Below are positions 1 through 64,000 of a DNA stretch of 64,000 nucleotides, piece after piece. Numbering within the stretch: the first letter of the stretch is position 1; every line of letters begins with the position of its first letter. A program made the translations under genes and the position numbers. A model generated the notes under the pieces. That model did not search any database, was not told the DNA's origin, and saw only the letters and a list, made by a program, of their open reading frames with translations. This DNA is from Nitrosococcus wardiae (GTDB taxonomy: Bacteria; Pseudomonadota; Gammaproteobacteria; Nitrosococcales; Nitrosococcaceae), in NCBI RefSeq assembly GCF_004421105.1, contig NZ_CP038033.1, positions 1,817,659-1,881,658 on the forward strand. The letters are read 5' to 3'.

Positions 1-11
1 GGTAACGCCCC

Positions 12-641
12 ATGAGTCAGTATTTTCGGATCCATCCCACTCATCCCCAACAACGCTTGCTTAATCAAGCGGCGACCATCCTCCGACAAGAAGGGTTGAT
101 CGTCTATCCGACTGATTCGGGCTATGCTTTAGGATGTCAAGTGGGCAACAAGGCAGCGGCGGATCGCATTCGCCACCTTCGAGGTCTAGGCACTCGCCAT
201 GAGTTTAGTTTGGTCAGCCGGGATCTTTCGGAGTTCTCCCTTTATGCCAGAATTGGGAACAGCGCCTTTCGGCTGTTAAAAGCCCTTACCCCGGGAGCTT
301 ATACCTTTATTTTTAAAGCTACCCGGGAGGTCCCTCGGCGCTTGCAAGATCCTAAACGGCGCACTATCGGCATCCGAGTTCCGGATAATCCTATTACCCA
401 AGCGTTGTTAGCGATCTTGGGCGAGCCCTTGATAAGCTCTACTTTGATTCTGCCCAGGGAGGAGATGCCCCTTACCGATCCAGAAGAGATCCGCGATCGG
501 ATTGGCAATCAGGTGGATCTCATCATCGATGGGGGGTATTGCGGCTTTGAGCCAACGACCGTGGTTGATTTGGTCGAAGATGTGCCGAAGATTATCCGTG
601 AGGGTAAAGGGGATACATCGCCTTTTAAGATTGAATCTTAA
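12..641 (+). CDS. yciO: YciO/YrdC/Sua5-family protein
   Basis: This is a 209-residue protein of the Sua5/YrdC/YciO family, the fold that binds tRNA or nucleotide and makes threonylcarbamoyl-AMP in true TsaC enzymes. The sequence closely resembles Escherichia coli YciO from the first residues on, including the family's nucleotide-pocket segment VYPTDSGYALG at residues 31-41 and the TTVVDL segment near the C-terminus. Length is the usual one for YciO (about 206 residues). YciO is a paralogue of TsaC whose cellular role is less certain, so a threonylcarbamoyl-AMP synthase function is inferred only. It is followed 64 bp later by an acyltransferase gene on the same strand. Confidence 0.9.
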   Translation: MSQYFRIHPTHPQQRLLNQAATILRQEGLIVYPTDSGYALGCQVGNKAAADRIRHLRGLGTRHEFSLVSRDLSEFSLYARIGNSAFRLLKALTPGAYTFIFKATREVPRRLQDPKRRTIGIRVPDNPITQALLAILGEPLISSTLILPREEMPLTDPEEIRDRIGNQVDLIIDGGYCGFEPTTVVDLVEDVPKIIREGKGDTSPFKIES

Positions 642-704
642 ATCGATAGGTAGATGCTGGCCATTATTTGCCACAACTATCAAAGTATTTAGGTAATTTT
701 GCGT

Positions 705-1430
705 ATGCTTGCTGAGATTGGGCTATGGCCTTTCCTCATTGTGGCTGCTGCGGCAGGCTGGTGGGGGTGGAGACAGGGCCTGCGCGCTTGCGAGGCTGCC
801 AATGAGGTTGATTGGGGGGTGCGTTGGCTGAACCGTTTGGATGGTCTCAATCGCCTCTACTGCCGCCGTTTCCATCGCCTTGATTCTGCTTTGCTGCCCT
901 TACCTGTTCAGGGGGGGGCTTTGGTGGTGGCTAACCATGTCTCCGGGCTTGATCCCCTACTTTTAGTGGCGGCGAGTCCTCGGCCACTGCGGTTTTTGAT
1001 TGCTCGTGACCAGTATCGCCGCTTTGGCTTTAGGTGGTTATTCCGCGCTATGAAGTGTATCCCGGTTGATCGGGATAGACGACCAGAAAAAGCTCTCCGG
1101 GAAGCGTTGTTAGCCCTACATGCGGGGGAGATAGTGGCTCTTTTTCCCCAGGGAGGGATTCATCTGGATACGGACCCACCCCGTCCCCTCAAAAAAGGAG
1201 TGGCTTGGCTGGCAGTACGGTCAAGTGCACCTATCTATGCGCTCCGTATCGAGGGCGTTGAAGGTCAAGGCCAAATTCTTGGGGCTTTGCTGCTTCGTAG
1301 CCAGATTTCTCTTCACTATAGTCCGCCAATTGCTTGTGCTTCCCTGTCGCGAGAGGAATGTTTGTCGGAAGTGGCTCAAATCATAGAGGGCCGAAAGTGG
1401 AGAAGCCCTCAGGTATTGCAGGGGGTTTAA
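705..1430 (+). CDS. PlsC-like 1-acylglycerol-3-phosphate acyltransferase family protein
   Basis: This 241-residue protein belongs to the lysophosphatidic-acid acyltransferase (PlsC) superfamily. It has an N-terminal hydrophobic segment (about residues 5-21), the catalytic HX4D block NHVSGLDP at 77-84 (His78, Asp83), and a second acyltransferase block FPQGGIH near 147-153 in place of the usual FPEGTR. It would transfer an acyl chain to a lysophospholipid-type acceptor at the inner membrane; the real substrate cannot be read from the sequence. I chose the ATG at 705, which has AGGTAA upstream, over the TTG two codons earlier. A second protein with the same domain, the Aas-like one at 5118, is encoded nearby. 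Confidence 0.82.
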   Translation: MLAEIGLWPFLIVAAAAGWWGWRQGLRACEAANEVDWGVRWLNRLDGLNRLYCRRFHRLDSALLPLPVQGGALVVANHVSGLDPLLLVAASPRPLRFLIARDQYRRFGFRWLFRAMKCIPVDRDRRPEKALREALLALHAGEIVALFPQGGIHLDTDPPRPLKKGVAWLAVRSSAPIYALRIEGVEGQGQILGALLLRSQISLHYSPPIACASLSREECLSEVAQIIEGRKWRSPQVLQGV

Positions 1431-1453
1431 TTTCCCTGACTAAGCCCCCATCT
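1425..1453 (+). promoter_or_regulatory. possible sigma-32 (heat-shock) promoter of clpB
   Basis: CCCCATCT at 1446-1453 matches the heat-shock -10 element. GTTTAAT at 1425-1431 is an imperfect match to the CTTGAAA -35 element, at a spacing of 14 bp. The clpB start codon lies 41 bp downstream. Heat-shock control of clpB is well known in gammaproteobacteria; the assignment here rests on the -10 match and position. Confidence 0.42.
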
Positions 1454-1494
1454 CTGTCTATAAGAAGAGATTTTAAGTACCAGAGGGTTTACCC

Positions 1495-4092
1495 ATGCGA
1501 CAGGACAAATTAACCACCAAGTTTCAGGAGGCCTTGGCCGATGCCCAGAGTTTAGCTGTGGGGCAAGACCATCAGTTTCTGGAACCGGCGCATGTAATGT
1601 TTGCCTTGCTAGAACAACAAGGGGGGACTGCAGCCCCCTTATTGATGCAGGCAGGGGTGAATGTCAATAATTTCCATGCCCAGCTCAGCGAGGCTCTGAA
1701 GCGGCTTCCCCAAGTACAGGGCGTTCCCGGAGAGATTCACCTCTCTCAAGATTTGATGCGGTTGCTCAATGTGACCGACAAGCTGGCCCAGCAACGCCAT
1801 GATCAATACATCTCCAGTGAATTATTCATGCTTGCCGCTGTAGAGGATAGGGGCCAAGTGGGCGAGCTGTTGCGTAAAAACGGCGCCACTAAGGCGAATA
1901 TAGAGGCAGCTATCAATACCATCCGTGGCGGGCAACAAGTGAATGAACCTGGAGCCGAGGACCAGCGCCAGGCCTTAGAACGCTATACCATCGATCTCAC
2001 GGAGCGGGCTGAGCAGGGTAAATTAGACCCGGTCATTGGCCGTGATGATGAGATACGCCGCACTATTCAGGTGTTGCAACGCCGGACTAAAAATAATCCG
2101 GTGCTGATTGGTGAACCAGGGGTGGGTAAAACCGCCATCGTCGAGGGATTGGCCCAGCGTATTATCAACAGTGAAGTTCCGGAAGGGCTTAAGCATAAGC
2201 GTTTGCTCGCGCTAGATATGGGGGCTCTGATTGCCGGCGCTAAGTTCCGGGGCGAGTTTGAGGAGCGGCTCAAGGCGGTGCTCAAGGACATCAGCAAGGC
2301 AGAAGGAAATGTTATTTTATTTATTGACGAACTCCATACGGTCGTGGGTGCAGGTAAGGCGGAAGGGGCCATGGATGCCAGTAACATGCTCAAACCAGCC
2401 TTGGCTCGCGGTGAACTTCACTGCATTGGGGCAACGACCCTGGATGAATACCGTCAATACATAGAAAAAGACGCGGCCTTAGAACGGCGTTTTCAAAAAG
2501 TCCTGGTGGATGAGCCGAGCTTAGAAGATACCATTGCTATCCTGCGAGGCTTAAATGAGCGCTATGAAGTCCATCATGGGGTGGAGATCACCGATCCTGC
2601 CATTGTGGCGGCGGCCACTTTATCCCACCGTTACATTACCGATCGCAAACTGCCGGACAAGGCCATTGACCTCATTGACGAGGCTGCCAGCCGCATTCGA
2701 ATGGAGATCGATTCCAAGCCGGAGCCCATGGACCGGATGGAAAGGCGCTTGATTCAATTAAAAATTGAGCGGGAAGCCTTACGGAAAGAAACTGATGAAG
2801 CTTCTAAGAAGCGCTTGGAGACTTTGGAAACCGAGATTAATCATTTGGAGCAAGAATATGCCGATTTAGAAGAGGTTTGGAAGGCGGAGAAAGCCGCCCT
2901 AAGCGGTGCCCAAGGGATCAAGGAAAAACTGGAGCAGGCTCGATTGGAATTGGACTCCGCTCGGCGTGCCGGAGATTTAACGCGGATGTCGGAATTACAG
3001 TACGGCCAGATCCCGGAACTCCAAAAACAGCTCGATGCGGCCACCGCGGCTGAACAACAGGATTTTACGTTACTACGTAACAAAGTGACGGAGGAAGAAA
3101 TTGCTGAGGTGGTTTCCAAATGGACGGGGATTCCGGTTTCCAAAATGCTAGAAGGAGAGCGGGAGAAATTATTAAAAATGGAAGAGGCTTTGCACCAGCG
3201 AGTGGTGGGCCAAGAAGAAGCCATCGAAGTGGTAAGTAACGCGATTCGTCGTTCCCGGGCCGGGCTGGCTGATCCTAACCGGCCTAATGGCTCCTTCCTC
3301 TTTCTAGGACCTACAGGAGTAGGAAAGACTGAGCTTTGTAAGGCTCTGGCGGCTTTCTTGTTTGATACGGAGGAAGCCATGGTCCGCATCGATATGTCCG
3401 AGTTTATGGAGAAGCACTCCGTGGCCCGGCTCATTGGTGCTCCCCCCGGCTATGTGGGGTTTGAAGAGGGAGGCTACCTTACCGAGGCGGTACGCCGCAA
3501 GCCCTATTCGGTAATCTTGCTGGATGAGGTGGAGAAGGCCCACCCGGATGTATTTAATATTTTGCTCCAAGTTTTGGATGATGGGCGACTGACAGATGGC
3601 CACGGTCGCACGGTAGATTTTCGCAATACAGTAGTGGTCATGACTTCTAACCTTGGTTCCCATGTGATTCAAGAAATGGCCGGGGAGGAATATTACCAGG
3701 AAATGAAAAACGCGGTGATGGAAATTGTAGGACAGCATTTCCGTCCGGAATTTATTAACCGGGTGGACGATGTGGTAGTATTCCATCCCCTGTTGAAAAC
3801 ACAGATCCGGGCGATTGCCAAACTTCAGATTGGCCATCTCCAGCAGCGATTACTAGAACGGGATATGGATTTAGCTGTGTCCGAAACTGCTCTGGATAAA
3901 TTGGCAGAAGTGGGCTTCGATCCGGTTTATGGAGCTCGGCCCCTCAAGCGGGCGATTCAGCAACAGATCGAGAACCCACTAGCCCAGGAAATCTTAGCGG
4001 GAAAATTTGAGCCTGGGGATCTGATTGAAGTGGGAGTTGAAGGCGAACATTTCGTCTTCGAGCGCAAAGCAAGGGCAGCCTCTGCCGCCTAG
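1495..4092 (+). CDS. clpB: ATP-dependent disaggregase ClpB
   Basis: ClpB is the cytoplasmic AAA+ disaggregase that, with DnaK/DnaJ/GrpE, threads proteins out of aggregates. The 865-residue length is typical. Visible in order: an N-terminal Clp repeat domain (about 1-150), the first AAA+ module with Walker A GEPGVGKT at about 206-213 and its Walker B segment LFIDELH, a charged coiled-coil M domain (about 400-530), and the second AAA+ module with Walker A GPTGVGKT at about 605. There is no ClpP-binding loop typical of ClpA. It starts at ATG 1495 after GAGGG. It stands alone, with a possible heat-shock promoter upstream and a REP-like palindrome pair downstream. Confidence 0.97.
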
Positions 4093-4103
4093 CTTGAAGT
4101 GGC

Positions 4104-4200
4104 GCGTAGGCCGGATAAGCGTAGCGCATCCGGCCTACGGTTTATCTTTGATAATATTATTGGTAGGCAGGATAAGGCACTCTGCGCCGCATCCGGAAAA
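4104..4200. repeat. pair of REP-like palindromes
   Basis: Two palindromic elements lie between clpB and the convergent zinc-ribbon gene. The first has perfect 12-base arms, CGTAGGCCGGAT at 4105-4116 and ATCCGGCCTACG at 4128-4139. The second (about 4167-4196) has GGATAAGGC facing GCCGCATCC with a few mismatches. Both resemble enterobacterial repetitive extragenic palindromes in core sequence and in the imperfect stem of the second element. No T-run follows either stem, so they are not typical intrinsic terminators, although they could limit read-through or protect mRNA ends. Confidence 0.7.
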
Positions 4201-4204
4201 ATTC

Positions 4205-4441
4205 CTAATGAGAATGACAACCACGAGGGCGGCTGCAACCACAAGTCCCTGGATTTTCATCCTTAAGGGATTGCATGGCCGCTTCACGCCCTCTTGCCTT
4301 ATAGCCATGTATTGCTGGTGCGGACAAGCGTTGCTTGACTGACCCTCCGCAAGCAGGACAGTAGGGCGCGGACTCGTTCATGCCATGATAGGCTTCAAAA
4401 TCCTGGTTGCAAGCCACACAATGGTACTCATAAGTGGGCAT
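4205..4441 (-). CDS. FmdB-family zinc-ribbon protein
   Basis: This is a 78-residue small protein that begins MPTYEYHC, the hallmark of the FmdB/CxxC-CxxC zinc-ribbon family. The four cysteines at 8, 11, 28 and 31 form one zinc site, and a Cys/Gly/His-rich tail follows (GCSRPRGCHSH). Family members are annotated as putative regulators, but no function is established. I chose the second of two adjacent ATG codons (4441) because the AGGAG sequence is better spaced from it than from 4444. It is encoded just upstream of, and on the same strand as, the carbonic anhydrase gene's 3' end. Confidence 0.85.
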   Translation of the reverse strand: MPTYEYHCVACNQDFEAYHGMNESAPYCPACGGSVKQRLSAPAIHGYKARGREAAMQSLKDENPGTCGCSRPRGCHSH

Positions 4442-4464
4442 CATCTTCTCCTAAGACATCATGA

Positions 4465-5064
4465 TTACTTAGCGCCCATTTCCCTGCTGGTATTAACCTT
4501 ACCGCTCACCGCGCCATGGGGAGGTCGCAGGTGGCTTGTCTCTACCTCCCAAATCCAACCACTGACAGTCACATCATTAGGAATCAAGGGATGATTCCGG
4601 ACATATTCAACCTGTTTAGCGCAAATATCATCCACGTTGTCGAAGAGGCGAATCCATTTGCCAAAGGCACCTGCATCGAGCTTCAACTCGGGTAGAGAAG
4701 GATCAACTGGGATATTGTCCAGATCAATGCCTTGATCCTTGAGGGCGTTAACCAGGGTATCCATATGGGCAGACATCATGCCACACTCGGTATGATTAAT
4801 GATGACGATTTCTTGGGTTCCAAAAAACTGGCAGGTGAGCATCGCTGAGCGAATTGCATCATCCGTAATGAGACCTCCGGCGTTGCGAAAGACGTGGGCA
4901 TCGCCCCGATCGCCTCGAATTCCCAATGCTTCATCGACGGGCAGGCGTTCATCCATACAAGCACAGACCCAAAGACGGCGATTGTTGGGAATACCCAATT
5001 GGCGTCGCAGGGCCCAATTTTTGCGTTGGGTGTAATCGGCTTCTAACTGCTGTTTCAAGCTCAT
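4465..5064 (-). CDS. beta-class carbonic anhydrase
   Basis: This 199-residue enzyme should interconvert CO2 and bicarbonate in the cytoplasm. The zinc site of beta-carbonic anhydrases is intact: Cys36 in the CxDxR motif CMDER (with Asp38 and Arg40), then His91 and Cys94 in HTEC. The reading frame is open further upstream, into the end of the aas-like gene. The ATG at 5064 is preferred because GGGAGG lies nine bases before it and homology begins there. It follows the aas-like gene on the same strand after a 53-bp gap. Which beta subclass it belongs to was not determined. Confidence 0.9.
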   Translation of the reverse strand: MSLKQQLEADYTQRKNWALRRQLGIPNNRRLWVCACMDERLPVDEALGIRGDRGDAHVFRNAGGLITDDAIRSAMLTCQFFGTQEIVIINHTECGMMSAHMDTLVNALKDQGIDLDNIPVDPSLPELKLDAGAFGKWIRLFDNVDDICAKQVEYVRNHPLIPNDVTVSGWIWEVETSHLRPPHGAVSGKVNTSREMGAK

Positions 5065-5117
5065 CTTATTAATCCTCCCATGGAAGACAACACAGGGGTT
5101 AAGGGTCAAATACAAGT

Positions 5118-7340
5118 TTAGGCCAAGGCTTTTTCTATCTGCAGCAGTTTTTTCTCTGCCCATCGTTGGGAGGTTGCATAATCTATTTTGCCGCTAGCAA
5201 GAAGAGGGACTTCTTCTACCACCAGAATCCGGCGGGGGACACTCAGCTCGCTGAGCCCCTCCGCCTTTGCCTGTGCCGATAGGGGACGTCGTTCGGCGTC
5301 TCTCTGTTCTGTGAGCAGCACCAATTCTTCCCCCTTTTTGGCATCTGGCAGGGAAACAACGGCATGGCGTACCTCTGGCCAAACACTGGAAGCCAATGCT
5401 TCTGCTGTGGTTAAAGAGACCATCTCGCCGGCAATCTTGGCAAAGCGCTTAGCGCGACCCCGGATAGTAAGATAGCCGTCTTCGTCAATATTGACGATAT
5501 CGCCGGTGTCGTACCATCCCCTACCACGGGGAGTATGGGGAGGATGTAACAGTCCGGGGGCGTGATGTAATAAATAACCTAACATGATATTAGGCCCCCG
5601 AACTTCTAAGCGCCCGCCCTCGTTGATGCCCTCCACAGGCTCGAGATGGTATTCAATCCCGGGGACCAATCGCCCCACCGTGCCTGAACGGTGAGCGATG
5701 GGAGTATTGACGGCCAATACTGGGCTGGCCTCCGTAACCCCATAGCCCTCGAAAATGCGGATTCCAAACTTCTCGCTCCATAGCCGGCGAGTGGGTTCCT
5801 GCAATTTCTCCGCCCCTGCAAACACATAGCGTATGCTATGGAAGTCATAGGGGTGGGCATGTTGGGCATAGCCGGCTAGGAAAGTATTGGTGCCAAATAA
5901 AATGGTGGCGTTGACATGGTAGGAGACTTCGGGAACCATCCGATAATGCAGCGGTGAGGGGTATAAAAATAGAGGAACGCCGGAAAGGAGGGGCAACAGG
6001 GTGCCCGCCGTTAATCCAAAGGCATGGAAGACGGGCAAGGTATTAAGGATCAAGTCTTCTCGTGTGAAATCGATACGGCTTGCAACTTGCTGAATATTGG
6101 CTAACAGGTTGGCATGTGAAAGGACCACTCCCTTGGGCGTCCCTTCAGAGCCAGAGGTAAATAAAACCACAGCCGGATCGTCAGGGGTGGCTTGGGGGAC
6201 CGTGCGCCAATAAGCCGCCCGGGCAAAACGAGAGCGAGCCATGGCTTGCAGCAGTTTCCAAGGGCCGATGTGCTGGCGTAAATCTTCTAAATAAATTAAC
6301 CGAATCTTGCGGGCTAGGATCTCCGCCATGGTCTGTAATTCAGCCGCTTCGATAAAACGCCGTGAAGTATATACGGTGCCAATACCGCCCGCTTCGATGG
6401 CAGCAGAAAGGCCACTAGCGCCGGTGGTGAAGTTCAACATGGCCGGTACGCGGCCCTGGCTGTGCAAAGCGAAAAAGAGAACCGCAGTGCTTAAAGCATT
6501 AGGCAGTAATACGCCGACGTATTCTCCTGGCTGAGTCTCTCGTGCTAGCACCGAACCTAACAGAAAGGCTCGTTGTACCAGCCGGTTATAGCGTATGGGC
6601 TGGCGGTCTAAGTCTTGAGCAATTTGCAGGCTTCCGCCATGCTTTTGACGGGCATCTAGCAAAGCTTCAAAGACTGTACGGCGATAATGGCTGTTGGAGA
6701 ATTTTATTTCCGTGATGGTTTCCAGCAGCCGGACTTCTGCCTGTCTGCGTCGTTCCCGGCTAGGAAGTTGCGGCGGTAGAGTAAAGTCCTGGGGCGGTAA
6801 TAGGGTAATGGTAATGGGAGGGAACCATCTGCGACGGCCGCGCATGCAGGAAAAGGGGGTGTCTTCAGCCCCCTCAATCCGTACGGGTAGCACCCTGGCT
6901 CCGGATTTATAGGCGGCCCATCCTGGAGCTTGGTAAATTTTCATTATCGAACCTGTCGCGCTGATCCGCCCCTCGGGAAAAAGGACCACCTGACGGTGCT
7001 CGTTAAGGCGCCGAAGTAACACTTGCGGGGCAGAGGGATCCATAAGGTCTAAAGGGAAAGTGGGGATTAGCTTGAGCCAGGGGCGTAGCCAACGGTTTTG
7101 GGCCAACTGGGGAGGGATAGCGAAGACCGTGTCCTGGGGAAGAAATGTTGCCAGGAGCAAGGGATCGAGAAAAGAGATATGGTTGGCGATTAGTAATACC
7201 CGCTGGCCGGCTTTTTGGTAATGTTCCAAGCCTTTGACCCGGATCCGGTAAAAGTTTTTGAGGGAATATCGAAGCAAGGTCGCTAGCGGTTGAATCCGTT
7301 GGCTGTTTTCCTTCGCTGGTCGTGTTGTTTGGGGTTCCAT
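5118..7340 (-). CDS. aas: Aas-like bifunctional acyltransferase / acyl-ACP synthetase
   Basis: This 740-residue protein joins two enzymes as in E. coli Aas, which re-acylates lysophosphatidylethanolamine using acyl-ACP made by its own synthetase half. Residues 1-240 form a PlsC-type acyltransferase with NHISFLDP at 53-60 (His54, Asp59) and FPEGRIS further on. The remainder is an AMP-forming adenylation domain with the P-loop-like LFTSGSEGTPKG at about 390-402, a GYGVTEASP segment and a YDTGD segment. Length is close to E. coli Aas (719). The ATG at 7340 was chosen over an upstream TTG at 7358. The usual partner transporter gene lplT is not adjacent, so the exact substrate is inferred. Confidence 0.85.
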   Translation of the reverse strand: MEPQTTRPAKENSQRIQPLATLLRYSLKNFYRIRVKGLEHYQKAGQRVLLIANHISFLDPLLLATFLPQDTVFAIPPQLAQNRWLRPWLKLIPTFPLDLMDPSAPQVLLRRLNEHRQVVLFPEGRISATGSIMKIYQAPGWAAYKSGARVLPVRIEGAEDTPFSCMRGRRRWFPPITITLLPPQDFTLPPQLPSRERRRQAEVRLLETITEIKFSNSHYRRTVFEALLDARQKHGGSLQIAQDLDRQPIRYNRLVQRAFLLGSVLARETQPGEYVGVLLPNALSTAVLFFALHSQGRVPAMLNFTTGASGLSAAIEAGGIGTVYTSRRFIEAAELQTMAEILARKIRLIYLEDLRQHIGPWKLLQAMARSRFARAAYWRTVPQATPDDPAVVLFTSGSEGTPKGVVLSHANLLANIQQVASRIDFTREDLILNTLPVFHAFGLTAGTLLPLLSGVPLFLYPSPLHYRMVPEVSYHVNATILFGTNTFLAGYAQHAHPYDFHSIRYVFAGAEKLQEPTRRLWSEKFGIRIFEGYGVTEASPVLAVNTPIAHRSGTVGRLVPGIEYHLEPVEGINEGGRLEVRGPNIMLGYLLHHAPGLLHPPHTPRGRGWYDTGDIVNIDEDGYLTIRGRAKRFAKIAGEMVSLTTAEALASSVWPEVRHAVVSLPDAKKGEELVLLTEQRDAERRPLSAQAKAEGLSELSVPRRILVVEEVPLLASGKIDYATSQRWAEKKLLQIEKALA

Positions 7341-7543
7341 GGCATTATCTTCGTGCAATTAAAAATTGAAGAGGCGCCTGTAGAACTGAGTACCTCAGCA
7401 GAAATCTTCGAATGTTGTCAGGGTAAGTCGGTTGTGGGGAGCCAAACTGCAAGCAGGCCCTTGCAGGCTTTAGTTCAATTTCACAGCCGCTCACCCTGTG
7501 ATATTACATATTCTATGCATAAGTATTAGGATAAGGTAGCAGT

Positions 7544-7927
7544 ATGACTTTATACCTCACGCTTAAATATATCCACCTTGCCAGTGTAGCGACTACTTTG
7601 GTGCTTTTCATTGGGCGCGGCTTGTGGATGCTGTTTTCTCCCCAGTATTTGCAGCAACGCTGGGTGCGCATTGTCCCCCATATGGTGGATACGGTGTTAT
7701 TGACAAGCGCTATTGGTTTAACGCTTATCTTGCATCAATACCCGTTTGTGAATGATTGGCTTACGGCAAAGGTCCTGGCGCTGATAGGTTATATCGTTTT
7801 CGGCAGTATTGCTTTGAAACGTGGTCGGACTAAGCCTACTCGGGCCATTGCAGGGTGTGTGGCCCTTATCTTATTTGGTTATATGGTTTGGGTCGCCCGC
7901 GGCAAGGTTCCCTTTCCATGGAGCTAA
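7544..7927 (+). CDS. SirB2-family inner-membrane protein
   Basis: This 127-residue, very hydrophobic protein has about four membrane segments and matches the SirB2 family, including an early KYIHLASV segment and a PHMVDTVLL segment. The function of SirB2 proteins is unknown; despite the historical name (invasion regulator), there is no sign of a DNA-binding role. It is transcribed divergently from the aas-like gene, with a 203-bp shared upstream region, and converges on the dehydrogenase gene at 7985. Confidence 0.8.
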   Translation: MTLYLTLKYIHLASVATTLVLFIGRGLWMLFSPQYLQQRWVRIVPHMVDTVLLTSAIGLTLILHQYPFVNDWLTAKVLALIGYIVFGSIALKRGRTKPTRAIAGCVALILFGYMVWVARGKVPFPWS

Positions 7928-7984
7928 TTAGGTTTAAATGGAGTGGTGGAGGTTTCCTGTGCGGGTATCCAAATGGTGCCAGCG

Positions 7985-8842
7985 CTACCGGTTTTCGCTG
8001 CGAGAAACCTGACGAAGTATCCAATCCATGGCAGCGTGGGGGAGCATACGTTTCAGCGCGGCAAAAACATGAGTGGGAGTGGTGACATAATAGCGTGCTC
8101 GGGGTCGTGGTGCTTCTAGAGCATGGATGACTTTTTTGAGCACGGACTCAGGGGGAAGGGTGAAGGGGACGGCGGGCCCGCATTTTTTTAGGCGCTGTTC
8201 CATAGCGAGATAGGTTTGGTAATGGGCGCTGCGTGTAGGGTCGATGTTTTCCAGGTACTTTTGATATGAATTGTGGCGGAATTGGCTACTGATGGGGCCA
8301 GGCTCAATAACAGAGACCTTAATTCCGCTTCCATAGAGCTCTAGGCGAAGAGTGTCTGCTAAGGCTTCCAGAGCATATTTGCTGGCGTTATAAGCTCCGC
8401 GGAAGGGCAGAGCGATAAAACCGAGCACAGAGCTATTGTAGATGATGCGGCCAGCGCCTTGATTGCGCATGGCGGGGATCAGGCGGTTGGTCAGTTCCTG
8501 AGTTCCTAGGGTATTGGTTTCTAATTGGGCTCGCAATACTTCCCGGCATAAATCTTCTACAGCACCCGGCTGGCCGTAAGCTGCATTGTTAAACAGAGCA
8601 TAAAGTTGCCCCCCCGTTCGTTCCAGAACGGTGTCCACCGTATTAGCAATGGAGGCTTCATCGCTGAGTTCAAGGGAAATGGCCTCTAGACCTTCAGCCG
8701 TGAGTTCTTCGAGATCTTGGGTTCGGCGTGCTGTGGCGAAGACACGATAACCGCGGGCTTGTAACCCCCTGGCAACGCAGCGGCCAATGCCGCTAGAGCA
8801 ACCGGTAACCAACACGGATTTAGAAGCAAATTTCTGATTCAT
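7985..8842 (-). CDS. short-chain dehydrogenase/reductase (SDR) family oxidoreductase
   Basis: This 285-residue classical SDR has the Rossmann glycine motif TGCSSGIG at 13-20, NNAA at about 85-88, and the catalytic residues Ser138, Tyr151 and Lys155 (YNASK). It would use NAD(P)H on an alcohol or carbonyl substrate that cannot be identified from sequence. The arginine-rich ARR segment after the second beta strand (38-40) suggests NADP(H) preference. It is monocistronic and divergent from the flagellar flgB operon. Confidence 0.85.
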   Translation of the reverse strand: MNQKFASKSVLVTGCSSGIGRCVARGLQARGYRVFATARRTQDLEELTAEGLEAISLELSDEASIANTVDTVLERTGGQLYALFNNAAYGQPGAVEDLCREVLRAQLETNTLGTQELTNRLIPAMRNQGAGRIIYNSSVLGFIALPFRGAYNASKYALEALADTLRLELYGSGIKVSVIEPGPISSQFRHNSYQKYLENIDPTRSAHYQTYLAMEQRLKKCGPAVPFTLPPESVLKKVIHALEAPRPRARYYVTTPTHVFAALKRMLPHAAMDWILRQVSRSENR

Positions 8843-8934
8843 AAATGTTTATAGCGTAGTTTTTCTTGTGTGTTAAGTTAATCGTCGCTTGCAACCTAGC
8901 AGGCAAAGTATGCCAGGATGACAAGGCAAGCGCT

Positions 8935-8952
8935 ATTGCCGCCTGCGGCAAT
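8935..8952. repeat. perfect 18-bp palindrome upstream of flgB
   Basis: ATTGCCGC at 8935-8942 and GCGGCAAT at 8945-8952 are perfect inverted arms separated by two bases. The element sits between the divergent SDR gene and flgB, 75 bp upstream of the sigma-54 promoter. It could be a protein-binding operator or a small hairpin; nothing in the sequence decides between these. Confidence 0.45.
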
Positions 8953-9026
8953 TATTTGCCGGGTGAGGATAGCTTGCCAGTAAATATTTAGTTTCTATCT
9001 GTTTGATTCTTAGCATTACTTCTAGG

Positions 9027-9042
9027 TGGCATAACCCTTGCA
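9027..9042 (+). promoter_or_regulatory. sigma-54 promoter of the flgB operon
   Basis: TGGCAT at 9027-9032 and TTGCA at 9038-9042 give the GG (-24) and GC (-12) dinucleotides exactly 10 bp apart, as RpoN requires. It lies 45 bp upstream of the flgB start. In polar-flagellum systems this class of promoter is activated by FleQ or FleR, and both regulators are encoded in this window. Confidence 0.85.
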
Positions 9043-9086
9043 TGTGTTTTAGGGTAATTCAATTTATTGATTGCCGGGAGTGAGCT

Positions 9087-9482
9087 ATGTCTATTTCCTT
9101 TGATTCGGCATTGGGAATTCATCCTTATGCTTTGAGCCTTTGGTCTCGGCGCGCCGAATTATTGGCGGCCAATCTCGCTAATGCTGATACGCCGGACTAT
9201 AAGGCAAGAGATATTGATTTTAAGACGGCACTCCAGCAGGCCCAGGGAACAGCCCTGCCACTGCAAGTCACCCATGCGAAGCATTTGCCTTCTGCGGCAG
9301 GGCAACTCCCTGGAGGGGAGGCCCTTTATCGCGTCCCCCTACAAGCTTCCATCGATGGCAATACGGTGGACAGCCAGGTGGAGCATGGTAAATTCATGCA
9401 GAATGCGCTCCAATACCAAGCCAGTCTCCACTTCCTGAGTGGCAGCTTCAAAGGACTGCGGTCGGCCCTGAAGGGAGAGTAG
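9087..9482 (+). CDS. flgB: flagellar basal-body proximal rod protein FlgB
   Basis: FlgB forms part of the proximal rod that crosses the periplasm, next to FliE. The 131-residue protein shows the N-terminal rod/hook signature with the NLANADTPDYKARD segment, and its length is normal. It is the first gene of flgBCDEFGHIJKL and sits directly behind the sigma-54 promoter at 9027. The ATG is preceded by GGGAGTGAG. It is exported by the flagellar type III system without a cleaved signal peptide. Confidence 0.96.
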   Translation: MSISFDSALGIHPYALSLWSRRAELLAANLANADTPDYKARDIDFKTALQQAQGTALPLQVTHAKHLPSAAGQLPGGEALYRVPLQASIDGNTVDSQVEHGKFMQNALQYQASLHFLSGSFKGLRSALKGE

Positions 9483-9486
9483 CGCC

Positions 9487-9900
9487 ATGTCATTGTTCAA
9501 AATCATTGATATTTCGGGTACTGCGATGAGTGCCCAAACCCTGCGACTGAATACTACCGCCAGCAATCTTGCCAACGCCGATAGTGTCAGCAGTAGCGTA
9601 AATCAGACTTATCGGGCCCGCCATCCGGTGTTCGCTACTGTGTTGAATGAATTTAATCAAGGGGCGGCTACCGGGGGAGTGCAAGTGCTGGGGGTCGTGG
9701 AGAGCAAGGCCCCGCTACGGCAGGAGTATGCTCCTGATCACCCCATGGCCAACGAGGCAGGATATATTTTTCATCCCAATGTGAATCCCATTGAGGAAAT
9801 GGCCAATATGATTTCGGCTTCACGCAGTTATCAGAATAGCGTGGAGGTTGCCAATACTTCCAAACAGTTACTGTTACGCACCCTGCAATTGGGTGAATAG
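9487..9900 (+). CDS. flgC: flagellar basal-body rod protein FlgC
   Basis: FlgC is the second proximal-rod subunit. The 137-residue product has the conserved N-terminal motif TTASNLANADS and a C-terminal segment NPIEEMANMISASRSYQNS that packs in the rod coiled-coil layer. It begins four bases after flgB ends, with GAGAG overlapping the flgB stop region, which indicates translational coupling. No unusual features were seen. Confidence 0.96.
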   Translation: MSLFKIIDISGTAMSAQTLRLNTTASNLANADSVSSSVNQTYRARHPVFATVLNEFNQGAATGGVQVLGVVESKAPLRQEYAPDHPMANEAGYIFHPNVNPIEEMANMISASRSYQNSVEVANTSKQLLLRTLQLGE

Positions 9901-9922
9901 CGGATAGGGAAAGCATTAAATA

Positions 9923-10603
9923 ATGGTTACTGCGACCCATTCCAACCTGGATATTTATAAAGAATTAGGACTGACCCGACCACCCGATAAAAAGCCTCAA
10001 AACACCGAATTGGGGTTAGAACAATTTCTGAAATTGATGACTACCCAGCTTAATCACCAGGACCCTTTTGAACCCATGGATAATAGCACTTTCCTTGGCC
10101 AGATGGCTCAGTTTGGGACGGTGAGTGGGATTCAAGATCTGCAAAACTCCTTTAAAGAACTCAGCGGTTCCATGCAGTCCAATCAAGCGCTGCAAGCTTC
10201 GGGTTTAGTTGGCCGCTCGGTATTAGTGCCTTCGGAGGTCGGTTCGCTGGAGGCAGAGGGCTCCTTGCGGGGAGCTGTCAAGTTGCCTTCAGAAGCAAGC
10301 AGCCTGCAATTGAAGATTTTTGATCAAGCTGGCCAGTTGGTCCGGTCTTTAGATCTAGGAGCAGGCCAAAGCGGAACCGTTCACTTTGCCTGGGATGGTT
10401 TCAAGGAGGATGGGACCTCAGCCCCGCCTGGGCTTTACCAATTCAAGGTGGAAGGGGTGGTCGATGGCAACACCCAAGCCTTGCCTTCATTTGCGGTAGC
10501 GCGGGTGGACAGCGTGGTTATCAAAGAAGGGGGCGAAGGATTGACTCTCAATCTGGTAGGACAGGGGTCGGTACCCTTTGGTCAAGTGGAGCAAATTTTA
10601 TAG
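9923..10603 (+). CDS. flgD: flagellar hook-assembly scaffold FlgD
   Basis: FlgD caps the growing hook and is discarded before filament assembly. The 226-residue protein has the N-terminal FlgD core with FLKLMTTQLNHQDPFEPMDN at about 35-54. It is followed by a C-terminal FlgD Ig-like/tudor region (DQAGQLVRSLDLGAGQSG and a later PPGLYQFKVEG). It lies 22 bp after flgC and 24 bp before flgE, consistent with one operon. Confidence 0.95.
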   Translation: MVTATHSNLDIYKELGLTRPPDKKPQNTELGLEQFLKLMTTQLNHQDPFEPMDNSTFLGQMAQFGTVSGIQDLQNSFKELSGSMQSNQALQASGLVGRSVLVPSEVGSLEAEGSLRGAVKLPSEASSLQLKIFDQAGQLVRSLDLGAGQSGTVHFAWDGFKEDGTSAPPGLYQFKVEGVVDGNTQALPSFAVARVDSVVIKEGGEGLTLNLVGQGSVPFGQVEQIL

Positions 10604-10627
10604 GGTCTTGGGTCGAGGAGAAATGTT

Positions 10628-11905
10628 ATGTCGTTTAATAATTCGCTTAGTGGTCTGAATGCTGCATCCTCTGATCTGGATGTGGTCTCAAATAATATTG
10701 CTAATGCCAACACCACAGGTTTTAAAAGGTCGCGGGCTGAATTTGCCGATATTTTTGCCGTCTCCTCTTTCGGCAGCCCGAAGACGGCAGTGGGCAGTGG
10801 TGTTTTGCTCAGCCGGGCGGCCCAGCAGTTTGATCAGGGAAATTTAGACTTCACACAAAATATGCTAGATCTGGCCATCAGTGGCCGGGGGGTTTTTGCT
10901 TTGTCTCCCAACTTGACCAGCAATGAATTGGTCTATTCTCGGGCAGGTGCCTTTAGTATCAATAAGGATGGCTATGTAGTTAATGGCGCGGGTCAATTTT
11001 TGCGCACTTTTCCTGTCAACCAGGAGGGCACTGTTACCGCATCGAGTTTGGAAAGTTCTCAGCCGGTGCGGCTTCCTACCTCGGCGGTAACCCCCCAAGC
11101 AACCAGCCAAATCAATATAGGGGCTAATCTGCCTGCGGATGCCGCTTCCCTGGACCCGGCTAATTTCGATCCTTTGGATGCCGATACTTTCACGGCTTCC
11201 ACATCAACGACGGTTTTCGATTCCCTTGGCAATAGCCATATTTCTACCTTGTATTTCATTAAGGACACCAATAGCCCCAACCAGTGGGCCGTTTATCACG
11301 CCTTGGATGGGGCCCTCGTCAATGTCAATGGAGGTACCGCCGGCACAGGTGGTATCCAGTATGGGGTCCTTAATTTCGATTCGGCAGGCAGCTTGACGGG
11401 GACAACGCCTAGCCCTTTGGTGACTGATCCTGTGGTTCTTGGCAATGGCGCCGATGATATGGCCTTGACGCTGAACTTTCCCTCTACCACCACCACCCAG
11501 GTGGCTTCGCCATTTAATGTCACAGCATTGGATCAAGATGGGTTTACGTCAGGCCGACTTACTGGGTTGGATATCAGTGAAACGGGGGTCATTCGGGCCA
11601 ATTTCAGCAATGGGCAAGATTTAGCCCTAGCAAAGGTGGCGTTGGCTCAATTCCCTAATGAACAAGGGCTGCGTCAGTTAGGGAATAATGCTTGGGAGAG
11701 CACCATTGACTCAGGAGCCGCCATAGCGGGTGAGGCGGGCAATGGCAGTTTTGGTTTAATCCAGGGAGGGGCCTTGGAGAGTTCCAACGTGGATCTCACT
11801 GCGGAATTGGTGCATCTGATTACCGCCCAGCGTAACTTCCAGGCAAATGCCAGGGCCATTGAGACGGTGAGTACCCTCACGGATACCATTCTTAATATTC
11901 GTTAA
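10628..11905 (+). CDS. flgE: flagellar hook protein FlgE
   Basis: FlgE polymerises into the hook. The 425-residue protein carries the rod/hook N-terminal motif (VVSNNIANANTTGFKRS, about residues 19-35), a central variable region rich in Ser/Thr/Asn, and the C-terminal FlgBC-type motif ending in ARAIETVSTLTDTILNIR. Length is in the usual range (about 400-430). GAGGAGAA precedes the ATG. The position after flgD and before flgF is standard. Confidence 0.96.
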   Translation: MSFNNSLSGLNAASSDLDVVSNNIANANTTGFKRSRAEFADIFAVSSFGSPKTAVGSGVLLSRAAQQFDQGNLDFTQNMLDLAISGRGVFALSPNLTSNELVYSRAGAFSINKDGYVVNGAGQFLRTFPVNQEGTVTASSLESSQPVRLPTSAVTPQATSQINIGANLPADAASLDPANFDPLDADTFTASTSTTVFDSLGNSHISTLYFIKDTNSPNQWAVYHALDGALVNVNGGTAGTGGIQYGVLNFDSAGSLTGTTPSPLVTDPVVLGNGADDMALTLNFPSTTTTQVASPFNVTALDQDGFTSGRLTGLDISETGVIRANFSNGQDLALAKVALAQFPNEQGLRQLGNNAWESTIDSGAAIAGEAGNGSFGLIQGGALESSNVDLTAELVHLITAQRNFQANARAIETVSTLTDTILNIR

Positions 11906-11930
11906 GCATGAGTAGAGAGAGTAAATCAGA

Positions 11931-12671
11931 ATGGATCGAATGCTTTATGTGGCAATGACAGGGGCCCAGCAGATGATGCAGGCCACTGCTGCTAATAATC
12001 ACAATTTAGCCAATCTCAATACTACAGGATTTCGGGCTGATTTATCCCAGTTCCGCAGTATGCCCGTGTTTGGTGCAGGTTACCCTACCCGAGTCTATGC
12101 CATGGCAGAACGCCCTGGAGTGGATTTCACCCCGGGGGTTCTCCAAAGTACCGATCGGGAACTAGATGTAGCGGTACAGGGAGAAGGCCTGATTGCCGTG
12201 CAGGGTTTCGATGGGAACGAGGCCTATTCTCGAGCAGGCAATCTTAAAATTTCCAGCAATGGGATTTTGACCACAGGAGCAGGCCAGCCGGTCCTTGGGG
12301 AAGGTGGACCGGTCGCTATTCCGCCGGCGGAAACCGTGGAAATCGGCACCGATGGTACCATCTCCATCCGTCCCTTGGGGCAAGAGGCCAATACCTTAGC
12401 CGTGTTGGACCGGATCAAGCTGGTGAATCCTCCCTTGGCCCAGTTAAAAAAAGGCGAAGATGGTTTGCTGCGGCTAGCGGATGGCACTGCCGCTCCGCCA
12501 GATGCTTCAGTATCTCTAGCTTCAGGGATGTTGGAGGCTAGCAATGTCAATGGAGTGGACGCTATGGTGGAAATGATTGCCCTAGCCCGCCAGTACGAAA
12601 TGCAGGTCAAGATGATGCAGGCGGCGGAGGAACTAGATGCCTCCTCTGCTCAAATGCTTCGAATGAGTTAA
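11931..12671 (+). CDS. flgF: flagellar basal-body rod protein FlgF
   Basis: FlgF is a distal/proximal rod junction subunit. The 246-residue sequence starts [20 protein letters not shown] and continues with [19 protein letters not shown], both characteristic of FlgF rather than FlgG. Its C-terminus ([20 protein letters not shown]) has the shared rod/hook helix. It is separated from flgE by 25 bp and from flgG by 37 bp. No defects are visible. Confidence 0.95.
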
Positions 12672-12708
12672 AAGACGGTTTAAATTTAAAATAAAGGGGG
12701 AATGGGCC

Positions 12709-13494
12709 ATGAATCAAGCTTTATGGATTGCCAAGACCGGCCTTGATGCGCAACAGACCCGCATGGCGGTTATTTCCAATAACCTTGCCAATGTCAATAC
12801 CACCGGTTTTAAGCGCGGCCGGGCTGTCTTCGAAGACTTGCTATACCAAACGGTACGCCAGCCGGGTGCCCAGTCTTCCCAGAATACCCAGTTACCTTCC
12901 GGGTTAATGCTAGGTACGGGAGTGCGGACTGTCGCCACTGAGAAACTCTTTTCTCAAGGGAGCATTGCTCAGACTGAAAATCCCCTTGATTTAGCTATTC
13001 AGGGGCGGGGTTTTTTTCAGATCCTCATGCCTGATGGCAGTTTAGCTTATACCCGTGACGGTACCTTCCAGGTGGACGCCAATGGCCAGTTGGTGACTTC
13101 CAGCGGCTATCCTGTAGAGCCGCGGATTACTATTCCTGAAGGTGCCCTCTCTGTGACCGTTGGCTCTGACGGTATCGTGTCGGTATTAGTGGCGGGGGAC
13201 ACCGCGCCTACCCAACTGGGAAATGTTCAATTGGCCGATTTTATTAATCCGGCAGGGTTACAGCCCATTGGCAATAACCTCTTCAAGGAAACCGCCTCTA
13301 GTGGTGTCGCCCAAACGGGAATTCCGGGGCTTACCGGCTTCGGGACTTTGGTCCAAGGCGCTTTAGAGGGCGCTAATGTGAATGTGGTGGAAGAGTTGGT
13401 CAATATGATTGAAACCCAGCGGGCCTATGAAATGAACTCTAAAGCAATTGCGGGCACGGATGAAATGCTCCAGTTTGCGACCCAGAGTCTTTAA
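12709..13494 (+). CDS. flgG: flagellar distal rod protein FlgG
   Basis: FlgG makes the distal rod that passes through the P and L rings. The 261-residue protein has the expected start [16 protein letters not shown], the motif [15 protein letters not shown] and a C-terminal [20 protein letters not shown]. Length matches the near-invariant family size (260-262). AAAGGGGGAAT precedes the ATG. The next gene, flgH, begins only after an unusually long gap of about 225 bp. Confidence 0.97.
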
Positions 13495-13719
13495 AAAACT
13501 ATGCAACTTAGGGGCGGCAAAATCGGTAATGCTTCAAGCATGGGCATCAATATCTCGGCAAAATTTTTGAGAAGAGCGCGGTCAGTTTTGCGTTTCTCAA
13601 CCGCTCCGACAAGGCAACAAGTAGCGTGCACTGCGGGCACGAACAAGAGTGTGCCGGCTGGCATAGAGGTCAGGAAAAGCAACCCCTCAAAACTTCCGCC
13701 GGCGTACTTAAAAAAAATC
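13495..13719. other. unusual 225-bp spacer between flgG and flgH
   Basis: Genes in this operon are otherwise 4-80 bp apart, but 225 bp separate the flgG stop from the most likely flgH start. The segment is open in the flgH frame (from 13501), yet its translation does not resemble a signal peptide or any FlgH region I know. It contains the inverted repeat ATGCTT-C-AAGCAT at about 13529-13541 and ends in an eight-A run just before the flgH ATG. No gene, transposase or terminator could be supported. It may be an insertion remnant. Confidence 0.4.
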
Positions 13720-14409
13720 ATGATCAGCATGGTGGGTATTGCTCTCATTGCCGGCTGTGCGGCCCAGGTGCCCAAACCGGATCCTCATTTTGCAGCAACC
13801 CTCCCTAGGACAACGCCACCGCCTCAGCATAATAACGGGGCGATTTATCACGCCGGGTATGAGCTCTCATTGTTTACCGATTACCGGGCGCGGCAGGCCG
13901 GTGATGTACTGACTATTGTGCTGGAAGAGCGGACTGATGCGGAGAAAGAGAGTGACACCGCCATCGACAAGGAAACCAGTTATTCTTTAACTAATCCCAC
14001 CTTGCTGGGTTCTGCCGTCCAATTCGATACCCCTAAATGGTTTCCTTTAGCCAGCAACAAGAACAATTCCCTGGAAATGGCCGCTGCGGTTGAAGGTGCC
14101 TTCTCCGGAAGTGGAGATAGCAGCCAGAATAACCGCCTCAATGGTCACATTACTGTTACTGTCGCTGAAGTGTTGCCAAACGGCAATCTTATCGTCCAAG
14201 GGGAGAAGGTCATCACTATCAACCAGGGCAACGAATATCTGCGAATCTCTGGTATTGTCAGTCCCCGGGATATCCAGCCGGATAATACGGTGTCTTCTTT
14301 AAGACTTGCGGATGTCCGTCTCGCCTATGTAGGCGATGGCGCAACCCAGGATGCCAATCGCATGGGTTGGCTCACCCGGCTTTTCTTTAGCAAATTTATG
14401 CCTTTTTAA
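13720..14409 (+). CDS. flgH: flagellar L-ring lipoprotein FlgH
   Basis: FlgH forms the outer-membrane L ring. From the ATG at 13720 it is 229 residues, a normal length. It has a short lipoprotein signal whose lipobox LIAGC puts the lipidated cysteine at residue 13, followed by the conserved [18 protein letters not shown] block and the [17 protein letters not shown] block. The frame is open upstream to 13501, so a longer signal peptide with a non-ATG start (for example GTG 13651) is possible; no clear Shine-Dalgarno sequence supports either start. It is followed at once by flgI. Confidence 0.88.
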
Positions 14410-14466
14410 GTGAGTTCACCTGGCCAACTATTCCCAACTAAAATCAGAAGCCCGCGGAGTTTTGCG

Positions 14467-15570
14467 GTGAAAATAATTCAGATTCTGTTCCTAGTGATCT
14501 TACTCTGGCTAGGCCAAGCGGCCCAAGCTGAGCGGGTAAAGGATCTGGCCGCCATCGCCGGGGTTCGTAGCAACCAACTGGTGGGTTACGGCCTGGTGGT
14601 GGGATTGGATGGCACAGGAGACCAAGTGACGCAGGTACCCTATACTACTCAAAGCCTCAGGAATATGTTGCGGGAGTTTGGGATCAATTTGCCCCCCGGT
14701 GTTAATCCCCAGCCAAAAAATGTAGCGGCAGTCTCCGTCCATGCCCAATTGCCTCCCTTTGCCAAACCTGGTCAGCAGATTGATATTACCGTCGCTTCAC
14801 TGGGTAACGCCAGGAGCCTGCGTGGCGGGAGCCTGTTATTGACTCCCCTCAAGGGCGCCGATGGCAGCGTCTATGCTATGGCCCAGGGCAATCTGGTGGT
14901 GGGGGGATTTGGTATCGAAGGAAATGATGGTTCCCGGGTGACTGTCAATGTACCCAGCACCGGACGTATCCCCAACGGAGCTACGGTGGAACGGCATGTG
15001 GCTAATCCCTTTAAGGAGGGTGACCACATTGTCCTTAATCTCCATACCTCGGATTTCACGACGGCTAACCGGGTTGCCGTGACTATCAACCAGGCGATCG
15101 GTGCCGGCACCGCTCGTCCCTTAGACGGGACGTCGATCCAGGTTAACGCACCTCCTGATCCGGCGCAGCGGGTCAGCTTTGTCTCCTTGTTGGAGAACTT
15201 AGAGGTCGAACCCGGTGAGGCCGCGGCGAAGGTGGTTATCAATTCTCGCACCGGGACTGTGGTGATCGGCCAGCATGTGCGGGTGCAACCTGTGGCCGTC
15301 TCTCACGGCAGCCTGACGGTGACCATCACGGCTAATCCGGCAATTAGCCAACCGCCTCCCTTGTCTGGTGGACAGACGGCGGTGGTGCCGCGCACGGACA
15401 TAGAGGTAAAGGAAGAAGGTAGCCGGATGTTTTTATTTGCCCCTGGAGTGTCACTGGGTGATATTGTGCGGGCGGTGAACCAGGTGGGAGCAGCGCCAGG
15501 AGATTTAATGGCGATTCTCGAAGCCCTCAAGCAGGCCGACGCCCTGCGAGCAGAATTAGTCATTCTTTGA
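14467..15570 (+). CDS. flgI: flagellar P-ring protein FlgI
   Basis: FlgI builds the periplasmic P ring around the rod. From GTG 14467 the product is 367 residues, close to E. coli FlgI (365). It begins with a Sec signal peptide of about 21 residues ending AQA, before the mature start [20 protein letters not shown]. The GTG has CGGAG upstream. A GTG at 14410, directly after the flgH stop, would add 19 residues in front of the signal peptide and is less likely. The conserved [13 protein letters not shown] segment is intact. Confidence 0.94.
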
Positions 15571-15648
15571 ACGCGCCTTATGACCGGTTGATTTCTTTGT
15601 GCTCTTAGTGTCTTTATGGTGATCTTATGAATTATCCAGGCTAAGCCC

Positions 15649-16545
15649 ATGGCTCCATCAACCACTCCACTTTACACCATTGCTGACAGCTTTGATGAGC
15701 TTCGCCAGACCGCACGGCAAGCACCGAAAGATCCCGAGACATTGCGCCAAATCGGAGCCCAATTTGAATCTCTCTTTGTCCAGCTAGTGCTAAAAAATAT
15801 GCGGGAAGCCAGCCAGGGGGAAGGACTCTTGAGTAGCCAACAGGTTCAATTTTATCAAGGACTTTTTGATCAGCAGATTTCCCTTGAACTGGCCCGTAAG
15901 GGGGGATTGGGTTTAGCGGATATGATTGTTTCCCAGCTGGGAAACAAAATCCCAGGGAAAGAATCCCTGTCTTCAGTCCAGAAGACCGCCATTGCCCGCA
16001 CTCCAATAGAGAGAGTCACGGTCACTGAAAAGACAGCACCCGTCTTGGCAACGCCGGCCGAATTTGCCCAAACCCTTTGGCCCTATGCCCAGGAGGCGGC
16101 GCACGCTCTTCAGGTCGATCCTCGGGTGCTGCTTGCTCAAGCCGCTCTAGAAACAGGATGGGGGCGGCAGATCCTCCGTACTGAGGCCCAGGAGAGTAGC
16201 TACAATCTGTTTAATATCAAGGCGGACGGTCAGTGGCAGGGCCCAGTGACTCAGATAGGTACTATCGAATACCGGGAGGGGATTGCCGTGCGTGAGCAAG
16301 CCCGTTTCCGGGTCTATACATCCTTTCGGGAGAGTTTTGAGGATTACGTCACATTTTTGCAGCAGCAGCCCCGCTATCATCATGCCTTAAGCCATACTCG
16401 CAGTCCTGAGAGCTTTATCCGAGCCTTAGCTGAGGCTGGCTACGCGACGGATCCTGCCTATGCAGATAAAGTATTAGGGGTTTTAAGGAGCGAGACGTTA
16501 GGACAGGCTTTAAGGGAGGCAAGAATGACGCTTAAGGAAATTTAA
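15649..16545 (+). CDS. flgJ: FlgJ, rod-binding protein with peptidoglycan hydrolase domain
   Basis: FlgJ caps the rod and opens the peptidoglycan layer for it. The 298-residue protein has both halves found in gamma- and betaproteobacteria. The N-terminal rod-binding domain (about 20-95) includes FESLFVQLVLKNMREAS. The C-terminal glucosaminidase-type domain (about 140-290) includes LLAQAALETGWG, whose Glu is the expected catalytic acid, and SYNLFNIKA. It lies between flgI and flgK as usual, 78 bp after flgI. Confidence 0.95.
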   Translation: MAPSTTPLYTIADSFDELRQTARQAPKDPETLRQIGAQFESLFVQLVLKNMREASQGEGLLSSQQVQFYQGLFDQQISLELARKGGLGLADMIVSQLGNKIPGKESLSSVQKTAIARTPIERVTVTEKTAPVLATPAEFAQTLWPYAQEAAHALQVDPRVLLAQAALETGWGRQILRTEAQESSYNLFNIKADGQWQGPVTQIGTIEYREGIAVREQARFRVYTSFRESFEDYVTFLQQQPRYHHALSHTRSPESFIRALAEAGYATDPAYADKVLGVLRSETLGQALREARMTLKEI

Positions 16546-16579
16546 TTCCGGCTAGGTTGCAGACAAGGCAAAATTCACC

Positions 16580-18523
16580 ATGGCAACAGGCGACCCACTG
16601 AGTATCGGCCTTTCTGGGCTCTTAGCCATGCAGCGGTCCTTGGCGACCACCAGTCATAATGTTGCGAATGTTAATACCCCCGGTTTTTCTCGGCAGCGCA
16701 CGGAACTAGCCACTCAACTGCTTGAATTTTCAGGGAATGGGTTTATTGGTACCGGAGTTAGTGTCACCACCGTGCATCGTGCCTATGACGCCTTCTTGAC
16801 CGAGCAGGTACAAGGGTATACTTCTGAGCACGCCCAATTCGAAACCTTTCATGATCTGACAGCTCAGCTTGACCATCTTTTTGCGGACTCTGAGGCCGGC
16901 TTATCCCCCACCTTGCAGCAATTTTTTAATTCGGTGCAAGAGGTGGCCGATGCTCCCTCTGCACCGGCAGCTCGGCAGGCATTGCTTACCGAAGGGGAAG
17001 TATTGGCTGCCCGCTTCCATTTTCTCGATGGTCGCCTGCGTGATCTCCATGATTCAGTGAATACTCAACTTCGGGATACAGTGGCGGAAGTCAATACTCT
17101 TGCTTCCTCTATTGCCAAGCTCAATCAGCGTCTCTCTGAATTCCAGGGGCAAAATAGCAGCCAGCCAGCCAATGATTTACTGGATCAGCGGGACCAGCTC
17201 ATTGGGGAGCTTGCTCAGAAAGTGGCCGTGACGGTATTTCCCCAAGAAGATGGAATGCTCAATGTTTTTGTTGGCAATGGCCAGTCCCTAGTCGTGGGTG
17301 ACCACAACAGTAAGCTAGCGACTCTTCGCGATCCCTACGATAGCTCCCGCTTAGACATTGGTTATAGCGTGGGCAGTGATACTTTGGCAGTCTCCGACCA
17401 AATGGCGGGGGGTGAATTAGGCGCTTTACTTTCTTTCCGGGCTCAAGTACTGGAACCGTCCCGCAATAACTTGGGCCAATTGGCGCTTGGAATTACTCAA
17501 ACCTTTAATGCTCAGCACCACTTAGGAATGGATCTCAAAGGAGAGCTGGGGCACGATTTTTTTTCCCCTATCGATTCCAGTGCTCCGGTTTCTTTGCCTC
17601 GGACGGATAATACCGGCGATGGCATGGTGGAGATCACTGTTAGCAATGTTAGCGAGCTCACTGACAGTGATTATCGGTTGGAGCGCAATGGTGCAAGCTA
17701 CACGCTCACCCGCTTGTCAGATAACCAGGTTTACTCTTTGACTAATTTTCCTGGCGGTACGGCAACCATCGATGGGCTAACTTTAGATTTAACCGCTGGT
17801 TCCATGGATTCGGGAGATAGCTATCTTATCCAACCTACCCGGGAAGCCGCCCAAAATTTCGGGGTGATGCTCACCGATACTAGCCGTATTGCCGCCGCCG
17901 CACCGATCCGTACCGAAGCAAATCTTGGCAATAAGGGGACAGGGCAAATCTCAGCGGCTTCGGTAACCAACACCAACGGCCTTCCTTTGCCTACTAATGG
18001 GCAGATTACCCTAAACTATGATGCGGCAGCAAAACAATTCAATGTGAATGGGGGGCCGGGTGGCGTGTTGGGTTATGATCCCGCGACTGAGGGTGACGGC
18101 AAGGAATTCACCTTTTCTATCTTAGGGGGGATCACCTTCACTATTTCGGGCACCCCTGCCGATGGAGACAATTTTGTTGTTCATAATAATACTGGGGGCG
18201 TGAGCGATAACCGTAATGCCCTCGTACTCTCCGGGCTGCAAACTCAAAGTCTTCTCCAAAATGAGACAGCAACTTACCAGGAACAGTATAGTCGTTTGGT
18301 CGTGGATGTTGGTGTCCGCACTCGTCAAGCGGAAGTGAACCGGGATACCAGTGGAGCTTTGTTAGATCAGGCAGTTGAAGTCCGGGAAGGCGTGTCGGGA
18401 GTGAACTTGGAGGAGGAGGCGGCTAACTTACTCCGTTTTCAGCAGGCTTTTCAAGCCGCCGCCCGGGTGATCTCGGTTGCCGATACTATGTTTCAGTCTT
18501 TGTTAGGTGCAGTAGGTAGATAA
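16580..18523 (+). CDS. flgK: flagellar hook-associated protein 1 FlgK
   Basis: FlgK is the first hook-filament junction protein. The 647-residue sequence starts with the rod/hook-type motif SHNVANVNTPGFSRQR and ends with NLEEEAANLLRFQQAFQAAA, the conserved junction-forming helix. The middle (about 300-540) is a variable surface region. At 647 residues it is longer than the Salmonella protein (553) but usual for pseudomonad-like FlgK. It contains an eight-T run at 17557-17564. flgL follows after only three bases. Confidence 0.95.
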   Translation: MATGDPLSIGLSGLLAMQRSLATTSHNVANVNTPGFSRQRTELATQLLEFSGNGFIGTGVSVTTVHRAYDAFLTEQVQGYTSEHAQFETFHDLTAQLDHLFADSEAGLSPTLQQFFNSVQEVADAPSAPAARQALLTEGEVLAARFHFLDGRLRDLHDSVNTQLRDTVAEVNTLASSIAKLNQRLSEFQGQNSSQPANDLLDQRDQLIGELAQKVAVTVFPQEDGMLNVFVGNGQSLVVGDHNSKLATLRDPYDSSRLDIGYSVGSDTLAVSDQMAGGELGALLSFRAQVLEPSRNNLGQLALGITQTFNAQHHLGMDLKGELGHDFFSPIDSSAPVSLPRTDNTGDGMVEITVSNVSELTDSDYRLERNGASYTLTRLSDNQVYSLTNFPGGTATIDGLTLDLTAGSMDSGDSYLIQPTREAAQNFGVMLTDTSRIAAAAPIRTEANLGNKGTGQISAASVTNTNGLPLPTNGQITLNYDAAAKQFNVNGGPGGVLGYDPATEGDGKEFTFSILGGITFTISGTPADGDNFVVHNNTGGVSDNRNALVLSGLQTQSLLQNETATYQEQYSRLVVDVGVRTRQAEVNRDTSGALLDQAVEVREGVSGVNLEEEAANLLRFQQAFQAAARVISVADTMFQSLLGAVGR

Positions 18524-18526
18524 TCC

Positions 18527-19729
18527 ATGCGTATCTCCACTTCTTTATTCCAACAACAAAGCATTGATGGGATATTGGATCAGCAGGCCCAGGTCAGCAA
18601 AATTCAACAGCAATTAGTCACTGGCCGGCGTATTCTTACTCCGGCCGATGATCCTGCCGCTGCCGCTCGCCTGCTAGATGTTCGTGAAACTTTAGAGCAG
18701 CTCTCCCAATTCCAAAGAAACGCCGATGGGGCGACGGCTCGTCTGTCCCAAGAGGAAACAGCCTTGGCAGGGGTGGGGGATTTACTGCAGCGGGTGCGGG
18801 AGCTGGCGGTACAGGCGAATAATGGTTCTCAAAATAATGAGAATCGAATCATGATGGCCAAGGAAGTTCGGCAGCGTCTTGAGGAACTTCAGGGGCTTGC
18901 CAATTCTCAAGATGCCAGCGGTGAGTATCTTTTTGCCGGTTTTAAAGGTCGCACCCAACCCTTTACCCGGGAAGGAGGAGATTTTGCCTACCAGGGCGAT
19001 CAGGGTCAGCGCCTAATACAAATCAGTCCTTCAGTGCAGATGGCGGACAGTGATCCGGGCTCTGAGGTATTTCTGGCCATCCGCGAGGGGAATGGCACTT
19101 TTGTTACTGAGACGGACCCTTCGAATAGTGGCTCGGGGGTGATAGGTCCTGGTTCGGTCAGTGGGATTTTTGTTCCTGACGATTACACTTTGCGCTTTTC
19201 TCAGCCACAGCCTAGTGACCCCCTTACTTTTGAAGTCCTAGACTCACAAAATAACGTTGTGACCAATGGCAATTTTGTCAGTGGGGAAGCAATTGCGTTT
19301 GGGGGTGCCCAAGTGAGCGTAACCGGCACACCTGGAGATGGAGATCGTTTTACTATCCGTTCCAGCGCCCATCAGGATATGTTCACTACTATCCAACGTT
19401 TTATTGATGCTTTGGAGCAGCCAGTGAGCGACACGGCCAGCCAGGCCCGTTTCAATAATGATATGAATAGAACCCTCACTGATTTGGATCAAGCGCTGGG
19501 GAAGGTTTCAGAGATCCGGGCAGGGGTCGGAGCTCGTCTTAATGCCATCGATAGCGAGCGCCAAATGAACGAAGACCTTAGTCTGCAAATGGCTGAGCTG
19601 CAATCCTCTCTTAACGATCTCGATTTTGCCGAGGCCATTGGCCATCTCAATCAGCAACTAACGGCCCTTGAAGCCGCTCAGCGAACCTATACCCGGTTGC
19701 AGGGCTTATCCCTATTTAATTTCCTCTAA
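18527..19729 (+). CDS. flgL: flagellar hook-associated protein 3 FlgL
   Basis: FlgL is the second junction protein between hook and filament. The 400-residue product has a flagellin-like N-terminus (MRISTSLFQQQSIDGILDQQ and VTGRRILTPADDPAAAARLL) and a C-terminal coiled coil ending in AQRTYTRLQGLSLFNFL. A domain of about 80 residues in the middle (around 205-285, DDYTLRFSQPQ to DGDRFTIRSS) resembles the inserted domain seen in many long FlgL proteins. Three bases separate it from flgK. Confidence 0.94.
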   Translation: MRISTSLFQQQSIDGILDQQAQVSKIQQQLVTGRRILTPADDPAAAARLLDVRETLEQLSQFQRNADGATARLSQEETALAGVGDLLQRVRELAVQANNGSQNNENRIMMAKEVRQRLEELQGLANSQDASGEYLFAGFKGRTQPFTREGGDFAYQGDQGQRLIQISPSVQMADSDPGSEVFLAIREGNGTFVTETDPSNSGSGVIGPGSVSGIFVPDDYTLRFSQPQPSDPLTFEVLDSQNNVVTNGNFVSGEAIAFGGAQVSVTGTPGDGDRFTIRSSAHQDMFTTIQRFIDALEQPVSDTASQARFNNDMNRTLTDLDQALGKVSEIRAGVGARLNAIDSERQMNEDLSLQMAELQSSLNDLDFAEAIGHLNQQLTALEAAQRTYTRLQGLSLFNFL

Positions 19730-19769
19730 GCGCTCTAATTGGGGCGGCAAACTCTTGCCGACTCTAGCC

Positions 19770-19796
19770 TAAAGTTTCCTCCTATTTTGCCGATCC
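19770..19796 (+). promoter_or_regulatory. sigma-28 (FliA) promoter of fliC
   Basis: TAAAGTTT at 19770-19777 and GCCGATCC at 19789-19796, spaced by 11 bp, match the sigma-28 consensus (TAAAGTTT-N11-GCCGATAA) except for the last two bases. It lies about 95 bp upstream of the fliC start, so the transcript has a fairly long leader. fliA itself is not in this window. Confidence 0.9.
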
Positions 19797-19890
19797 TTTC
19801 CGTGGAAGCGACGAATGCGCCTTTTGCGCATCTCCGCTGGAGATAATTTAGTTGGGGACAAACCCGGAAAATATCTAAGGGAGGGTAACA

Positions 19891-21348
19891 ATGCCTCAAA
19901 TTATGAATACTAATATTATGTCGCTGAACGCACAGCGGAATCTTGATCGTTCCCAGAGTGCGCTGCAGACTTCGTTACAGCGTTTGTCCTCAGGTTTGCG
20001 GATCAATAGCGCCAAGGATGATGCCGCTGGCTTAGCCATTACCGACCGGATGAACTCACAGATTCGGGGTCTAAACCAGGCGGTCCGTAATGCCAATGAT
20101 GCTATCTCCGTTACCCAAACGGCCGAAGGGGCAATGACAGAAGCCACCAACATCCTGCAACGGATGCGTGAGTTGGCGGTCCAATCGGCCAATGACACCA
20201 ACAGCAGTGCGGACCGAGTAAATCTGCAAAAAGAGGTTTCCCAACTTCAGACAGAACTCAACCGGATTGCGGATACCACCTCTTTCAATGGTAAAACTTT
20301 GTTGGATGGTTCTTTTACCGGGCAGAAATTCCAGGTTGGGGATAAAGTCAACCAAACCATCAATTTTTCTATCAATAGCACTCGTGCTACCGACATTGGC
20401 GAGCATCAGGGAAGCAGTAACACCAATGTGGGGGCTTTAACGTTAGCAGCAGATACCACGGGGGATAATGGTGTCGCCGCTCAGAGTGTGATTCTCAATG
20501 GCGCCATAGGCTCTGAAACGGTAACTCTTGCCGGCGGTGAGACCGCCCAAGCAATCGCCGATTTAGTCAATGGGCAATCCGGCACCACCGGCGTGACGGC
20601 CACGGCCCAGACCTCAGTCACCTTGGACAACGCGGCCGATGGAACAATCGCTTTCACCCTCCAGTCGAGTGGAGGAACGGCCGCCTCCATTTCCGCGGGG
20701 GTCACCACGACTGATTTGACCAACTTGGCGGATGCTATCAATGCCCAAAGCGCCGAGACGGGGGTGACCGCTACCCTTAGTGAAAATAGGGATGCCATTA
20801 CCCTGGAAAATACGGATGGCGAGGATATTCTCATCTCGGATGCAGCTAATACCGGCGCTGGGGCTGGCGCGGTAGCATTTGCTGTGGGGGCACAAAACTT
20901 AATACAGGATGATGGGAATGGGGAAACAGACAGTCTCGTAGTAGGGGGCCAAGTAGATTTCCAATCAGATAAAAGCTTCACGGTGACCGGGGATGCTACG
21001 GTTTTGGCTGGGACTAGCATCGCCTCGTCCTTGTCCTCGGTGGCCCAGGTGGATATCTCCACCCAAAGCGGCTCCAATAGTGCCCTTTCTGTTCTTGATA
21101 AGGCCCTCGGTTCCATCTCGACTCAGCGGGCGGATTTAGGAGCGCTGCAAAATCGTTTTGAGTCCACCATTTCAAACTTGGAAAGCGTCTCCGAAAACGT
21201 TTCCGCCGCCCGTTCCCGCATCCGGGATGCTGATTTTGCGGCCGAGACGGCTGAATTGACCCGCAACCAGATTCTCCAACAGGCAGGTACCGCCATGTTG
21301 GCCCAGGCCAATTCATTGCCCCAAAACGTATTGAGTTTATTAGGGTAA
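19891..21348 (+). CDS. fliC: flagellin FliC
   Basis: This is the filament subunit, 485 residues. The conserved N-terminal D0/D1 region (MPQIMNTNIMSLNAQRNL to about residue 175) and C-terminal D1/D0 region (from about 395 to ANSLPQNVLSLLG) flank a variable core. The core contains two flagellin hook-IN-like repeats, each with an AIADLVN/NLADAIN helix followed by TGVTAT. Such repeats are common in gammaproteobacterial flagellins. GGGAGG precedes the ATG. It has its own sigma-28 promoter and a strong intrinsic terminator, so it is probably a one-gene unit expressed late in assembly. Confidence 0.97.
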   Translation: MPQIMNTNIMSLNAQRNLDRSQSALQTSLQRLSSGLRINSAKDDAAGLAITDRMNSQIRGLNQAVRNANDAISVTQTAEGAMTEATNILQRMRELAVQSANDTNSSADRVNLQKEVSQLQTELNRIADTTSFNGKTLLDGSFTGQKFQVGDKVNQTINFSINSTRATDIGEHQGSSNTNVGALTLAADTTGDNGVAAQSVILNGAIGSETVTLAGGETAQAIADLVNGQSGTTGVTATAQTSVTLDNAADGTIAFTLQSSGGTAASISAGVTTTDLTNLADAINAQSAETGVTATLSENRDAITLENTDGEDILISDAANTGAGAGAVAFAVGAQNLIQDDGNGETDSLVVGGQVDFQSDKSFTVTGDATVLAGTSIASSLSSVAQVDISTQSGSNSALSVLDKALGSISTQRADLGALQNRFESTISNLESVSENVSAARSRIRDADFAAETAELTRNQILQQAGTAMLAQANSLPQNVLSLLG

Positions 21349-21363
21349 CTTCAAGCTAATCCA

Positions 21364-21402
21364 TATCACGTTCGGGGCCAAGCCCCGAACGTGATACTTT
21401 TT
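21364..21402 (+). terminator. intrinsic terminator after fliC
   Basis: A perfect 15-bp stem (21364-21378 with 21382-21396) encloses a three-base loop and is followed by CTTTTT at 21397-21402. It is 16 bases after the fliC stop and ends the abundant flagellin transcript before flaG. Confidence 0.92.
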
Positions 21403-21430
21403 AATCGAATCTCTCGCCAGGAATCAGCGA

Positions 21431-21829
21431 ATGTCTAATGCTATTTCTCCAGAGCTCATGCCTAGGGAAATCCCAGATGGACTTTCCCAAGCATCCGAGA
21501 TCAAAGTTCATCCGCCTAGCGAGCAGCAGCCATTGACTGCCGGCTCGTCTCAGTCTAAGGGAAAGGAAGGGGAGAAGGGGGAAGTCGACCCTCAACAGTT
21601 GGTTGAGGCAGTGCAAAGCATCAACCATTTTTTGCAAAGCGTGCGCCGGGAATTACAGTTTAGTATCGATGAGGTGACGGGCCGCACTGTGATTAAGGTT
21701 GTTGACAGGGAAAGCGAAGAAGTGATTCGGCAGATCCCTCGAGAAGAAGTGCTGACGCTGGCGCGGCGAGTAGCGGAAGAAGGCGGGGAAGGAGTGACAG
21801 ATGGCACGCTCATTCAAACATTGGTTTAA
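21431..21829 (+). CDS. flaG: FlaG-family protein
   Basis: FlaG proteins are small cytoplasmic proteins that influence filament length in polar-flagellated bacteria. The 132-residue product has a low-complexity charged N-terminus and a conserved C-terminal half. That half contains LQFSIDEVTGRTVIKVVDRE and then EVIRQIPREEVL, the FlaG signature. It sits between fliC and fliD as in Pseudomonas and Vibrio. It starts 28 bases after the fliC terminator; no promoter of its own was recognised. Confidence 0.88.
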   Translation: MSNAISPELMPREIPDGLSQASEIKVHPPSEQQPLTAGSSQSKGKEGEKGEVDPQQLVEAVQSINHFLQSVRRELQFSIDEVTGRTVIKVVDRESEEVIRQIPREEVLTLARRVAEEGGEGVTDGTLIQTLV

Positions 21830-21862
21830 CGGTGGGCTTATTTCTGAACGGACGAAAGAAAC

Positions 21863-23902
21863 ATGATTACTTCGTCGGGTATTGGTTCTGGGCTTGACGT
21901 TGAAAGTTTGGTTAACCAACTGGTCGCGGCAGAAGGGCAGCCCCAGCGGCTCCGCTTCAATCGCCGGGAGGCTCAGCTGCAAACGACTCTGTCCGCTGTG
22001 GGTACCCTGAAAAGTGAATTGGCGGACTTCCAAAATGCCGTTTCCGGGCTTAACTCCCTTTCAGCTTTCCTAGGGACTAAAGCCAGGGTTGACAACACGA
22101 GTTTATTGACCGCTGTAACGACGGCGGAAGCGGCTACCGGTACTTATCGGGTAGAAGTGCAGCAGCTTGCCCAAGCCCAGAAGCTCGCCTCGAAGACATT
22201 CTCTGACTCCCACACGACTATCGGCACGGGAACCCTGAGCTTTCATTTTGGCACCTATGATGAAGACACCAACACCTTCACGGCGAATTCCGATAAACCA
22301 GCCCAAGTGGTGACCGTTGATGCTGCCCACAGTAGCCTGAGCGGCATCCGCGATGCCGTCAATGAAGCCAATATGGGAGTCAGTGCGAGCATCGTCAATG
22401 GTGGGACCGGGGATCATCTGGTGTTTACCTCTAAAGACATGGGGGTGATCCATAGCCTGCAAATTACAGTTGATGATGGTGAAGGTGCCGATCCAGCTGA
22501 TAATGTGGATGACGATGGCTTATCGCAACTGGCCTATGACCCCGCCGCTCCAGGCGTTGGTAGTGGTAAGAATTTGACGGAGACGGTGGCCGCCCAGGAT
22601 GCTCGGCTCCTTGTCGATGGTCTGAGGATTACCCGCTCCACTAATACTGTCACGGAAGTGGTTGAGGGAGTAACTTTAAATCTCAAAAGTGCTGAACCAA
22701 GTTCCCCCACGACACTCACTGTTGCTTCCGATGGACAAGTCATCAGCAAATCAGTGAAGAGTTTCGTGGACTCTTATAATGGCTTGGTGGAGAGCTTAAA
22801 CTCGCTATCTTCCTATAACCCGGAGACCCGAGAAAGGGGTGCCTTGCTAGGGGATGCGAGTTTGCGTGGAATAGAAAACCGCATTCGCCGTCTCATGGGC
22901 TATGCCGTGACCGGACTGTCTGGCCCCTACCGGGCCCTGGCCGATATCGGGATCACCACCCAGCGAGAGGGGACCTTAGCTTTAGAGGAGAGTAAGTTAC
23001 AGAGCGCTATTAAGACCGATCCAGAGGCAATTGCTCGTTTGTTTGCGGTCGGTGGGAAGGCCTCGGACCCCTTGGTGCGTTTTGTGGAGGGCACGGAGAC
23101 AACCCGGGCCGGTGAATATGAGGTCCATATTAGTCAGTTGGCTACCCAAGGGAAGTATACGGGGGAGGCGACAGGTAGTTTTCCCATTACTATCGATGCA
23201 GACAACGATGAATTCACACTCAAAGTAGATGGCAGCGAGCTTGGGACAATATCGTTGACCCACGAGATCTACAACAGTGGCTTGGAACTTGCCGCAGCGC
23301 TCCAGAGCCAGATTAACGGCAATCCCAAACTGAGTGAGGCAGGGGGGAGTGTGGCGGTCGAGTTTGTGAGCGACCACCTTGAAATCACCTCGAGTCGTTA
23401 TGGAAGTGCTTCAAGCGTTGAACTCCTATCGTTAGATCCTTCGCCAGCTGTGACCACTACCCAAACCCTGGGTTTGACTGTGAAAAGTGGCGATGCAGGG
23501 GTGGATGTGGCGGGAACTATTGGCGGCCAAGCAGCAGTCGGTTCTGGCCGCTTCTTGACCGGAAGCGGCGGGGCAGAAGGGGTTAAGCTTGAAGTGCTTG
23601 GTGGCGGTGTTGGGGATCGGGGGAGCGTTGCCTTTTCCCGTGGAGTCGCTGCTCGGCTTAATGCTTTTCTTGAACAAGTATCCGCCTCGGATGGGTTTCT
23701 AGACAATCGCATTGATGGCTTGAATGATCGTATTGCTGATCTCGGCGAGCAGCGGGAGGTTTTGGATCGGCGGCTAGAGGCCCTTGAGCAGCGTTACCGG
23801 ACGCAATTCACTATGCTAGACAGTCTCCTTGGGCAGCTCCAAGCAACCAGTGATTTTTTAAGCCAGCAAATCACTATTTTACCGAGAAGAACTTCCTCCT
23901 AG
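21863..23902 (+). CDS. fliD: flagellar filament cap protein FliD
   Basis: FliD (HAP2) caps the filament and folds incoming flagellin. The 679-residue protein has the FliD N-terminal domain (GIGSGLDVESLVNQLVAAEG at about 5-24) and the C-terminal FliD domain. It ends in a coiled-coil region with RLEALEQRYRTQFTMLDSLL, about 30 residues from the end. The middle carries the polymorphic surface domains, and the total is longer than the Salmonella protein (467), as is common in Chromatiales and pseudomonads. Start: ATG 21863 after GAAAGAAAC. Confidence 0.94.
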   Translation: MITSSGIGSGLDVESLVNQLVAAEGQPQRLRFNRREAQLQTTLSAVGTLKSELADFQNAVSGLNSLSAFLGTKARVDNTSLLTAVTTAEAATGTYRVEVQQLAQAQKLASKTFSDSHTTIGTGTLSFHFGTYDEDTNTFTANSDKPAQVVTVDAAHSSLSGIRDAVNEANMGVSASIVNGGTGDHLVFTSKDMGVIHSLQITVDDGEGADPADNVDDDGLSQLAYDPAAPGVGSGKNLTETVAAQDARLLVDGLRITRSTNTVTEVVEGVTLNLKSAEPSSPTTLTVASDGQVISKSVKSFVDSYNGLVESLNSLSSYNPETRERGALLGDASLRGIENRIRRLMGYAVTGLSGPYRALADIGITTQREGTLALEESKLQSAIKTDPEAIARLFAVGGKASDPLVRFVEGTETTRAGEYEVHISQLATQGKYTGEATGSFPITIDADNDEFTLKVDGSELGTISLTHEIYNSGLELAAALQSQINGNPKLSEAGGSVAVEFVSDHLEITSSRYGSASSVELLSLDPSPAVTTTQTLGLTVKSGDAGVDVAGTIGGQAAVGSGRFLTGSGGAEGVKLEVLGGGVGDRGSVAFSRGVAARLNAFLEQVSASDGFLDNRIDGLNDRIADLGEQREVLDRRLEALEQRYRTQFTMLDSLLGQLQATSDFLSQQITILPRRTSS

Positions 23903-23981
23903 TGGGGCATGTTGAGTTAGAGTAGGACAGTTTGTGATTACTTTCAAAGAAGGCTTGGGTAATATTGCAGAGGAACCTCTT

Positions 23982-24425
23982 ATGACACGTAAGGGAGCGC
24001 TACAACAATATCGCCAGATTGGTGCCCAAAGTGCCGTCACTGGAGCTAATCCCCACCGTCTCATTCAGATGTTATTGGAAGGTGTTCTAGAGAAAATTGC
24101 AGTGGCTAAGGGGGCAATGGCACGCAACGATGTAACGCAAAAATGCACCCATATCAGTGGGGCGATTAACATCGTCGATGGTTTACAATCAAGCTTGAAC
24201 CATGACCAAGGCGGTGAAATTGCTGCTAACTTGGATCGGCTTTATGATTATGTTGTGAGACGTCTCTTGGAGGCCAATCTTTATAATGATGGCGCCATGC
24301 TGGAGGAAGTCACCTACCTCCTTAATGAGGTTAAGAAGGGATGGGACGCTATTTCCACTGCACATTCCCCAATGGCCTATGAGTCTTCTGGGACTGCATC
24401 GATTCCTCCAACTTCGTCTCGTTAA
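23982..24425 (+). CDS. fliS: flagellar export chaperone FliS
   Basis: FliS binds newly made flagellin and keeps it unpolymerised until export. From the ATG at 23982, which is preceded by AGAGGAACC, the protein has 147 residues. It begins MTRKGALQQYRQIGAQSAV, and ANPHRLIQMLLEG follows, both diagnostic of FliS. Further upstream starts in the same frame would add 16 poorly conserved residues. The C-terminal 20 residues are Ser/Thr/Pro-rich and variable. It follows fliD and precedes the fliT-like gene. Confidence 0.93.
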   Translation: MTRKGALQQYRQIGAQSAVTGANPHRLIQMLLEGVLEKIAVAKGAMARNDVTQKCTHISGAINIVDGLQSSLNHDQGGEIAANLDRLYDYVVRRLLEANLYNDGAMLEEVTYLLNEVKKGWDAISTAHSPMAYESSGTASIPPTSSR

Positions 24426-24470
24426 TGGGAGTAATTTGGGGTTTTCATAAAGTATTCGATTCCGAGATCA

Positions 24471-24782
24471 GTGGTTGTGGGGGAGACCCTAGATATTCTC
24501 CTTGCCTTAAGCCAGAAGATGCTCTTAAAGGCTCAAGAGGGTGCGTGGCAAGAGCTGGCAGATCTGCAGGTGGAGCGAGATAAAGTATTGCAGCAACTGT
24601 TCCCTCCAGGGAATCCGCTTGTTTCTTTTCCCTTCGCCCGGCAGCGTCTGGAGCAACTCTTTTCACTCAATGAGCAAATCGTCGCCCTTTGTCAGCAGGA
24701 GCGTGATTGTTTTGCCCAAGGATTAAGGAAATTACAGCAGGGTTCTCAAGCTTGCGATACCTATCGGAGCTATACTCTCTAG
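24471..24782 (+). CDS. fliT: FliT-like flagellar protein
   Basis: This 103-residue, helical, Gln/Glu/Leu-rich protein sits directly after fliS. It resembles FliT-type chaperones in size, predicted coiled coil and repeated leucine spacing (LLALSQKMLLKAQEG and WQELADLQVERDKVLQQLF). FliT binds FliD and, in enterics, restrains the flagellar master regulator. Sequence conservation in this family is weak, so the name rests largely on position. The start is GTG at 24471 (GTG 24477 is an alternative). Confidence 0.65.
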   Translation: MVVGETLDILLALSQKMLLKAQEGAWQELADLQVERDKVLQQLFPPGNPLVSFPFARQRLEQLFSLNEQIVALCQQERDCFAQGLRKLQQGSQACDTYRSYTL

Positions 24783-25015
24783 GGGTATTTTTGCTCGATT
24801 TTTTTCCCCTTCACTCTCTCTCCGAGCATTGGAGATGGTGCCCGTATCATCAGTAACAGGCTGCGGCTCCAGCACATCGGGGTGTGCGCATCAACTTGCA
24901 TCGGGAGATAGAAGGCAATATCAAGATAACCTCTATAAGCTGCGCGTTGGACAACGGAGCTTGAGCCGGCAAAAAAAGGGAAGCAATTCCCGCACCTTGT
25001 CTGAGGTAGAAGCTT

Positions 25016-25630
25016 GTGGCTGAAACAGAAAGTCAACTCGTGCCGCAACCATTAGGGCAGGGGGTTTTTTATCAAAGCCAGCACCCCCTCACTTGGCGTT
25101 ATGTGGAAGCCGGAACCAAGGTCAGCGCGTTTGTTTGCCGTGATAACGAGCGACTGTTAAAGCTGTTGAATAGCTCCATCCCCTCCCCTTTGGAGCTACT
25201 GGAGGAGCAGCCGCTGCTTTATTCGGAACTCCAGCGTTTAGAGTTGAAGATGGATTTGTTGCTTGAGCAGATAGGATTGCTGCTCTCCCAGCAGATGCCA
25301 CTTCCAGAAGCCATTCCCCTGCGGCTTACTGCTCAGACGCTACAATGGTGGGCCCGGGAGACACCGATGAAGGGGGAGACTGTCCAGGTTGAAGTTTATC
25401 TAAAAGAAGAACTCCGCCGTCCTTTAGTTTTTTTAGGCCAAGTGAAGGCGCGAAAAGCGGAAGCTAACGGGTACCGCATTTTGGTGCTTTTCACTGAGCT
25501 AGGAGAGGGGGTTCGGGAAGGGCTAGAGCGATTCATCTTTCGCTGGCATCGGCGCCACATTGCCCAAACTCGAAGGGGTTCCCCGCCTACGAGGAAGGAG
25601 TCTGATACTGACAGTACGACAGAATTTTGA
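25016..25630 (+). CDS. PilZ-domain-like flagellar-cluster protein
   Basis: This 204-residue protein lies between the fliT-like gene and fleQ, a position often occupied by a PilZ-domain protein in polar-flagellum clusters. A helical N-terminal half (about 1-95) precedes a beta-rich C-terminal half (about 97-180) of PilZ-like pattern. No clear RxxxR or DxSxxG c-di-GMP motif can be pointed to, so ligand binding is uncertain. It starts with GTG at 25016, and 233 bp of apparently non-coding sequence precede it. A role in adjusting motility to c-di-GMP is inference only. Confidence 0.55.
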   Translation: MAETESQLVPQPLGQGVFYQSQHPLTWRYVEAGTKVSAFVCRDNERLLKLLNSSIPSPLELLEEQPLLYSELQRLELKMDLLLEQIGLLLSQQMPLPEAIPLRLTAQTLQWWARETPMKGETVQVEVYLKEELRRPLVFLGQVKARKAEANGYRILVLFTELGEGVREGLERFIFRWHRRHIAQTRRGSPPTRKESDTDSTTEF

Positions 25631-25747
25631 CATTCGCCTCTCGGGGTGTTTAACTTTCCTCATTACTTAGAAAATGTAATTTTCTTCTTCGTACTCCGAG
25701 ACAGTGTCTTAAGAGGCAGGAAAAGCCTACGATGTCTGCTGAGGTCG

Positions 25748-25911
25748 TATTGATCTTGGAGGGTGATAAAGAACGCGGCCAGGCCCTCCAAACGATTATC
25801 GAGTTTATTGGCTACCGTTCCGTGCTTATTGATCTTGGAGGGTGATAAAGAACGCGGCCAGGCCCTCCAAACGATTATCGAGTTTATTGGCTACCGTTCC
25901 GTGCTTATTGA
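25748..25911 (+). repeat. 79-bp perfect tandem duplication in the 5' end of fleQ
   Basis: Two identical 79-bp units (25748-25826 and 25827-25905) are followed by six more matching bases (TATTGA, 25906-25911). The same TATTGA begins each unit, so the duplication probably arose by slippage or recombination between TATTGA hexamers 79 bp apart. Because 79 is not a multiple of three, the second copy shifts the fleQ frame. Deleting one unit makes 25732-27253 an uninterrupted 481-codon frame including the stop. Confidence 0.95.
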
Positions 25912-27253
25912 GCCAAGCCGGGAATGGCGAAAACAGGTGGATGACCTCGATCTCCAAGCCGTGGTTGCCGTGTTGCTGGGTCGTTGCGACGAAGATCAGG
26001 TGCAGCCGGCTGCCCTAGTGAAGGAATTGGCGAGTGAGCAAAGGCAATTGCCGGTATGGATATTGGTGCCTAAGGAGCGCAGTCAAGAGAAAGAAAGTTG
26101 GCGTTTGCCAGGCTCTCTAGGGATTCTCCGTTACCCTTTTACCCAAGCAGAGTTGACAGGTGCTTTGCAAAATGCAGAACTTTTTCGCCAAGGCCGGCGA
26201 CAAAAAAAAGAAGGGGGACGCCCTGTAGAGCTGTTTCGGAGCTTAGTGGGCAACAGCCGCGCTATTCGAATGGTCCGCCATTTGATAGAACAGGTTGCTG
26301 ATTCTAATGCAACGGTACTGATCCTGGGGGAATCGGGGACTGGCAAGGAAGTGGTTGCCCGGAATCTCCACTACTATTCCGCACGTCGGGGAAAGCCGTT
26401 TGTGCCCGTCAATTGTGGCGCTATTCCTGGTGAACTGCTGGAAAGTGAACTCTTTGGCCATGAGAAGGGGGCTTTTACGGGAGCTATTACCTCTCGCCAA
26501 GGGCGGTTTGAGCTAGCCCAAGGAGGGACCCTGTTTCTGGACGAAATCGGCGATATGCCTATGGCCATGCAGGTGAAATTATTGCGGGTATTGCAGGAAC
26601 GGACTTTTGAGCGGGTGGGAAGCAGTAAGCTTATCAGTGTGGATGTGCGTGTTATCGCGGCCACCCACCGTGACCTGGAAGAACAACTCACAGAAGGAAA
26701 TTTTCGCCAGGACCTTTATTACCGCCTTAATGTTTTTCCGATTGAGATGCCGCCTTTGCGGGCCCGGGTTGAAGATATCCCCCTGCTCATTAATGAACTG
26801 ATTACCCGGATTGGGCACGAAAAGGGAGGCGCTGTCCGCTTGACGCCGGCGGCGGTGATGGCCCTCTGCCAGTATCCCTGGCCGGGAAATGTACGAGAAC
26901 TGGCCAACCTGATTGAGCGTTTAATGATACTCCATCCCTATGGTGTTGTGGATTATCATGATTTGCCCCAGAAGTACCAAATAGATGAGGGCAAAAACCA
27001 CCCTTTTGTCCCAGAGGTGTCATCATTAGAGCAGGTCGTCGATACTTCGGAGACTCCCCGGTTGCCGCGAGAAGGTTTGGACCTCAAAAAGCACCTCAAT
27101 CGCATCGAATGTTCACTCATCAAACAAGCGCTGGACGAGGCAGATGGGGTCGTGGCTCAAGCCGCCAATCGACTGCGAATGCGGCGTACCACTTTAGTCG
27201 AAAAACTGCGCAAATACGGTATCCAGCGCGAAGATATGACGTCAAGATTTTGA
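25763..27253 (+). CDS. fleQ: FleQ-type sigma-54 flagellar master regulator, 5' end frameshifted
   Basis: FleQ activates RpoN-dependent flagellar promoters and in Pseudomonas also senses c-di-GMP. The protein has a degenerate receiver-like N-domain, an AAA+ domain with Walker A GESGTGKE at about 189-196 and the sigma-54 contact loop GAFTGA at about 236-241, and a C-terminal Fis-type HTH (about 450-490). The natural start appears to be ATG 25732, giving [19 protein letters not shown], but the 79-bp duplication stops that frame after 37 codons. The listed frame opens at GTG 25763 inside the first copy and has a foreign 22-residue N-terminus before LILEGDKE. Its GGAGG is too close to the GTG to be a good ribosome site. 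The gene may be off, poorly expressed, or switchable. Confidence 0.85.
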
Positions 27254-27306
27254 CTTCCACCTGAGCTTACTCCTTATTTACCTGATTCTTTAAATCTTTT
27301 TTTGTT

Positions 27307-27322
27307 TGGCGTTCTTTTTGCA
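27307..27322 (+). promoter_or_regulatory. sigma-54 promoter of fleR
   Basis: TGGCGT at 27307-27312 and TTGCA at 27318-27322 place GG and GC exactly 10 bp apart. The site lies in the 207-bp gap between fleQ and fleR, 139 bp upstream of the fleR start. In Pseudomonas the fleSR operon is a FleQ- and RpoN-dependent class, which fits. Confidence 0.75.
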
Positions 27323-27460
27323 TAATTGTTTTAAGTGCGGAGGGCGAATGTCCCGCTATGTCGGTACTATCAGGCAACAATGTGCAAAGCCGCGGATTTC
27401 CCAGCACCTGCTGGATGCTTCGACCTTTTTAAAGCAGTTCTCAAAGCAAAGGAGTAAGTT

Positions 27461-28492
27461 ATGGTGCAACCCTCGGTTCTGGTCGTTAAAAATGAACCAG
27501 CTCTGCGGGTGTTGGAAAAAGATGAATCTCTGGTAGCCATTGATCCCCGTTTCCGGGCGGTAGTGGAACTAGCGCGGCGGGTAGCTCGCAGCGAGGCTAC
27601 GGTGCTTATTAGTGGTGAGAGTGGCACGGGGAAGGAGGTTTTAGCACACTATATCCACCGCCACTCAAAGTGCTGCGAAGGCCCTTTTGTGGCCATCAAC
27701 TGCGCTGCCATTCCTGAGAATATGCTGGAGGCCACCCTGTTTGGCTATGAAAAAGGGGCTTTTACTGGTGCCCACCAGACTCATCCCGGCAAATTCGAGC
27801 AGGCCCAGGGAGGAACTTTGTTGCTGGATGAAATCTCGGAAATGGATTTGGATTTACAGGCTAAGTTGCTCCGCGTATTACAAGAGCGGGAAGTAGAGCG
27901 CTTAGGCGGATGCAAAGTGATCCCCTTGGATGTGCGGGTATTGGCAACCACCAATCGTGCTCTCCGGGAGCAGATAGCGAGTGGCCAGTTTCGCGAAGAC
28001 CTTTATTACCGCTTAAATGTTTTTCCTTTGCAGCTGCCGCCCCTGCGGGAGCGCACCAAAGATATTTTACCCCTAGCGCGACAACTGATCGCCAGCCGGG
28101 CCGCAGCAGCGGGTCGTCTCCCACCCCGTTTGACGCTCGCTGCCGAAGCCAAGCTGCTGGCCCATCCCTGGCCAGGAAATATTCGTGAACTGGATAATGT
28201 TGTTCAGCGGGCCTTGATTCTGGAAGAGGGAGAAGCGATAAGCACCCAGGCGCTGGCCTTTGAAACGGGGATAGAAGCGCCGCTTCCAACGGGGGTAGGA
28301 GAGCTTAGCAAGGATCTCAAAAGCCATGAAAAACAACTCATTCTAGATACGCTGGTGCGCTGTGGTGGGCGGCGGAAACAGGCCGCCGCCCAGTTAGGCA
28401 TTAGCGAGCGAACCCTGCGTTATAAACTTGCTCGGCTAAGAAAGGCTGGTGTGGCTATTCCTGCCCCCTCGAATACAAGATTGACACCCTGA
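27461..28492 (+). CDS. fleR: FleR/FlrC-type sigma-54 activator lacking its receiver domain
   Basis: This is an enhancer-binding protein of 343 residues whose AAA+ part is very similar to Pseudomonas FleR. It has Walker A GESGTGKE at 52-59, the sigma-54 loop GAFTGA at 99-104, the PLRERTKDILPLA segment and a C-terminal Fis-type HTH (LGISERTLRYKL). Normal FleR has about 470 residues with an N-terminal phospho-receiver domain. Here only the first receiver strand remains (PSVLVVKNEPALR, 4-16), and the sequence then jumps to the linker before the AAA+ domain. AAAGGAGTAAGTT before the ATG shows it is translated. The sensor kinase gene fleS, usually between fleQ and fleR, is missing. It probably acts independently of phosphorylation. 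Confidence 0.88.
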   Translation: MVQPSVLVVKNEPALRVLEKDESLVAIDPRFRAVVELARRVARSEATVLISGESGTGKEVLAHYIHRHSKCCEGPFVAINCAAIPENMLEATLFGYEKGAFTGAHQTHPGKFEQAQGGTLLLDEISEMDLDLQAKLLRVLQEREVERLGGCKVIPLDVRVLATTNRALREQIASGQFREDLYYRLNVFPLQLPPLRERTKDILPLARQLIASRAAAAGRLPPRLTLAAEAKLLAHPWPGNIRELDNVVQRALILEEGEAISTQALAFETGIEAPLPTGVGELSKDLKSHEKQLILDTLVRCGGRRKQAAAQLGISERTLRYKLARLRKAGVAIPAPSNTRLTP

Positions 28493-28546
28493 ATTTCGAA
28501 TGCCTTTAGTGATTACCTTAGCGAATACCTGAGGGAGGATTCTGCT

Positions 28547-28867
28547 GTGGAACCGATCAATAGCACCCAACTTCTTGAGCAAATGCGGGCTGCGGCTGCT
28601 CTAGCTGAAAATGGTTCAGCCAGGACTTCGGGTGAAGCTACGGGGAATGAGTTTGCGCTCTTGCTTGAGCAGGCCCTTAACTCGGTCAATGAAGCCCAGC
28701 AGCAGTCCAGTAATCTCGAGATGGCTTTTGTCCTCGGTGATAATAATGTGGACTTATCGGAAGTGATGATCGCTTCTCAAAAAGCTGGCGTTTCTTTCCA
28801 AGCCGTACTCCAAGTTCGTAACCGACTGGTTTCTGCCTATCAAGAAATCATGAATATGCAGATCTGA
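28547..28867 (+). CDS. fliE: flagellar hook-basal body protein FliE
   Basis: FliE joins the MS ring to the rod. The 106-residue protein has the conserved C-terminal [20 protein letters not shown] and [17 protein letters not shown] segments of FliE, and its length is typical. The start is GTG at 28547, preceded by GGGAGGATTCT. It lies 54 bp after fleR and 132 bp before fliF. No separate promoter was recognised. Confidence 0.95.
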
Positions 28868-28999
28868 AGGGCTTCAGAGCTCAATTGAAGCAGCTCCAGG
28901 CTTGGAGGGACTGGAGTCCTCAATATCAATATAAAGAGGTCTCCTTTTTACTTTCTGGTTTCCAAGTCAACCTTGTCGGTCTCTTTGGAATTGGGATTG

Positions 29000-30700
29000 A
29001 TGGCAGACGCAAACACCAACACCAATAGAAATTCACCTGCCGCTGCCCCGGAAACGTTGCCGGCTGCGAGTTCATCCCTGGCAGTATTACAGGCGAATAT
29101 AGCCCGTCTATCCCCCCTAAAACAGGTGGGGTTATTGCTCATGATTGCCCTCAGCGTGGCGTTAGGGGTAGGCATTTTTTTATGGTCTCAGTCACCGAAT
29201 TATCAAATTCTTTATGGAGCTATTTCTGGCGAAGAAAAGGGAGAAGTCGTTGAAGCCTTGCAGAAAGCAGATATCGACTACAAACTAGATAACCTTACAG
29301 GGGCTTTGATGGTGCCCGCCTCCCAGGTGCATGAAGTGCGGCTGCAGCTAGCGATGGAAGGTTTACCCCGGAGTGCTGGCACCGGTTTTGAACTGCTACA
29401 GCAGAACCCTGGTTTCGGTGTCAGTGAATTCCTGGAAAAAGCTCGCTATCAGCGGGCTCTGGAAGGGGAATTGGCGCGCACCATTAGCACCCTGAACAAC
29501 GTCAAGAGTGCCCGTGTCCATCTAGCCTTGCCCAAGCGGTCGGTTTTTATCCGCGACCGCAAGGCACCCTCTGCCTCGGTTGTCTTGGATTTGTATGCCG
29601 GACGCATGCTCGATCCAGGCCAGGTGGCTGCCATCACCCACCTGGTGGCTTCCAGCATTCCTGATTTGGAGAGCGCCGGGGTGACGGTAGTCAATCAGAG
29701 GGGGGATTTGCTCACTCAGCCGGAACGTTCCCAGACTCTAGAGATGACAACCAGTCAGTTCGAATATACCCGTCGCATTGAGGAGGAATATGGACACCGG
29801 ATTCAACGCATTCTGGCGCCATTAGTAGGTGCTGATAAGGTGCGCGCCCAGGTCGTAGCTGAGGTGGATTTTACCATCACGGAACAGACCCAAGAACGCT
29901 ATGAACCGGAGAGAAGAGCCCTACGCAGTGAGCAAACCGCAGAAGAAGAGCGGATTGGTGGTCTCTTTCCAGGAGGGATTCCCGGGGCGCTCAGTAACCA
30001 GCCGCCGAATGAAACTCAGGTTCCCGAGACTTTCAATGGGGCCAACGAGGGTGAGCCCCAGCCTTCAGAACCCCCAGCAACTCGAAGCCTGCGGGCTACT
30101 CGTAATTATGAGCTGGATCGCACTATCAGCCATACTCGGCTAGCGCCTGGCTCTATTCGGCGCCTCTCCGTGGCTGTTTTGGTGGATGAGAAACTAGCGA
30201 CAGGTGCCGAAGGCAATATCAACACCCTGCCACGCTCCCCCCAAGAGCTGGAGCATATTACCGCTCTGGTCAAAGAGGCGGTGGGCTTTAATCAGAATCG
30301 AGGTGATACTATCAATGTGATTAATGCCCCTTTTGTGTCCAACGAGGAGTTAGAACCCTTACCCCCCCCCCCCTTCTGGCAACAAGAGTGGTTCTGGGAA
30401 ACCGTTAAACAGGGGGGAGGTATCTTGGCAGTGTTGTTCTTGCTGTTAGGAGTCTTGCGTCCTACCTTCCGGAGGCTGACTACCGTGCCCGAGCCAGTGA
30501 CTGTATCTTCTCTTCCCAAGGACAGTCACGAAGAAGAGTTAAAAGAAGATCAGCTGACTTTGAGTAGTAACACCCCTACGCTGCAATTATCAGGGCCTGA
30601 TTCTCTAGAAGCTAACTTGGCGATGGTTCGTAAGATGGCTGCGGATGACTCCGAACGGGTCGCGCAAGTTGTCAAAAATTGGGTCTCTCGCGATGGCTGA
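29000..30700 (+). CDS. fliF: flagellar MS-ring protein FliF
   Basis: FliF forms the inner-membrane MS ring. The 566-residue protein has two membrane segments (about 40-62, QVGLLLMIALSVALGVGIF, and about 468-490, GGGILAVLFLLLGVL) flanking the large periplasmic ring-building domains, and a C-terminal cytoplasmic tail that binds FliG. The ATG at 29000 was chosen over a TTG 27 bases upstream. Near residue 455 four proline codons form a run of twelve C (30362-30373), a mutable homopolymer just before the second membrane segment. The 3' end overlaps fliG by 8 bp. Confidence 0.95.
   Translation: MADANTNTNRNSPAAAPETLPAASSSLAVLQANIARLSPLKQVGLLLMIALSVALGVGIFLWSQSPNYQILYGAISGEEKGEVVEALQKADIDYKLDNLTGALMVPASQVHEVRLQLAMEGLPRSAGTGFELLQQNPGFGVSEFLEKARYQRALEGELARTISTLNNVKSARVHLALPKRSVFIRDRKAPSASVVLDLYAGRMLDPGQVAAITHLVASSIPDLESAGVTVVNQRGDLLTQPERSQTLEMTTSQFEYTRRIEEEYGHRIQRILAPLVGADKVRAQVVAEVDFTITEQTQERYEPERRALRSEQTAEEERIGGLFPGGIPGALSNQPPNETQVPETFNGANEGEPQPSEPPATRSLRATRNYELDRTISHTRLAPGSIRRLSVAVLVDEKLATGAEGNINTLPRSPQELEHITALVKEAVGFNQNRGDTINVINAPFVSNEELEPLPPPPFWQQEWFWETVKQGGGILAVLFLLLGVLRPTFRRLTTVPEPVTVSSLPKDSHEEELKEDQLTLSSNTPTLQLSGPDSLEANLAMVRKMAADDSERVAQVVKNWVSRDG
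30362..30373 (+). repeat. C12 homopolymer within fliF
   Basis: Twelve consecutive C residues encode Pro-Pro-Pro-Pro immediately before FWQQEWFW. It is much longer than the eight-base G runs found elsewhere in the window. Gain or loss of one base would truncate FliF before its second membrane segment and FliG-binding tail. Confidence 0.9.
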
Positions 30701-31697
30701 GGGCCAATTGTCGGGTATTGAACGGGCGGCGATTCTGTTACGTTCTTTGGGTGAACAGGGTGCCGCTAATGTGCTTAAGCATTTGGAGCCGAAAGAGATC
30801 CAAAAAATTGGGACGACCATGGCTAGCCTCCAGAGTGTTTCCAGGGAACAGGTCGATGCCGTGCTTCAGGATTTTGCAGAAAAGGTGAGGGAAGAGACGG
30901 CTTTGGGGATAGGCTCTAATGATTACGTCCGTACGATGTTGCAAAGCGCTCTGGGTAAAGATAAGGCTGGAGCGCTCATTGACCGCATTCTATTAGGCGG
31001 CAATACTAATGGAATTGAGCAGCTCAAATGGATGGATGCCCGTTCTATTTATCAGGTTATCCATTGGGAGCACCCTCAAGTTATCGCTATCGTGCTTTCC
31101 TTTTTAGAAAGCGAACAAGCCGCTGAGGTCCTGTCCCTGTTTGCTGCTCAGATAAGACTAGATATCGTGCTGCGGATTGCTACCTTGGAGCGGGTGCAGC
31201 CCTCGGCCTTGGATGAATTAAACGGAATATTGGAGGAGCAATTTTCCGACACTCATAGTAGCCTTAAGGCTTCTTCGGTGGGGGGGGTTAAGACAGTGGC
31301 CAACATTCTCAACTTACTGGACAGTGCTGCAGAAAACGAAGTTCTGGAGCAGATTAAAGAGGCTGATGCAGAACTGGGCCAGAATATTGAGGATCTCATG
31401 TTTGTCTTTGATAACCTCCTGGAGGTGGATGATCGGGGGATTCAGTCCTTGCTGCGGGAGGTTTCTTCTGAAACCCTGATCATTGCTCTTAAGGGAGCTG
31501 CCGAAGAGCTTAAACAGAAAATCTTCAAAAATATGTCCAAACGGGCGGGGGAGATGTTGCGCGAGGATTTGGAAAGCAAAGGGCCTGTGCGCTTGAGTGA
31601 AGTCGAAGCAGCGCAAAAGGAGATTCTTGCCATTGCTCGGCGGTTAGCCGAAGCAGGGGATATTTCCTTAGGAAACAGAGGCGATGAGTACATCTAA
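30693..31697 (+). CDS. fliG: flagellar motor switch protein FliG
   Basis: FliG is the rotor protein that contacts the stator and passes the switch signal. From ATG 30693 it is 334 residues, the standard size. Visible are the N-terminal FliF-binding domain (GIERAAILLRSLGEQGAANV), the EHPQ motif (WEHPQVIAIVLSFL) and the C-terminal torque helix region with MFVFDNLLEVDDRGIQSLLR. The start codon overlaps the fliF stop by 8 bp, indicating coupling. The companion switch genes fliM and fliN are not in this window. Confidence 0.96.
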   Translation: MAEGQLSGIERAAILLRSLGEQGAANVLKHLEPKEIQKIGTTMASLQSVSREQVDAVLQDFAEKVREETALGIGSNDYVRTMLQSALGKDKAGALIDRILLGGNTNGIEQLKWMDARSIYQVIHWEHPQVIAIVLSFLESEQAAEVLSLFAAQIRLDIVLRIATLERVQPSALDELNGILEEQFSDTHSSLKASSVGGVKTVANILNLLDSAAENEVLEQIKEADAELGQNIEDLMFVFDNLLEVDDRGIQSLLREVSSETLIIALKGAAEELKQKIFKNMSKRAGEMLREDLESKGPVRLSEVEAAQKEILAIARRLAEAGDISLGNRGDEYI

Positions 31698-32418
31698 AAT
31701 TTTGCGCCCAGGGGATCTCACTGCCTACGAGCGCTGGGAATTACCTTTAGTAGGGGAGGAAGAATCCGAGGAGGATCATACCCCTAATCAGGATACCGAG
31801 CGTAATGAAAAAGCCGCCGAGGCTAACCTGGGGCAGCCGACCTTAGAAACTCAGGAGCAAACGGAAACGTCTACCTCTTCGCCATTGACGGTAGAGCAAT
31901 TGGAAGCTCTTCAAAAGCAGGCCTATGAGGAAGGTTTTAATGTGGGATTGAGGGAGGGGCGGAAGGCGGCGCAAAAGGAGTTAGAGCAGAAAGTAGCACG
32001 TCTTGAGGCGTTAATGGCAACTTTGAGTGAGCCTCTCCGGGAGCTTGATGAGGCCGTGGAGGAGGAACTGCTGCAGCTTGGGATTGCCATTGCCCGCCAG
32101 CTTATACGCCGAGAACTCAAAACCCAACCCAGTGAGGTGGTGGCGGCAGTGCGGGAAGGATTGCATTACCTCCCTTCCCATAGCCGCCATGTACGGTTGC
32201 GACTCCACCCCGATGATGTGGGCGTGGTGCGCTCTGCCTTGTCCCTTTCTGGAGAGGAACGGCGGTGGCAAGTGGTAGAGGACCCTTCCCTCAGCCGCGG
32301 AGGGTGCCAGCTGGAGACCGAACATTCCAGGATAGACGCCACGGTAGAGGCGCGACTGAATGCCGCCATTGCCAGAGTGCTTGGCGGCGAGCGGAAAGAC
32401 GATCAAGGTCGTGACTGA
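31684..32418 (+). CDS. fliH: flagellar assembly protein FliH
   Basis: FliH binds and regulates the export ATPase FliI. The 244-residue protein has an acidic variable N-terminus and the [19 protein letters not shown] segment with repeated small residues typical of the FliH GxxxG-like helix (about 80-98). A C-terminal domain similar to V-ATPase subunit E follows. It overlaps fliG by 14 bp and fliI by 8 bp, as expected for a coupled export-gene operon. Confidence 0.93.
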
Positions 32419-33853
32419 CCCTCTGCCCACAATTCCCCTTCTGGGTGCCCGGTGGCGGCAAACCTTAGCTGAGTGTCGGGAGCGTTTGCTCCAAGATAGA
32501 GCCCCCCTGTTGACGGTGGAGGGGCGTCTCATTCGAATGGTGGGGTTGACCCTGGAAGCCGTCGGGTGTCAACTGCCGGTAGGAGGGCGTTGCCATATTT
32601 TAAGACCGGAGAGGCCGCCGGTAGAAGCTGAAGTGGTCGGTTTTGCCGGAGAAAAGCTCTTTTTAATGCCCACTGGCGACCCGAGAGGGTTGGTGCCTAA
32701 CGCCCCGGTGATCCCCCTTCCCCAGGGCGGTGGAGTAGCAGTAGGCGTGGGGTTGCTGGGTCGAGTTCTGGACGGTGCAGGGCGCCCTCTGGATGGCCTA
32801 GGTCCTTTGCGTACCCCCCATCATGTTTCCCTGGACGGCCAACCCATCAACCCCTTAGCGCGGCGACCGATTAGGGAACCCCTCGATGTGGGGGTAGCCG
32901 CTATTAATGGGTTGGTCACCATTGGCCGCGGTCAGCGCATGGGGTTGTTTGCGAGCAGCGGGGTGGGTAAGAGCATACTACTGGGCATGATGACCCGCTA
33001 CGCTAAGGCAGATATCATCGTGGTGGGGCTGATTGGCGAGCGGGGCCGGGAGGTCCAGGAATTTATCGAAAACACTCTAGGCCCGGAGGGACTAGCGCGC
33101 TCGGTGGTGATAACAACCCCTGCAGATCATTCTCCCTTGATGCGTCTTCATGGCGCCATGCTCGCCACCAGTATCGCCGAATATTTCCGCGATCAGGGCC
33201 AACAGGTGTTATTGTTGATGGACTCTCTGACCCGTTTTGCCCATGCTCAGCGGGAATTGGCTTTAGCTATCGGCGAGCCGCCGGCGACTCGAGGGTATCC
33301 TCCCTCGGTATTTGCCAAGGTCCCCCAATTGGTGGAAAGGGCGGGCAACGGCCGCTCGGGCAGTGGCAGTATTACCGCCTTTTATACCGTGCTCACGGAA
33401 GGGGATGATACCCATGATCCGGTGGCTGATGCGGCCCGAGCCATTTTGGATGGTCATATTGTGCTGTCTCGGCGGTTGGCGGAAGCAGGTCACTATCCTG
33501 CCATTGATATTGAAGCTTCAGTAAGCCGGGTGATGAATCAAATCACCACGTCAGCGCATCAGCAAGCAGCCCAGCAATTTAAGCAAATTTACTCTCTTTA
33601 TCAGCAGAATCGGGATCTTATCAGCGTGGGTGCTTACCGCCGTGGTAGCGATCCTCGCCTCGATGAAGCCATTGATAGGCAATCCCAATTTCGAGCATTC
33701 CTCCAGCAAGATATGTTTCAATCGTTTTCCATTGAAGAGAGCCTTGAGGGGCTTCAACAAGCTTTAAGGGAACAGCAGCCCCCAAAGACGGCGGCACCCG
33801 TGACTAATGCTGCGGGCGTATTAAGACATGAGGATCGCGGAGGCCGTTCATGA
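32411..33853 (+). CDS. fliI: flagellum-specific export ATPase FliI
   Basis: FliI is the F1-beta-like ATPase of the flagellar type III export apparatus. From GTG 32411, which overlaps the fliH stop, it has 480 residues. The Walker A region is ASSGVGKS at about 182-189, with the downstream [14 protein letters not shown] and [16 protein letters not shown] (Walker B) segments. An in-frame start at 32360 would add 17 residues inside fliH and is unlikely. fliJ follows with a 4-bp overlap. Confidence 0.95.
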
Positions 33854-34296
33854 CCCGCTCCCATCGCTTGTATTCCCTGCTCCGGGTGGCGGAAGCCCAG
33901 GAACAGCAGGCTGCTAGAGGATTAAGTGAAGCCCAGCGCCTGTTACAGCAGCAGCACCACCAGCTAGAGGAGATGCACCGCTATCGGGAAGAGTATACGC
34001 AGTATTTCCAAACCGTGGGCCGAAATGGCGTCGGTGTCCAACAACTTCAGCAGCTACAAAGCTTTTTGACTCAACTCGACCGGGCTATTGGGCAACAAAA
34101 GCAGCGGCTGCAGCAATATCTTCAGCAGTTAGAGCAGAGGCGCAATGGATGGCTCGAGGCACGCAGTCACGTAAAAGCTTTAGGCAAGCTTGAAGAGCGT
34201 TATCGGCAGGAGGAGCGTTGTTTAGCCGCCCACCGTGAGCAGGCGGAAGTGGATGATCGCTATCAACATTGGGCGGAGGATAGCGGCAAAATTTAG
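33850..34296 (+). CDS. fliJ: flagellar export chaperone FliJ
   Basis: FliJ is a coiled-coil protein that works with the FliI hexamer. The 148-residue product is almost entirely helical and Gln/Glu/Arg-rich ([19 protein letters not shown]), with the usual hydrophobic heptads. Its ATG overlaps the fliI stop (ATGA). After it there is a 184-bp gap containing a sigma-54 promoter for fliK, so the fliEFGHIJ unit probably ends here. Confidence 0.9.
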
Positions 34297-34414
34297 ACCT
34301 GGGAAGGCAAGTTTTGCCTGCAAGATGGCGAAATCTGCCGAGGTCAAACAGGGGATAGGGCCGGAGATTGAGGCTATCGGTGAAATCGAGCCTTTATAGG
34401 GAATCGAAATTTTT

Positions 34415-34430
34415 CGGCACGGGTTTTGCT
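34415..34430 (+). promoter_or_regulatory. sigma-54 promoter of fliK
   Basis: CGGCACG at 34415-34421 and TTGCT at 34426-34430 have GG and GC exactly 10 bp apart. The site is 51 bp upstream of the fliK start, in the only long gap of the fliE-fliK block. It suggests that fliK is transcribed separately from fliEFGHIJ and later. Confidence 0.78.
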
Positions 34431-34480
34431 TGTAATTGGGTTGCTATTTGGATAGGTATGTAGCTGGAGTGTAGGGGGTA

Positions 34481-35794
34481 ATGACAGCGTCGGGATTTTT
34501 TGCCCTATCTTTGCCGCGTCTTTATCCGTCTGCTTCGGCAGGAGAATTTGAGGGGAACCCTGACGCATCGGCGCTCCCCGAATCGAAATCGGTTGGCGCC
34601 GATTTTTCTGCCCAGCTGGGGGATTTGATTGTCCAGCTTAATCCCTTACCCGAGAATCAGCCCTCTTCTGGGGGGATGGAAAACAAGGGGGGGCAGACAG
34701 AGGACCAGGCCAGCTTTCTCAAGCATTTGCTGAGCCTGGAACAAAGGGGAAGAGAGGAGGTTGCCCCGGGGCTGGAGTCGTCATTACCGGTACCGGCAGT
34801 GATGATGACTGAGATTAGCTCTTTCCCTGCCAGTATGGAGGCTTTGGGGAATGATGCGAAAAGTAAAACTTTACCCCAAGTTAGAATCCCTGAACTCGGC
34901 TCCATAGCAAAAAATTCGGCTTTAACCTCTAGAAAGGTCCCTGGCCTCTCAGGAATTTTTCCCAATTCAAGCAAGCCGACCCCTCCACCCCTCAACCTTT
35001 TATCCCCTGAGCAACTGCAACTTTATCTTAACCAAAAAAATACCCCCACCCCGGAGGCTTCTATCCAGGCAGGCAGTCTGCTGGAGCCCGTTTTAGAAGT
35101 TTCCACGGAAAAAGCAGAACTGCCGGTCTCGTTTAGCCAGCTTGGCCTTGTCCCCGGCAAAGGCACTACTCCATTGGCGGTGATCGCCTCTGAGGGGGAG
35201 GAGGCAGCAAACTCAGCACGGGGGGTAGGGGATGCCCAGAGGCCTGCGGAACCTACTCTATTACGAGAATCTTTCTCTCCACTGGTGTCCCAGACTTCAC
35301 TCAGTCCTAGTCCCACGGAGACGGCAGCTTCTCCTTCCCCTGTTGAGGGTAGTCGAATGAATCTGACCCTCGAAGCTGCCATCCAGCACTTCCAGTGGGG
35401 AGATGAACTCAGCGAGCGGATGACTTGGCTGGTTAAAGATAAGGTCCAAATTGCGGAGCTGCGACTCAACCCGCCCCAACTTGGTCCTCTTGAAGCCCGC
35501 ATTAACCTCCACCATGAGGAAGCGAGTATTACTTTCCATGCTCCCCAGGCGGCAGTCCGTGAAGCCCTTGAAGCGGCCCTTCCCCGCCTGCGGGATGCTT
35601 TGGCGGAGCAAGGGCTGAATTTAGTCAATGTGGATGTGTCTCAGCAGGGTTTTTCGGAACAGCAGCGACAGTCGGCCCATCCGGGAAACTTGCGGGCAGC
35701 TTCGACAGACTCCACTGAAACCGCCGCCCAGGAAGATTTAGAAGGAGACTCCTACCCTCCCGTCCCCCTAGGCGGAGTGGACTACTACGCCTGA
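34481..35794 (+). CDS. fliK: flagellar hook-length control protein FliK
   Basis: FliK measures hook length and switches export from hook to filament subunits. The 437-residue protein has a long, Ser/Pro-rich, poorly conserved N-terminal ruler region. The compact C-terminal Flg_hook domain follows (about 310-400), with the signature VQIAELRLNPPQLGPLEARI and, later, LPRLRDALAEQGLNLVNVDV. Its own sigma-54 promoter lies upstream. It converges on pyrF with only four bases between them. fliL and the remaining late flagellar genes, which normally follow fliK, are absent here. Confidence 0.92.
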   Translation: MTASGFFALSLPRLYPSASAGEFEGNPDASALPESKSVGADFSAQLGDLIVQLNPLPENQPSSGGMENKGGQTEDQASFLKHLLSLEQRGREEVAPGLESSLPVPAVMMTEISSFPASMEALGNDAKSKTLPQVRIPELGSIAKNSALTSRKVPGLSGIFPNSSKPTPPPLNLLSPEQLQLYLNQKNTPTPEASIQAGSLLEPVLEVSTEKAELPVSFSQLGLVPGKGTTPLAVIASEGEEAANSARGVGDAQRPAEPTLLRESFSPLVSQTSLSPSPTETAASPSPVEGSRMNLTLEAAIQHFQWGDELSERMTWLVKDKVQIAELRLNPPQLGPLEARINLHHEEASITFHAPQAAVREALEAALPRLRDALAEQGLNLVNVDVSQQGFSEQQRQSAHPGNLRAASTDSTETAAQEDLEGDSYPPVPLGGVDYYA

Positions 35795-35798
35795 CCTG

Positions 35799-36497
35799 TT
35801 AAGAATTCTGAATCTCTGCTTCAATCCTTTCAAGGGCCGCCATTGGATCAGGAGCCCCGGTGATGGGCCGGCCAATGACCAGGTAATCAGCCCCTCTGGC
35901 TAAGGCTTCCCGTGGTGTCAGTACCCGCTGTTGATCTCCTGGAGCGGTGCCGGCAGGCCGAATCCCTGGGGTGACTAGTAAAAATGGGGGTTCCAGAATC
36001 TGGCGGAGTGCCGAGGCCTCCTGACCAGAGCAGACCACGCCATCCAGTCCTGCTTCCTGGGTAAGGCGGGCAAGTCGCAATACATTTTCCTCTGGAGTTC
36101 CGGCCAATCCTATTTGTCTTAATGCCGTCTGCTCCATGCTGGTTAAGACAGTGACGGCGATTAGCAACGGGCGGGAGGAGAGCTTGGCCAGCGCTTCCTG
36201 GGCTGCCTGCATCATGGACAGTCCTCCCAGGGCATGAACATTGAGCATCCATACCCCTAAATCGGCTGCCGCAAGACAGGCACGGGCGACCGTATGGGGA
36301 ATATCATTGAATTTTAAATCGAGAAATATGGAGAAGCCCTGGTCGGCGAGGCATTCAACCAAGCCGGGACCGGCGCGGGTGAATAACTCCTTACCCACTT
36401 TCAGCCGGCACCGGGCAGGATCAAGTTGACGGGAAAGATTTAGTGCTTGCTCTGCATGGGGATAATCCAAGGCAATGATAATACGGGATTCTTCCAT
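35799..36497 (-). CDS. pyrF: orotidine 5'-phosphate decarboxylase
   Basis: PyrF catalyses the last step of UMP synthesis. The 232-residue protein has the complete active site: Asp11 in ALDYP and the D-x-K-x-x-D cluster at 59-64 (DLKFND), then TPGIRP and the [12 protein letters not shown] phosphate-binding segment near the C-terminus. The ATG at 36497 has GGAGA seven bases upstream and was preferred to one ten codons earlier. It is a single gene convergent with fliK and has no functional link with flagella. Confidence 0.96.
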
Positions 36498-36796
36498 GGT
36501 GTTCTCCAGTGACTTATAATCCTGCAATTTTAATGGGTTTCTTTATGGGCGCGGTACCGTCATCGTTGTCAGCCATAATATCCGGGTGCGACGGGGATAT
36601 GCCCCTCAGGCCTTTCTGAACGACTCGGATTTGTGAGGTTGATCATAGGCATCCGGAAAATGGGGCGTAGGCCCTCACTGAGTTTAAGTTCCTCTTTCAG
36701 TGGGGCATCGTCATTTTAAACCGAGCGCTCAGCATTTTTGCCATTGGAATAACGGGCACCATTGCCTATCTTTACCTGACATTAGCCGAAAAGAAC

Positions 36797-37753
36797 TTGC
36801 GTGATAGTGAAGTGCGCTTCCAAAGTATCGCCAGTCATCTGCCCGGCTATATTTTCCGGCGTGTGCGCACGGCAGAGAATTGCTTTAAGTATGAATATAT
36901 CAGTGGCTCGGTGCATACGCTATTTGGATTAGAACCGCAAGCGCTGATAACCAATCCCTCGCTTTGGTGGCGGCTCCTCCCGCCCGAAGATCAAAAGGTC
37001 TTTACGGAGGCCCTGGAACGTTCGGCTCAGGAACTCAGCCCCTTAGATCAAGAGTACCGGATTCAATTAGCCAATGGGCAGATTCGCTGGATGCGCAGCA
37101 TGGCTCATCCCTATCTTCATCTTCGGAATGAGAATGAAGTCTATTGGGATGGGGTTGGGTTGGATGTGACCACGCAAAAGTACACCGAGAGCCAACTCAA
37201 TTATCTCGCTTATCATCATTCCCTGACGAATCTGCCGAATCGAAAGCTGTTTGAAGATCGCCTACAACAAGCGGTGGCTCAAGCTCAACGAGGGAATCAT
37301 GCTTTTGCCTTACATTATTTGGATCTGGACGATTTCAAAGCCATCAATGATACTCAAGGACACCATCTCGGCGATGCGCTGCTTAAGGTCGTCGGTGAGC
37401 GGCTACGCCGAAAGGTGCGTCAAAGCGATACGGTGGCCCGGCTAGGAGGGGATGAATTTGCGGTGATCCAAGGAGATCTCTCCCAGCCCTTTCACCTGGA
37501 AGGAAAAACCCTTCATGTGAGTGTCAGCGATGGGATTGCGCTCTATCCAGAATTGGCAGAAGCAGCTCCTTCAAGAGCGGTGCTTGAGGTCGATGGAGGG
37601 GAGTTATTGAAGTGGGCCGATATTGCCCTGTATGAGGCCAAGCAGGCTGGCCGAGATACCTTTTGCTTCTACCGCCAAGGTATGGAGCTTCCAACCCAAA
37701 GGCGGGTGACCTTGCGAGAGGCCCTGCATCAAGCCTTTCCGCGTGGCCGTTAA
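36797..37753 (+). CDS. PAS-GGDEF diguanylate cyclase, 5'-truncated and missing its EAL domain
   Basis: The 318-residue frame contains a PAS domain (about 5-130, with EYRIQLANGQIRWMRSMAHP) and a GGDEF domain (about 145-300). The latter has DLDDFKAINDTQGHHLGD, the catalytic GGDEF preceded by RLxx, and the RxxD inhibitory site RQSD five residues before it, so c-di-GMP synthesis is possible. Only a TTG (36797) is available as start. The frame is open back to 36671 without ATG, GTG or TTG and encodes a membrane-like segment (ALSIFAIGITGTIAYLYLTL) before AEKNLRDSEVRF. This looks like the lost front of a membrane sensor. The C-terminus ends abruptly at LREALHQAFPRGR, where an EAL domain would begin; an EAL fragment continues in another frame. 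Confidence 0.78.
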   Translation: MRDSEVRFQSIASHLPGYIFRRVRTAENCFKYEYISGSVHTLFGLEPQALITNPSLWWRLLPPEDQKVFTEALERSAQELSPLDQEYRIQLANGQIRWMRSMAHPYLHLRNENEVYWDGVGLDVTTQKYTESQLNYLAYHHSLTNLPNRKLFEDRLQQAVAQAQRGNHAFALHYLDLDDFKAINDTQGHHLGDALLKVVGERLRRKVRQSDTVARLGGDEFAVIQGDLSQPFHLEGKTLHVSVSDGIALYPELAEAAPSRAVLEVDGGELLKWADIALYEAKQAGRDTFCFYRQGMELPTQRRVTLREALHQAFPRGR

Positions 37754-37903
37754 TATTTCAGCTTTCCAAATTCGCCGCAGTCCTCTTATTGATACTATCC
37801 GAAAAGTCTTGGGAGACACTGGCCTTGAGCCCGGTTGTCTTGAATTAGAACTGACCGAAAGTACTCTCGCCATTCATTTTGAGGAAATGATCTGCTCTCA
37901 AGG
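37741..37903 (+). pseudogene. fragment of a c-di-GMP phosphodiesterase EAL domain
   Basis: About 54 codons match the middle of an EAL domain: RVAVNISAFQIRRSPLIDTI followed by VLGDTGLEPGCLELELTES. The leading EAL motif and the later DDFGTG metal site are both absent, so it cannot be an active phosphodiesterase. It is out of frame with the preceding GGDEF gene, and its 3' end is joined in frame to the KaiC-like gene. A GTG at 37743 overlaps the GGDEF stop and could start translation by coupling. Confidence 0.82.
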
Positions 37904-39573
37904 GGAAATACCTCGGGGCAGAACGACGGTGGTTATTGGCGGACCCGGGGCAGGTAAAACGGTTTTTGCGCTCCAAACCGCTGTCAATGGTATTCGACAA
38001 TGGGGAGAACCAGCCATTTTTGTCTCCTTTGAAGAGGCCTCGAGCCGAATCCGAACCTATATGCGCCATTTTACTTGGGAGAGTGAGACCTTATCTGAAT
38101 GGGAGCTGTGTTTTGTGGATGCCCGTCTGCCGCCAGATGCCGTTCAGTCAGGGAGTTTCGATCTGCTGGGTCTATTAACGATGGTGCACGCCAAAGCTCG
38201 AGAAATTCGTGCTCGCCGGGTTATTATCGATGGGATCGATGCCCTGCTGAGTCTGCTGGAAAATGCGGCCCAGGAACAAGGCGAATTACTCCGGCTGCAG
38301 CAATGGATGGAAAGTGATGAACTGACCTGTCTCATGACCAGTAAGACCTTATTCGCCAATCCGCGCCATAGGCAACGCTACGAATTTCTCAATTACTTAT
38401 CGGATTGCCTCATTATGCTGGAGAGCGAGGTCCATAGAAGCCTGCATTCACGCACCCTTCACATTGCCAAGTACCGGGGCTCGGGGTATTTGACGAATAA
38501 ATTTCCGGCTCTCATCAATACAACCGGATTCAATGTGGTCGTGGCTGGTACTTTGGAACTGAGTTATCCAGTCTATGAGGAGCGGGTCTCCTCCGGGATT
38601 GGACGCTTGGATGATTTACTTCGTGGCGGATATATCCAGGGGTCGAGTATCCTGGTCTCTGGTTCGCCGGGGACAGCCAAGACCACCTTAGGGGCCGCGT
38701 TTGCGGAATCGGCCTGCCAGCGGGGTGAGACGGTGGTCTTGGTGAGCTTTGATGAGGGTAGCGAGCGCATTGTCGCCAATATGCGCTCTATTGGGATCGA
38801 ACTTGGCCAGTCAGGCCATTTACAGATCGCCTCGTTGCGTGCTGGTAACTACAGCCCTGAAGCGCATTATGTGGCTATCCACCAATTAATTTTGGAAAGA
38901 GCGCCTCGTTTCCTCATCCTGGATCCTATTTCTGCTCTCCTGGGAAAAGGCTATCTGTTTGGTGAAGAAATCTGTGGTGATTTATTGGTGTTTGCCAAAT
39001 CCCGTGGGATCACTTTGCTTTGCACCTCTTTGTTGGAGGATACGGCCCACCAAGAGGAAAGCACCGCCAGCCGTATTTCCACCATGGCGGATACCTGGAT
39101 CCACCTCGCTTACCTAGCCCGGGGGGGGAGCGTAATCGCACCCTGACCATTGTCAAATCCCGAGGCACGGGCCACTCCAATCAAGTGCGTGAGCTGGTGC
39201 TTACCGATCAAGGCGTGCAGTTAGTCGATGTCTATAGTGCTGAAGGGGAGGTGCTTTTGGGTTCGGCCCGGGCGCAAAAAGAGATGCAGGATCAACGGAA
39301 GCAGGCGGCCAATCGGGTTCAGTACCAGCAACAGCTCTTTGAATTAGAAAAAGCGAAGCGGAATTGACGGCCCGGCTAGAGGTTTTACAGCGGGAATTGG
39401 ATGGGACACGCAGACAGCGTCGACTGCTCATTGAGGAGGAATCGGATCGGGTCGAATATGAGCACTGGGCTGAAGGGGAGCGGCGGCGGTTGCGGCAACC
39501 TAAGGAGGGGGGGATTTTTGATGAGGCGTTTAGAAGATCATTCTTTAGCGGGTCTGGAGTCGGTACAGAATAA
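37743..39573 (+). pseudogene. kaiC: KaiC-like RecA-family ATPase, N-terminally fused to an EAL fragment and frameshifted
   Basis: KaiC is a double RecA-fold ATPase/autokinase of clock systems. After the EAL fragment the sequence enters KaiC at GEIPRGR, lacking the first strand of the CI domain. The CI Walker A GGPGAGKT is at 66-73, with the catalytic Glu pair in SFEE (97-98). The CII Walker A GSPGTAKT is near 307-314. The neighbouring Ser-Thr phosphorylation-site pair is at about 446-447 (ISTMADTW). The frame ends at 39146, just after an eight-G run (39121-39128). The missing C-terminus continues in the -1 frame (RNRTLTIVKSRGTGHSNQVR) to about 39360. It then continues in a third frame (ELTARLEVLQRELDG) to 39573. 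One extra base at each site would restore a single frame. It is probably a decaying gene. Confidence 0.82.
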
Positions 39574-39910
39574 AAATGGCTACGGACAGGAAAAAGAGGA
39601 TGAGAAAGTGAGTCTAGATAGTCGTTATCCGTCTTCAGAAGAGACCAGTCCCAGGCGATTAAGACTATACATTGCGGGCGAAACGCCGAACTCGGTACGA
39701 GCGCAAAAAAATCTGCGTCAGGTGCTCAACCAGTTAGGGCGGTCTTGCTATACGGTGGAAGTCATTGATGTCTTTAAAGCGCCCCAGCGGGCTTTAGAAG
39801 ATCGGGTCATTGTGACTCCGACGTTACTCTATTGTGCTGTGCAACCTCCACGGCGACTCGTCGGTAATCTCAGCGATGGCAGGGCTTTAGAGGCTTTTTT
39901 AGAATTATAG
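39521..39910 (+). CDS. kaiB: KaiB-like protein
   Basis: KaiB is the small thioredoxin-like, fold-switching partner of KaiC. The 129-residue product has a charged N-terminal extension of about 45 residues. The KaiB core follows: RLRLYIAGETPNSVRAQKNL, the YTVEVIDVFKAPQRALED segment, VIVTPTLL and RRLVGNLSD. All core strands appear intact, in contrast to the adjacent kaiC. The ATG at 39521 has GGAGGGGGG about nine bases upstream and overlaps the end of the kaiC frame. Proteobacterial kaiBC pairs often serve stress or light responses rather than a true circadian clock; the role here is unknown. Confidence 0.85.
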   Translation: MRRLEDHSLAGLESVQNKNGYGQEKEDEKVSLDSRYPSSEETSPRRLRLYIAGETPNSVRAQKNLRQVLNQLGRSCYTVEVIDVFKAPQRALEDRVIVTPTLLYCAVQPPRRLVGNLSDGRALEAFLEL

Positions 39911-40081
39911 GAAGTGGCTGAACAGTAGGTTAGAGATCTCCAGGGCCAGTGCGGGATGACTAAAGCATCGCCGTGATTTTCCTGGTCGACGCCAATCTGC
40001 GCCTGGTCTCCCTCAGTCTCAGACCGATACTGCCAAAGATGCGTTCCAAGACGGGTCTGCCAACCCTAGCCGTAGCAGTAG

Positions 40082-41290
<1,209 letters not shown>

Positions 41291-41324
41291 TCAACAATTT
41301 AGTTCGAACAGGGAGGCAAATCAC

Positions 41325-41669
41325 GTGTCAACTGTGCTAGATCTTTTCATTTCGTCAGCCTGGGCCCAGGAGCCGGCAGCGGCGCCACCCCAAGCAGGAA
41401 TGTTTAACATTGTCTTTTTATTGGTCCTACTGGTTTTATTCTATTTCCTCTTGATTCGACCTCAGCAAAAGCGGGCCAAAGAACACAATAAGCTGGTGGA
41501 AGGATTGCAAAAAGGGGATGAAGTAATGACCGAAGGGGGCATTATGGGGCGCATCACTGAATTGGCGGAGAGTGTCGTGGCCGTGGAGGTCAGCGAAAAT
41601 GTTGAAATCAAAGTACGGCGCCAATCCGTTGCCTCGGTATTGCCCAAAGGCACCCTTGAAAAGCTTTAA
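41325..41669 (+). CDS. yajC: preprotein translocase accessory subunit YajC
   Basis: YajC associates with SecDF at the inner membrane. The 114-residue protein has one hydrophobic segment (MFNIVFLLVLLVLFYFLLIR, about 26-45) followed by the conserved RPQQKRAKEHNKL and EGLQKGDEVMTEGGIMGRI motifs. The start is GTG at 41325, supported by GGGAGG nine bases upstream; the longer open frame overlaps tgt and is not conserved. It is 34 bp after tgt and 20 bp before secD. Confidence 0.95.
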   Translation: MSTVLDLFISSAWAQEPAAAPPQAGMFNIVFLLVLLVLFYFLLIRPQQKRAKEHNKLVEGLQKGDEVMTEGGIMGRITELAESVVAVEVSENVEIKVRRQSVASVLPKGTLEKL

Positions 41670-41689
41670 AAATTCTTAAGTTACCCTCG

Positions 41690-43546
41690 ATGAACCGTTA
41701 TCCTCTTTGGAAAAACTTGCTTGTGTTAGTCGTGGTGCTCGTTGGTATTGTCTACGCTGCACCCAATTTGTTTGGCGATACCCCGGCGCTACAGATCTCA
41801 GCGACTCGGGGTGCTAGCCTGGAACCGGAAATCTTGACCCGGGTGGAGCAACTGCTCAAAGAGCGGGGTTTGGACTATCAATCAGTCCGCTTGGAGGACC
41901 AGCGCCTTTTGGTCCGCCTCCGTCAAGCGGAGACCCAGCTCAAAGCTCAGGATGCTCTTCGGGAGGAATTGGGTTCGGATTACTCGATCGCCTTGCACTT
42001 GGCTCCTGCGACCCCCAGTTGGTTGCGAACCATTGGGGGTTTACCCATGAACCTAGGTTTGGATCTCCGCGGCGGAGTGCACTTTTTGATGGAAGTGGAC
42101 ATGGAGGCTGCAGTCCAGCAGGCGGAAGAGCGCTATGTGGAAGATCTCCGGTCTTTGTTACGGGAGAACAGGCTCCGTTACCTCAGCATTGGGCGGCTCA
42201 GCGCAGGAGGTGTCGAGATCAAGTTCCGTAATACGGAGCAAAGGGATCAAGCTGAAACCCTCATCCATGATGAATATTTCGACTTGCTGTTGCAGCCTGT
42301 GGAGGAGGGCGGTTCCCCTCGCCTAGAGATTACTTTAAGTGAAGAGGAAAAACGGGAAATCCAGCGTTTAGCCTTACAACAGAACATCACCACTTTACGT
42401 AATCGGATTAATGAGCTTGGGGTGGCTGAACCCACCATCCAGCAGCAGGGCCGGAATCGCATTGTAGTGCAATTGCCGGGTGTCCAAGACACGGCTCGAG
42501 CTAAGGAAATTCTGGGCGCGACGGCAACTTTGGAGTTTCGCCTGGTGGATGTGACCCATGATGTCCAACGGGCGGTGGAGGGCAGAGTTCCCGCCGGTTC
42601 CCGCCTCTATCATGAGCGGGGTGGGGCGCCCATCTTGCTTAAGAAGCGAGTGATATTGACCGGTGATCATATTATCGATGCTGCCTCGGGGATTGATCAG
42701 CAAAGCGGCAGTCCCGCGGTATTTGTCACCCTAGATGGCCAGGGTGCCCGTCTCTTCAGCAAGGTGACAGGGGAAAATATTGGTAAACCCATGGCAGTGG
42801 TCTTTATCGAGACCAAAACCGAGACCCGGGTGGAGGAGGGTGAGCCAGTCAAGGTCCACCGGCGGGTCCCCGAGGTGATCAATGTGGCCACCATCCGGGA
42901 TCAACTGAGCAAGCGTTTCCAGATCACCGGACTCGATTCCACCGAAGAAGCCCGTAATCTGGCCCTGTTACTACGGGCAGGAGCACTGGCTGCACCTATT
43001 GATATTGTGGAGGAGCGGACGGTGGGTCCAAGCCTAGGGCAAGATAATATCGAAAAGGGTTTTCAATCCGTGGTAATTGGCTTTGCCCTGGTGCTGGTGT
43101 TTATGGCGATCTACTATCGGGTCTTTGGTCTCATTGCCGATTTAGCGTTGACGGTCAATCTGGTGCTGTTAGTCTCGCTGCTCTCCTTACTGCAGGCGAC
43201 CCTCACTTTGCCTGGGATTGCGGGCATTGTGCTTACAGTCGGTATGGCGGTCGATGCCAATGTTTTGATTTTTCAGCGTATTCGCGAAGAACTTCGTAAT
43301 GGCAATAGCCCTCAGGCCAGTATTGAAGCCGGTTATGCCAATGCCTTATCGACCATTGCGGATGCCAACATTACCACCCTGATTGCCGCGATAGTGTTAT
43401 TTGGATTTGGGACAGGGCCCATCAAGGGTTTTGCGGTCACTTTATCTTTGGGTATTCTCACTTCCATGTTTACTGCCATTGTCGGTACCCGGGCAGTAAT
43501 TAACCTCATTTATGGAGGGCGGCGTAAAGTAAAGCTAGCCATCTGA
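41690..43546 (+). CDS. secD: protein translocase subunit SecD
   Basis: SecD uses the proton gradient to pull secreted proteins across the membrane on the periplasmic side. The 618-residue protein has an N-terminal membrane helix, a large periplasmic P1 domain with GLDLRGGVHFLMEVDM at about 121-136, and five C-terminal membrane helices including VGMAVDANVLIFQRIREELR. Length matches E. coli SecD (615). It is followed by secF. Confidence 0.96.
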   Translation: MNRYPLWKNLLVLVVVLVGIVYAAPNLFGDTPALQISATRGASLEPEILTRVEQLLKERGLDYQSVRLEDQRLLVRLRQAETQLKAQDALREELGSDYSIALHLAPATPSWLRTIGGLPMNLGLDLRGGVHFLMEVDMEAAVQQAEERYVEDLRSLLRENRLRYLSIGRLSAGGVEIKFRNTEQRDQAETLIHDEYFDLLLQPVEEGGSPRLEITLSEEEKREIQRLALQQNITTLRNRINELGVAEPTIQQQGRNRIVVQLPGVQDTARAKEILGATATLEFRLVDVTHDVQRAVEGRVPAGSRLYHERGGAPILLKKRVILTGDHIIDAASGIDQQSGSPAVFVTLDGQGARLFSKVTGENIGKPMAVVFIETKTETRVEEGEPVKVHRRVPEVINVATIRDQLSKRFQITGLDSTEEARNLALLLRAGALAAPIDIVEERTVGPSLGQDNIEKGFQSVVIGFALVLVFMAIYYRVFGLIADLALTVNLVLLVSLLSLLQATLTLPGIAGIVLTVGMAVDANVLIFQRIREELRNGNSPQASIEAGYANALSTIADANITTLIAAIVLFGFGTGPIKGFAVTLSLGILTSMFTAIVGTRAVINLIYGGRRKVKLAI

Positions 43547-43555
43547 GACGTGGAT

Positions 43556-44503
43556 ATGAAGCTATTTAAAAAATCCTTTCGTATTGATTTTATGGGCAAG
43601 CGCCGCCTGGCCTTAATATTTTCTGGGGCGCTGTTTCTCACTTCCTTGGGTTCATTGATTTTCCAGGGCCTTAATTTTGGTATCGACTTCACTGGGGGGA
43701 CTGTACTGGAAGTCGGGTATGAGCAGCCGATAGAGCTATCGGAAGTGCGCCAGGACTTGGGAGGTGCAGGGTTTGATGGCGCCATTGTGCAGCATTTTGG
43801 TACCACTCGGGATGTCCTCATTCGCTTGGCACCAGGGGCCGAACGCAATAGCGCTGAACTCAGTAACGAGGTGCTCGCCACCTTACAGGCCAACGGGGAT
43901 AACTCGGTGACCATGCGGCGGGTGGAATTTGTGGGGCCGAAAGTGGGGGAAGAACTGACCGAGCAAGGGGGCCTAGCGATGCTGTATGCGCTGATTGGAA
44001 TTCTGATTTATGTTTCTCTGCGCTTTGAGTATCGGCTTGCTATTGGTTCGGTGGTGGCTTTGGTTCATGATGTACTCATCGTATTGGGTATATTCTCCCT
44101 ATTGCAATTTGAGTTTGACCTTACGGTACTGGCAGCTCTCCTTGCAGTTATTGGTTATTCCCTTAACGATACTATCGTGGTGTCGGACCGTATCCGAGAA
44201 AATTTCCGCAAAATACGCAAAGGGACGGCGGTGCAAGTGGTCAACACTTCTCTTAATCAGACTTTATCTCGTACTGTGATGACCTCTTTGACCACCTTGC
44301 TGGTTCTATTTGCCCTATTTATATTTGGTGGTGAGGCGATTCATAGCTTTTCCATGGCCCTTATTATGGGAGTCCTGGTGGGAACGTATTCTTCCATCTA
44401 TATCGCGAGCCCTACGGCCTTAGCTTTGGGAATTAGTAAAGGAGATTTAATGCCCCCACCTGCCCCTCCTAAGGAAGGAGCGAAGTTAGATGAGCGGCCT
44501 TAG
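43556..44503 (+). CDS. secF: protein translocase subunit SecF
   Basis: SecF is the second half of the SecDF motor. From ATG 43556 the protein has 315 residues with six predicted membrane helices and the conserved GIDFTGGTVLEVGY segment. Later segments are VIGYSLNDTIVVSDRIRENF and LFIFGGEAIHSFSMALIMG. A GTG two codons earlier (43550) is possible, but the GAG upstream is better spaced for the ATG. The operon ends here, facing the convergent cfa-like gene 34 bp away. Confidence 0.95.
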   Translation: MKLFKKSFRIDFMGKRRLALIFSGALFLTSLGSLIFQGLNFGIDFTGGTVLEVGYEQPIELSEVRQDLGGAGFDGAIVQHFGTTRDVLIRLAPGAERNSAELSNEVLATLQANGDNSVTMRRVEFVGPKVGEELTEQGGLAMLYALIGILIYVSLRFEYRLAIGSVVALVHDVLIVLGIFSLLQFEFDLTVLAALLAVIGYSLNDTIVVSDRIRENFRKIRKGTAVQVVNTSLNQTLSRTVMTSLTTLLVLFALFIFGGEAIHSFSMALIMGVLVGTYSSIYIASPTALALGISKGDLMPPPAPPKEGAKLDERP

Positions 44504-44537
44504 TTGAGGTGGGGGCAAAGCCCTAGGGAATTGACGA

Positions 44538-45794
44538 TTAATTCTCTTTCTGGAGCTTGCCGGGTGACATGGCTTGGTAGAGGTGGGCGCGGGTCCAAGG
44601 TAGTTGGTTGTAAGTGTTCCGGGTAAAAGTTACTTGGAAAAGTTGTAAAAATCCGCTTAAAAAACTGGCTTGGGAACCCGCAAGATAGAAGCGCCAGGTG
44701 CGAACAAACTGCTCATCAAACATCTTTCTTATTTGGGGAGTGGCTTCCTCGAAGCGCTCCAGCCAATGAACCAGAGTCTTGGCATAATGGAGGCGAAGAT
44801 TCTCAATGTCAATAATTGAAAAATTCCAGGGTTCAAAGATGTCTGCTGTCTCTTGCAGCGTTGGAGGGTAAGCGCCCGGAAAGATGCGGCGGCGTATCCA
44901 GGCATTGATGGGAAGAGGTCGGTTGCGACCGATAAAATGGAGCAAGCCTCGGCCTTCTGGTTTCAGGCTGCGGTGGATGGTCGCTCCCAGTTCAGGATAG
45001 CAGGCTCTCCCCACATGCTCTAACATTCCGACAGAGACAAAGACGTCAAATTGCCCAGCAATATTACGGTAATCGTCTTCGATAAATTGGACTCTATCGC
45101 TAATACCGGCGATGCGAGCTTGCTCCTGGGCGTAGCTAATTTGCTCGTGGGAGATATTGAAGGCTCGGACAGTCACCCCATAATGCTGCGCCATATAGAG
45201 AGAAAGGGCACCCCAGCCGCAGCCTGCTTCGACCACTGTTTCCCCCGGCTTGAGGGCTAGCTTTCGGCAAATATGTTCCATTTTTGCTATCTGAGCTTCT
45301 TCCAAGGTAGCCGCTGAGGTGGGGAAATAAGCGCAGGTATAAACCATGTATTGGTCTAGCCAAAGCCCATAAAAATCATTGCTAATATCGTAGTGATGAT
45401 AGATATTGCCACGAGCTCGATGGAGCGTATTTGGACGCAGATCAAGGAGACGCTTGCGGAGGCGGCTCCACGGGGTAGGATAAGCGCTGGCAACCCGTTG
45501 ATTATAAAGGTTATGTAGGGCCACCAAGTCGCCCTCGATATCCATTCTACCGGTGGTATAGGCTTCACCTACATTCAGTTCGGGATTGAGCAGGATTTTG
45601 AGCAAAGTGGTACGGTCGTGAATGGTGATATGGGCGACTACCGGCTCGGTGCTTCCACGAAGGCAGGTTCCATCCCATAGGGTGATATCTAAGGGGAGTC
45701 CTTCAATCGCTGATTGAAGTCGGGCGACTAGCCAGCGGTTGAGACCCTCAAGACGTTTTTCTCCACTGGAGAATTTTTCTAGCTCCGTTGTCAT
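44538..45794 (-). CDS. cfa: cyclopropane-fatty-acyl-phospholipid synthase family methyltransferase
   Basis: This 418-residue enzyme should transfer a methyl group from S-adenosylmethionine to unsaturated membrane acyl chains. The SAM-binding motif VVEAGCGWGALSLYMAQHYG is clear (about 190-209). A conserved NIYHHYDISNDFYGLWLD lies just before it, and the LEHVG and GLLHFIGRN segments after it are family marks. It is somewhat longer than E. coli Cfa (382). Family members may instead make other modified fatty acids, so the exact product is uncertain. It is transcribed alone. Confidence 0.87.
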   Translation of the reverse strand: MTTELEKFSSGEKRLEGLNRWLVARLQSAIEGLPLDITLWDGTCLRGSTEPVVAHITIHDRTTLLKILLNPELNVGEAYTTGRMDIEGDLVALHNLYNQRVASAYPTPWSRLRKRLLDLRPNTLHRARGNIYHHYDISNDFYGLWLDQYMVYTCAYFPTSAATLEEAQIAKMEHICRKLALKPGETVVEAGCGWGALSLYMAQHYGVTVRAFNISHEQISYAQEQARIAGISDRVQFIEDDYRNIAGQFDVFVSVGMLEHVGRACYPELGATIHRSLKPEGRGLLHFIGRNRPLPINAWIRRRIFPGAYPPTLQETADIFEPWNFSIIDIENLRLHYAKTLVHWLERFEEATPQIRKMFDEQFVRTWRFYLAGSQASFLSGFLQLFQVTFTRNTYNQLPWTRAHLYQAMSPGKLQKEN

Positions 45795-46001
45795 ATAGCT
45801 TACTGTAACAGGTGAATGTGGGAGAGTTATCTCTAATTACAAAACATAGTTGCCAAGCCGTTGTTGTCAAGAATAAATTTTGGTTATTTCCCATCATGCT
45901 TTGCCAGTTATCTCTGGGGCAGCTATCATGAGAATTTCTCTAACTTTACTAACAATGATCGTTTTTAATTATTGTCTCCTTTGAAAAATGGTTTTTTTCA
46001 G

Positions 46002-46505
46002 ATGCTGAGATATTTTGTATCCTTGTGTTTATTGCGTTCAGGACCTGCTGATGCGCCCCCTTCATCGGTTTTGTTGACCCAAACCCTGTTGGCCTATTTG
46101 GGTATAGGTTGGTTGATCTCCATACTTCATTTGGAGTTTGCCGATGGGTTGCTGTCAAGCGCCGTCGATACCGCCCTGTTAATCGGTATGACCGGTGGGT
46201 TACTGGCCGTGCGGGGTTACGGGGCCCGTTTACAGCAGACTTTAATTGCCCTCACGGGGGCGGGAATTATTCTTGGCGTTCTAGCGCTGCCCTTGCTGCT
46301 ATGGCTTGATGCGGCGCAGCAAGCTGGGCTTCCGCCTGGGGTGGTCTCCCTGTTGCTGTTTGGACTCATGATTTGGAGTCTAGCGGTAACGGCCCATATT
46401 ATGCGTCAGGCCTTGTCGGTCTCCTTTACGGTGGGAATCCTCATCGCGGTAATTTATGCCTTGGTCTCTATTCAAGTAATGAATTTTCTTTTTCCCCCTG
46501 CTTAA
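46002..46505 (+). CDS. small multi-pass membrane protein upstream of mpl
   Basis: This 167-residue hydrophobic protein has about five membrane segments, the last being FTVGILIAVIYALVSIQVMN. I do not recognise a characterised family; the architecture is reminiscent of short Yip1-like proteins. It lies 14 bp upstream of mpl on the same strand and is probably co-transcribed with it. The ATG at 46002 was chosen; a TTG at 45972 would add ten residues. Neither has a strong ribosome binding site. Confidence 0.65.
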   Translation: MLRYFVSLCLLRSGPADAPPSSVLLTQTLLAYLGIGWLISILHLEFADGLLSSAVDTALLIGMTGGLLAVRGYGARLQQTLIALTGAGIILGVLALPLLLWLDAAQQAGLPPGVVSLLLFGLMIWSLAVTAHIMRQALSVSFTVGILIAVIYALVSIQVMNFLFPPA

Positions 46506-46519
46506 GCGAGACGCCGTTG

Positions 46520-47893
46520 ATGCACCTCCACATTCTTGGGATTTGTGGCACCTTTATGGCTGGATTGGCGCTGTTAGCGCGAGAGTGTGGGTTTCATGTC
46601 AGCGGTTCTGATGCCCACGTTTATCCTCCTATGAGCGAGCAATTGCAGGCCGGGGGAATTGGGGTTCATGAGGGTTATGAGCCGGCGGCCTTAGACCCTA
46701 CCCCGGATTTGGTGGTGGTGGGCAACGCCCTTTCTCGCGGTAATCCTGCTGTCGAATATGTCCTTGCGAAGGGGTTACCTTATACTTCGGGACCCCAGTG
46801 GCTAGCTGAGCAAGTTTTACAGGGGCGGTGGGTGTTGGCGGTAGCCGGTACCCACGGCAAGACCACCACTAGTAGCCTTTTGGCTTGGATATTAGAATAC
46901 GCAGGTCATGGGCCGGGGTATCTTATCGGTGGAGTTCCCAGAAATTTTGGTGTTTCGGCCCAGCTGGGCCGGAGCCCTTATTTCGTGGTCGAAGCCGATG
47001 AATATGATACGGCGTTTTTCGATAAACGCTCCAAGTTTATCCATTACCGTCCCCGGACACTGATCCTCAACAACCTGGAATATGATCACGCCGATATCTT
47101 TCCCCACCTAGAAGCCATCCAGCAGCAGTTTCACTACCTCGTGCGCACGGTACCCAGTAATGGGCTTATCCTTGCGCCATCAGGGGACAATGCTTTGGAA
47201 GCCGTATTATCCCTGGGTTGTTGGACCCCGGTTGCTCATATTGGTATGGCCCAAGAGAAGGGCGGTGCTTTGACCGCTCATGCCGTGGCAGACGATGGCA
47301 GCCGCTTTGAAGTGTGGTGTGAGGATTCCTACCAGAGTCAGGTCTCTTGGTCGTTGCTCGGTCACCATAATGTGGCTAATGGTTTGGCGGCCATCGGTGC
47401 TGCGCATCATGCCGGGGTATCCATTGAACAGGCTTGTCAGGCGCTAGAACAATTCCAAGGGGTGCGACGGCGTCTAGAAGTCCGTGGTAAGGTGAATGGA
47501 GTGATGATCTATGATGATTTTGCCCACCACCCCACAGCCATTGCTAAGACTTTGGCCGGATTGCGGGCGCGGGTTGGCGAAGCTCGGCTCATTGCCGTGT
47601 TGGAACCTCGATCCAACACCATGAAATTAGGTATTCATAAGGATAGCTTAGCGCCCGCATTAACCTTGGCGGACCAGGTGCTTTTGTACCAACCTCCTGA
47701 TCTTGCTTGGTCCTTAGCGCCCGTGATTCACTCTCTTGGAGCTAAGGCCTCCGTATTCGTTGATATTCAGGCGATTGTGGATAATTTATGTACCCAGGCC
47801 CAAGGGGGTGACCATATCGTCATTATGAGTAACGGGGGGTTTGGCCATATTCATCAACGACTGATCACGGCCTTACAAGGGGGAGGACAATGA
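46520..47893 (+). CDS. mpl: UDP-N-acetylmuramate:L-Ala-gamma-D-Glu-meso-DAP ligase Mpl
   Basis: Mpl attaches recycled murein tripeptide to UDP-MurNAc. The 457-residue protein begins MHLHILGICGTFMAGLALLA. The Mur-ligase ATP-binding loop GTHGKTTTSS is at about 110-119, followed by VVEADEYDTAFFDKRSKF and the C-terminal YDDFAHHPTAI segment, all typical of Mpl. The ATG at 46520 matches the family start; the open frame upstream overlaps the preceding membrane-protein gene. ubiX follows with a 4-bp overlap. Confidence 0.95.
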   Translation: MHLHILGICGTFMAGLALLARECGFHVSGSDAHVYPPMSEQLQAGGIGVHEGYEPAALDPTPDLVVVGNALSRGNPAVEYVLAKGLPYTSGPQWLAEQVLQGRWVLAVAGTHGKTTTSSLLAWILEYAGHGPGYLIGGVPRNFGVSAQLGRSPYFVVEADEYDTAFFDKRSKFIHYRPRTLILNNLEYDHADIFPHLEAIQQQFHYLVRTVPSNGLILAPSGDNALEAVLSLGCWTPVAHIGMAQEKGGALTAHAVADDGSRFEVWCEDSYQSQVSWSLLGHHNVANGLAAIGAAHHAGVSIEQACQALEQFQGVRRRLEVRGKVNGVMIYDDFAHHPTAIAKTLAGLRARVGEARLIAVLEPRSNTMKLGIHKDSLAPALTLADQVLLYQPPDLAWSLAPVIHSLGAKASVFVDIQAIVDNLCTQAQGGDHIVIMSNGGFGHIHQRLITALQGGGQ

Positions 47894-48504
47894 ACCCTAG
47901 GGAGGTGGCGGTGGCGATGACGGGTGCTTCCGGTGTTGTCTATGGGTTGCGGTTATTAGAGTGTTTGCTCAAGACAGAGGTGTCTGTGCATCTTTTGGTC
48001 TCTAGTGCAGCTCAGACGGTAGTGGCCATGGAAACTGATTTGCGTTTTCCCCCCCGACCCCGGGATTTGCAAAGATACTTAGCGGCCCATTTTTCGGTAG
48101 CGCCTGAATTACTTCATTGCTATAGTGAGATCCAGTGGACCGCCCCCCTAGCTAGCGGTTCCCACCGCATTCAATCGATGGTGGTTTGTCCCTGCACGGT
48201 AGGGGCTATTTCGGCTATTGCCCGCAGTGCCAATGATAATCTTATCGAGCGAGCCGCAGATGTCATGATTAAAGAGCAGCGCAAGCTGATCCTAGTACCT
48301 CGGGAAGCGCCTTTTTCGGTCATCCATTTGGAAAATATGCTGAGTCTAGCTCGGTTGGGTGCGGTTATTCTTCCTGCAAATCCGGGCTTTTACCATCAAC
48401 CTCGCCGGGTTGAGGACTTGGTCGATTTTATTGTCGCACGGATTCTGGATCATATGGGGGTAGAACAGCACCTGCTGGCCCGATGGGGGGAGAGTGCTTC
48501 GTGA
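47890..48504 (+). CDS. ubiX: flavin prenyltransferase UbiX
   Basis: UbiX makes the prenylated FMN cofactor of the UbiD decarboxylase in ubiquinone synthesis. The 204-residue protein has the flavin-binding start AMTGASGVVYGLRLLE and MVVCPCTVGAISAIARSAND, then LVPREAPFSVIHLENML, all conserved UbiX segments. Its ATG overlaps the mpl stop. The mpl-ubiX pairing recurs in gammaproteobacteria. It converges on ubiB. Confidence 0.95.
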   Translation: MNPREVAVAMTGASGVVYGLRLLECLLKTEVSVHLLVSSAAQTVVAMETDLRFPPRPRDLQRYLAAHFSVAPELLHCYSEIQWTAPLASGSHRIQSMVVCPCTVGAISAIARSANDNLIERAADVMIKEQRKLILVPREAPFSVIHLENMLSLARLGAVILPANPGFYHQPRRVEDLVDFIVARILDHMGVEQHLLARWGESAS

Positions 48505-48559
48505 CCATTTCCCCTCATTGGGGTTGGGGCGGAGAGCGTGGAATTCTGGCCTTTCTGAC

Positions 48560-50233
48560 TTAATTTCGCTCTAAACGCCAGGCTACAATGATGAATATGA
48601 AACCCACGCCTGCCAATAGCCAACTGAGGAGAGGCGCTCCCGCTAATATAATCGGGGTATAATCGCTCAGCCCATAGATGGTGGCTGCCCCTATCAAAAG
48701 AGCTGCCCCTGCTATAGCTGTCGTGGTGCGCAAGCTCGCGCGGCGTATCTCTTGATGCAATTCTTTGAGATCATCGGCAGAGACGCGTACCTGCAACTGC
48801 CCTTTGCTGGCTTGTTTTGTGATCTCGTGGATGAGCAAGGGAAGTTCAGGTAAGGCATTCGACCATCGGGGAGCATTTTGCCGTAGATTGTTATAGGCGG
48901 CATGGGGACCCGCCTGCTCGCTCATCCAGCGCTCCAAGATAGGCTTGGCAGTTTGCCATAGGTCCAACTCTGGATAGAGGTCACGGCCTAGGCCCTCAAT
49001 ATTCAACAAGGTTTTTTGTAGTAATACCAGTTGAGGTTGGACCTCCATATGGAAGCGACGGGCGGTTTGAAATAACCGGGTGAGTAGCTGACCAAAGGAG
49101 ATTTCCTTCAAGGGGCGGTCAAAGATAGGTTCGCAAACGCTGCGAATGGCAGACTCAAACTCATCAACCCGGGTGCCGACGGGAACCCAACCGGCATCCA
49201 CATGAAGTTCAGCCACACGCCGGTAGTTATGGTTGAAAAAGGCCAGGAAATTCTCTGCCAGGTAGCGTTGGTCTTCGGGTCCTAAAGTCCCCATGATGCC
49301 AAAGTCAAGGGCAATATAATAGGGGTTTTGGGGATTATCGGCGGAGACTAAGATATTCCCCGGGTGCATGTCGGCGTGAAAAAAGTTATGGCGAAAAACC
49401 TGAGTAAAGAAGATTTCTACACCGGTTTCGGCAAGCCGTTTGAAATTTATTCCCTGACGCCGCAGCTCATTGATATTACCAATAGGGATGCCTTGAACTT
49501 GCTCCATGACGAGTACATTAAGGCGGGTGTAATGCCAATACACCAGGGGCACATAGAGTTTAGTGGAACCGATGAAATTGCGTCGTAATTGAGAAGCGGA
49601 AGCTCCCTCTCGGAGCATGTCTAACTCGTCATATAAATTCTTTTCTAATTCTGCCACGATTTCGCGAGGACGTAATCGCGGTCCTTCCGACCAATATCGT
49701 TCGGCGAGGCCTGCTAACATATAAAGAAGATCCACATCGCCTTGGATAACCCGTTTGATTCCTGGCCGCACGACCTTAACGACGACCTTGCTTCCATCAT
49801 GTAGCTGAGCGGCGTAAACTTGAGCAATAGAGGCTGATGCTAGAGGTTCCTCCTCAAAAATAGCAAAGACTTCGGAAAGACGCTGGCCATAGGCCGTTTC
49901 GATAATTTCTTTCGCCTCTTCGCTGGGGAAGGGCGCCACGCGATCTTGCAGTAAAGTGAGTTCTTCAGCGATATCGTCGGCTAATAGATCCCGGCGAGTG
50001 GATAACAGTTGGCCGAATTTGACGAAGATAGGCCCAAGATCTTCCAGGGTATGGCGGATTCGTACTCCCCGTGGTGCAGTAGTGGCAGTTTTACGCCAGT
50101 ACCCGGGGGTAATGTACATCAAAAATCGTAAGGGACGAAACAGACGTGTGGCGAGGATAACCTCATCCAATCCGTGGCGCAGCAGGGTCCAATTAATATA
50201 CGCTAAGCGCAGAAACTGACGAATTAAATTCAT
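48560..50233 (-). CDS. ubiB: ubiquinone biosynthesis protein UbiB
   Basis: UbiB is an atypical kinase-like ATPase needed for ubiquinone synthesis. The 557-residue protein has the ABC1/ADCK core with KFGQLLSTRRDLL (the KxGQ motif), ASIAQVYAAQLHDGSKVVVKV (an alanine-containing nucleotide loop) and HADMHPGNIL, plus two C-terminal hydrophobic helices that anchor it. Length and order match E. coli UbiB (546). Its start overlaps the ubiJ stop, so the two are translationally coupled. Confidence 0.96.
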   Translation of the reverse strand: MNLIRQFLRLAYINWTLLRHGLDEVILATRLFRPLRFLMYITPGYWRKTATTAPRGVRIRHTLEDLGPIFVKFGQLLSTRRDLLADDIAEELTLLQDRVAPFPSEEAKEIIETAYGQRLSEVFAIFEEEPLASASIAQVYAAQLHDGSKVVVKVVRPGIKRVIQGDVDLLYMLAGLAERYWSEGPRLRPREIVAELEKNLYDELDMLREGASASQLRRNFIGSTKLYVPLVYWHYTRLNVLVMEQVQGIPIGNINELRRQGINFKRLAETGVEIFFTQVFRHNFFHADMHPGNILVSADNPQNPYYIALDFGIMGTLGPEDQRYLAENFLAFFNHNYRRVAELHVDAGWVPVGTRVDEFESAIRSVCEPIFDRPLKEISFGQLLTRLFQTARRFHMEVQPQLVLLQKTLLNIEGLGRDLYPELDLWQTAKPILERWMSEQAGPHAAYNNLRQNAPRWSNALPELPLLIHEITKQASKGQLQVRVSADDLKELHQEIRRASLRTTTAIAGAALLIGAATIYGLSDYTPIILAGAPLLSWLLAGVGFIFIIVAWRLERN

Positions 50234-50838
50234 GGCTGCTGCTGTAATCGTTGAACGCGCGCTTCCAATCGCTCTAAATCGGCCCGAAGAGCGTCGATGG
50301 TATCGAGAAAGGGGGCGACTTCGCTACGATCAGGCAGCAATCGGGCTTCTTCGCGTAAGTATTCCGCTAGATCTTGACCGAGGACTCTGGTGGCCTGTTG
50401 GCTCCAAGCCCTAAAGCTCCGTATCCCATTCCCGATTTGATGGGCCAAAATATCTCCCGTATAGCGTGACAATAATTCTTCCCAGTCGAGGTCAAGGTTC
50501 TGGAGCAGCGTTCTGAGTTGCCGACCAAGTTCTACATCGCCGTGGATTTGTATCTCACCGGCAAGCAAGAGGCTAGAATCGGCGGGAGCAGCCGCCATCC
50601 GTAAAAGACCCAGAGGCGTGCCTGAGAGGGTCGCCGTTGGGGGCAAATCGCTGGAGGTATCCAAAGAGATGCCGTCAGCGGTCGGCTCAACGAAAATTTG
50701 CAAATCCAGACCGCGAAGCTCCACGGCAATGCAGCGACCTGACAGGGCGGCCACCCGGGCCAAGCTATCAGGATCAAGACGTAAAGAGGCGTTAATCGAG
50801 GCCTCAAAGGGGGCTAGTAAAATAGAGGGCACATACAC
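50230..50838 (-). CDS. ubiJ: ubiquinone biosynthesis accessory factor UbiJ
   Basis: UbiJ is an SCP2-fold lipid-binding protein that holds ubiquinone intermediates in the Ubi metabolon. The 202-residue protein has the SCP2-like N-terminal half (about 15-105) and a C-terminal coiled coil (DTIDALRADLERLEARVQRL). It is placed between ubiE and ubiB, the diagnostic context. Sequence conservation in this family is low, so position matters for the assignment. Confidence 0.88.
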   Translation of the reverse strand: MYVPSILLAPFEASINASLRLDPDSLARVAALSGRCIAVELRGLDLQIFVEPTADGISLDTSSDLPPTATLSGTPLGLLRMAAAPADSSLLLAGEIQIHGDVELGRQLRTLLQNLDLDWEELLSRYTGDILAHQIGNGIRSFRAWSQQATRVLGQDLAEYLREEARLLPDRSEVAPFLDTIDALRADLERLEARVQRLQQQP

Positions 50839-50933
50839 GGTGTGGTGTCCTATGGGTCCCAGGCCTATATAAGGATAATGAAAAACATTGCTTGGTAATA
50901 AAAACTTAGGGCAACCGTCCTGACCCCATCGGG

Positions 50934-51680
50934 TCAGTATTTATAGCCTCTATGGAGGGCAACGATGCCCTGGCTTAAGTTATGAAAATCACAGTAATCG
51001 AATCCTGCAGATTGCATCAGGGTGCAGAGGGTTTCCTGATCCGGATGCCGGCGAATAGATTCTACTAAATAGCGATAACTCTCCGCATCTCCGGTCACCC
51101 ATTTGCCAATTCGCGGCAAAGCCCAAAAAGAATAGGCGTCATAGGCAGGAGCCAACCAAGGTGCGGGTTTGGAAAATTCCAGCACTAGGAGTTGGCCACC
51201 TGGCTTCAAGGTTTGGTACATGGAATGTAAAGCGGTTTCTTTTTGGGTGACGTTGCGTAGGCCAAAAGCGATAGTGATTCGATCAAAATAATTGGCAGGG
51301 AAAGGCAAGTTTTCTGCGTTGGCCTGTACGTAGCTTAGATTGCCTACCTTGCCCAGGTTCGTTAGCCGCTCTCGGCCTTTCTCCAGCATGCTTGAATTGA
51401 TGTCCGCGAGGACCACTTGGCCCTTGTTGCCGACACGGTCAGCGAATACTTTAACCAGATCTCCCGTGCCGCCTGCTAAGTCTAGGACTCGCATGCCAGG
51501 TCGAACACCACTGAGTTCGATAACAAAACGCTTCCACAGGCGGTGGATACCGAGGGACATAAGGTCGTTCATCAGATCATAACGGCTAGCGACAGAGTGA
51601 AAAACTTCGGCGACCTTATGTGCTTTTTCCTCTACAGGGACCTCCTGAAAACCAAAGTGGGTTATTTTTTCTTGCTCCAT
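50934..51680 (-). CDS. ubiE: ubiquinone/menaquinone C-methyltransferase UbiE
   Basis: UbiE is the SAM-dependent C-methyltransferase of ubiquinone (and, where present, menaquinone) synthesis. The 248-residue protein has the SAM motif [10 protein letters not shown] at 66-75, the [20 protein letters not shown] block (30-49) and [12 protein letters not shown] further on. Length matches E. coli UbiE (251). It lies between the DUF971 gene and ubiJ, with a gap of about 95 bp to ubiJ. Confidence 0.96.
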
Positions 51681-51687
51681 TCTTGAT

Positions 51688-52080
51688 TTAGTCCGTACTT
51701 GAACCTTTTATTCCAGGTTGCCTGCGTTGATAACCCGCTTGCTGCAAGCGATCTAAATATTGCTGCCAAAGGGGGACTTGCTCTTGTCCTAGTTTATAGA
51801 GGTATCCCCAGGAGTAAAGGCCAGTATCGTGTCCGTCATCAAAGCGGAGTTTAATTGCATAATTGCCGACGGGCTCGATATCTTTGATATTAACGCTTTC
51901 TTTGCCGATGAGTAAGATCTCTTGTCCTGGGCTATGTCCCCGGACCTCGGCTGAGGGAGAGTACACCCGCAGAAATTCACAGGGAAGCGTAAAGTGAGCA
52001 CCATCGTCAAAGCAGAGTTCAAGGACGCGGGAGTTTCGGCGGAGCTTGATCTCTGTGGGTTGAGGGTGCTGTGTTGCCAT
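51688..52080 (-). CDS. DUF971 (GBBH-like N-terminal domain) protein
   Basis: This 130-residue protein has the DUF971 domain, a small beta-rich fold also found at the N-terminus of gamma-butyrobetaine hydroxylases and linked to Fe-S or redox proteins. Typical segments are [20 protein letters not shown] and [20 protein letters not shown]. Its role is not established. In many gammaproteobacteria it lies between hslU and ubiE, exactly as here; the gaps to its neighbours are 32 and 7 bp. Confidence 0.85.
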
Positions 52081-52112
52081 AATTTTGAGGCTAGAGGAGT
52101 TGCTAGGGGCTT

Positions 52113-53438
52113 TTAGAGGATATAGCGTGAGAGATCTTCGTCCTGGGCCAAATCAGCTAGTTGTGTGTCTACATAGGCGGTGTTAATGGTGACTTCTCGA
52201 CTGGCATGCTCTTCCGCTTCAAAGGAGAGTCCCTCTAACAGGCGTTCCATGACGGTATGCAGGCGCCGGGCACCAATATTCTCTGTACGCTCATTGACGT
52301 GCCAAGCAATTTGGGCAATGCGTGCAATTCCGTCTTCGGTGAAGTACAAGGAGACTCCCTCAGTCTTCAATAGAGCGGTATATTGCTCAGTAAGAGAGGC
52401 ACTGGGCTCGGTCAAGATACGCACAAAATCATTCACACTAAGGGCGCTAAGTTCGACCCGAATGGGTAGACGCCCTTGCAACTCTGGGATGAGATCTGAA
52501 GGTTTGGCTAGATGAAAGGCACCTGAAGCAATAAATAGGATGTGGTCGGTCCTCACCATACCATGTTTCGTGGAGACCGTACTTCCCTCTACCATCGGGA
52601 GTAAGTCACGCTGTACACCCTCACGGGAGACGTCCGTACCAGAGACTTCTGAGCGCTTGGCGATTTTGTCCATCTCGTCGAGAAAAACAATACCATTCTG
52701 TTCTACATTTTCCAGGGCGCGCGCTTTTAAGTCCTCATCGTTAATGAGTTTCCCGGCCTCTTCTTCAGTCAGAAGTTTGAACGCCTCACGGACCCGCAGT
52801 CGACGGGTACGGGTACGGGTACCGCCAAGATGTTGGAACATATTCTGGAGCTGACTGGTCATTTCCTCCATACCAGGAGGGGCCATAATTTCCACTCCCA
52901 TGGAAACAGCCGCTAATTCTACTTCAATTTCCCGGTCATCTAATTTTCCCTCCCGCAGCATTTTGCGGAATTTTTGCCGAGTATTTGATTCTCCCTCTGT
53001 TGCTTCGCTAGCCACCGCCCGCGAGGGGGGTAAGAGGGCATTCAAGATTCGCTCCTCTGCCGCATCCTCAGCCCGGTCGCGGACCTTAGCCATTTCCTGT
53101 TCGCGAGTCATTTTGATGGCAATGTCCACCAGATCACGGATAATCGATTCCACATCTCGGCCAACATAGCCCACTTCGGTGAATTTAGTCGCTTCGACTT
53201 TCATAAAAGGAGCATTGGCTAGCTTTGCAAGACGTCGAGCAATTTCGGTTTTCCCCACGCCGGTGGGACCAATCATGAGAATGTTTTTGGGGGTGATCTC
53301 ATGGCGCAGCTCTTCACTCACCTGGCGTCGACGCCAGCGATTGCGGAGAGCTACGGCTACAGCTCGTTTAGCCGCGGTTTGGCCGATAATATGTTTATCG
53401 AGTTCCTGAACGATTTGTCGAGGGGTGAGTTCGGGCAT
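52113..53438 (-). CDS. hslU: HslUV protease ATPase subunit HslU
   Basis: HslU (ClpY) is the AAA+ unfoldase that feeds the HslV peptidase. From ATG 53438 it is 441 residues. The Walker A GPTGVGKT is at 57-64, the pore motif GYVGRD follows, Walker B is VFLDEMDK, and the C-terminus ends SRYIL, the tail that inserts into HslV to activate it. A TTG at 53462 overlapping the hslV stop would add eight residues and is less likely. It lies 20 bp after hslV. Confidence 0.96.
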
Positions 53439-53458
53439 AATGTCTTGTTTTAGGAATT

Positions 53459-53998
53459 TCAACCGGAGAGTTCTTCGATGGTTAGGTAGCTGTTGGTATA
53501 AATACAGATATCAGCAGCAATATTCAGTGCTTTTTCGGTAATGGCACGGGCGCCGAGGTCAGTATTTTCAAGTAGAGCACGGGCTGCTGCTTGGGCATAA
53601 GGACCGCCTGAGCCAATGGCTATCAAGCCATATTCGGGTTCAATGACATCGCCATTCCCCGAGATAATATAAGAGGCTTTGAGGTTAGCCACGGCCAGTA
53701 GGGCTTCCAGCCGCCTGAGAGCGCGATCAGAACGCCAGTCCTTGGCTAATTCTACGGCAGCGCGGGTTAGGTTGCCTTGGTGCTTTTCCAATTTAGCCTC
53801 AAAGCGTTCAAAGAGTGTAAAAGCATCCGCTGTCCCGCCTGCAAAGCCAGCGATGACTTGTCCATGAAATAGGCGCCGCACCTTACGGGCATTGCCTTTC
53901 ATGACAATATCGTTCATGCTCACTTGGCCGTCACCCCCGATGACAACTTGCTCTTGGCGTCGCACTGAGAGAATAGTTGTGCCTCGAAACTGTTCCAA
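53459..53998 (-). CDS. hslV: HslUV protease peptidase subunit HslV
   Basis: HslV is the threonine peptidase of the HslUV complex. The 179-residue protein has the proteasome-like core with [18 protein letters not shown] and [12 protein letters not shown]. In E. coli the catalytic Thr follows the initiator Met directly. Here five residues (EQFRG) lie between Met and the matching Thr-Thr, so a short propeptide would have to be removed. The same extension is known in some other HslV sequences. It heads the hslVU-DUF971 unit. Confidence 0.95.
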
Positions 53999-54061
53999 AG
54001 GCTTATGCTCCTCTTATTTCTTAGCTTTAGATTTTAGATTCTACACCAAGAACCGTACTCC

Positions 54062-54090
54062 ACACTATGCGCCGCTTAAAAGAGTGTCAA
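54062..54090 (-). promoter_or_regulatory. possible sigma-70 promoter of hslVU
   Basis: On the minus strand TTGACA (54090-54085) is a perfect -35 element, followed after 17 bp by TAGTGT (54067-54062), a weak -10. It is 64 bp upstream of hslV. No convincing sigma-32 element was seen, although hslVU is a heat-shock operon in enterics. Confidence 0.4.
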
Positions 54091-54138
54091 ATGGAAGGCT
54101 CCCCCTCTCCTTTACAATTACAATGTTTACCCTCTGTG

Positions 54139-55128
54139 TCAGCCGCGTGCTAGCAGTTTATATTCCCAGTCTAGCGAAGTTTTGACGATAAAATCCAGGT
54201 TATCATATTGCGGTTGCCAACCTAATACGCCCCGCACTTGTTCAGCAGCAGCGATTAAGCGGGGTGGATCGCCGGGGCGGCGGGAACATTCCACTATTTT
54301 TAAAGGATGGCCATGAACGCGCTGGACAGCGTCAAGCACTTCGCGGACACTATAGCCATGGCCGTAGCCACAGTTTAGAATAGTGGATTGGCCGCCCTGT
54401 TTAAGATAATCGAGGGCTAAAATATGGGCTCTCGCCAAATCCTCTACATGAATATAATCGCGGATTCCTGTGCCATCGGGAGTGGGGTAATCGGTACCAA
54501 AGATATATATTTGATCTCGCTTTCCTACCGCAGCCTCACAAGCAACTTTAATGAGTAATGTGGCTTCACGGGTTGATTGGCCAATATGGCCAGTGGGGTC
54601 GGAGCCAGCGACGTTAAAATAGCGAAGAATTACATAGTTAAGATTGCTTGCTTGAGATAAATCGCGTAGCATCCATTCACTCATTAGCTTGGAAGTGCCA
54701 TAGGGATTGATAGGGGCAGTAGGAGTATCCTCGGTGACCAGGGGAGTAGAGGGGATACCGTAAGTGGCTGCTGTGGAAGAAAAGATAAAGTATTTTACGC
54801 CCGCTGCCGCGCAGCACTCTAGGAGATTACGGGTGTAGCAAGTGTTATTGGCATAATACTTGAGTGGATTGGCAACGGATTCCGGGACAACAGTGTGGGC
54901 AGCAAAATGCATCACGGTGTCCACTTGATATTCTTTCAGAAGATTTCTTACCAGTTCACTATCTTTGGTATTCCCAACCACGAGATTGGCCTTGATAACA
55001 GCATCGGCAAAACCCGTTGAGAGGTTATCTAGGACGACGACACGATGAGACATCGCCGTTAACTGCTGGACCACATGGCTGCCAATGTAGCCTGCACCGC
55101 CGGTAACCAGTATTCCTTTTTGAGCCAT
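54139..55128 (-). CDS. galE: UDP-glucose 4-epimerase
   Basis: GalE interconverts UDP-glucose and UDP-galactose for surface polysaccharides. The 329-residue extended SDR has the NAD motif TGGAGYIGSH at 9-18, the SSTAATYG segment and the catalytic YGTSK, then RYFNVAGSDPTG and a C-terminal RRPGDPP segment, all typical of GalE. It is monocistronic; its promoter region is shared with the start of the tRNA cluster on the other strand. Confidence 0.93.
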   Translation of the reverse strand: MAQKGILVTGGAGYIGSHVVQQLTAMSHRVVVLDNLSTGFADAVIKANLVVGNTKDSELVRNLLKEYQVDTVMHFAAHTVVPESVANPLKYYANNTCYTRNLLECCAAAGVKYFIFSSTAATYGIPSTPLVTEDTPTAPINPYGTSKLMSEWMLRDLSQASNLNYVILRYFNVAGSDPTGHIGQSTREATLLIKVACEAAVGKRDQIYIFGTDYPTPDGTGIRDYIHVEDLARAHILALDYLKQGGQSTILNCGYGHGYSVREVLDAVQRVHGHPLKIVECSRRPGDPPRLIAAAEQVRGVLGWQPQYDNLDFIVKTSLDWEYKLLARG

Positions 55129-55258
55129 AGCTTTAAATCTCCAATCTCGGTAAAATGCCTATTTTATGTATTAAAATGCCGCTATCGTAATGGGGGGATA
55201 GGTAATCACCGTTAGGGGTTATGATCTACTTAGATTAAACTTGGAAGCGTATCTAGTA

Positions 55259-55287
55259 TTGACATTACGGCGAGGATGCACAAGAAT
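55259..55287 (+). promoter_or_regulatory. sigma-70 promoter of the tRNA-tuf operon
   Basis: TTGACA at 55259-55264 and AAGAAT at 55282-55287 with a 17-bp spacer lie 16 bp upstream of tRNA-Tyr. The perfect -35 element and the position make it the likely promoter of the tRNA-Tyr/Gly/Thr-tuf transcript. Confidence 0.6.
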
Positions 55288-55303
55288 ATTGTGTTTACGT
55301 CTG

Positions 55304-55388
55304 GGAGGGGTTCCCGAGCGGTCAAAGGGATCAGACTGTAAATCTGACGGCTCAGCCTTCGGAGGTTCGAATCCTCCCCCCTCCACCA
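55304..55388 (+). tRNA. tRNA-Tyr (GTA)
   Basis: An 85-base class II tRNA with seven-base acceptor stem GGAGGGG/CCCCTCC, anticodon GTA within CTGTAAA, a long variable arm, the TTCGAATC T loop and an encoded CCA end. First gene of the cluster tRNA-Tyr, Gly, Thr, tuf, as in enteric tufB operons. Confidence 0.97.
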
Positions 55389-55447
55389 GCTCCAATTGAT
55401 GGGAGGAACAGCCTCTTAAGTGAATCCTGCTGATCCTTAATATATTG

Positions 55448-55521
<74 letters not shown>

Positions 55522-55576
55522 TGATTAGGTATGTTGGTCCCGATTGGAGTTTGCCGTAAATGTATGATGTTACTAC

Positions 55577-55652
<76 letters not shown>

Positions 55653-55734
55653 ATAAAGTTTTGAATAATATAGTCATGTCGCAATCATTGCGTTGTCAGG
55701 TTTATGTGACTCTCAGGTAAGGGGGTATCCATCC

Positions 55735-56925
55735 ATGTCCAAGGCGAAATTTGAGCGGAAGAAGCCGCATATCAACGTAGGCACGATTGGTCACGTAGAC
55801 CATGGAAAGACGACGTTAACGGCGGCGTTGACGAGGGTGTTATCGGAGCAATATGGGGGGGAGTTTAGGGCCTACGACCAGATTGACAATGCGCCGGAGG
55901 AGCGGGAGCGAGGGATTACGATAGCGACAGCGCATGTGGAGTATGAGACGGAGGCGCGGCACTATGCGCACGTGGACTGTCCTGGGCATGCGGATTATGT
56001 GAAGAACATGATTACGGGTGCGGCGCAGATGGACGGAGCGATATTGGTGGTATCGGCGGCGGATGGACCGATGCCGCAGACGCGGGAGCATATTTTGTTG
56101 GCGCGTCAGGTGGGGGTGCCGTTCATACTAGTGTATTTGAACAAGGCGGACATGGTGGACGATGCGGAGCTGCTGGAGTTGGTGGAGATGGAAGTTCGGG
56201 AGCTGTTGGACAGCTACCAGTTTCCTGGGGATGACACACCGATAGTGGTGGGCAGTGCGTTGAAGGCCTTGGAGGGGGACACGAGCGAGATAGGGATCCC
56301 GTCGATATTGAAGTTAGTGGAGGCGATGGATGCGTACATACCGGAGCCTCAGCGTGCGGTGGACCAACCGTTTTTGATGCCGATAGAGGATGTGTTTTCG
56401 ATTTCGGGCCGCGGGACGGTGGTGACGGGACGTGTGGAGCGAGGGATTATCAAGGTTGGTGAGGAGATAGAGATCGTAGGGATGCGGGAGACGCAGAAGA
56501 CGACCTGTACGGGAGTGGAGATGTTTCGCAAGCTCTTGGATGAGGGTCGAGCGGGTGACAACGTGGGGGTATTGTTGCGGGGGACCAAGCGCGAGGATGT
56601 GGAGCGAGGGCAGGTACTTGCGAAGCCGGGCTCGATTACGCCGCACACGAAGTTTAATGCGGAGGTGTATGTGCTTTCCAAGGAGGAGGGGGGCCGTCAC
56701 ACGCCGTTTTTTACGGGGTATCGTCCGCAGTTTTATTTTCGGACCACGGATGTGACCGGTGCCATTGATTTGCCTGAGGGGGTGGAGATGGTGATGCCGG
56801 GGGATAATATTCAGATGACGGTCAGTTTGATTGCGCCTATTGCCATGGAGGAGGGCTTGCGTTTTGCCGTCCGTGAAGGAGGGCGTACGGTAGGGGCCGG
56901 CGTCGTCAGTAAAGTTATCGAGTAA
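55735..56925 (+). CDS. tuf: elongation factor Tu
   Basis: EF-Tu delivers aminoacyl-tRNA to the ribosome. The 396-residue protein has all GTPase motifs (GHVDHGKT at 19-26, [20 protein letters not shown]) and domains 2 and 3 to the end [13 protein letters not shown]. The ATG at 55735 has AAGGGGG upstream. The codon use is odd for such a highly expressed gene: from the start to about 56690 it favours GCG, ACG, TCG, TTG and many ATA isoleucine codons. The last 200 bp use codons like the neighbouring genes. The skew also produces long antisense open frames that are not genes. Confidence 0.97.
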
Positions 56926-57035
56926 ACTAGGAGCAGGGGCGGATTTGAAGTATTATCTGAGTAGTTCACTCGGTTGTTTTGTCCCCTATCTTATTGCTAG
57001 CGCTTATTGTGTCAATAGTTCTGTTTACTTTAACT

Positions 57036-57111
57036 AGGCCAGTAGCTCAATAGGCAGAGCGGCGGTCTCCAAAACCGCAGGTTGGGGGTTCGATTCCCTC
57101 CTGGCCTGCCA
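57036..57111 (+). tRNA. tRNA-Trp (CCA)
   Basis: A 76-base tRNA with acceptor stem AGGCCAG/CTGGCCT, anticodon CCA in CTCCAAA, T loop TTCGATTC and an encoded CCA end. It lies between tuf and secE, the usual bacterial position. Confidence 0.97.
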
Positions 57112-57185
57112 TCTAGTTAAGTATTCACGCAAGGTTTTTTACCAGATTAAATATATTAACGCCGTCTTTGGTTTCCGAAATTATT

Positions 57186-57524
57186 ATGGCAGACACCATT
57201 AAACTTGCGGTCGCAATATTGTTGCTAGGTACCGCTATTGGGTTATTTTATTATTTTAATGAGCAATCTACGCTCTTGCGTGTGCTGGGACTGCTTACAG
57301 CAGTAGGCATTTCGTTGGTAATCTTGGCAAAAACAACTCGGGGTCAAGCTGCGCTGAGTTTTGCTGGAGAGACCCGAACCGAATTTCGTAAAGTAGTTTG
57401 GCCGACACGACAAGAAACCATTCGTACAACGCTTATTGTTTTGCTGATGGTGATGGTGATGGCAAGCATACTATGGCTGTTTGACACGCTGCTGATGTGG
57501 ATTGTCCGTCTATTGACTGGGTAG
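57186..57524 (+). CDS. secE: preprotein translocase subunit SecE
   Basis: SecE clamps the SecY channel. The 112-residue protein has three hydrophobic segments (about 5-22, 29-48 and 82-105), as in E. coli, and the conserved amphipathic segment ETRTEFRKVVWPTRQETIR at about 63-81. The ATG at 57186 matches the family start. nusG follows 9 bp later, forming the secE-nusG operon. Confidence 0.95.
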   Translation: MADTIKLAVAILLLGTAIGLFYYFNEQSTLLRVLGLLTAVGISLVILAKTTRGQAALSFAGETRTEFRKVVWPTRQETIRTTLIVLLMVMVMASILWLFDTLLMWIVRLLTG

Positions 57525-57533
57525 GGGGTTGAA

Positions 57534-58067
57534 GTGGCCAAGCGCTGGTATGTGGTCCAGGCTTTCTCTGGCTTTGAGCAGCAAGTAAAGCGCTCTCTTG
57601 AGGAGCGAATTCGCCGTTATGGGCTGCAGGAAAAATTTGGAGAAATCCTGGTGCCAACCGAGGAAGTCGTTGAAATGCGCGAGGGCCAAAAGCGGAAAAG
57701 TGAGCGTAAGTTCTTCCCTGGATATGTCTTAGTTCAAATGGAAATGAGCGATGAGGCCTGGCATTTGGTAAGGGATGTTCCTCGGGTGCTTGGTTTTATT
57801 GGGGGAACTAGCGATAAACCGGCGCCGATCACGGATGCTGAAGCTGAAAAGATACTAGAGCGGGTCCGGGAAGGGGCAGAGCAGCCAAGACCAAAAATTT
57901 TATTTGAGCCTGGTGAAATGGTGCGTGTGATAGAAGGACCTTTTACCGATTTCAACGGTGTGGTTGAAGAAGTTAATTATGAGAAAAATAAACTTCGAGT
58001 GGCAGTATTGATTTTTGGCCGCTCTACTCCGGTCGAACTCGATTTTGGGCAAGTTGAAAAGAGATAG
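57534..58067 (+). CDS. nusG: transcription termination/antitermination protein NusG
   Basis: NusG binds RNA polymerase and links it to Rho or the ribosome. The 177-residue protein has the NGN domain ([20 protein letters not shown] at 3-22) and the C-terminal KOW domain ([20 protein letters not shown]). Length is close to E. coli NusG (181). The start is GTG at 57534, preceded by GGGGTTGAA. It lies 9 bp after secE. Confidence 0.96.
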
Positions 58068-58110
58068 TTGCAGTGGCTAGGAAACTGGCTATCTGAGGAC
58101 AAGGTTTCGG

Positions 58111-58140
58111 GGAGGTGGGAGCGCCGCTTGCACCCGATAG
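58111..58140 (+). promoter_or_regulatory. possible L1-binding translational control site of rplK-rplA
   Basis: The rplK leader contains GGTGGGAG at 58114-58121, which resembles the L1-binding strand of 23S rRNA. A facing CACC at 58131-58134 and AGGAG just beyond can form a short irregular stem over the ribosome binding site. L1 is known to repress its own operon in this way; the match here was judged by eye. Confidence 0.38.
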
Positions 58141-58150
58141 GAGCAAAACC

Positions 58151-58582
58151 ATGGCAAAGAAGATAGAAGCTTATATTAGGCTGCAAGTACCCGCTGGACA
58201 GGCCAATCCAAGCCCTCCGGTAGGCCCGGCTTTGGGTCAACGTGGCGTTAATATTATGGAGTTCTGTAAGACGTTTAATGCTCAGACCCAGGGGTTGGAG
58301 CAGGGGATGCCTATCCCGGTGGTGATTACGGTTTATTCTGATCGTAGTTTCACCTTCGTGACCAAAACACCGCCAGCTTCGGTGTTGCTTAAAAAGGCAG
58401 CAGGAGTCACCTCTGGGAGTAGCCAACCTAACACCAATAAGGTGGGTAGGGTTACCCGTGCCCAACTAGAGGAGATTGCAGAAACGAAAATGCCTGATTT
58501 GACGGCCGCAGATAAGGATGCGGCCGTTCGCACCATTGCCGGTAGTGCACGCAGTATGGGTCTGGAAACGGAGGGAGTCTAA
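58151..58582 (+). CDS. rplK: 50S ribosomal protein L11
   Basis: L11 forms the GTPase-associated stalk base. The 143-residue protein starts [20 protein letters not shown] and keeps the proline-rich [20 protein letters not shown] segment and the C-terminal rRNA-binding domain. The ATG at 58151 matches the family; upstream in-frame codons are in the leader. rplA starts 5 bp after its stop. Confidence 0.97.
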
Positions 58583-58587
58583 AAGCC

Positions 58588-59283
58588 ATGGCTAAAATGG
58601 GTAAGCGGCTAGCTGGGATTCGGGAAAAACTGGAGCCGGGGAAGTTCTATTCGGTGGAGGAAGCCTTAAGCCTGCTTAAAGAGTCTGCAACGGCTAAATT
58701 TGAAGAGTCAGTCGACGCTGCTATTAACCTTGGCGTTGACCCGCGTAAGTCTGATCAGGTGGTACGGGGTTCAACAGTATTGCCTAATGGCATCGGTAAA
58801 ACAGTGCGTGTAGCGGTCTTTACCCAAGGCGCTAATCTTGATGCAGCAAAAGAAGCAGGAGCTGATGTCGTTGGGCTTGAGGATTTAGCTGAGAAGGTAA
58901 AGGCTGGCGAAACCGACTTTGATGTGGTCATTGCATCCCCAGATGCTATGCGCGTAGTGGGGCAGTTGGGTCCAATCCTAGGTCCTCGTGGGCTGATGCC
59001 CAATCCCAAGGTGGGGACGGTGACCACTGATGTAGTCGGTGCTGTGACCAAGGCTAAAGCGGGGCAGGTTCGTTACCGGACAGATAAAGCGGGTATCATT
59101 CATTGTTCAATTGGCAAGGTCTCATTTGATGTAGCTGCTCTTAAGCAAAATCTTCAAGCCTTAGTTGAAGATCTCAGGAAGCTGAAGCCTGCCTCGGCGA
59201 AAGGCGTGTACCTAAAAAAACTGACTTTGTCTACCACTATGGGCCCCGGTGTAGCTGTGGAACAAGCGACTCTTTCCGATTAA
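58588..59283 (+). CDS. rplA: 50S ribosomal protein L1
   Basis: L1 forms the mobile E-site stalk and is a translational repressor of its own operon. The 231-residue protein has the expected domain I/II pattern, with [16 protein letters not shown] at about 132-147 and [14 protein letters not shown] near 173. It lies 5 bp after rplK, so the two are coupled. A 297-bp leader separates it from rplJ. Confidence 0.97.
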
Positions 59284-59349
59284 GCGGGGCGATTTTTTAA
59301 CATTTGAGTTCATCGTTTCTATGATGGGCTCTGCTTATTTGAGAGTGTT

Positions 59350-59460
59350 TGAGGGCCGCCTACTGAATATATCGTAGGCTGTCTAAGACCGCAGGCGTAT
59401 TGAGCTTAATGGGTTGGCGGGATGCCAGTCAGCCTGCGCAGACGGTAGGCCCTGCTACTA
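59350..59460 (+). promoter_or_regulatory. ribosomal protein L10 leader RNA of the rplJL-rpoB operon
   Basis: The long spacer upstream of rplJ contains the L10(L12)4 binding element. GCAGGC at 59391-59396 pairs with GCCTGC at 59432-59437, flanked by the conserved AAGACC and AGACGG bulge (kink-turn) sequences. An outer stem pairs AGGGCC (59352-59357) with GGCCCT (59448-59453). A competing hairpin, CCTAC/GTAGG at 59359-59378, is also possible. In E. coli, excess L10-L12 binds here and represses translation of rplJ and rplL. Confidence 0.75.
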
Positions 59461-59580
59461 CTACGGAATGTTGTGGCAACGGCTGCCGTAATTGGAAAAG
59501 GTTGAAGGATGGTTCAACCTCCAATGGGTATTCATCTATACACAAGGATGTGGCAGGGATTAATTAAGGAGGCAATAAGG

Positions 59581-60108
59581 TTGAGTCTTAATCTGGAAGC
59601 AAAAAAGGCTGTTGTTGCCGAAGTGGCGGCAGTTGCCTCTCAAGCTCATTCCGCTGTTGCTGCTGAGTATCGTGGATTAACTGTTGCTGAGATGACGAAG
59701 CTCAGGACGGCTGCTCGCGAGGGAAAAGTTTATCTGCGTGTAGTACGCAATACGTTAGCGTCTCGTGCCCTGGAAGGAACCGAATTCGAGTGCATGCGCG
59801 ATGGTTTAAGGGGACCTTTGATGCTGGCGTTTTCTCGCGAGGAGCCTAGTGCTGCGGCGCGGCTGATTCGGGATTTTGGCAAGGAGCATGCCAAGCTTGT
59901 AGTGAAGATGGGTTGTGTTGGGGGTAGATTATTGCCCCCTGAGCAGGTCAAGGCCCTAGCGGAAATGCCCACTAAGGAGCAGTCAATTGCTATGCTTATG
60001 GGCGTTTTGCAAGCGCCAATCAGCAAGTTTGTCCGCACCTTGGCTGAGCCAACGGCGAAGTTGGTGCGCACCGTTGCTGCTGTGCGGGATCAAAAACAAG
60101 CGACCTAG
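59581..60108 (+). CDS. rplJ: 50S ribosomal protein L10
   Basis: L10 anchors the L7/L12 dimers on the ribosome. The 175-residue protein begins at a TTG codon (59581), fixed by AAGGAGG eight bases upstream and by the conserved start SLNLEAKKAVVAEVAAVASQ. The longer open frame (from 59509) runs into the leader RNA. Visible segments are AAEYRGLTVAEMTKLR and LRVVRNTLASRAL, then a C-terminal helix that binds L12. The TTG start may help keep L10 below L12 output. Confidence 0.95.
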   Translation: MSLNLEAKKAVVAEVAAVASQAHSAVAAEYRGLTVAEMTKLRTAAREGKVYLRVVRNTLASRALEGTEFECMRDGLRGPLMLAFSREEPSAAARLIRDFGKEHAKLVVKMGCVGGRLLPPEQVKALAEMPTKEQSIAMLMGVLQAPISKFVRTLAEPTAKLVRTVAAVRDQKQAT

Positions 60109-60179
60109 ATTAGCGGTTAGAAGGCTGTTTGGAGCTTAGGCAACATTCTGTATTAGGCAAAAGGTTTACGGAGTTAACG

Positions 60180-60563
60180 ATGGCTGTAACGAAAGAAGAA
60201 ATCTTAGAAACGATTTCGAATATGACTGTCATGGATGTGGTTGAATTGATTGAAGCCATGGAGGAAAAATTTGGCGTTAGCGCCGCTGCGCCAGTGGCTG
60301 CAGTAGCTGCGCCTGCAGCCGGTGCTGAGGCGGGGGCTGCAGCTGAAGAAAAAACGGAGTTTGATGTGGTAATGGCAAGCTTTGGTTCTAATAAGGTGCA
60401 AGTCATTAAAGCTGTGCGCGGTATCACCGGTCTTGGCCTCAAGGAAGCTAAGGATTTGGTGGAAGGCGCTCCTTCAGCGATTAAGGAAGGAATCTCTAAA
60501 GATGAAGCTGAGGAAATCAAAAAGCAGTTAGAGGAGGCAGGCGCCAGCGTCGAGGTTAAATAA
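60180..60563 (+). CDS. rplL: 50S ribosomal protein L7/L12
   Basis: L7/L12 is the multi-copy stalk protein that recruits translation GTPases. The 127-residue protein has the N-terminal dimerisation helices (1-30), an Ala-rich hinge (about 36-58) and the C-terminal factor-binding domain with [20 protein letters not shown]. The ATG at 60180 has ACGGAG upstream. A partial terminator between it and rpoB would adjust the ratio of ribosomal protein to polymerase. Confidence 0.97.
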
Positions 60564-60605
60564 CGCGATAGCGCGATTGTTTATTATCCGTGTGAACGGA
60601 AAATT

Positions 60606-60634
60606 GGCTGGTGGCTACTGCCACCAGCCTTTTT
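60606..60634 (+). terminator. intrinsic terminator/attenuator between rplL and rpoB
   Basis: GGCTGGTGGC (60606-60615) and GCCACCAGCC (60620-60629) form a perfect 10-bp stem with a four-base loop, followed by TTTTT. It is 43 bases after rplL and 136 bases before rpoB. In enterics a leaky terminator at this place lowers rpoBC expression relative to rplJL. Confidence 0.88.
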
Positions 60635-60769
60635 CCGTTTCTTTAGCTTCTGCCCAAGCTCTGTGCTTGGCAGAGGCGATGACCCGTCTCTAGAGAGTGC
60701 CAGCAACGCGGTGGCTATCCTTACCCGCTGCTGGTTTTTTTGATAGCAGGCACTCGCCGAGGTGATAAG

Positions 60770-63700
60770 ATGCCCTACTCGTTGACCGAGAAGAAGCGTA
60801 TTCGTAAAGATTTTGGCAAGCTTTATAGTATACTGAAAACTCCCTTCTTGCTAGCAACACAAATTGAATCCTTCCGTGATTTCTTACAAATGGATGCGCC
60901 TCCCAATAAGCGGGAGGATAAAGGGTTACATGCAGCATTTCAGGGCGTGTTTCCCATCAAGAGCTACACAGAATACGCGGAGCTCCAGTATGTCAGTTAT
61001 CACCTTGGTACTCCCTCGTTTGATGTTAAGGAGTGCCAAGTACGAGGTTTGACTTATGCGGCTCCACTGCGGGTTAAGTTGCGCCTGGTTATCTATGACA
61101 AGGAGGCTCCTGCTAGCGAGCAAGTTGTCAAGGATGTAAAAGAACAAGAAGTCTACATGGGGGAAATTCCTTTGATGACCCCAAAAGGGAATTTTGTTAT
61201 TAACGGAACAGAGCGGGTTATCGTCTCCCAATTACATCGCTCTCCAGGAGTCATTTTTGAGCATGATAAGGGAAAGACCCATTCCTCAGGGAAATTACTT
61301 TTCTCTGCTAGGATAATCCCCTATCGCGGATCTTGGCTAGATTTTGAATTTGATCCTAAAGACTGCGTCTATGCCCGTATTGATCGTCGGCGCAAATTGC
61401 TAGCAACCATATTGTTACGTGCCCTGGGTTATAGCACTGAGGAAATCCTGATGATGTTCTTTGAAACTATTACGGTTCATCACCAGGGTTCAGTTTACCT
61501 GTTAGATTTGCTGCCTCAGCGGCTGCGCGGTGAGTCTCTGCCCTTTGATATTATCAGCCCAGATGGTGAGGTTATTGTTGAAGCCGAGCGACGGGTTACA
61601 GCACGGCATATCAGGCAGATGGAAAAGGCGGGGATGGAGACTCTGTCTGCACCCAAGGAATTTTTAATAGGGAAGATTCTGGCTCGAGATCTAGTGGATA
61701 CTGACACCGGAGAAGTCTTGGCTAGAGCCAATGATGAAATTACAGCAGAGTTAATGGAGGCCATAGCTGGCGCCGATATCCAATCCTTCGATCTTATCTA
61801 TACCAATGAGTTAGATCGTGGCCCTTTTATCTCTGATACCTTGCGGTTAGATCTTACCACCACGCCTTTGGAGGCCCAAATGGAAATCTACCGCGTGATG
61901 CGTCCTGGAGAGCCGCCGACTAAGGAGGCGGCACAGAATTTATTCCAAAATCTGTTTTTCAATCCGGAACGCTACGATCTCTCTCCGGTGGGGCGAATGA
62001 AGTTTAATCGTCGCCTTGGGAGAGAGGATATTGTTGGCCTGGGGGTTCTATCAAAAGAGGATATTGTTGATGTCATAAAGACTTTAATTGATATCCGCAA
62101 CGGTTATGGCAGTGTGGATGATGTTGACCACCTGGGCAACCGCCGAGTGCGCAGTGTTGGTGAGATGGCGGAGAACCAATTTCGGGTAGGCTTGGTTCGG
62201 GTCGAGCGGGCGGTGCGGGAGCGCTTAAGCTTGGCTGAATCGGAAGGGTTGATGCCCCAGGAATTAATTAATGCGAAACCGGTATCGGCAGCGATTAAGG
62301 AATTTTTTGGTTCTAGCCAACTGTCGCAATTTATGGACCAGAACAACCCTTTGTCGGAGGTAACCCATAAGCGACGGGTTTCTGCCCTAGGGCCAGGAGG
62401 ACTCACCCGTGAGCGGGCGGGGTTTGAAGTGCGTGACGTACATCCTACCCATTATGGCCGGGTTTGTCCCATTGAGACACCAGAAGGTCCAAATATTGGT
62501 TTGATCAATTCCTTAGCGGTTTATGCTAGAACTAATCGATATGGTTTTATTGAGACGCCTTACCGAAAAGTAGTTGAAAGCAAGGTGACCGGCGAAGTGG
62601 AATATCTGTCGGCCATTGAGGAAGGACAGTATGTGATTGCCCAAGCAAATGCGACTGCTGATGAGGAAGGCCGCCTTGTGGATATGCTCGTTTCCTGTCG
62701 CCACAAGAATGAATTCACGCTTTTGCCACCGGAAAAGGTGCAGTACATCGATGTGTCACCTAAACAGATTGTATCGGTAGCCGCATCTTTGATCCCCTTT
62801 TTAGAACACGACGATGCTAATCGTGCATTAATGGGATCTAACATGCAACGCCAGGCAGTACCTACTTTGCGGGCGGAGACCCCCTTAGTGGGGACGGGTA
62901 TTGAGAAGGTTGTGGCCCGCGATTCAGGGGTCATGGTGGTTGCCCGCCGTGGGGGTGTCGTGGATTCTGTGGATGCAGCCCGGGTGGTAGTGCGAGTCAA
63001 TGATGAGGAAACGGCTGCTGATGAGCCCGGGGTTGATATTTACAATCTCACTAAGTACGCCCGCTCAAATCAAAATACGTGTATTAACCAGCGGCCCTTG
63101 GTGAAACCAGGTGAGGTTGTGGCAGCGGGTGATGTCCTGGCAGATGGTCCGTCAACAGATATGGGTGAGTTGGCTTTGGGGCAGAATCTTCTCGTGGCCT
63201 TTATGCCCTGGAATGGCTATAACTTCGAGGACTCAATCCTTATCTCCGAGCGAGTGGTGGAAGAAGAACGTTTTACTTCCATCCATATTGAAGAGTTGAG
63301 TTGCTTTGCTCGGGACACCAAGCTAGGCCCAGAAGAGATCAGCAGCGATATTCCCAATGTAAGCGAAGCAGCTCTGTCCAAGCTGGACGAGGCGGGTATT
63401 GTTTATATCGGTGCGGAAGTCAAACCCGGTGATATTTTGGTAGGCAAGGTGACTCCCAAAGGGGAAACTCAATTGACACCGGAGGAGAAGCTGCTACGAG
63501 CCATTTTTGGGGAAAAGGCTTCTGATGTGAAGGACACTTCCCTACGGGTGCCTTCGGGTATGCATGGCACTGTCATTGATGTTCAGGTCTTTACCCGTGA
63601 TGGTGTGGAAAAAGACTCCCGGGCCTTGCAGATAGAAGAGATGGAATTAGCTAAAATCAAAAAGGATTTGCGCGATGAGTTTCGTATCGTAGAGGCAGAT

Positions 63701-64000
63701 ATCTACCAGCGCTTAGAGAAAGTATTGGTGGGTAAGATTGCCGAAGGAGGGCCGGCAGGATTAGGCGCGGGTAGCAAGATCACAATGAATTATCTTGCCG
63801 ATTTGCCTAAGGATCGATGGTTTGAGATTCGACTGCGTAGTGAGGAAGCTGATAAACAGCTGGAATGGGCTGCTGGGCAACTAAAGGAGCAACGGGCGGC
63901 AATGGACGAAAAGTTCCAGCAACAGCGGGCCAAGCTTACTTCTGGGCATGATCTGCCCCCCGGTGTCCAAAAAATGGTAAAGGTCTATTTGGCAGTAAAA
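60770..64000 (+). CDS. rpoB: RNA polymerase beta subunit, 3' part beyond the window
   Basis: RpoB is the beta subunit of RNA polymerase. The frame runs unbroken for 1077 codons to the last base of the window, so about 280-290 residues of the usual 1350-1360 are missing. It begins [20 protein letters not shown] at ATG 60770 with CCGAGGTGATAAG upstream. The rifampicin-region cluster ([20 protein letters not shown], then [14 protein letters not shown]) is present and wild-type in appearance, and [15 protein letters not shown] lies further on. The start overlaps no other gene. Confidence 0.98.

Follow-up and report, generated by a model that had tools for sequence, protein, structure and literature searches.

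What kind of locus lies between pyrF and tgt in Nitrosococcus wardiae, and can it still work? The window, that is, the whole 64,000-nucleotide stretch analysed here (G000:C1:1817659-1881658), belongs to a genome, G000, that consists of a single contig of 4,022,640 bases. A sequence-only reading had placed a PAS-GGDEF open reading frame, a chimeric frameshifted kaiC and an intact kaiB between the two genes, and the open reading frames and Pfam matches bear out this composition. The GGDEF, KaiC and KaiB match strengths are far beyond chance, and all of the coding remnants lie on the plus strand (Table 1). We propose, with a probability of roughly 0.8, that an hourglass-type KaiBC module with an upstream membrane-bound PAS-GGDEF-EAL enzyme entered the species between pyrF and tgt and then decayed.

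Table 1. Features of the pyrF-tgt interval, in window coordinates
Feature	Position	Strand	Support
pyrF, left flank, intact (start 36497)	35799..36497	-	71-91% identity in four relatives
Inserted segment, 3.56 kb	36541..40102		blastn homology breaks versus G001
PAS-GGDEF open reading frame, 5′-truncated, GGDEF domain with internal deletion (pseudogene)	36671..37753	+	Pfam, alignments
EAL remnant, in a different frame from the GGDEF frame, fused in frame to kaiC	37740..37871	+	Pfam EAL
kaiC core from first ATG; N-terminus gone, CI and CII present, shortened at G8 run	37887..39146	+	
kaiC C-terminal extension, second frame	39119..39367	+	42-75% identity to other KaiC extensions
Distal part of the kaiC C-terminal extension, in the third frame and overlapping the start of kaiB	39343..39573	+	assigned by position and length
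kaiB, intact open reading frame, 129 codons	39521..39910	+	Pfam KaiB 5.6e-18; AAGGAGG upstream of ATG
tgt, right flank, intact	40175..41290	+	found in 6/6 genomes

How did these genes come to lie at this site? The blastn homology between the window and the congener G001 ends at 36540 and restarts at 40103, and that with G002 and G003 ends at 36516 and restarts at 40110; we take these three genomes to be N. halophilus, N. watsonii and N. oceani, respectively. The distance from pyrF to tgt is about 200 bases in G002 and G003, and about 140 bases in G004, a member of the same family. In G001 the gap measures 3.1 kb and has no nucleotide similarity to the window segment; judged by eye, its open reading frames resemble genes for a regulator of antitoxin type, a transposase and a nucleotidyltransferase pair. 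By blastn, the window segment is absent from the pyrF-tgt site of all three congeners, relative to which it is an insertion. The rest of G000 contains a single match to it, of 150 bases at 67% identity, inside a region coding for another GGDEF protein. KaiB occurs in one of 39 genomes, the window's own, where it is present in two copies, and in none of the 38 relatives. This presence/absence pattern suggests that the module arrived horizontally, and it is the basis for that suggestion, because no repeats were found at the insertion edges and neither a mobile element nor foreign G+C was seen for the segment.

The insertion also bears on the neighbourhood, the module having been noted as lying immediately beside the flagellar cluster. 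The genes beyond pyrF, termed flagellar in the sequence-only reading, hold the same position in the congeners, and the site in the relatives carries no Kai or c-di-GMP genes. Since the segment is an insertion and the flagellar side is conserved, the closeness of the Kai genes to the flagellar genes is incidental, and an old link between them is rejected.

Can the c-di-GMP enzyme still work? The PAS-GGDEF frame matches PAS_3 (3.3e-15) and GGDEF (6.9e-36), and its earliest ATG, GTG or TTG is the TTG at 36797, downstream of a hydrophobic stretch that appears by eye to be a membrane segment. The GGDEF motif and the RxxD motif (RQSD) are retained, but about 17 residues are missing right after GGDEFAVI in alignments to the two best-scoring relatives in the set, so the domain is not the complete GGDEF domain of an active c-di-GMP enzyme. 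The EAL match (residues 8-60 of the open reading frame at 37710-39146, E 0.00023, below the Pfam curated cut-off) spans only profile positions 83-135 of 236; an EAL domain with the EAL and DDFGTG motifs of an active enzyme is therefore not encoded. The surviving piece, of about 45-50 residues, is 29-56% identical to genes of kai loci. The gene had been described as having lost its 5′ start and its EAL half: the first loss is confirmed, the second is partial, in that this piece persists fused to kaiC, and with the deletion after the GGDEF motif the decay goes deeper than first noted.

The kaiC remnant tells a similar story. Downstream of the EAL remnant, the same open reading frame (37710-39146) matches two KaiC domains (Pfam, 2.1e-63), and this double domain keeps both Walker A motifs and the phosphorylatable Ser-Thr pair of CII (RISTMADT), as in an hourglass KaiC. 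The first conserved CI stretch (TGI...D) is gone. In the KaiC rows, 49 columns reach a conservation of 90% or more; the window KaiC keeps 40 of these (the median of 38 rows is 98%), and four of the nine misses correspond to the missing N-terminus. The C-terminal extension runs through three frames; one break falls near the G8 run (39121) and the other near 39350, close to a short A run. After DTW, 157 codons follow if the third frame is read through and 88 with the second frame alone, as compared to 143-173 in five relatives; the third-frame stretch itself has no Pfam match, and no tblastn match outside the window locus. With the N-terminus gone and the extension divided, a complete translatable KaiC with its extension is not encoded. 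The description of kaiC as chimeric and frameshifted thus stands, as an in-frame fusion to the EAL remnant and two frame breaks in the extension.

Are these breaks real? Short homopolymers are found at or near both of them, so the two frame breaks could be sequencing errors, which the truncations could not. On this view the breaks stem from such errors or from a homopolymer tract able to switch, and kaiC apart from them is a living EAL-KaiC fusion, as the retained Walker A motifs, Ser-Thr pair and conserved columns would allow. However, no single-base error accounts for the loss of the first CI stretch and of most of the EAL domain, and the pyrF and tgt flanks align to G001 without frame breaks. 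We regard a living kaiC of this kind as very unlikely, and return to the decayed module. Judged from the sequence, no complete diguanylate cyclase, phosphodiesterase or KaiC can come from the present locus as encoded, because the truncations, the deletion and the frame breaks prevent the GGDEF-EAL gene and kaiC from working. Every change that we found is a loss and no gain was seen; of the proposal that the locus is “decaying or being rebuilt”, the decay is retained and the rebuilding is rejected.

KaiB alone could still be made from the locus, its open reading frame being intact as first described. It adjoins kaiC, as in hourglass modules, and keeps 13 of the 14 columns that have a conservation of 75% or more among the KaiB rows, as compared to a median of 93% across 64 rows. 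Together with the GGDEF, RQSD, Walker A and Ser-Thr motifs, the conserved core of KaiB completes the set of motifs that had been listed as retained, all of which are present. G000 contains a second kai locus about 0.53 Mb away (G000:C1:2387059-2391114), with intact kaiC and kaiB followed by a histidine kinase gene. It is conceivable, then, that the window KaiB is still made and acts on this intact KaiC, and that the locus is partly kept for function; the AAGGAGG before the ATG and the conservation of the protein agree with this. The second locus nevertheless has its own kaiB, to which the window KaiB is 39% identical over 83 residues, and its KaiC belongs to a different clade from the window KaiC. 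Moreover, if the decay is recent, a short reading frame may have survived it by chance, and the promoter-like sites in the segment are at background level (3 versus 3.2 expected; 1 terminator-like site was found versus 4.2 expected). Retention of KaiB for function is therefore an unlikely explanation, and decay of the module better describes the locus.

Did the three parts belong together before they decayed? An alternative is that three unrelated fragments met by chance as the region decayed. Across 369 genomes of the class (up to five candidates scored per genome), no PAS-GGDEF closer than 43% identity (residues 50-337) was found, and this best match comes from G177, where it and kaiB lie on different contigs; the GGDEF part alone reaches 54% under the same scoring. 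That the best scored match is not beside kaiB, that the tree places the window GGDEF outside the family dedicated to the upstream position, and that the pyrF-tgt gap of G001 also took an unrelated insert are all compatible with a chance meeting. On the other hand, all parts of the window locus lie on one strand and within one insertion, and intact operons elsewhere show the same gene order; GGDEF linkage is found at 16 of 28 gammaproteobacterial kai loci; and the AU test does not reject the window GGDEF as a member of the dedicated family (p 0.10). A chance meeting is thus highly improbable, and the remnants are better explained as the parts of one decayed module.

How general is this linkage? 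A GGDEF open reading frame lies within 1 kb at 16 of the 28 gammaproteobacterial kai loci, versus 0.49 predicted by the GGDEF density of the respective genomes, with genome sizes rounded (P ~5e-22 assuming independent loci, which related genomes are not fully). Fourteen of these 16 neighbours are on the same strand as the kai genes; those of L086 and L091 are on the opposite strand. Distances were taken between stop-to-stop open reading frames, and neighbours were classified by motif expressions and a custom GGDEF profile in place of Pfam. The 28 loci comprise 27 from the class draw and the second G000 locus. Four of the 32 listed loci (L083, L088, L090 and L093), which had no KaiC or KaiB by BLAST, are not counted; four with one Kai protein by BLAST are counted (KaiB only in L067 and L072, KaiC only in L082 and L089). 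Two loci from another draw, L094 with an adjacent GGDEF frame and L095 with none in its fetched stretch, stand outside the count. The fetched loci leave aside several weak KaiB places and most of a set of 38 KaiB genomes. No GGDEF frame is present in the fetched stretches of the seven kai loci of other classes (L096-L102), and among another five loci one occurs only at L029, about 1.7 kb off and on the other strand. The linkage is not general beyond the gammaproteobacterial loci sampled.

The order GGDEF-EAL, kaiC, kaiB on one strand is intact in 13 gammaproteobacterial loci: L085, L089 (KaiB called by Pfam profile, not BLAST), L092, L094, L104-L110, L112 and L113. The last nine belong to a second sample of 15 loci, L104 and L105 being from one genome; in that sample 16 of 21 KaiC places were examined, 15 together and one, L084, separately. 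The sequence-only reading had held that its proposal would fail if no relative had these genes adjacent; because intact ordered loci exist and the linkage is far above chance, it survives on this point. Its further suggestion of an unusual system does not: the locus is the fossil of a module whose kind is known, and intact clusters of this kind occur in other Gammaproteobacteria.

Do the upstream enzymes form one family? A tree of 26 GGDEF-EAL proteins, all from the fetched kai loci, unites 12 of the 13 upstream proteins and a second copy from L089 in one group with 100/100 support and a long stem, spanning five families (f141, f156, f167, f186 and f258). The L085 protein lies elsewhere in the tree, so the upstream place has been filled at least twice in the set. 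The window GGDEF, a shortened domain with 42% of columns filled, also falls outside the group, with a 100/100 split. Joined to the 13-row family it gave p 0.103 in the AU test, so that its membership is not rejected. The lower p of 8.5e-5 belongs to the upstream set with L085, itself outside the group, and does not decide the placement: the 13 upstream rows alone, with L085 included and the window left out, gave p 3.6e-32. It is possible, at somewhat less than even odds, that a dedicated GGDEF-EAL family, encoded directly upstream of kaiC in the five gammaproteobacterial families sampled, connects KaiA-less KaiBC timers to c-di-GMP. The window would then hold the decayed remains of a module laid out in this way, perhaps with another GGDEF-EAL protein, and L085 would represent another GGDEF-EAL lineage in the upstream place, so that the Kai/c-di-GMP link would have evolved more than once.

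What was the ancestral module? The window KaiC falls on a long branch in a 15-row clade with 100/100 support in a tree of 39 KaiC proteins, and the AU test of the window with the 16 rows of the upstream-type clade gave p 0.2. Its closest relative, in an Archangium MAG, is 45% identical; in 398 genomes of the phylum (E up to 1e-60, four candidates scored per genome) the maximum besides the window is 38%, and 262 plasmid records are all below 60% identity, the best among the matches listed being 36%. KaiA (PF07688) was not found in G000 by profile, which did find it in S. elongatus among 14 controls, consistent with a KaiA-less hourglass. We infer the ancestral state because no intact copy was found among the candidates scored (best KaiC 45%, best PAS+GGDEF 43%): the ancestor was probably an hourglass lacking KaiA, with its state coupled to the PAS-GGDEF-EAL protein. 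In this working ancestor, the Ser/Thr phosphorylation of KaiC would have cycled with the ATP/ADP ratio, and KaiB would have bound KaiC and reset it. The GGDEF-EAL protein, to judge from the operon linkage, may have been the input or output partner of KaiBC.

By itself, the window locus is a pseudogene cluster in one species. The intact GGDEF-EAL, kaiC, kaiB operons, by comparison, offer a direct test ground for a KaiA-less KaiBC timer that sets c-di-GMP levels. The Kai/c-di-GMP connection is timely, because c-di-GMP is reported in PMC13001216 (2026) to shift the cyanobacterial clock via as yet unidentified factors.

How does the locus compare with known systems? The linkage of kai to c-di-GMP genes is real, and it has already been published for downstream genes: according to PMC3164672 (2011), a gene for a histidine kinase or a GGDEF/EAL protein directly follows nearly every kaiC-kaiB cluster outside the cyanobacteria. 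The window shares with the clusters described there the adjacent kaiC and kaiB on one strand, a nearby c-di-GMP gene and the CII Ser-Thr pair, whereas its c-di-GMP gene lies upstream, theirs directly follows kaiC or kaiB, and the window cluster is decayed. A kaiC-kaiB-kinase operon is described for Bradyrhizobium in PMC3899966. Among the open-licence papers listed for KaiB/KaiC with c-di-GMP enzymes, none mentions a GGDEF-EAL gene upstream of kaiC in its title or abstract opening. The Legionella kai operon presumably has a GGDEF/EAL neighbour, and its KaiB homologue Lpp1115 (4kun) matches the window KaiB with 33 bits.

Among solved structures, the window KaiC is closest to that of R. sphaeroides (8DB3 and 8DBA, 253 and 252 bits), ahead of 8zn5 (222 bits), 8jon (195 bits) and 1TF7 of S. 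elongatus (185 bits). The R. sphaeroides protein is described in PMC10076222 as a KaiA-less hourglass with two hexamers held by a C-terminal coiled coil. The two systems share the KaiC C-terminal extension, KaiB and the absence of KaiA; they differ in that the window KaiC is broken, has no adjoining kinase gene, and, at the CII FDE/FEE site, reads Asp-Glu rather than Glu-Glu. In gene order and strand, the window agrees with the 13 gammaproteobacterial GGDEF-EAL, kaiC, kaiB operons; theirs are intact, and 12 of their 13 GGDEF-EAL proteins form one family; the tree places the window GGDEF outside it, and the AU test does not reject it as a member.

The proteins encoded directly upstream of kaiC at a set of the fetched loci (L089, L092, L094, L104-L110, L112 and L113) form a distinct GGDEF-EAL family. 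These loci are intact, with the gene order GGDEF-EAL, kaiC, kaiB, and their hosts span five gammaproteobacterial families.

Following the second Walker A motif of KaiC, the CII site is occupied by Asp-Glu (FDE) in the window protein and in those of L025, L026, L079, L085, L086, L089, L091, L092 and L094. These FDE carriers constitute only part of the KaiC clade containing the window protein; within the same clade, L027, L028, L077 and L084 have other residues at this site, and L080 has a gap. Most other KaiC proteins of the compared set possess Glu-Glu at the corresponding position.

The N. wardiae genome also harbors an intact kaiC-kaiB-histidine kinase locus. Since no KaiB was found in the three congeners searched, this second locus is, like the window locus, species-specific within the sample. 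Two-domain KaiC-like genes number five genome-wide, including the broken kaiC of the window.

In the congener G001, the pyrF-tgt gap bears a different insert, the ORFs of which, judged by eye, resemble genes for an antitoxin-type regulator, a transposase and a nucleotidyltransferase pair. This gap is a possible hotspot for insertions.

Coordinates of the second kai locus and the congener insert
Feature	Genome position	Position in fetched stretch	Strand
Second kaiC-kaiB-histidine kinase locus	G000:C1:2387059-2391114	L015 7060-11115	minus
G001 pyrF-tgt insert, ~3 kb		L030 6710-9606
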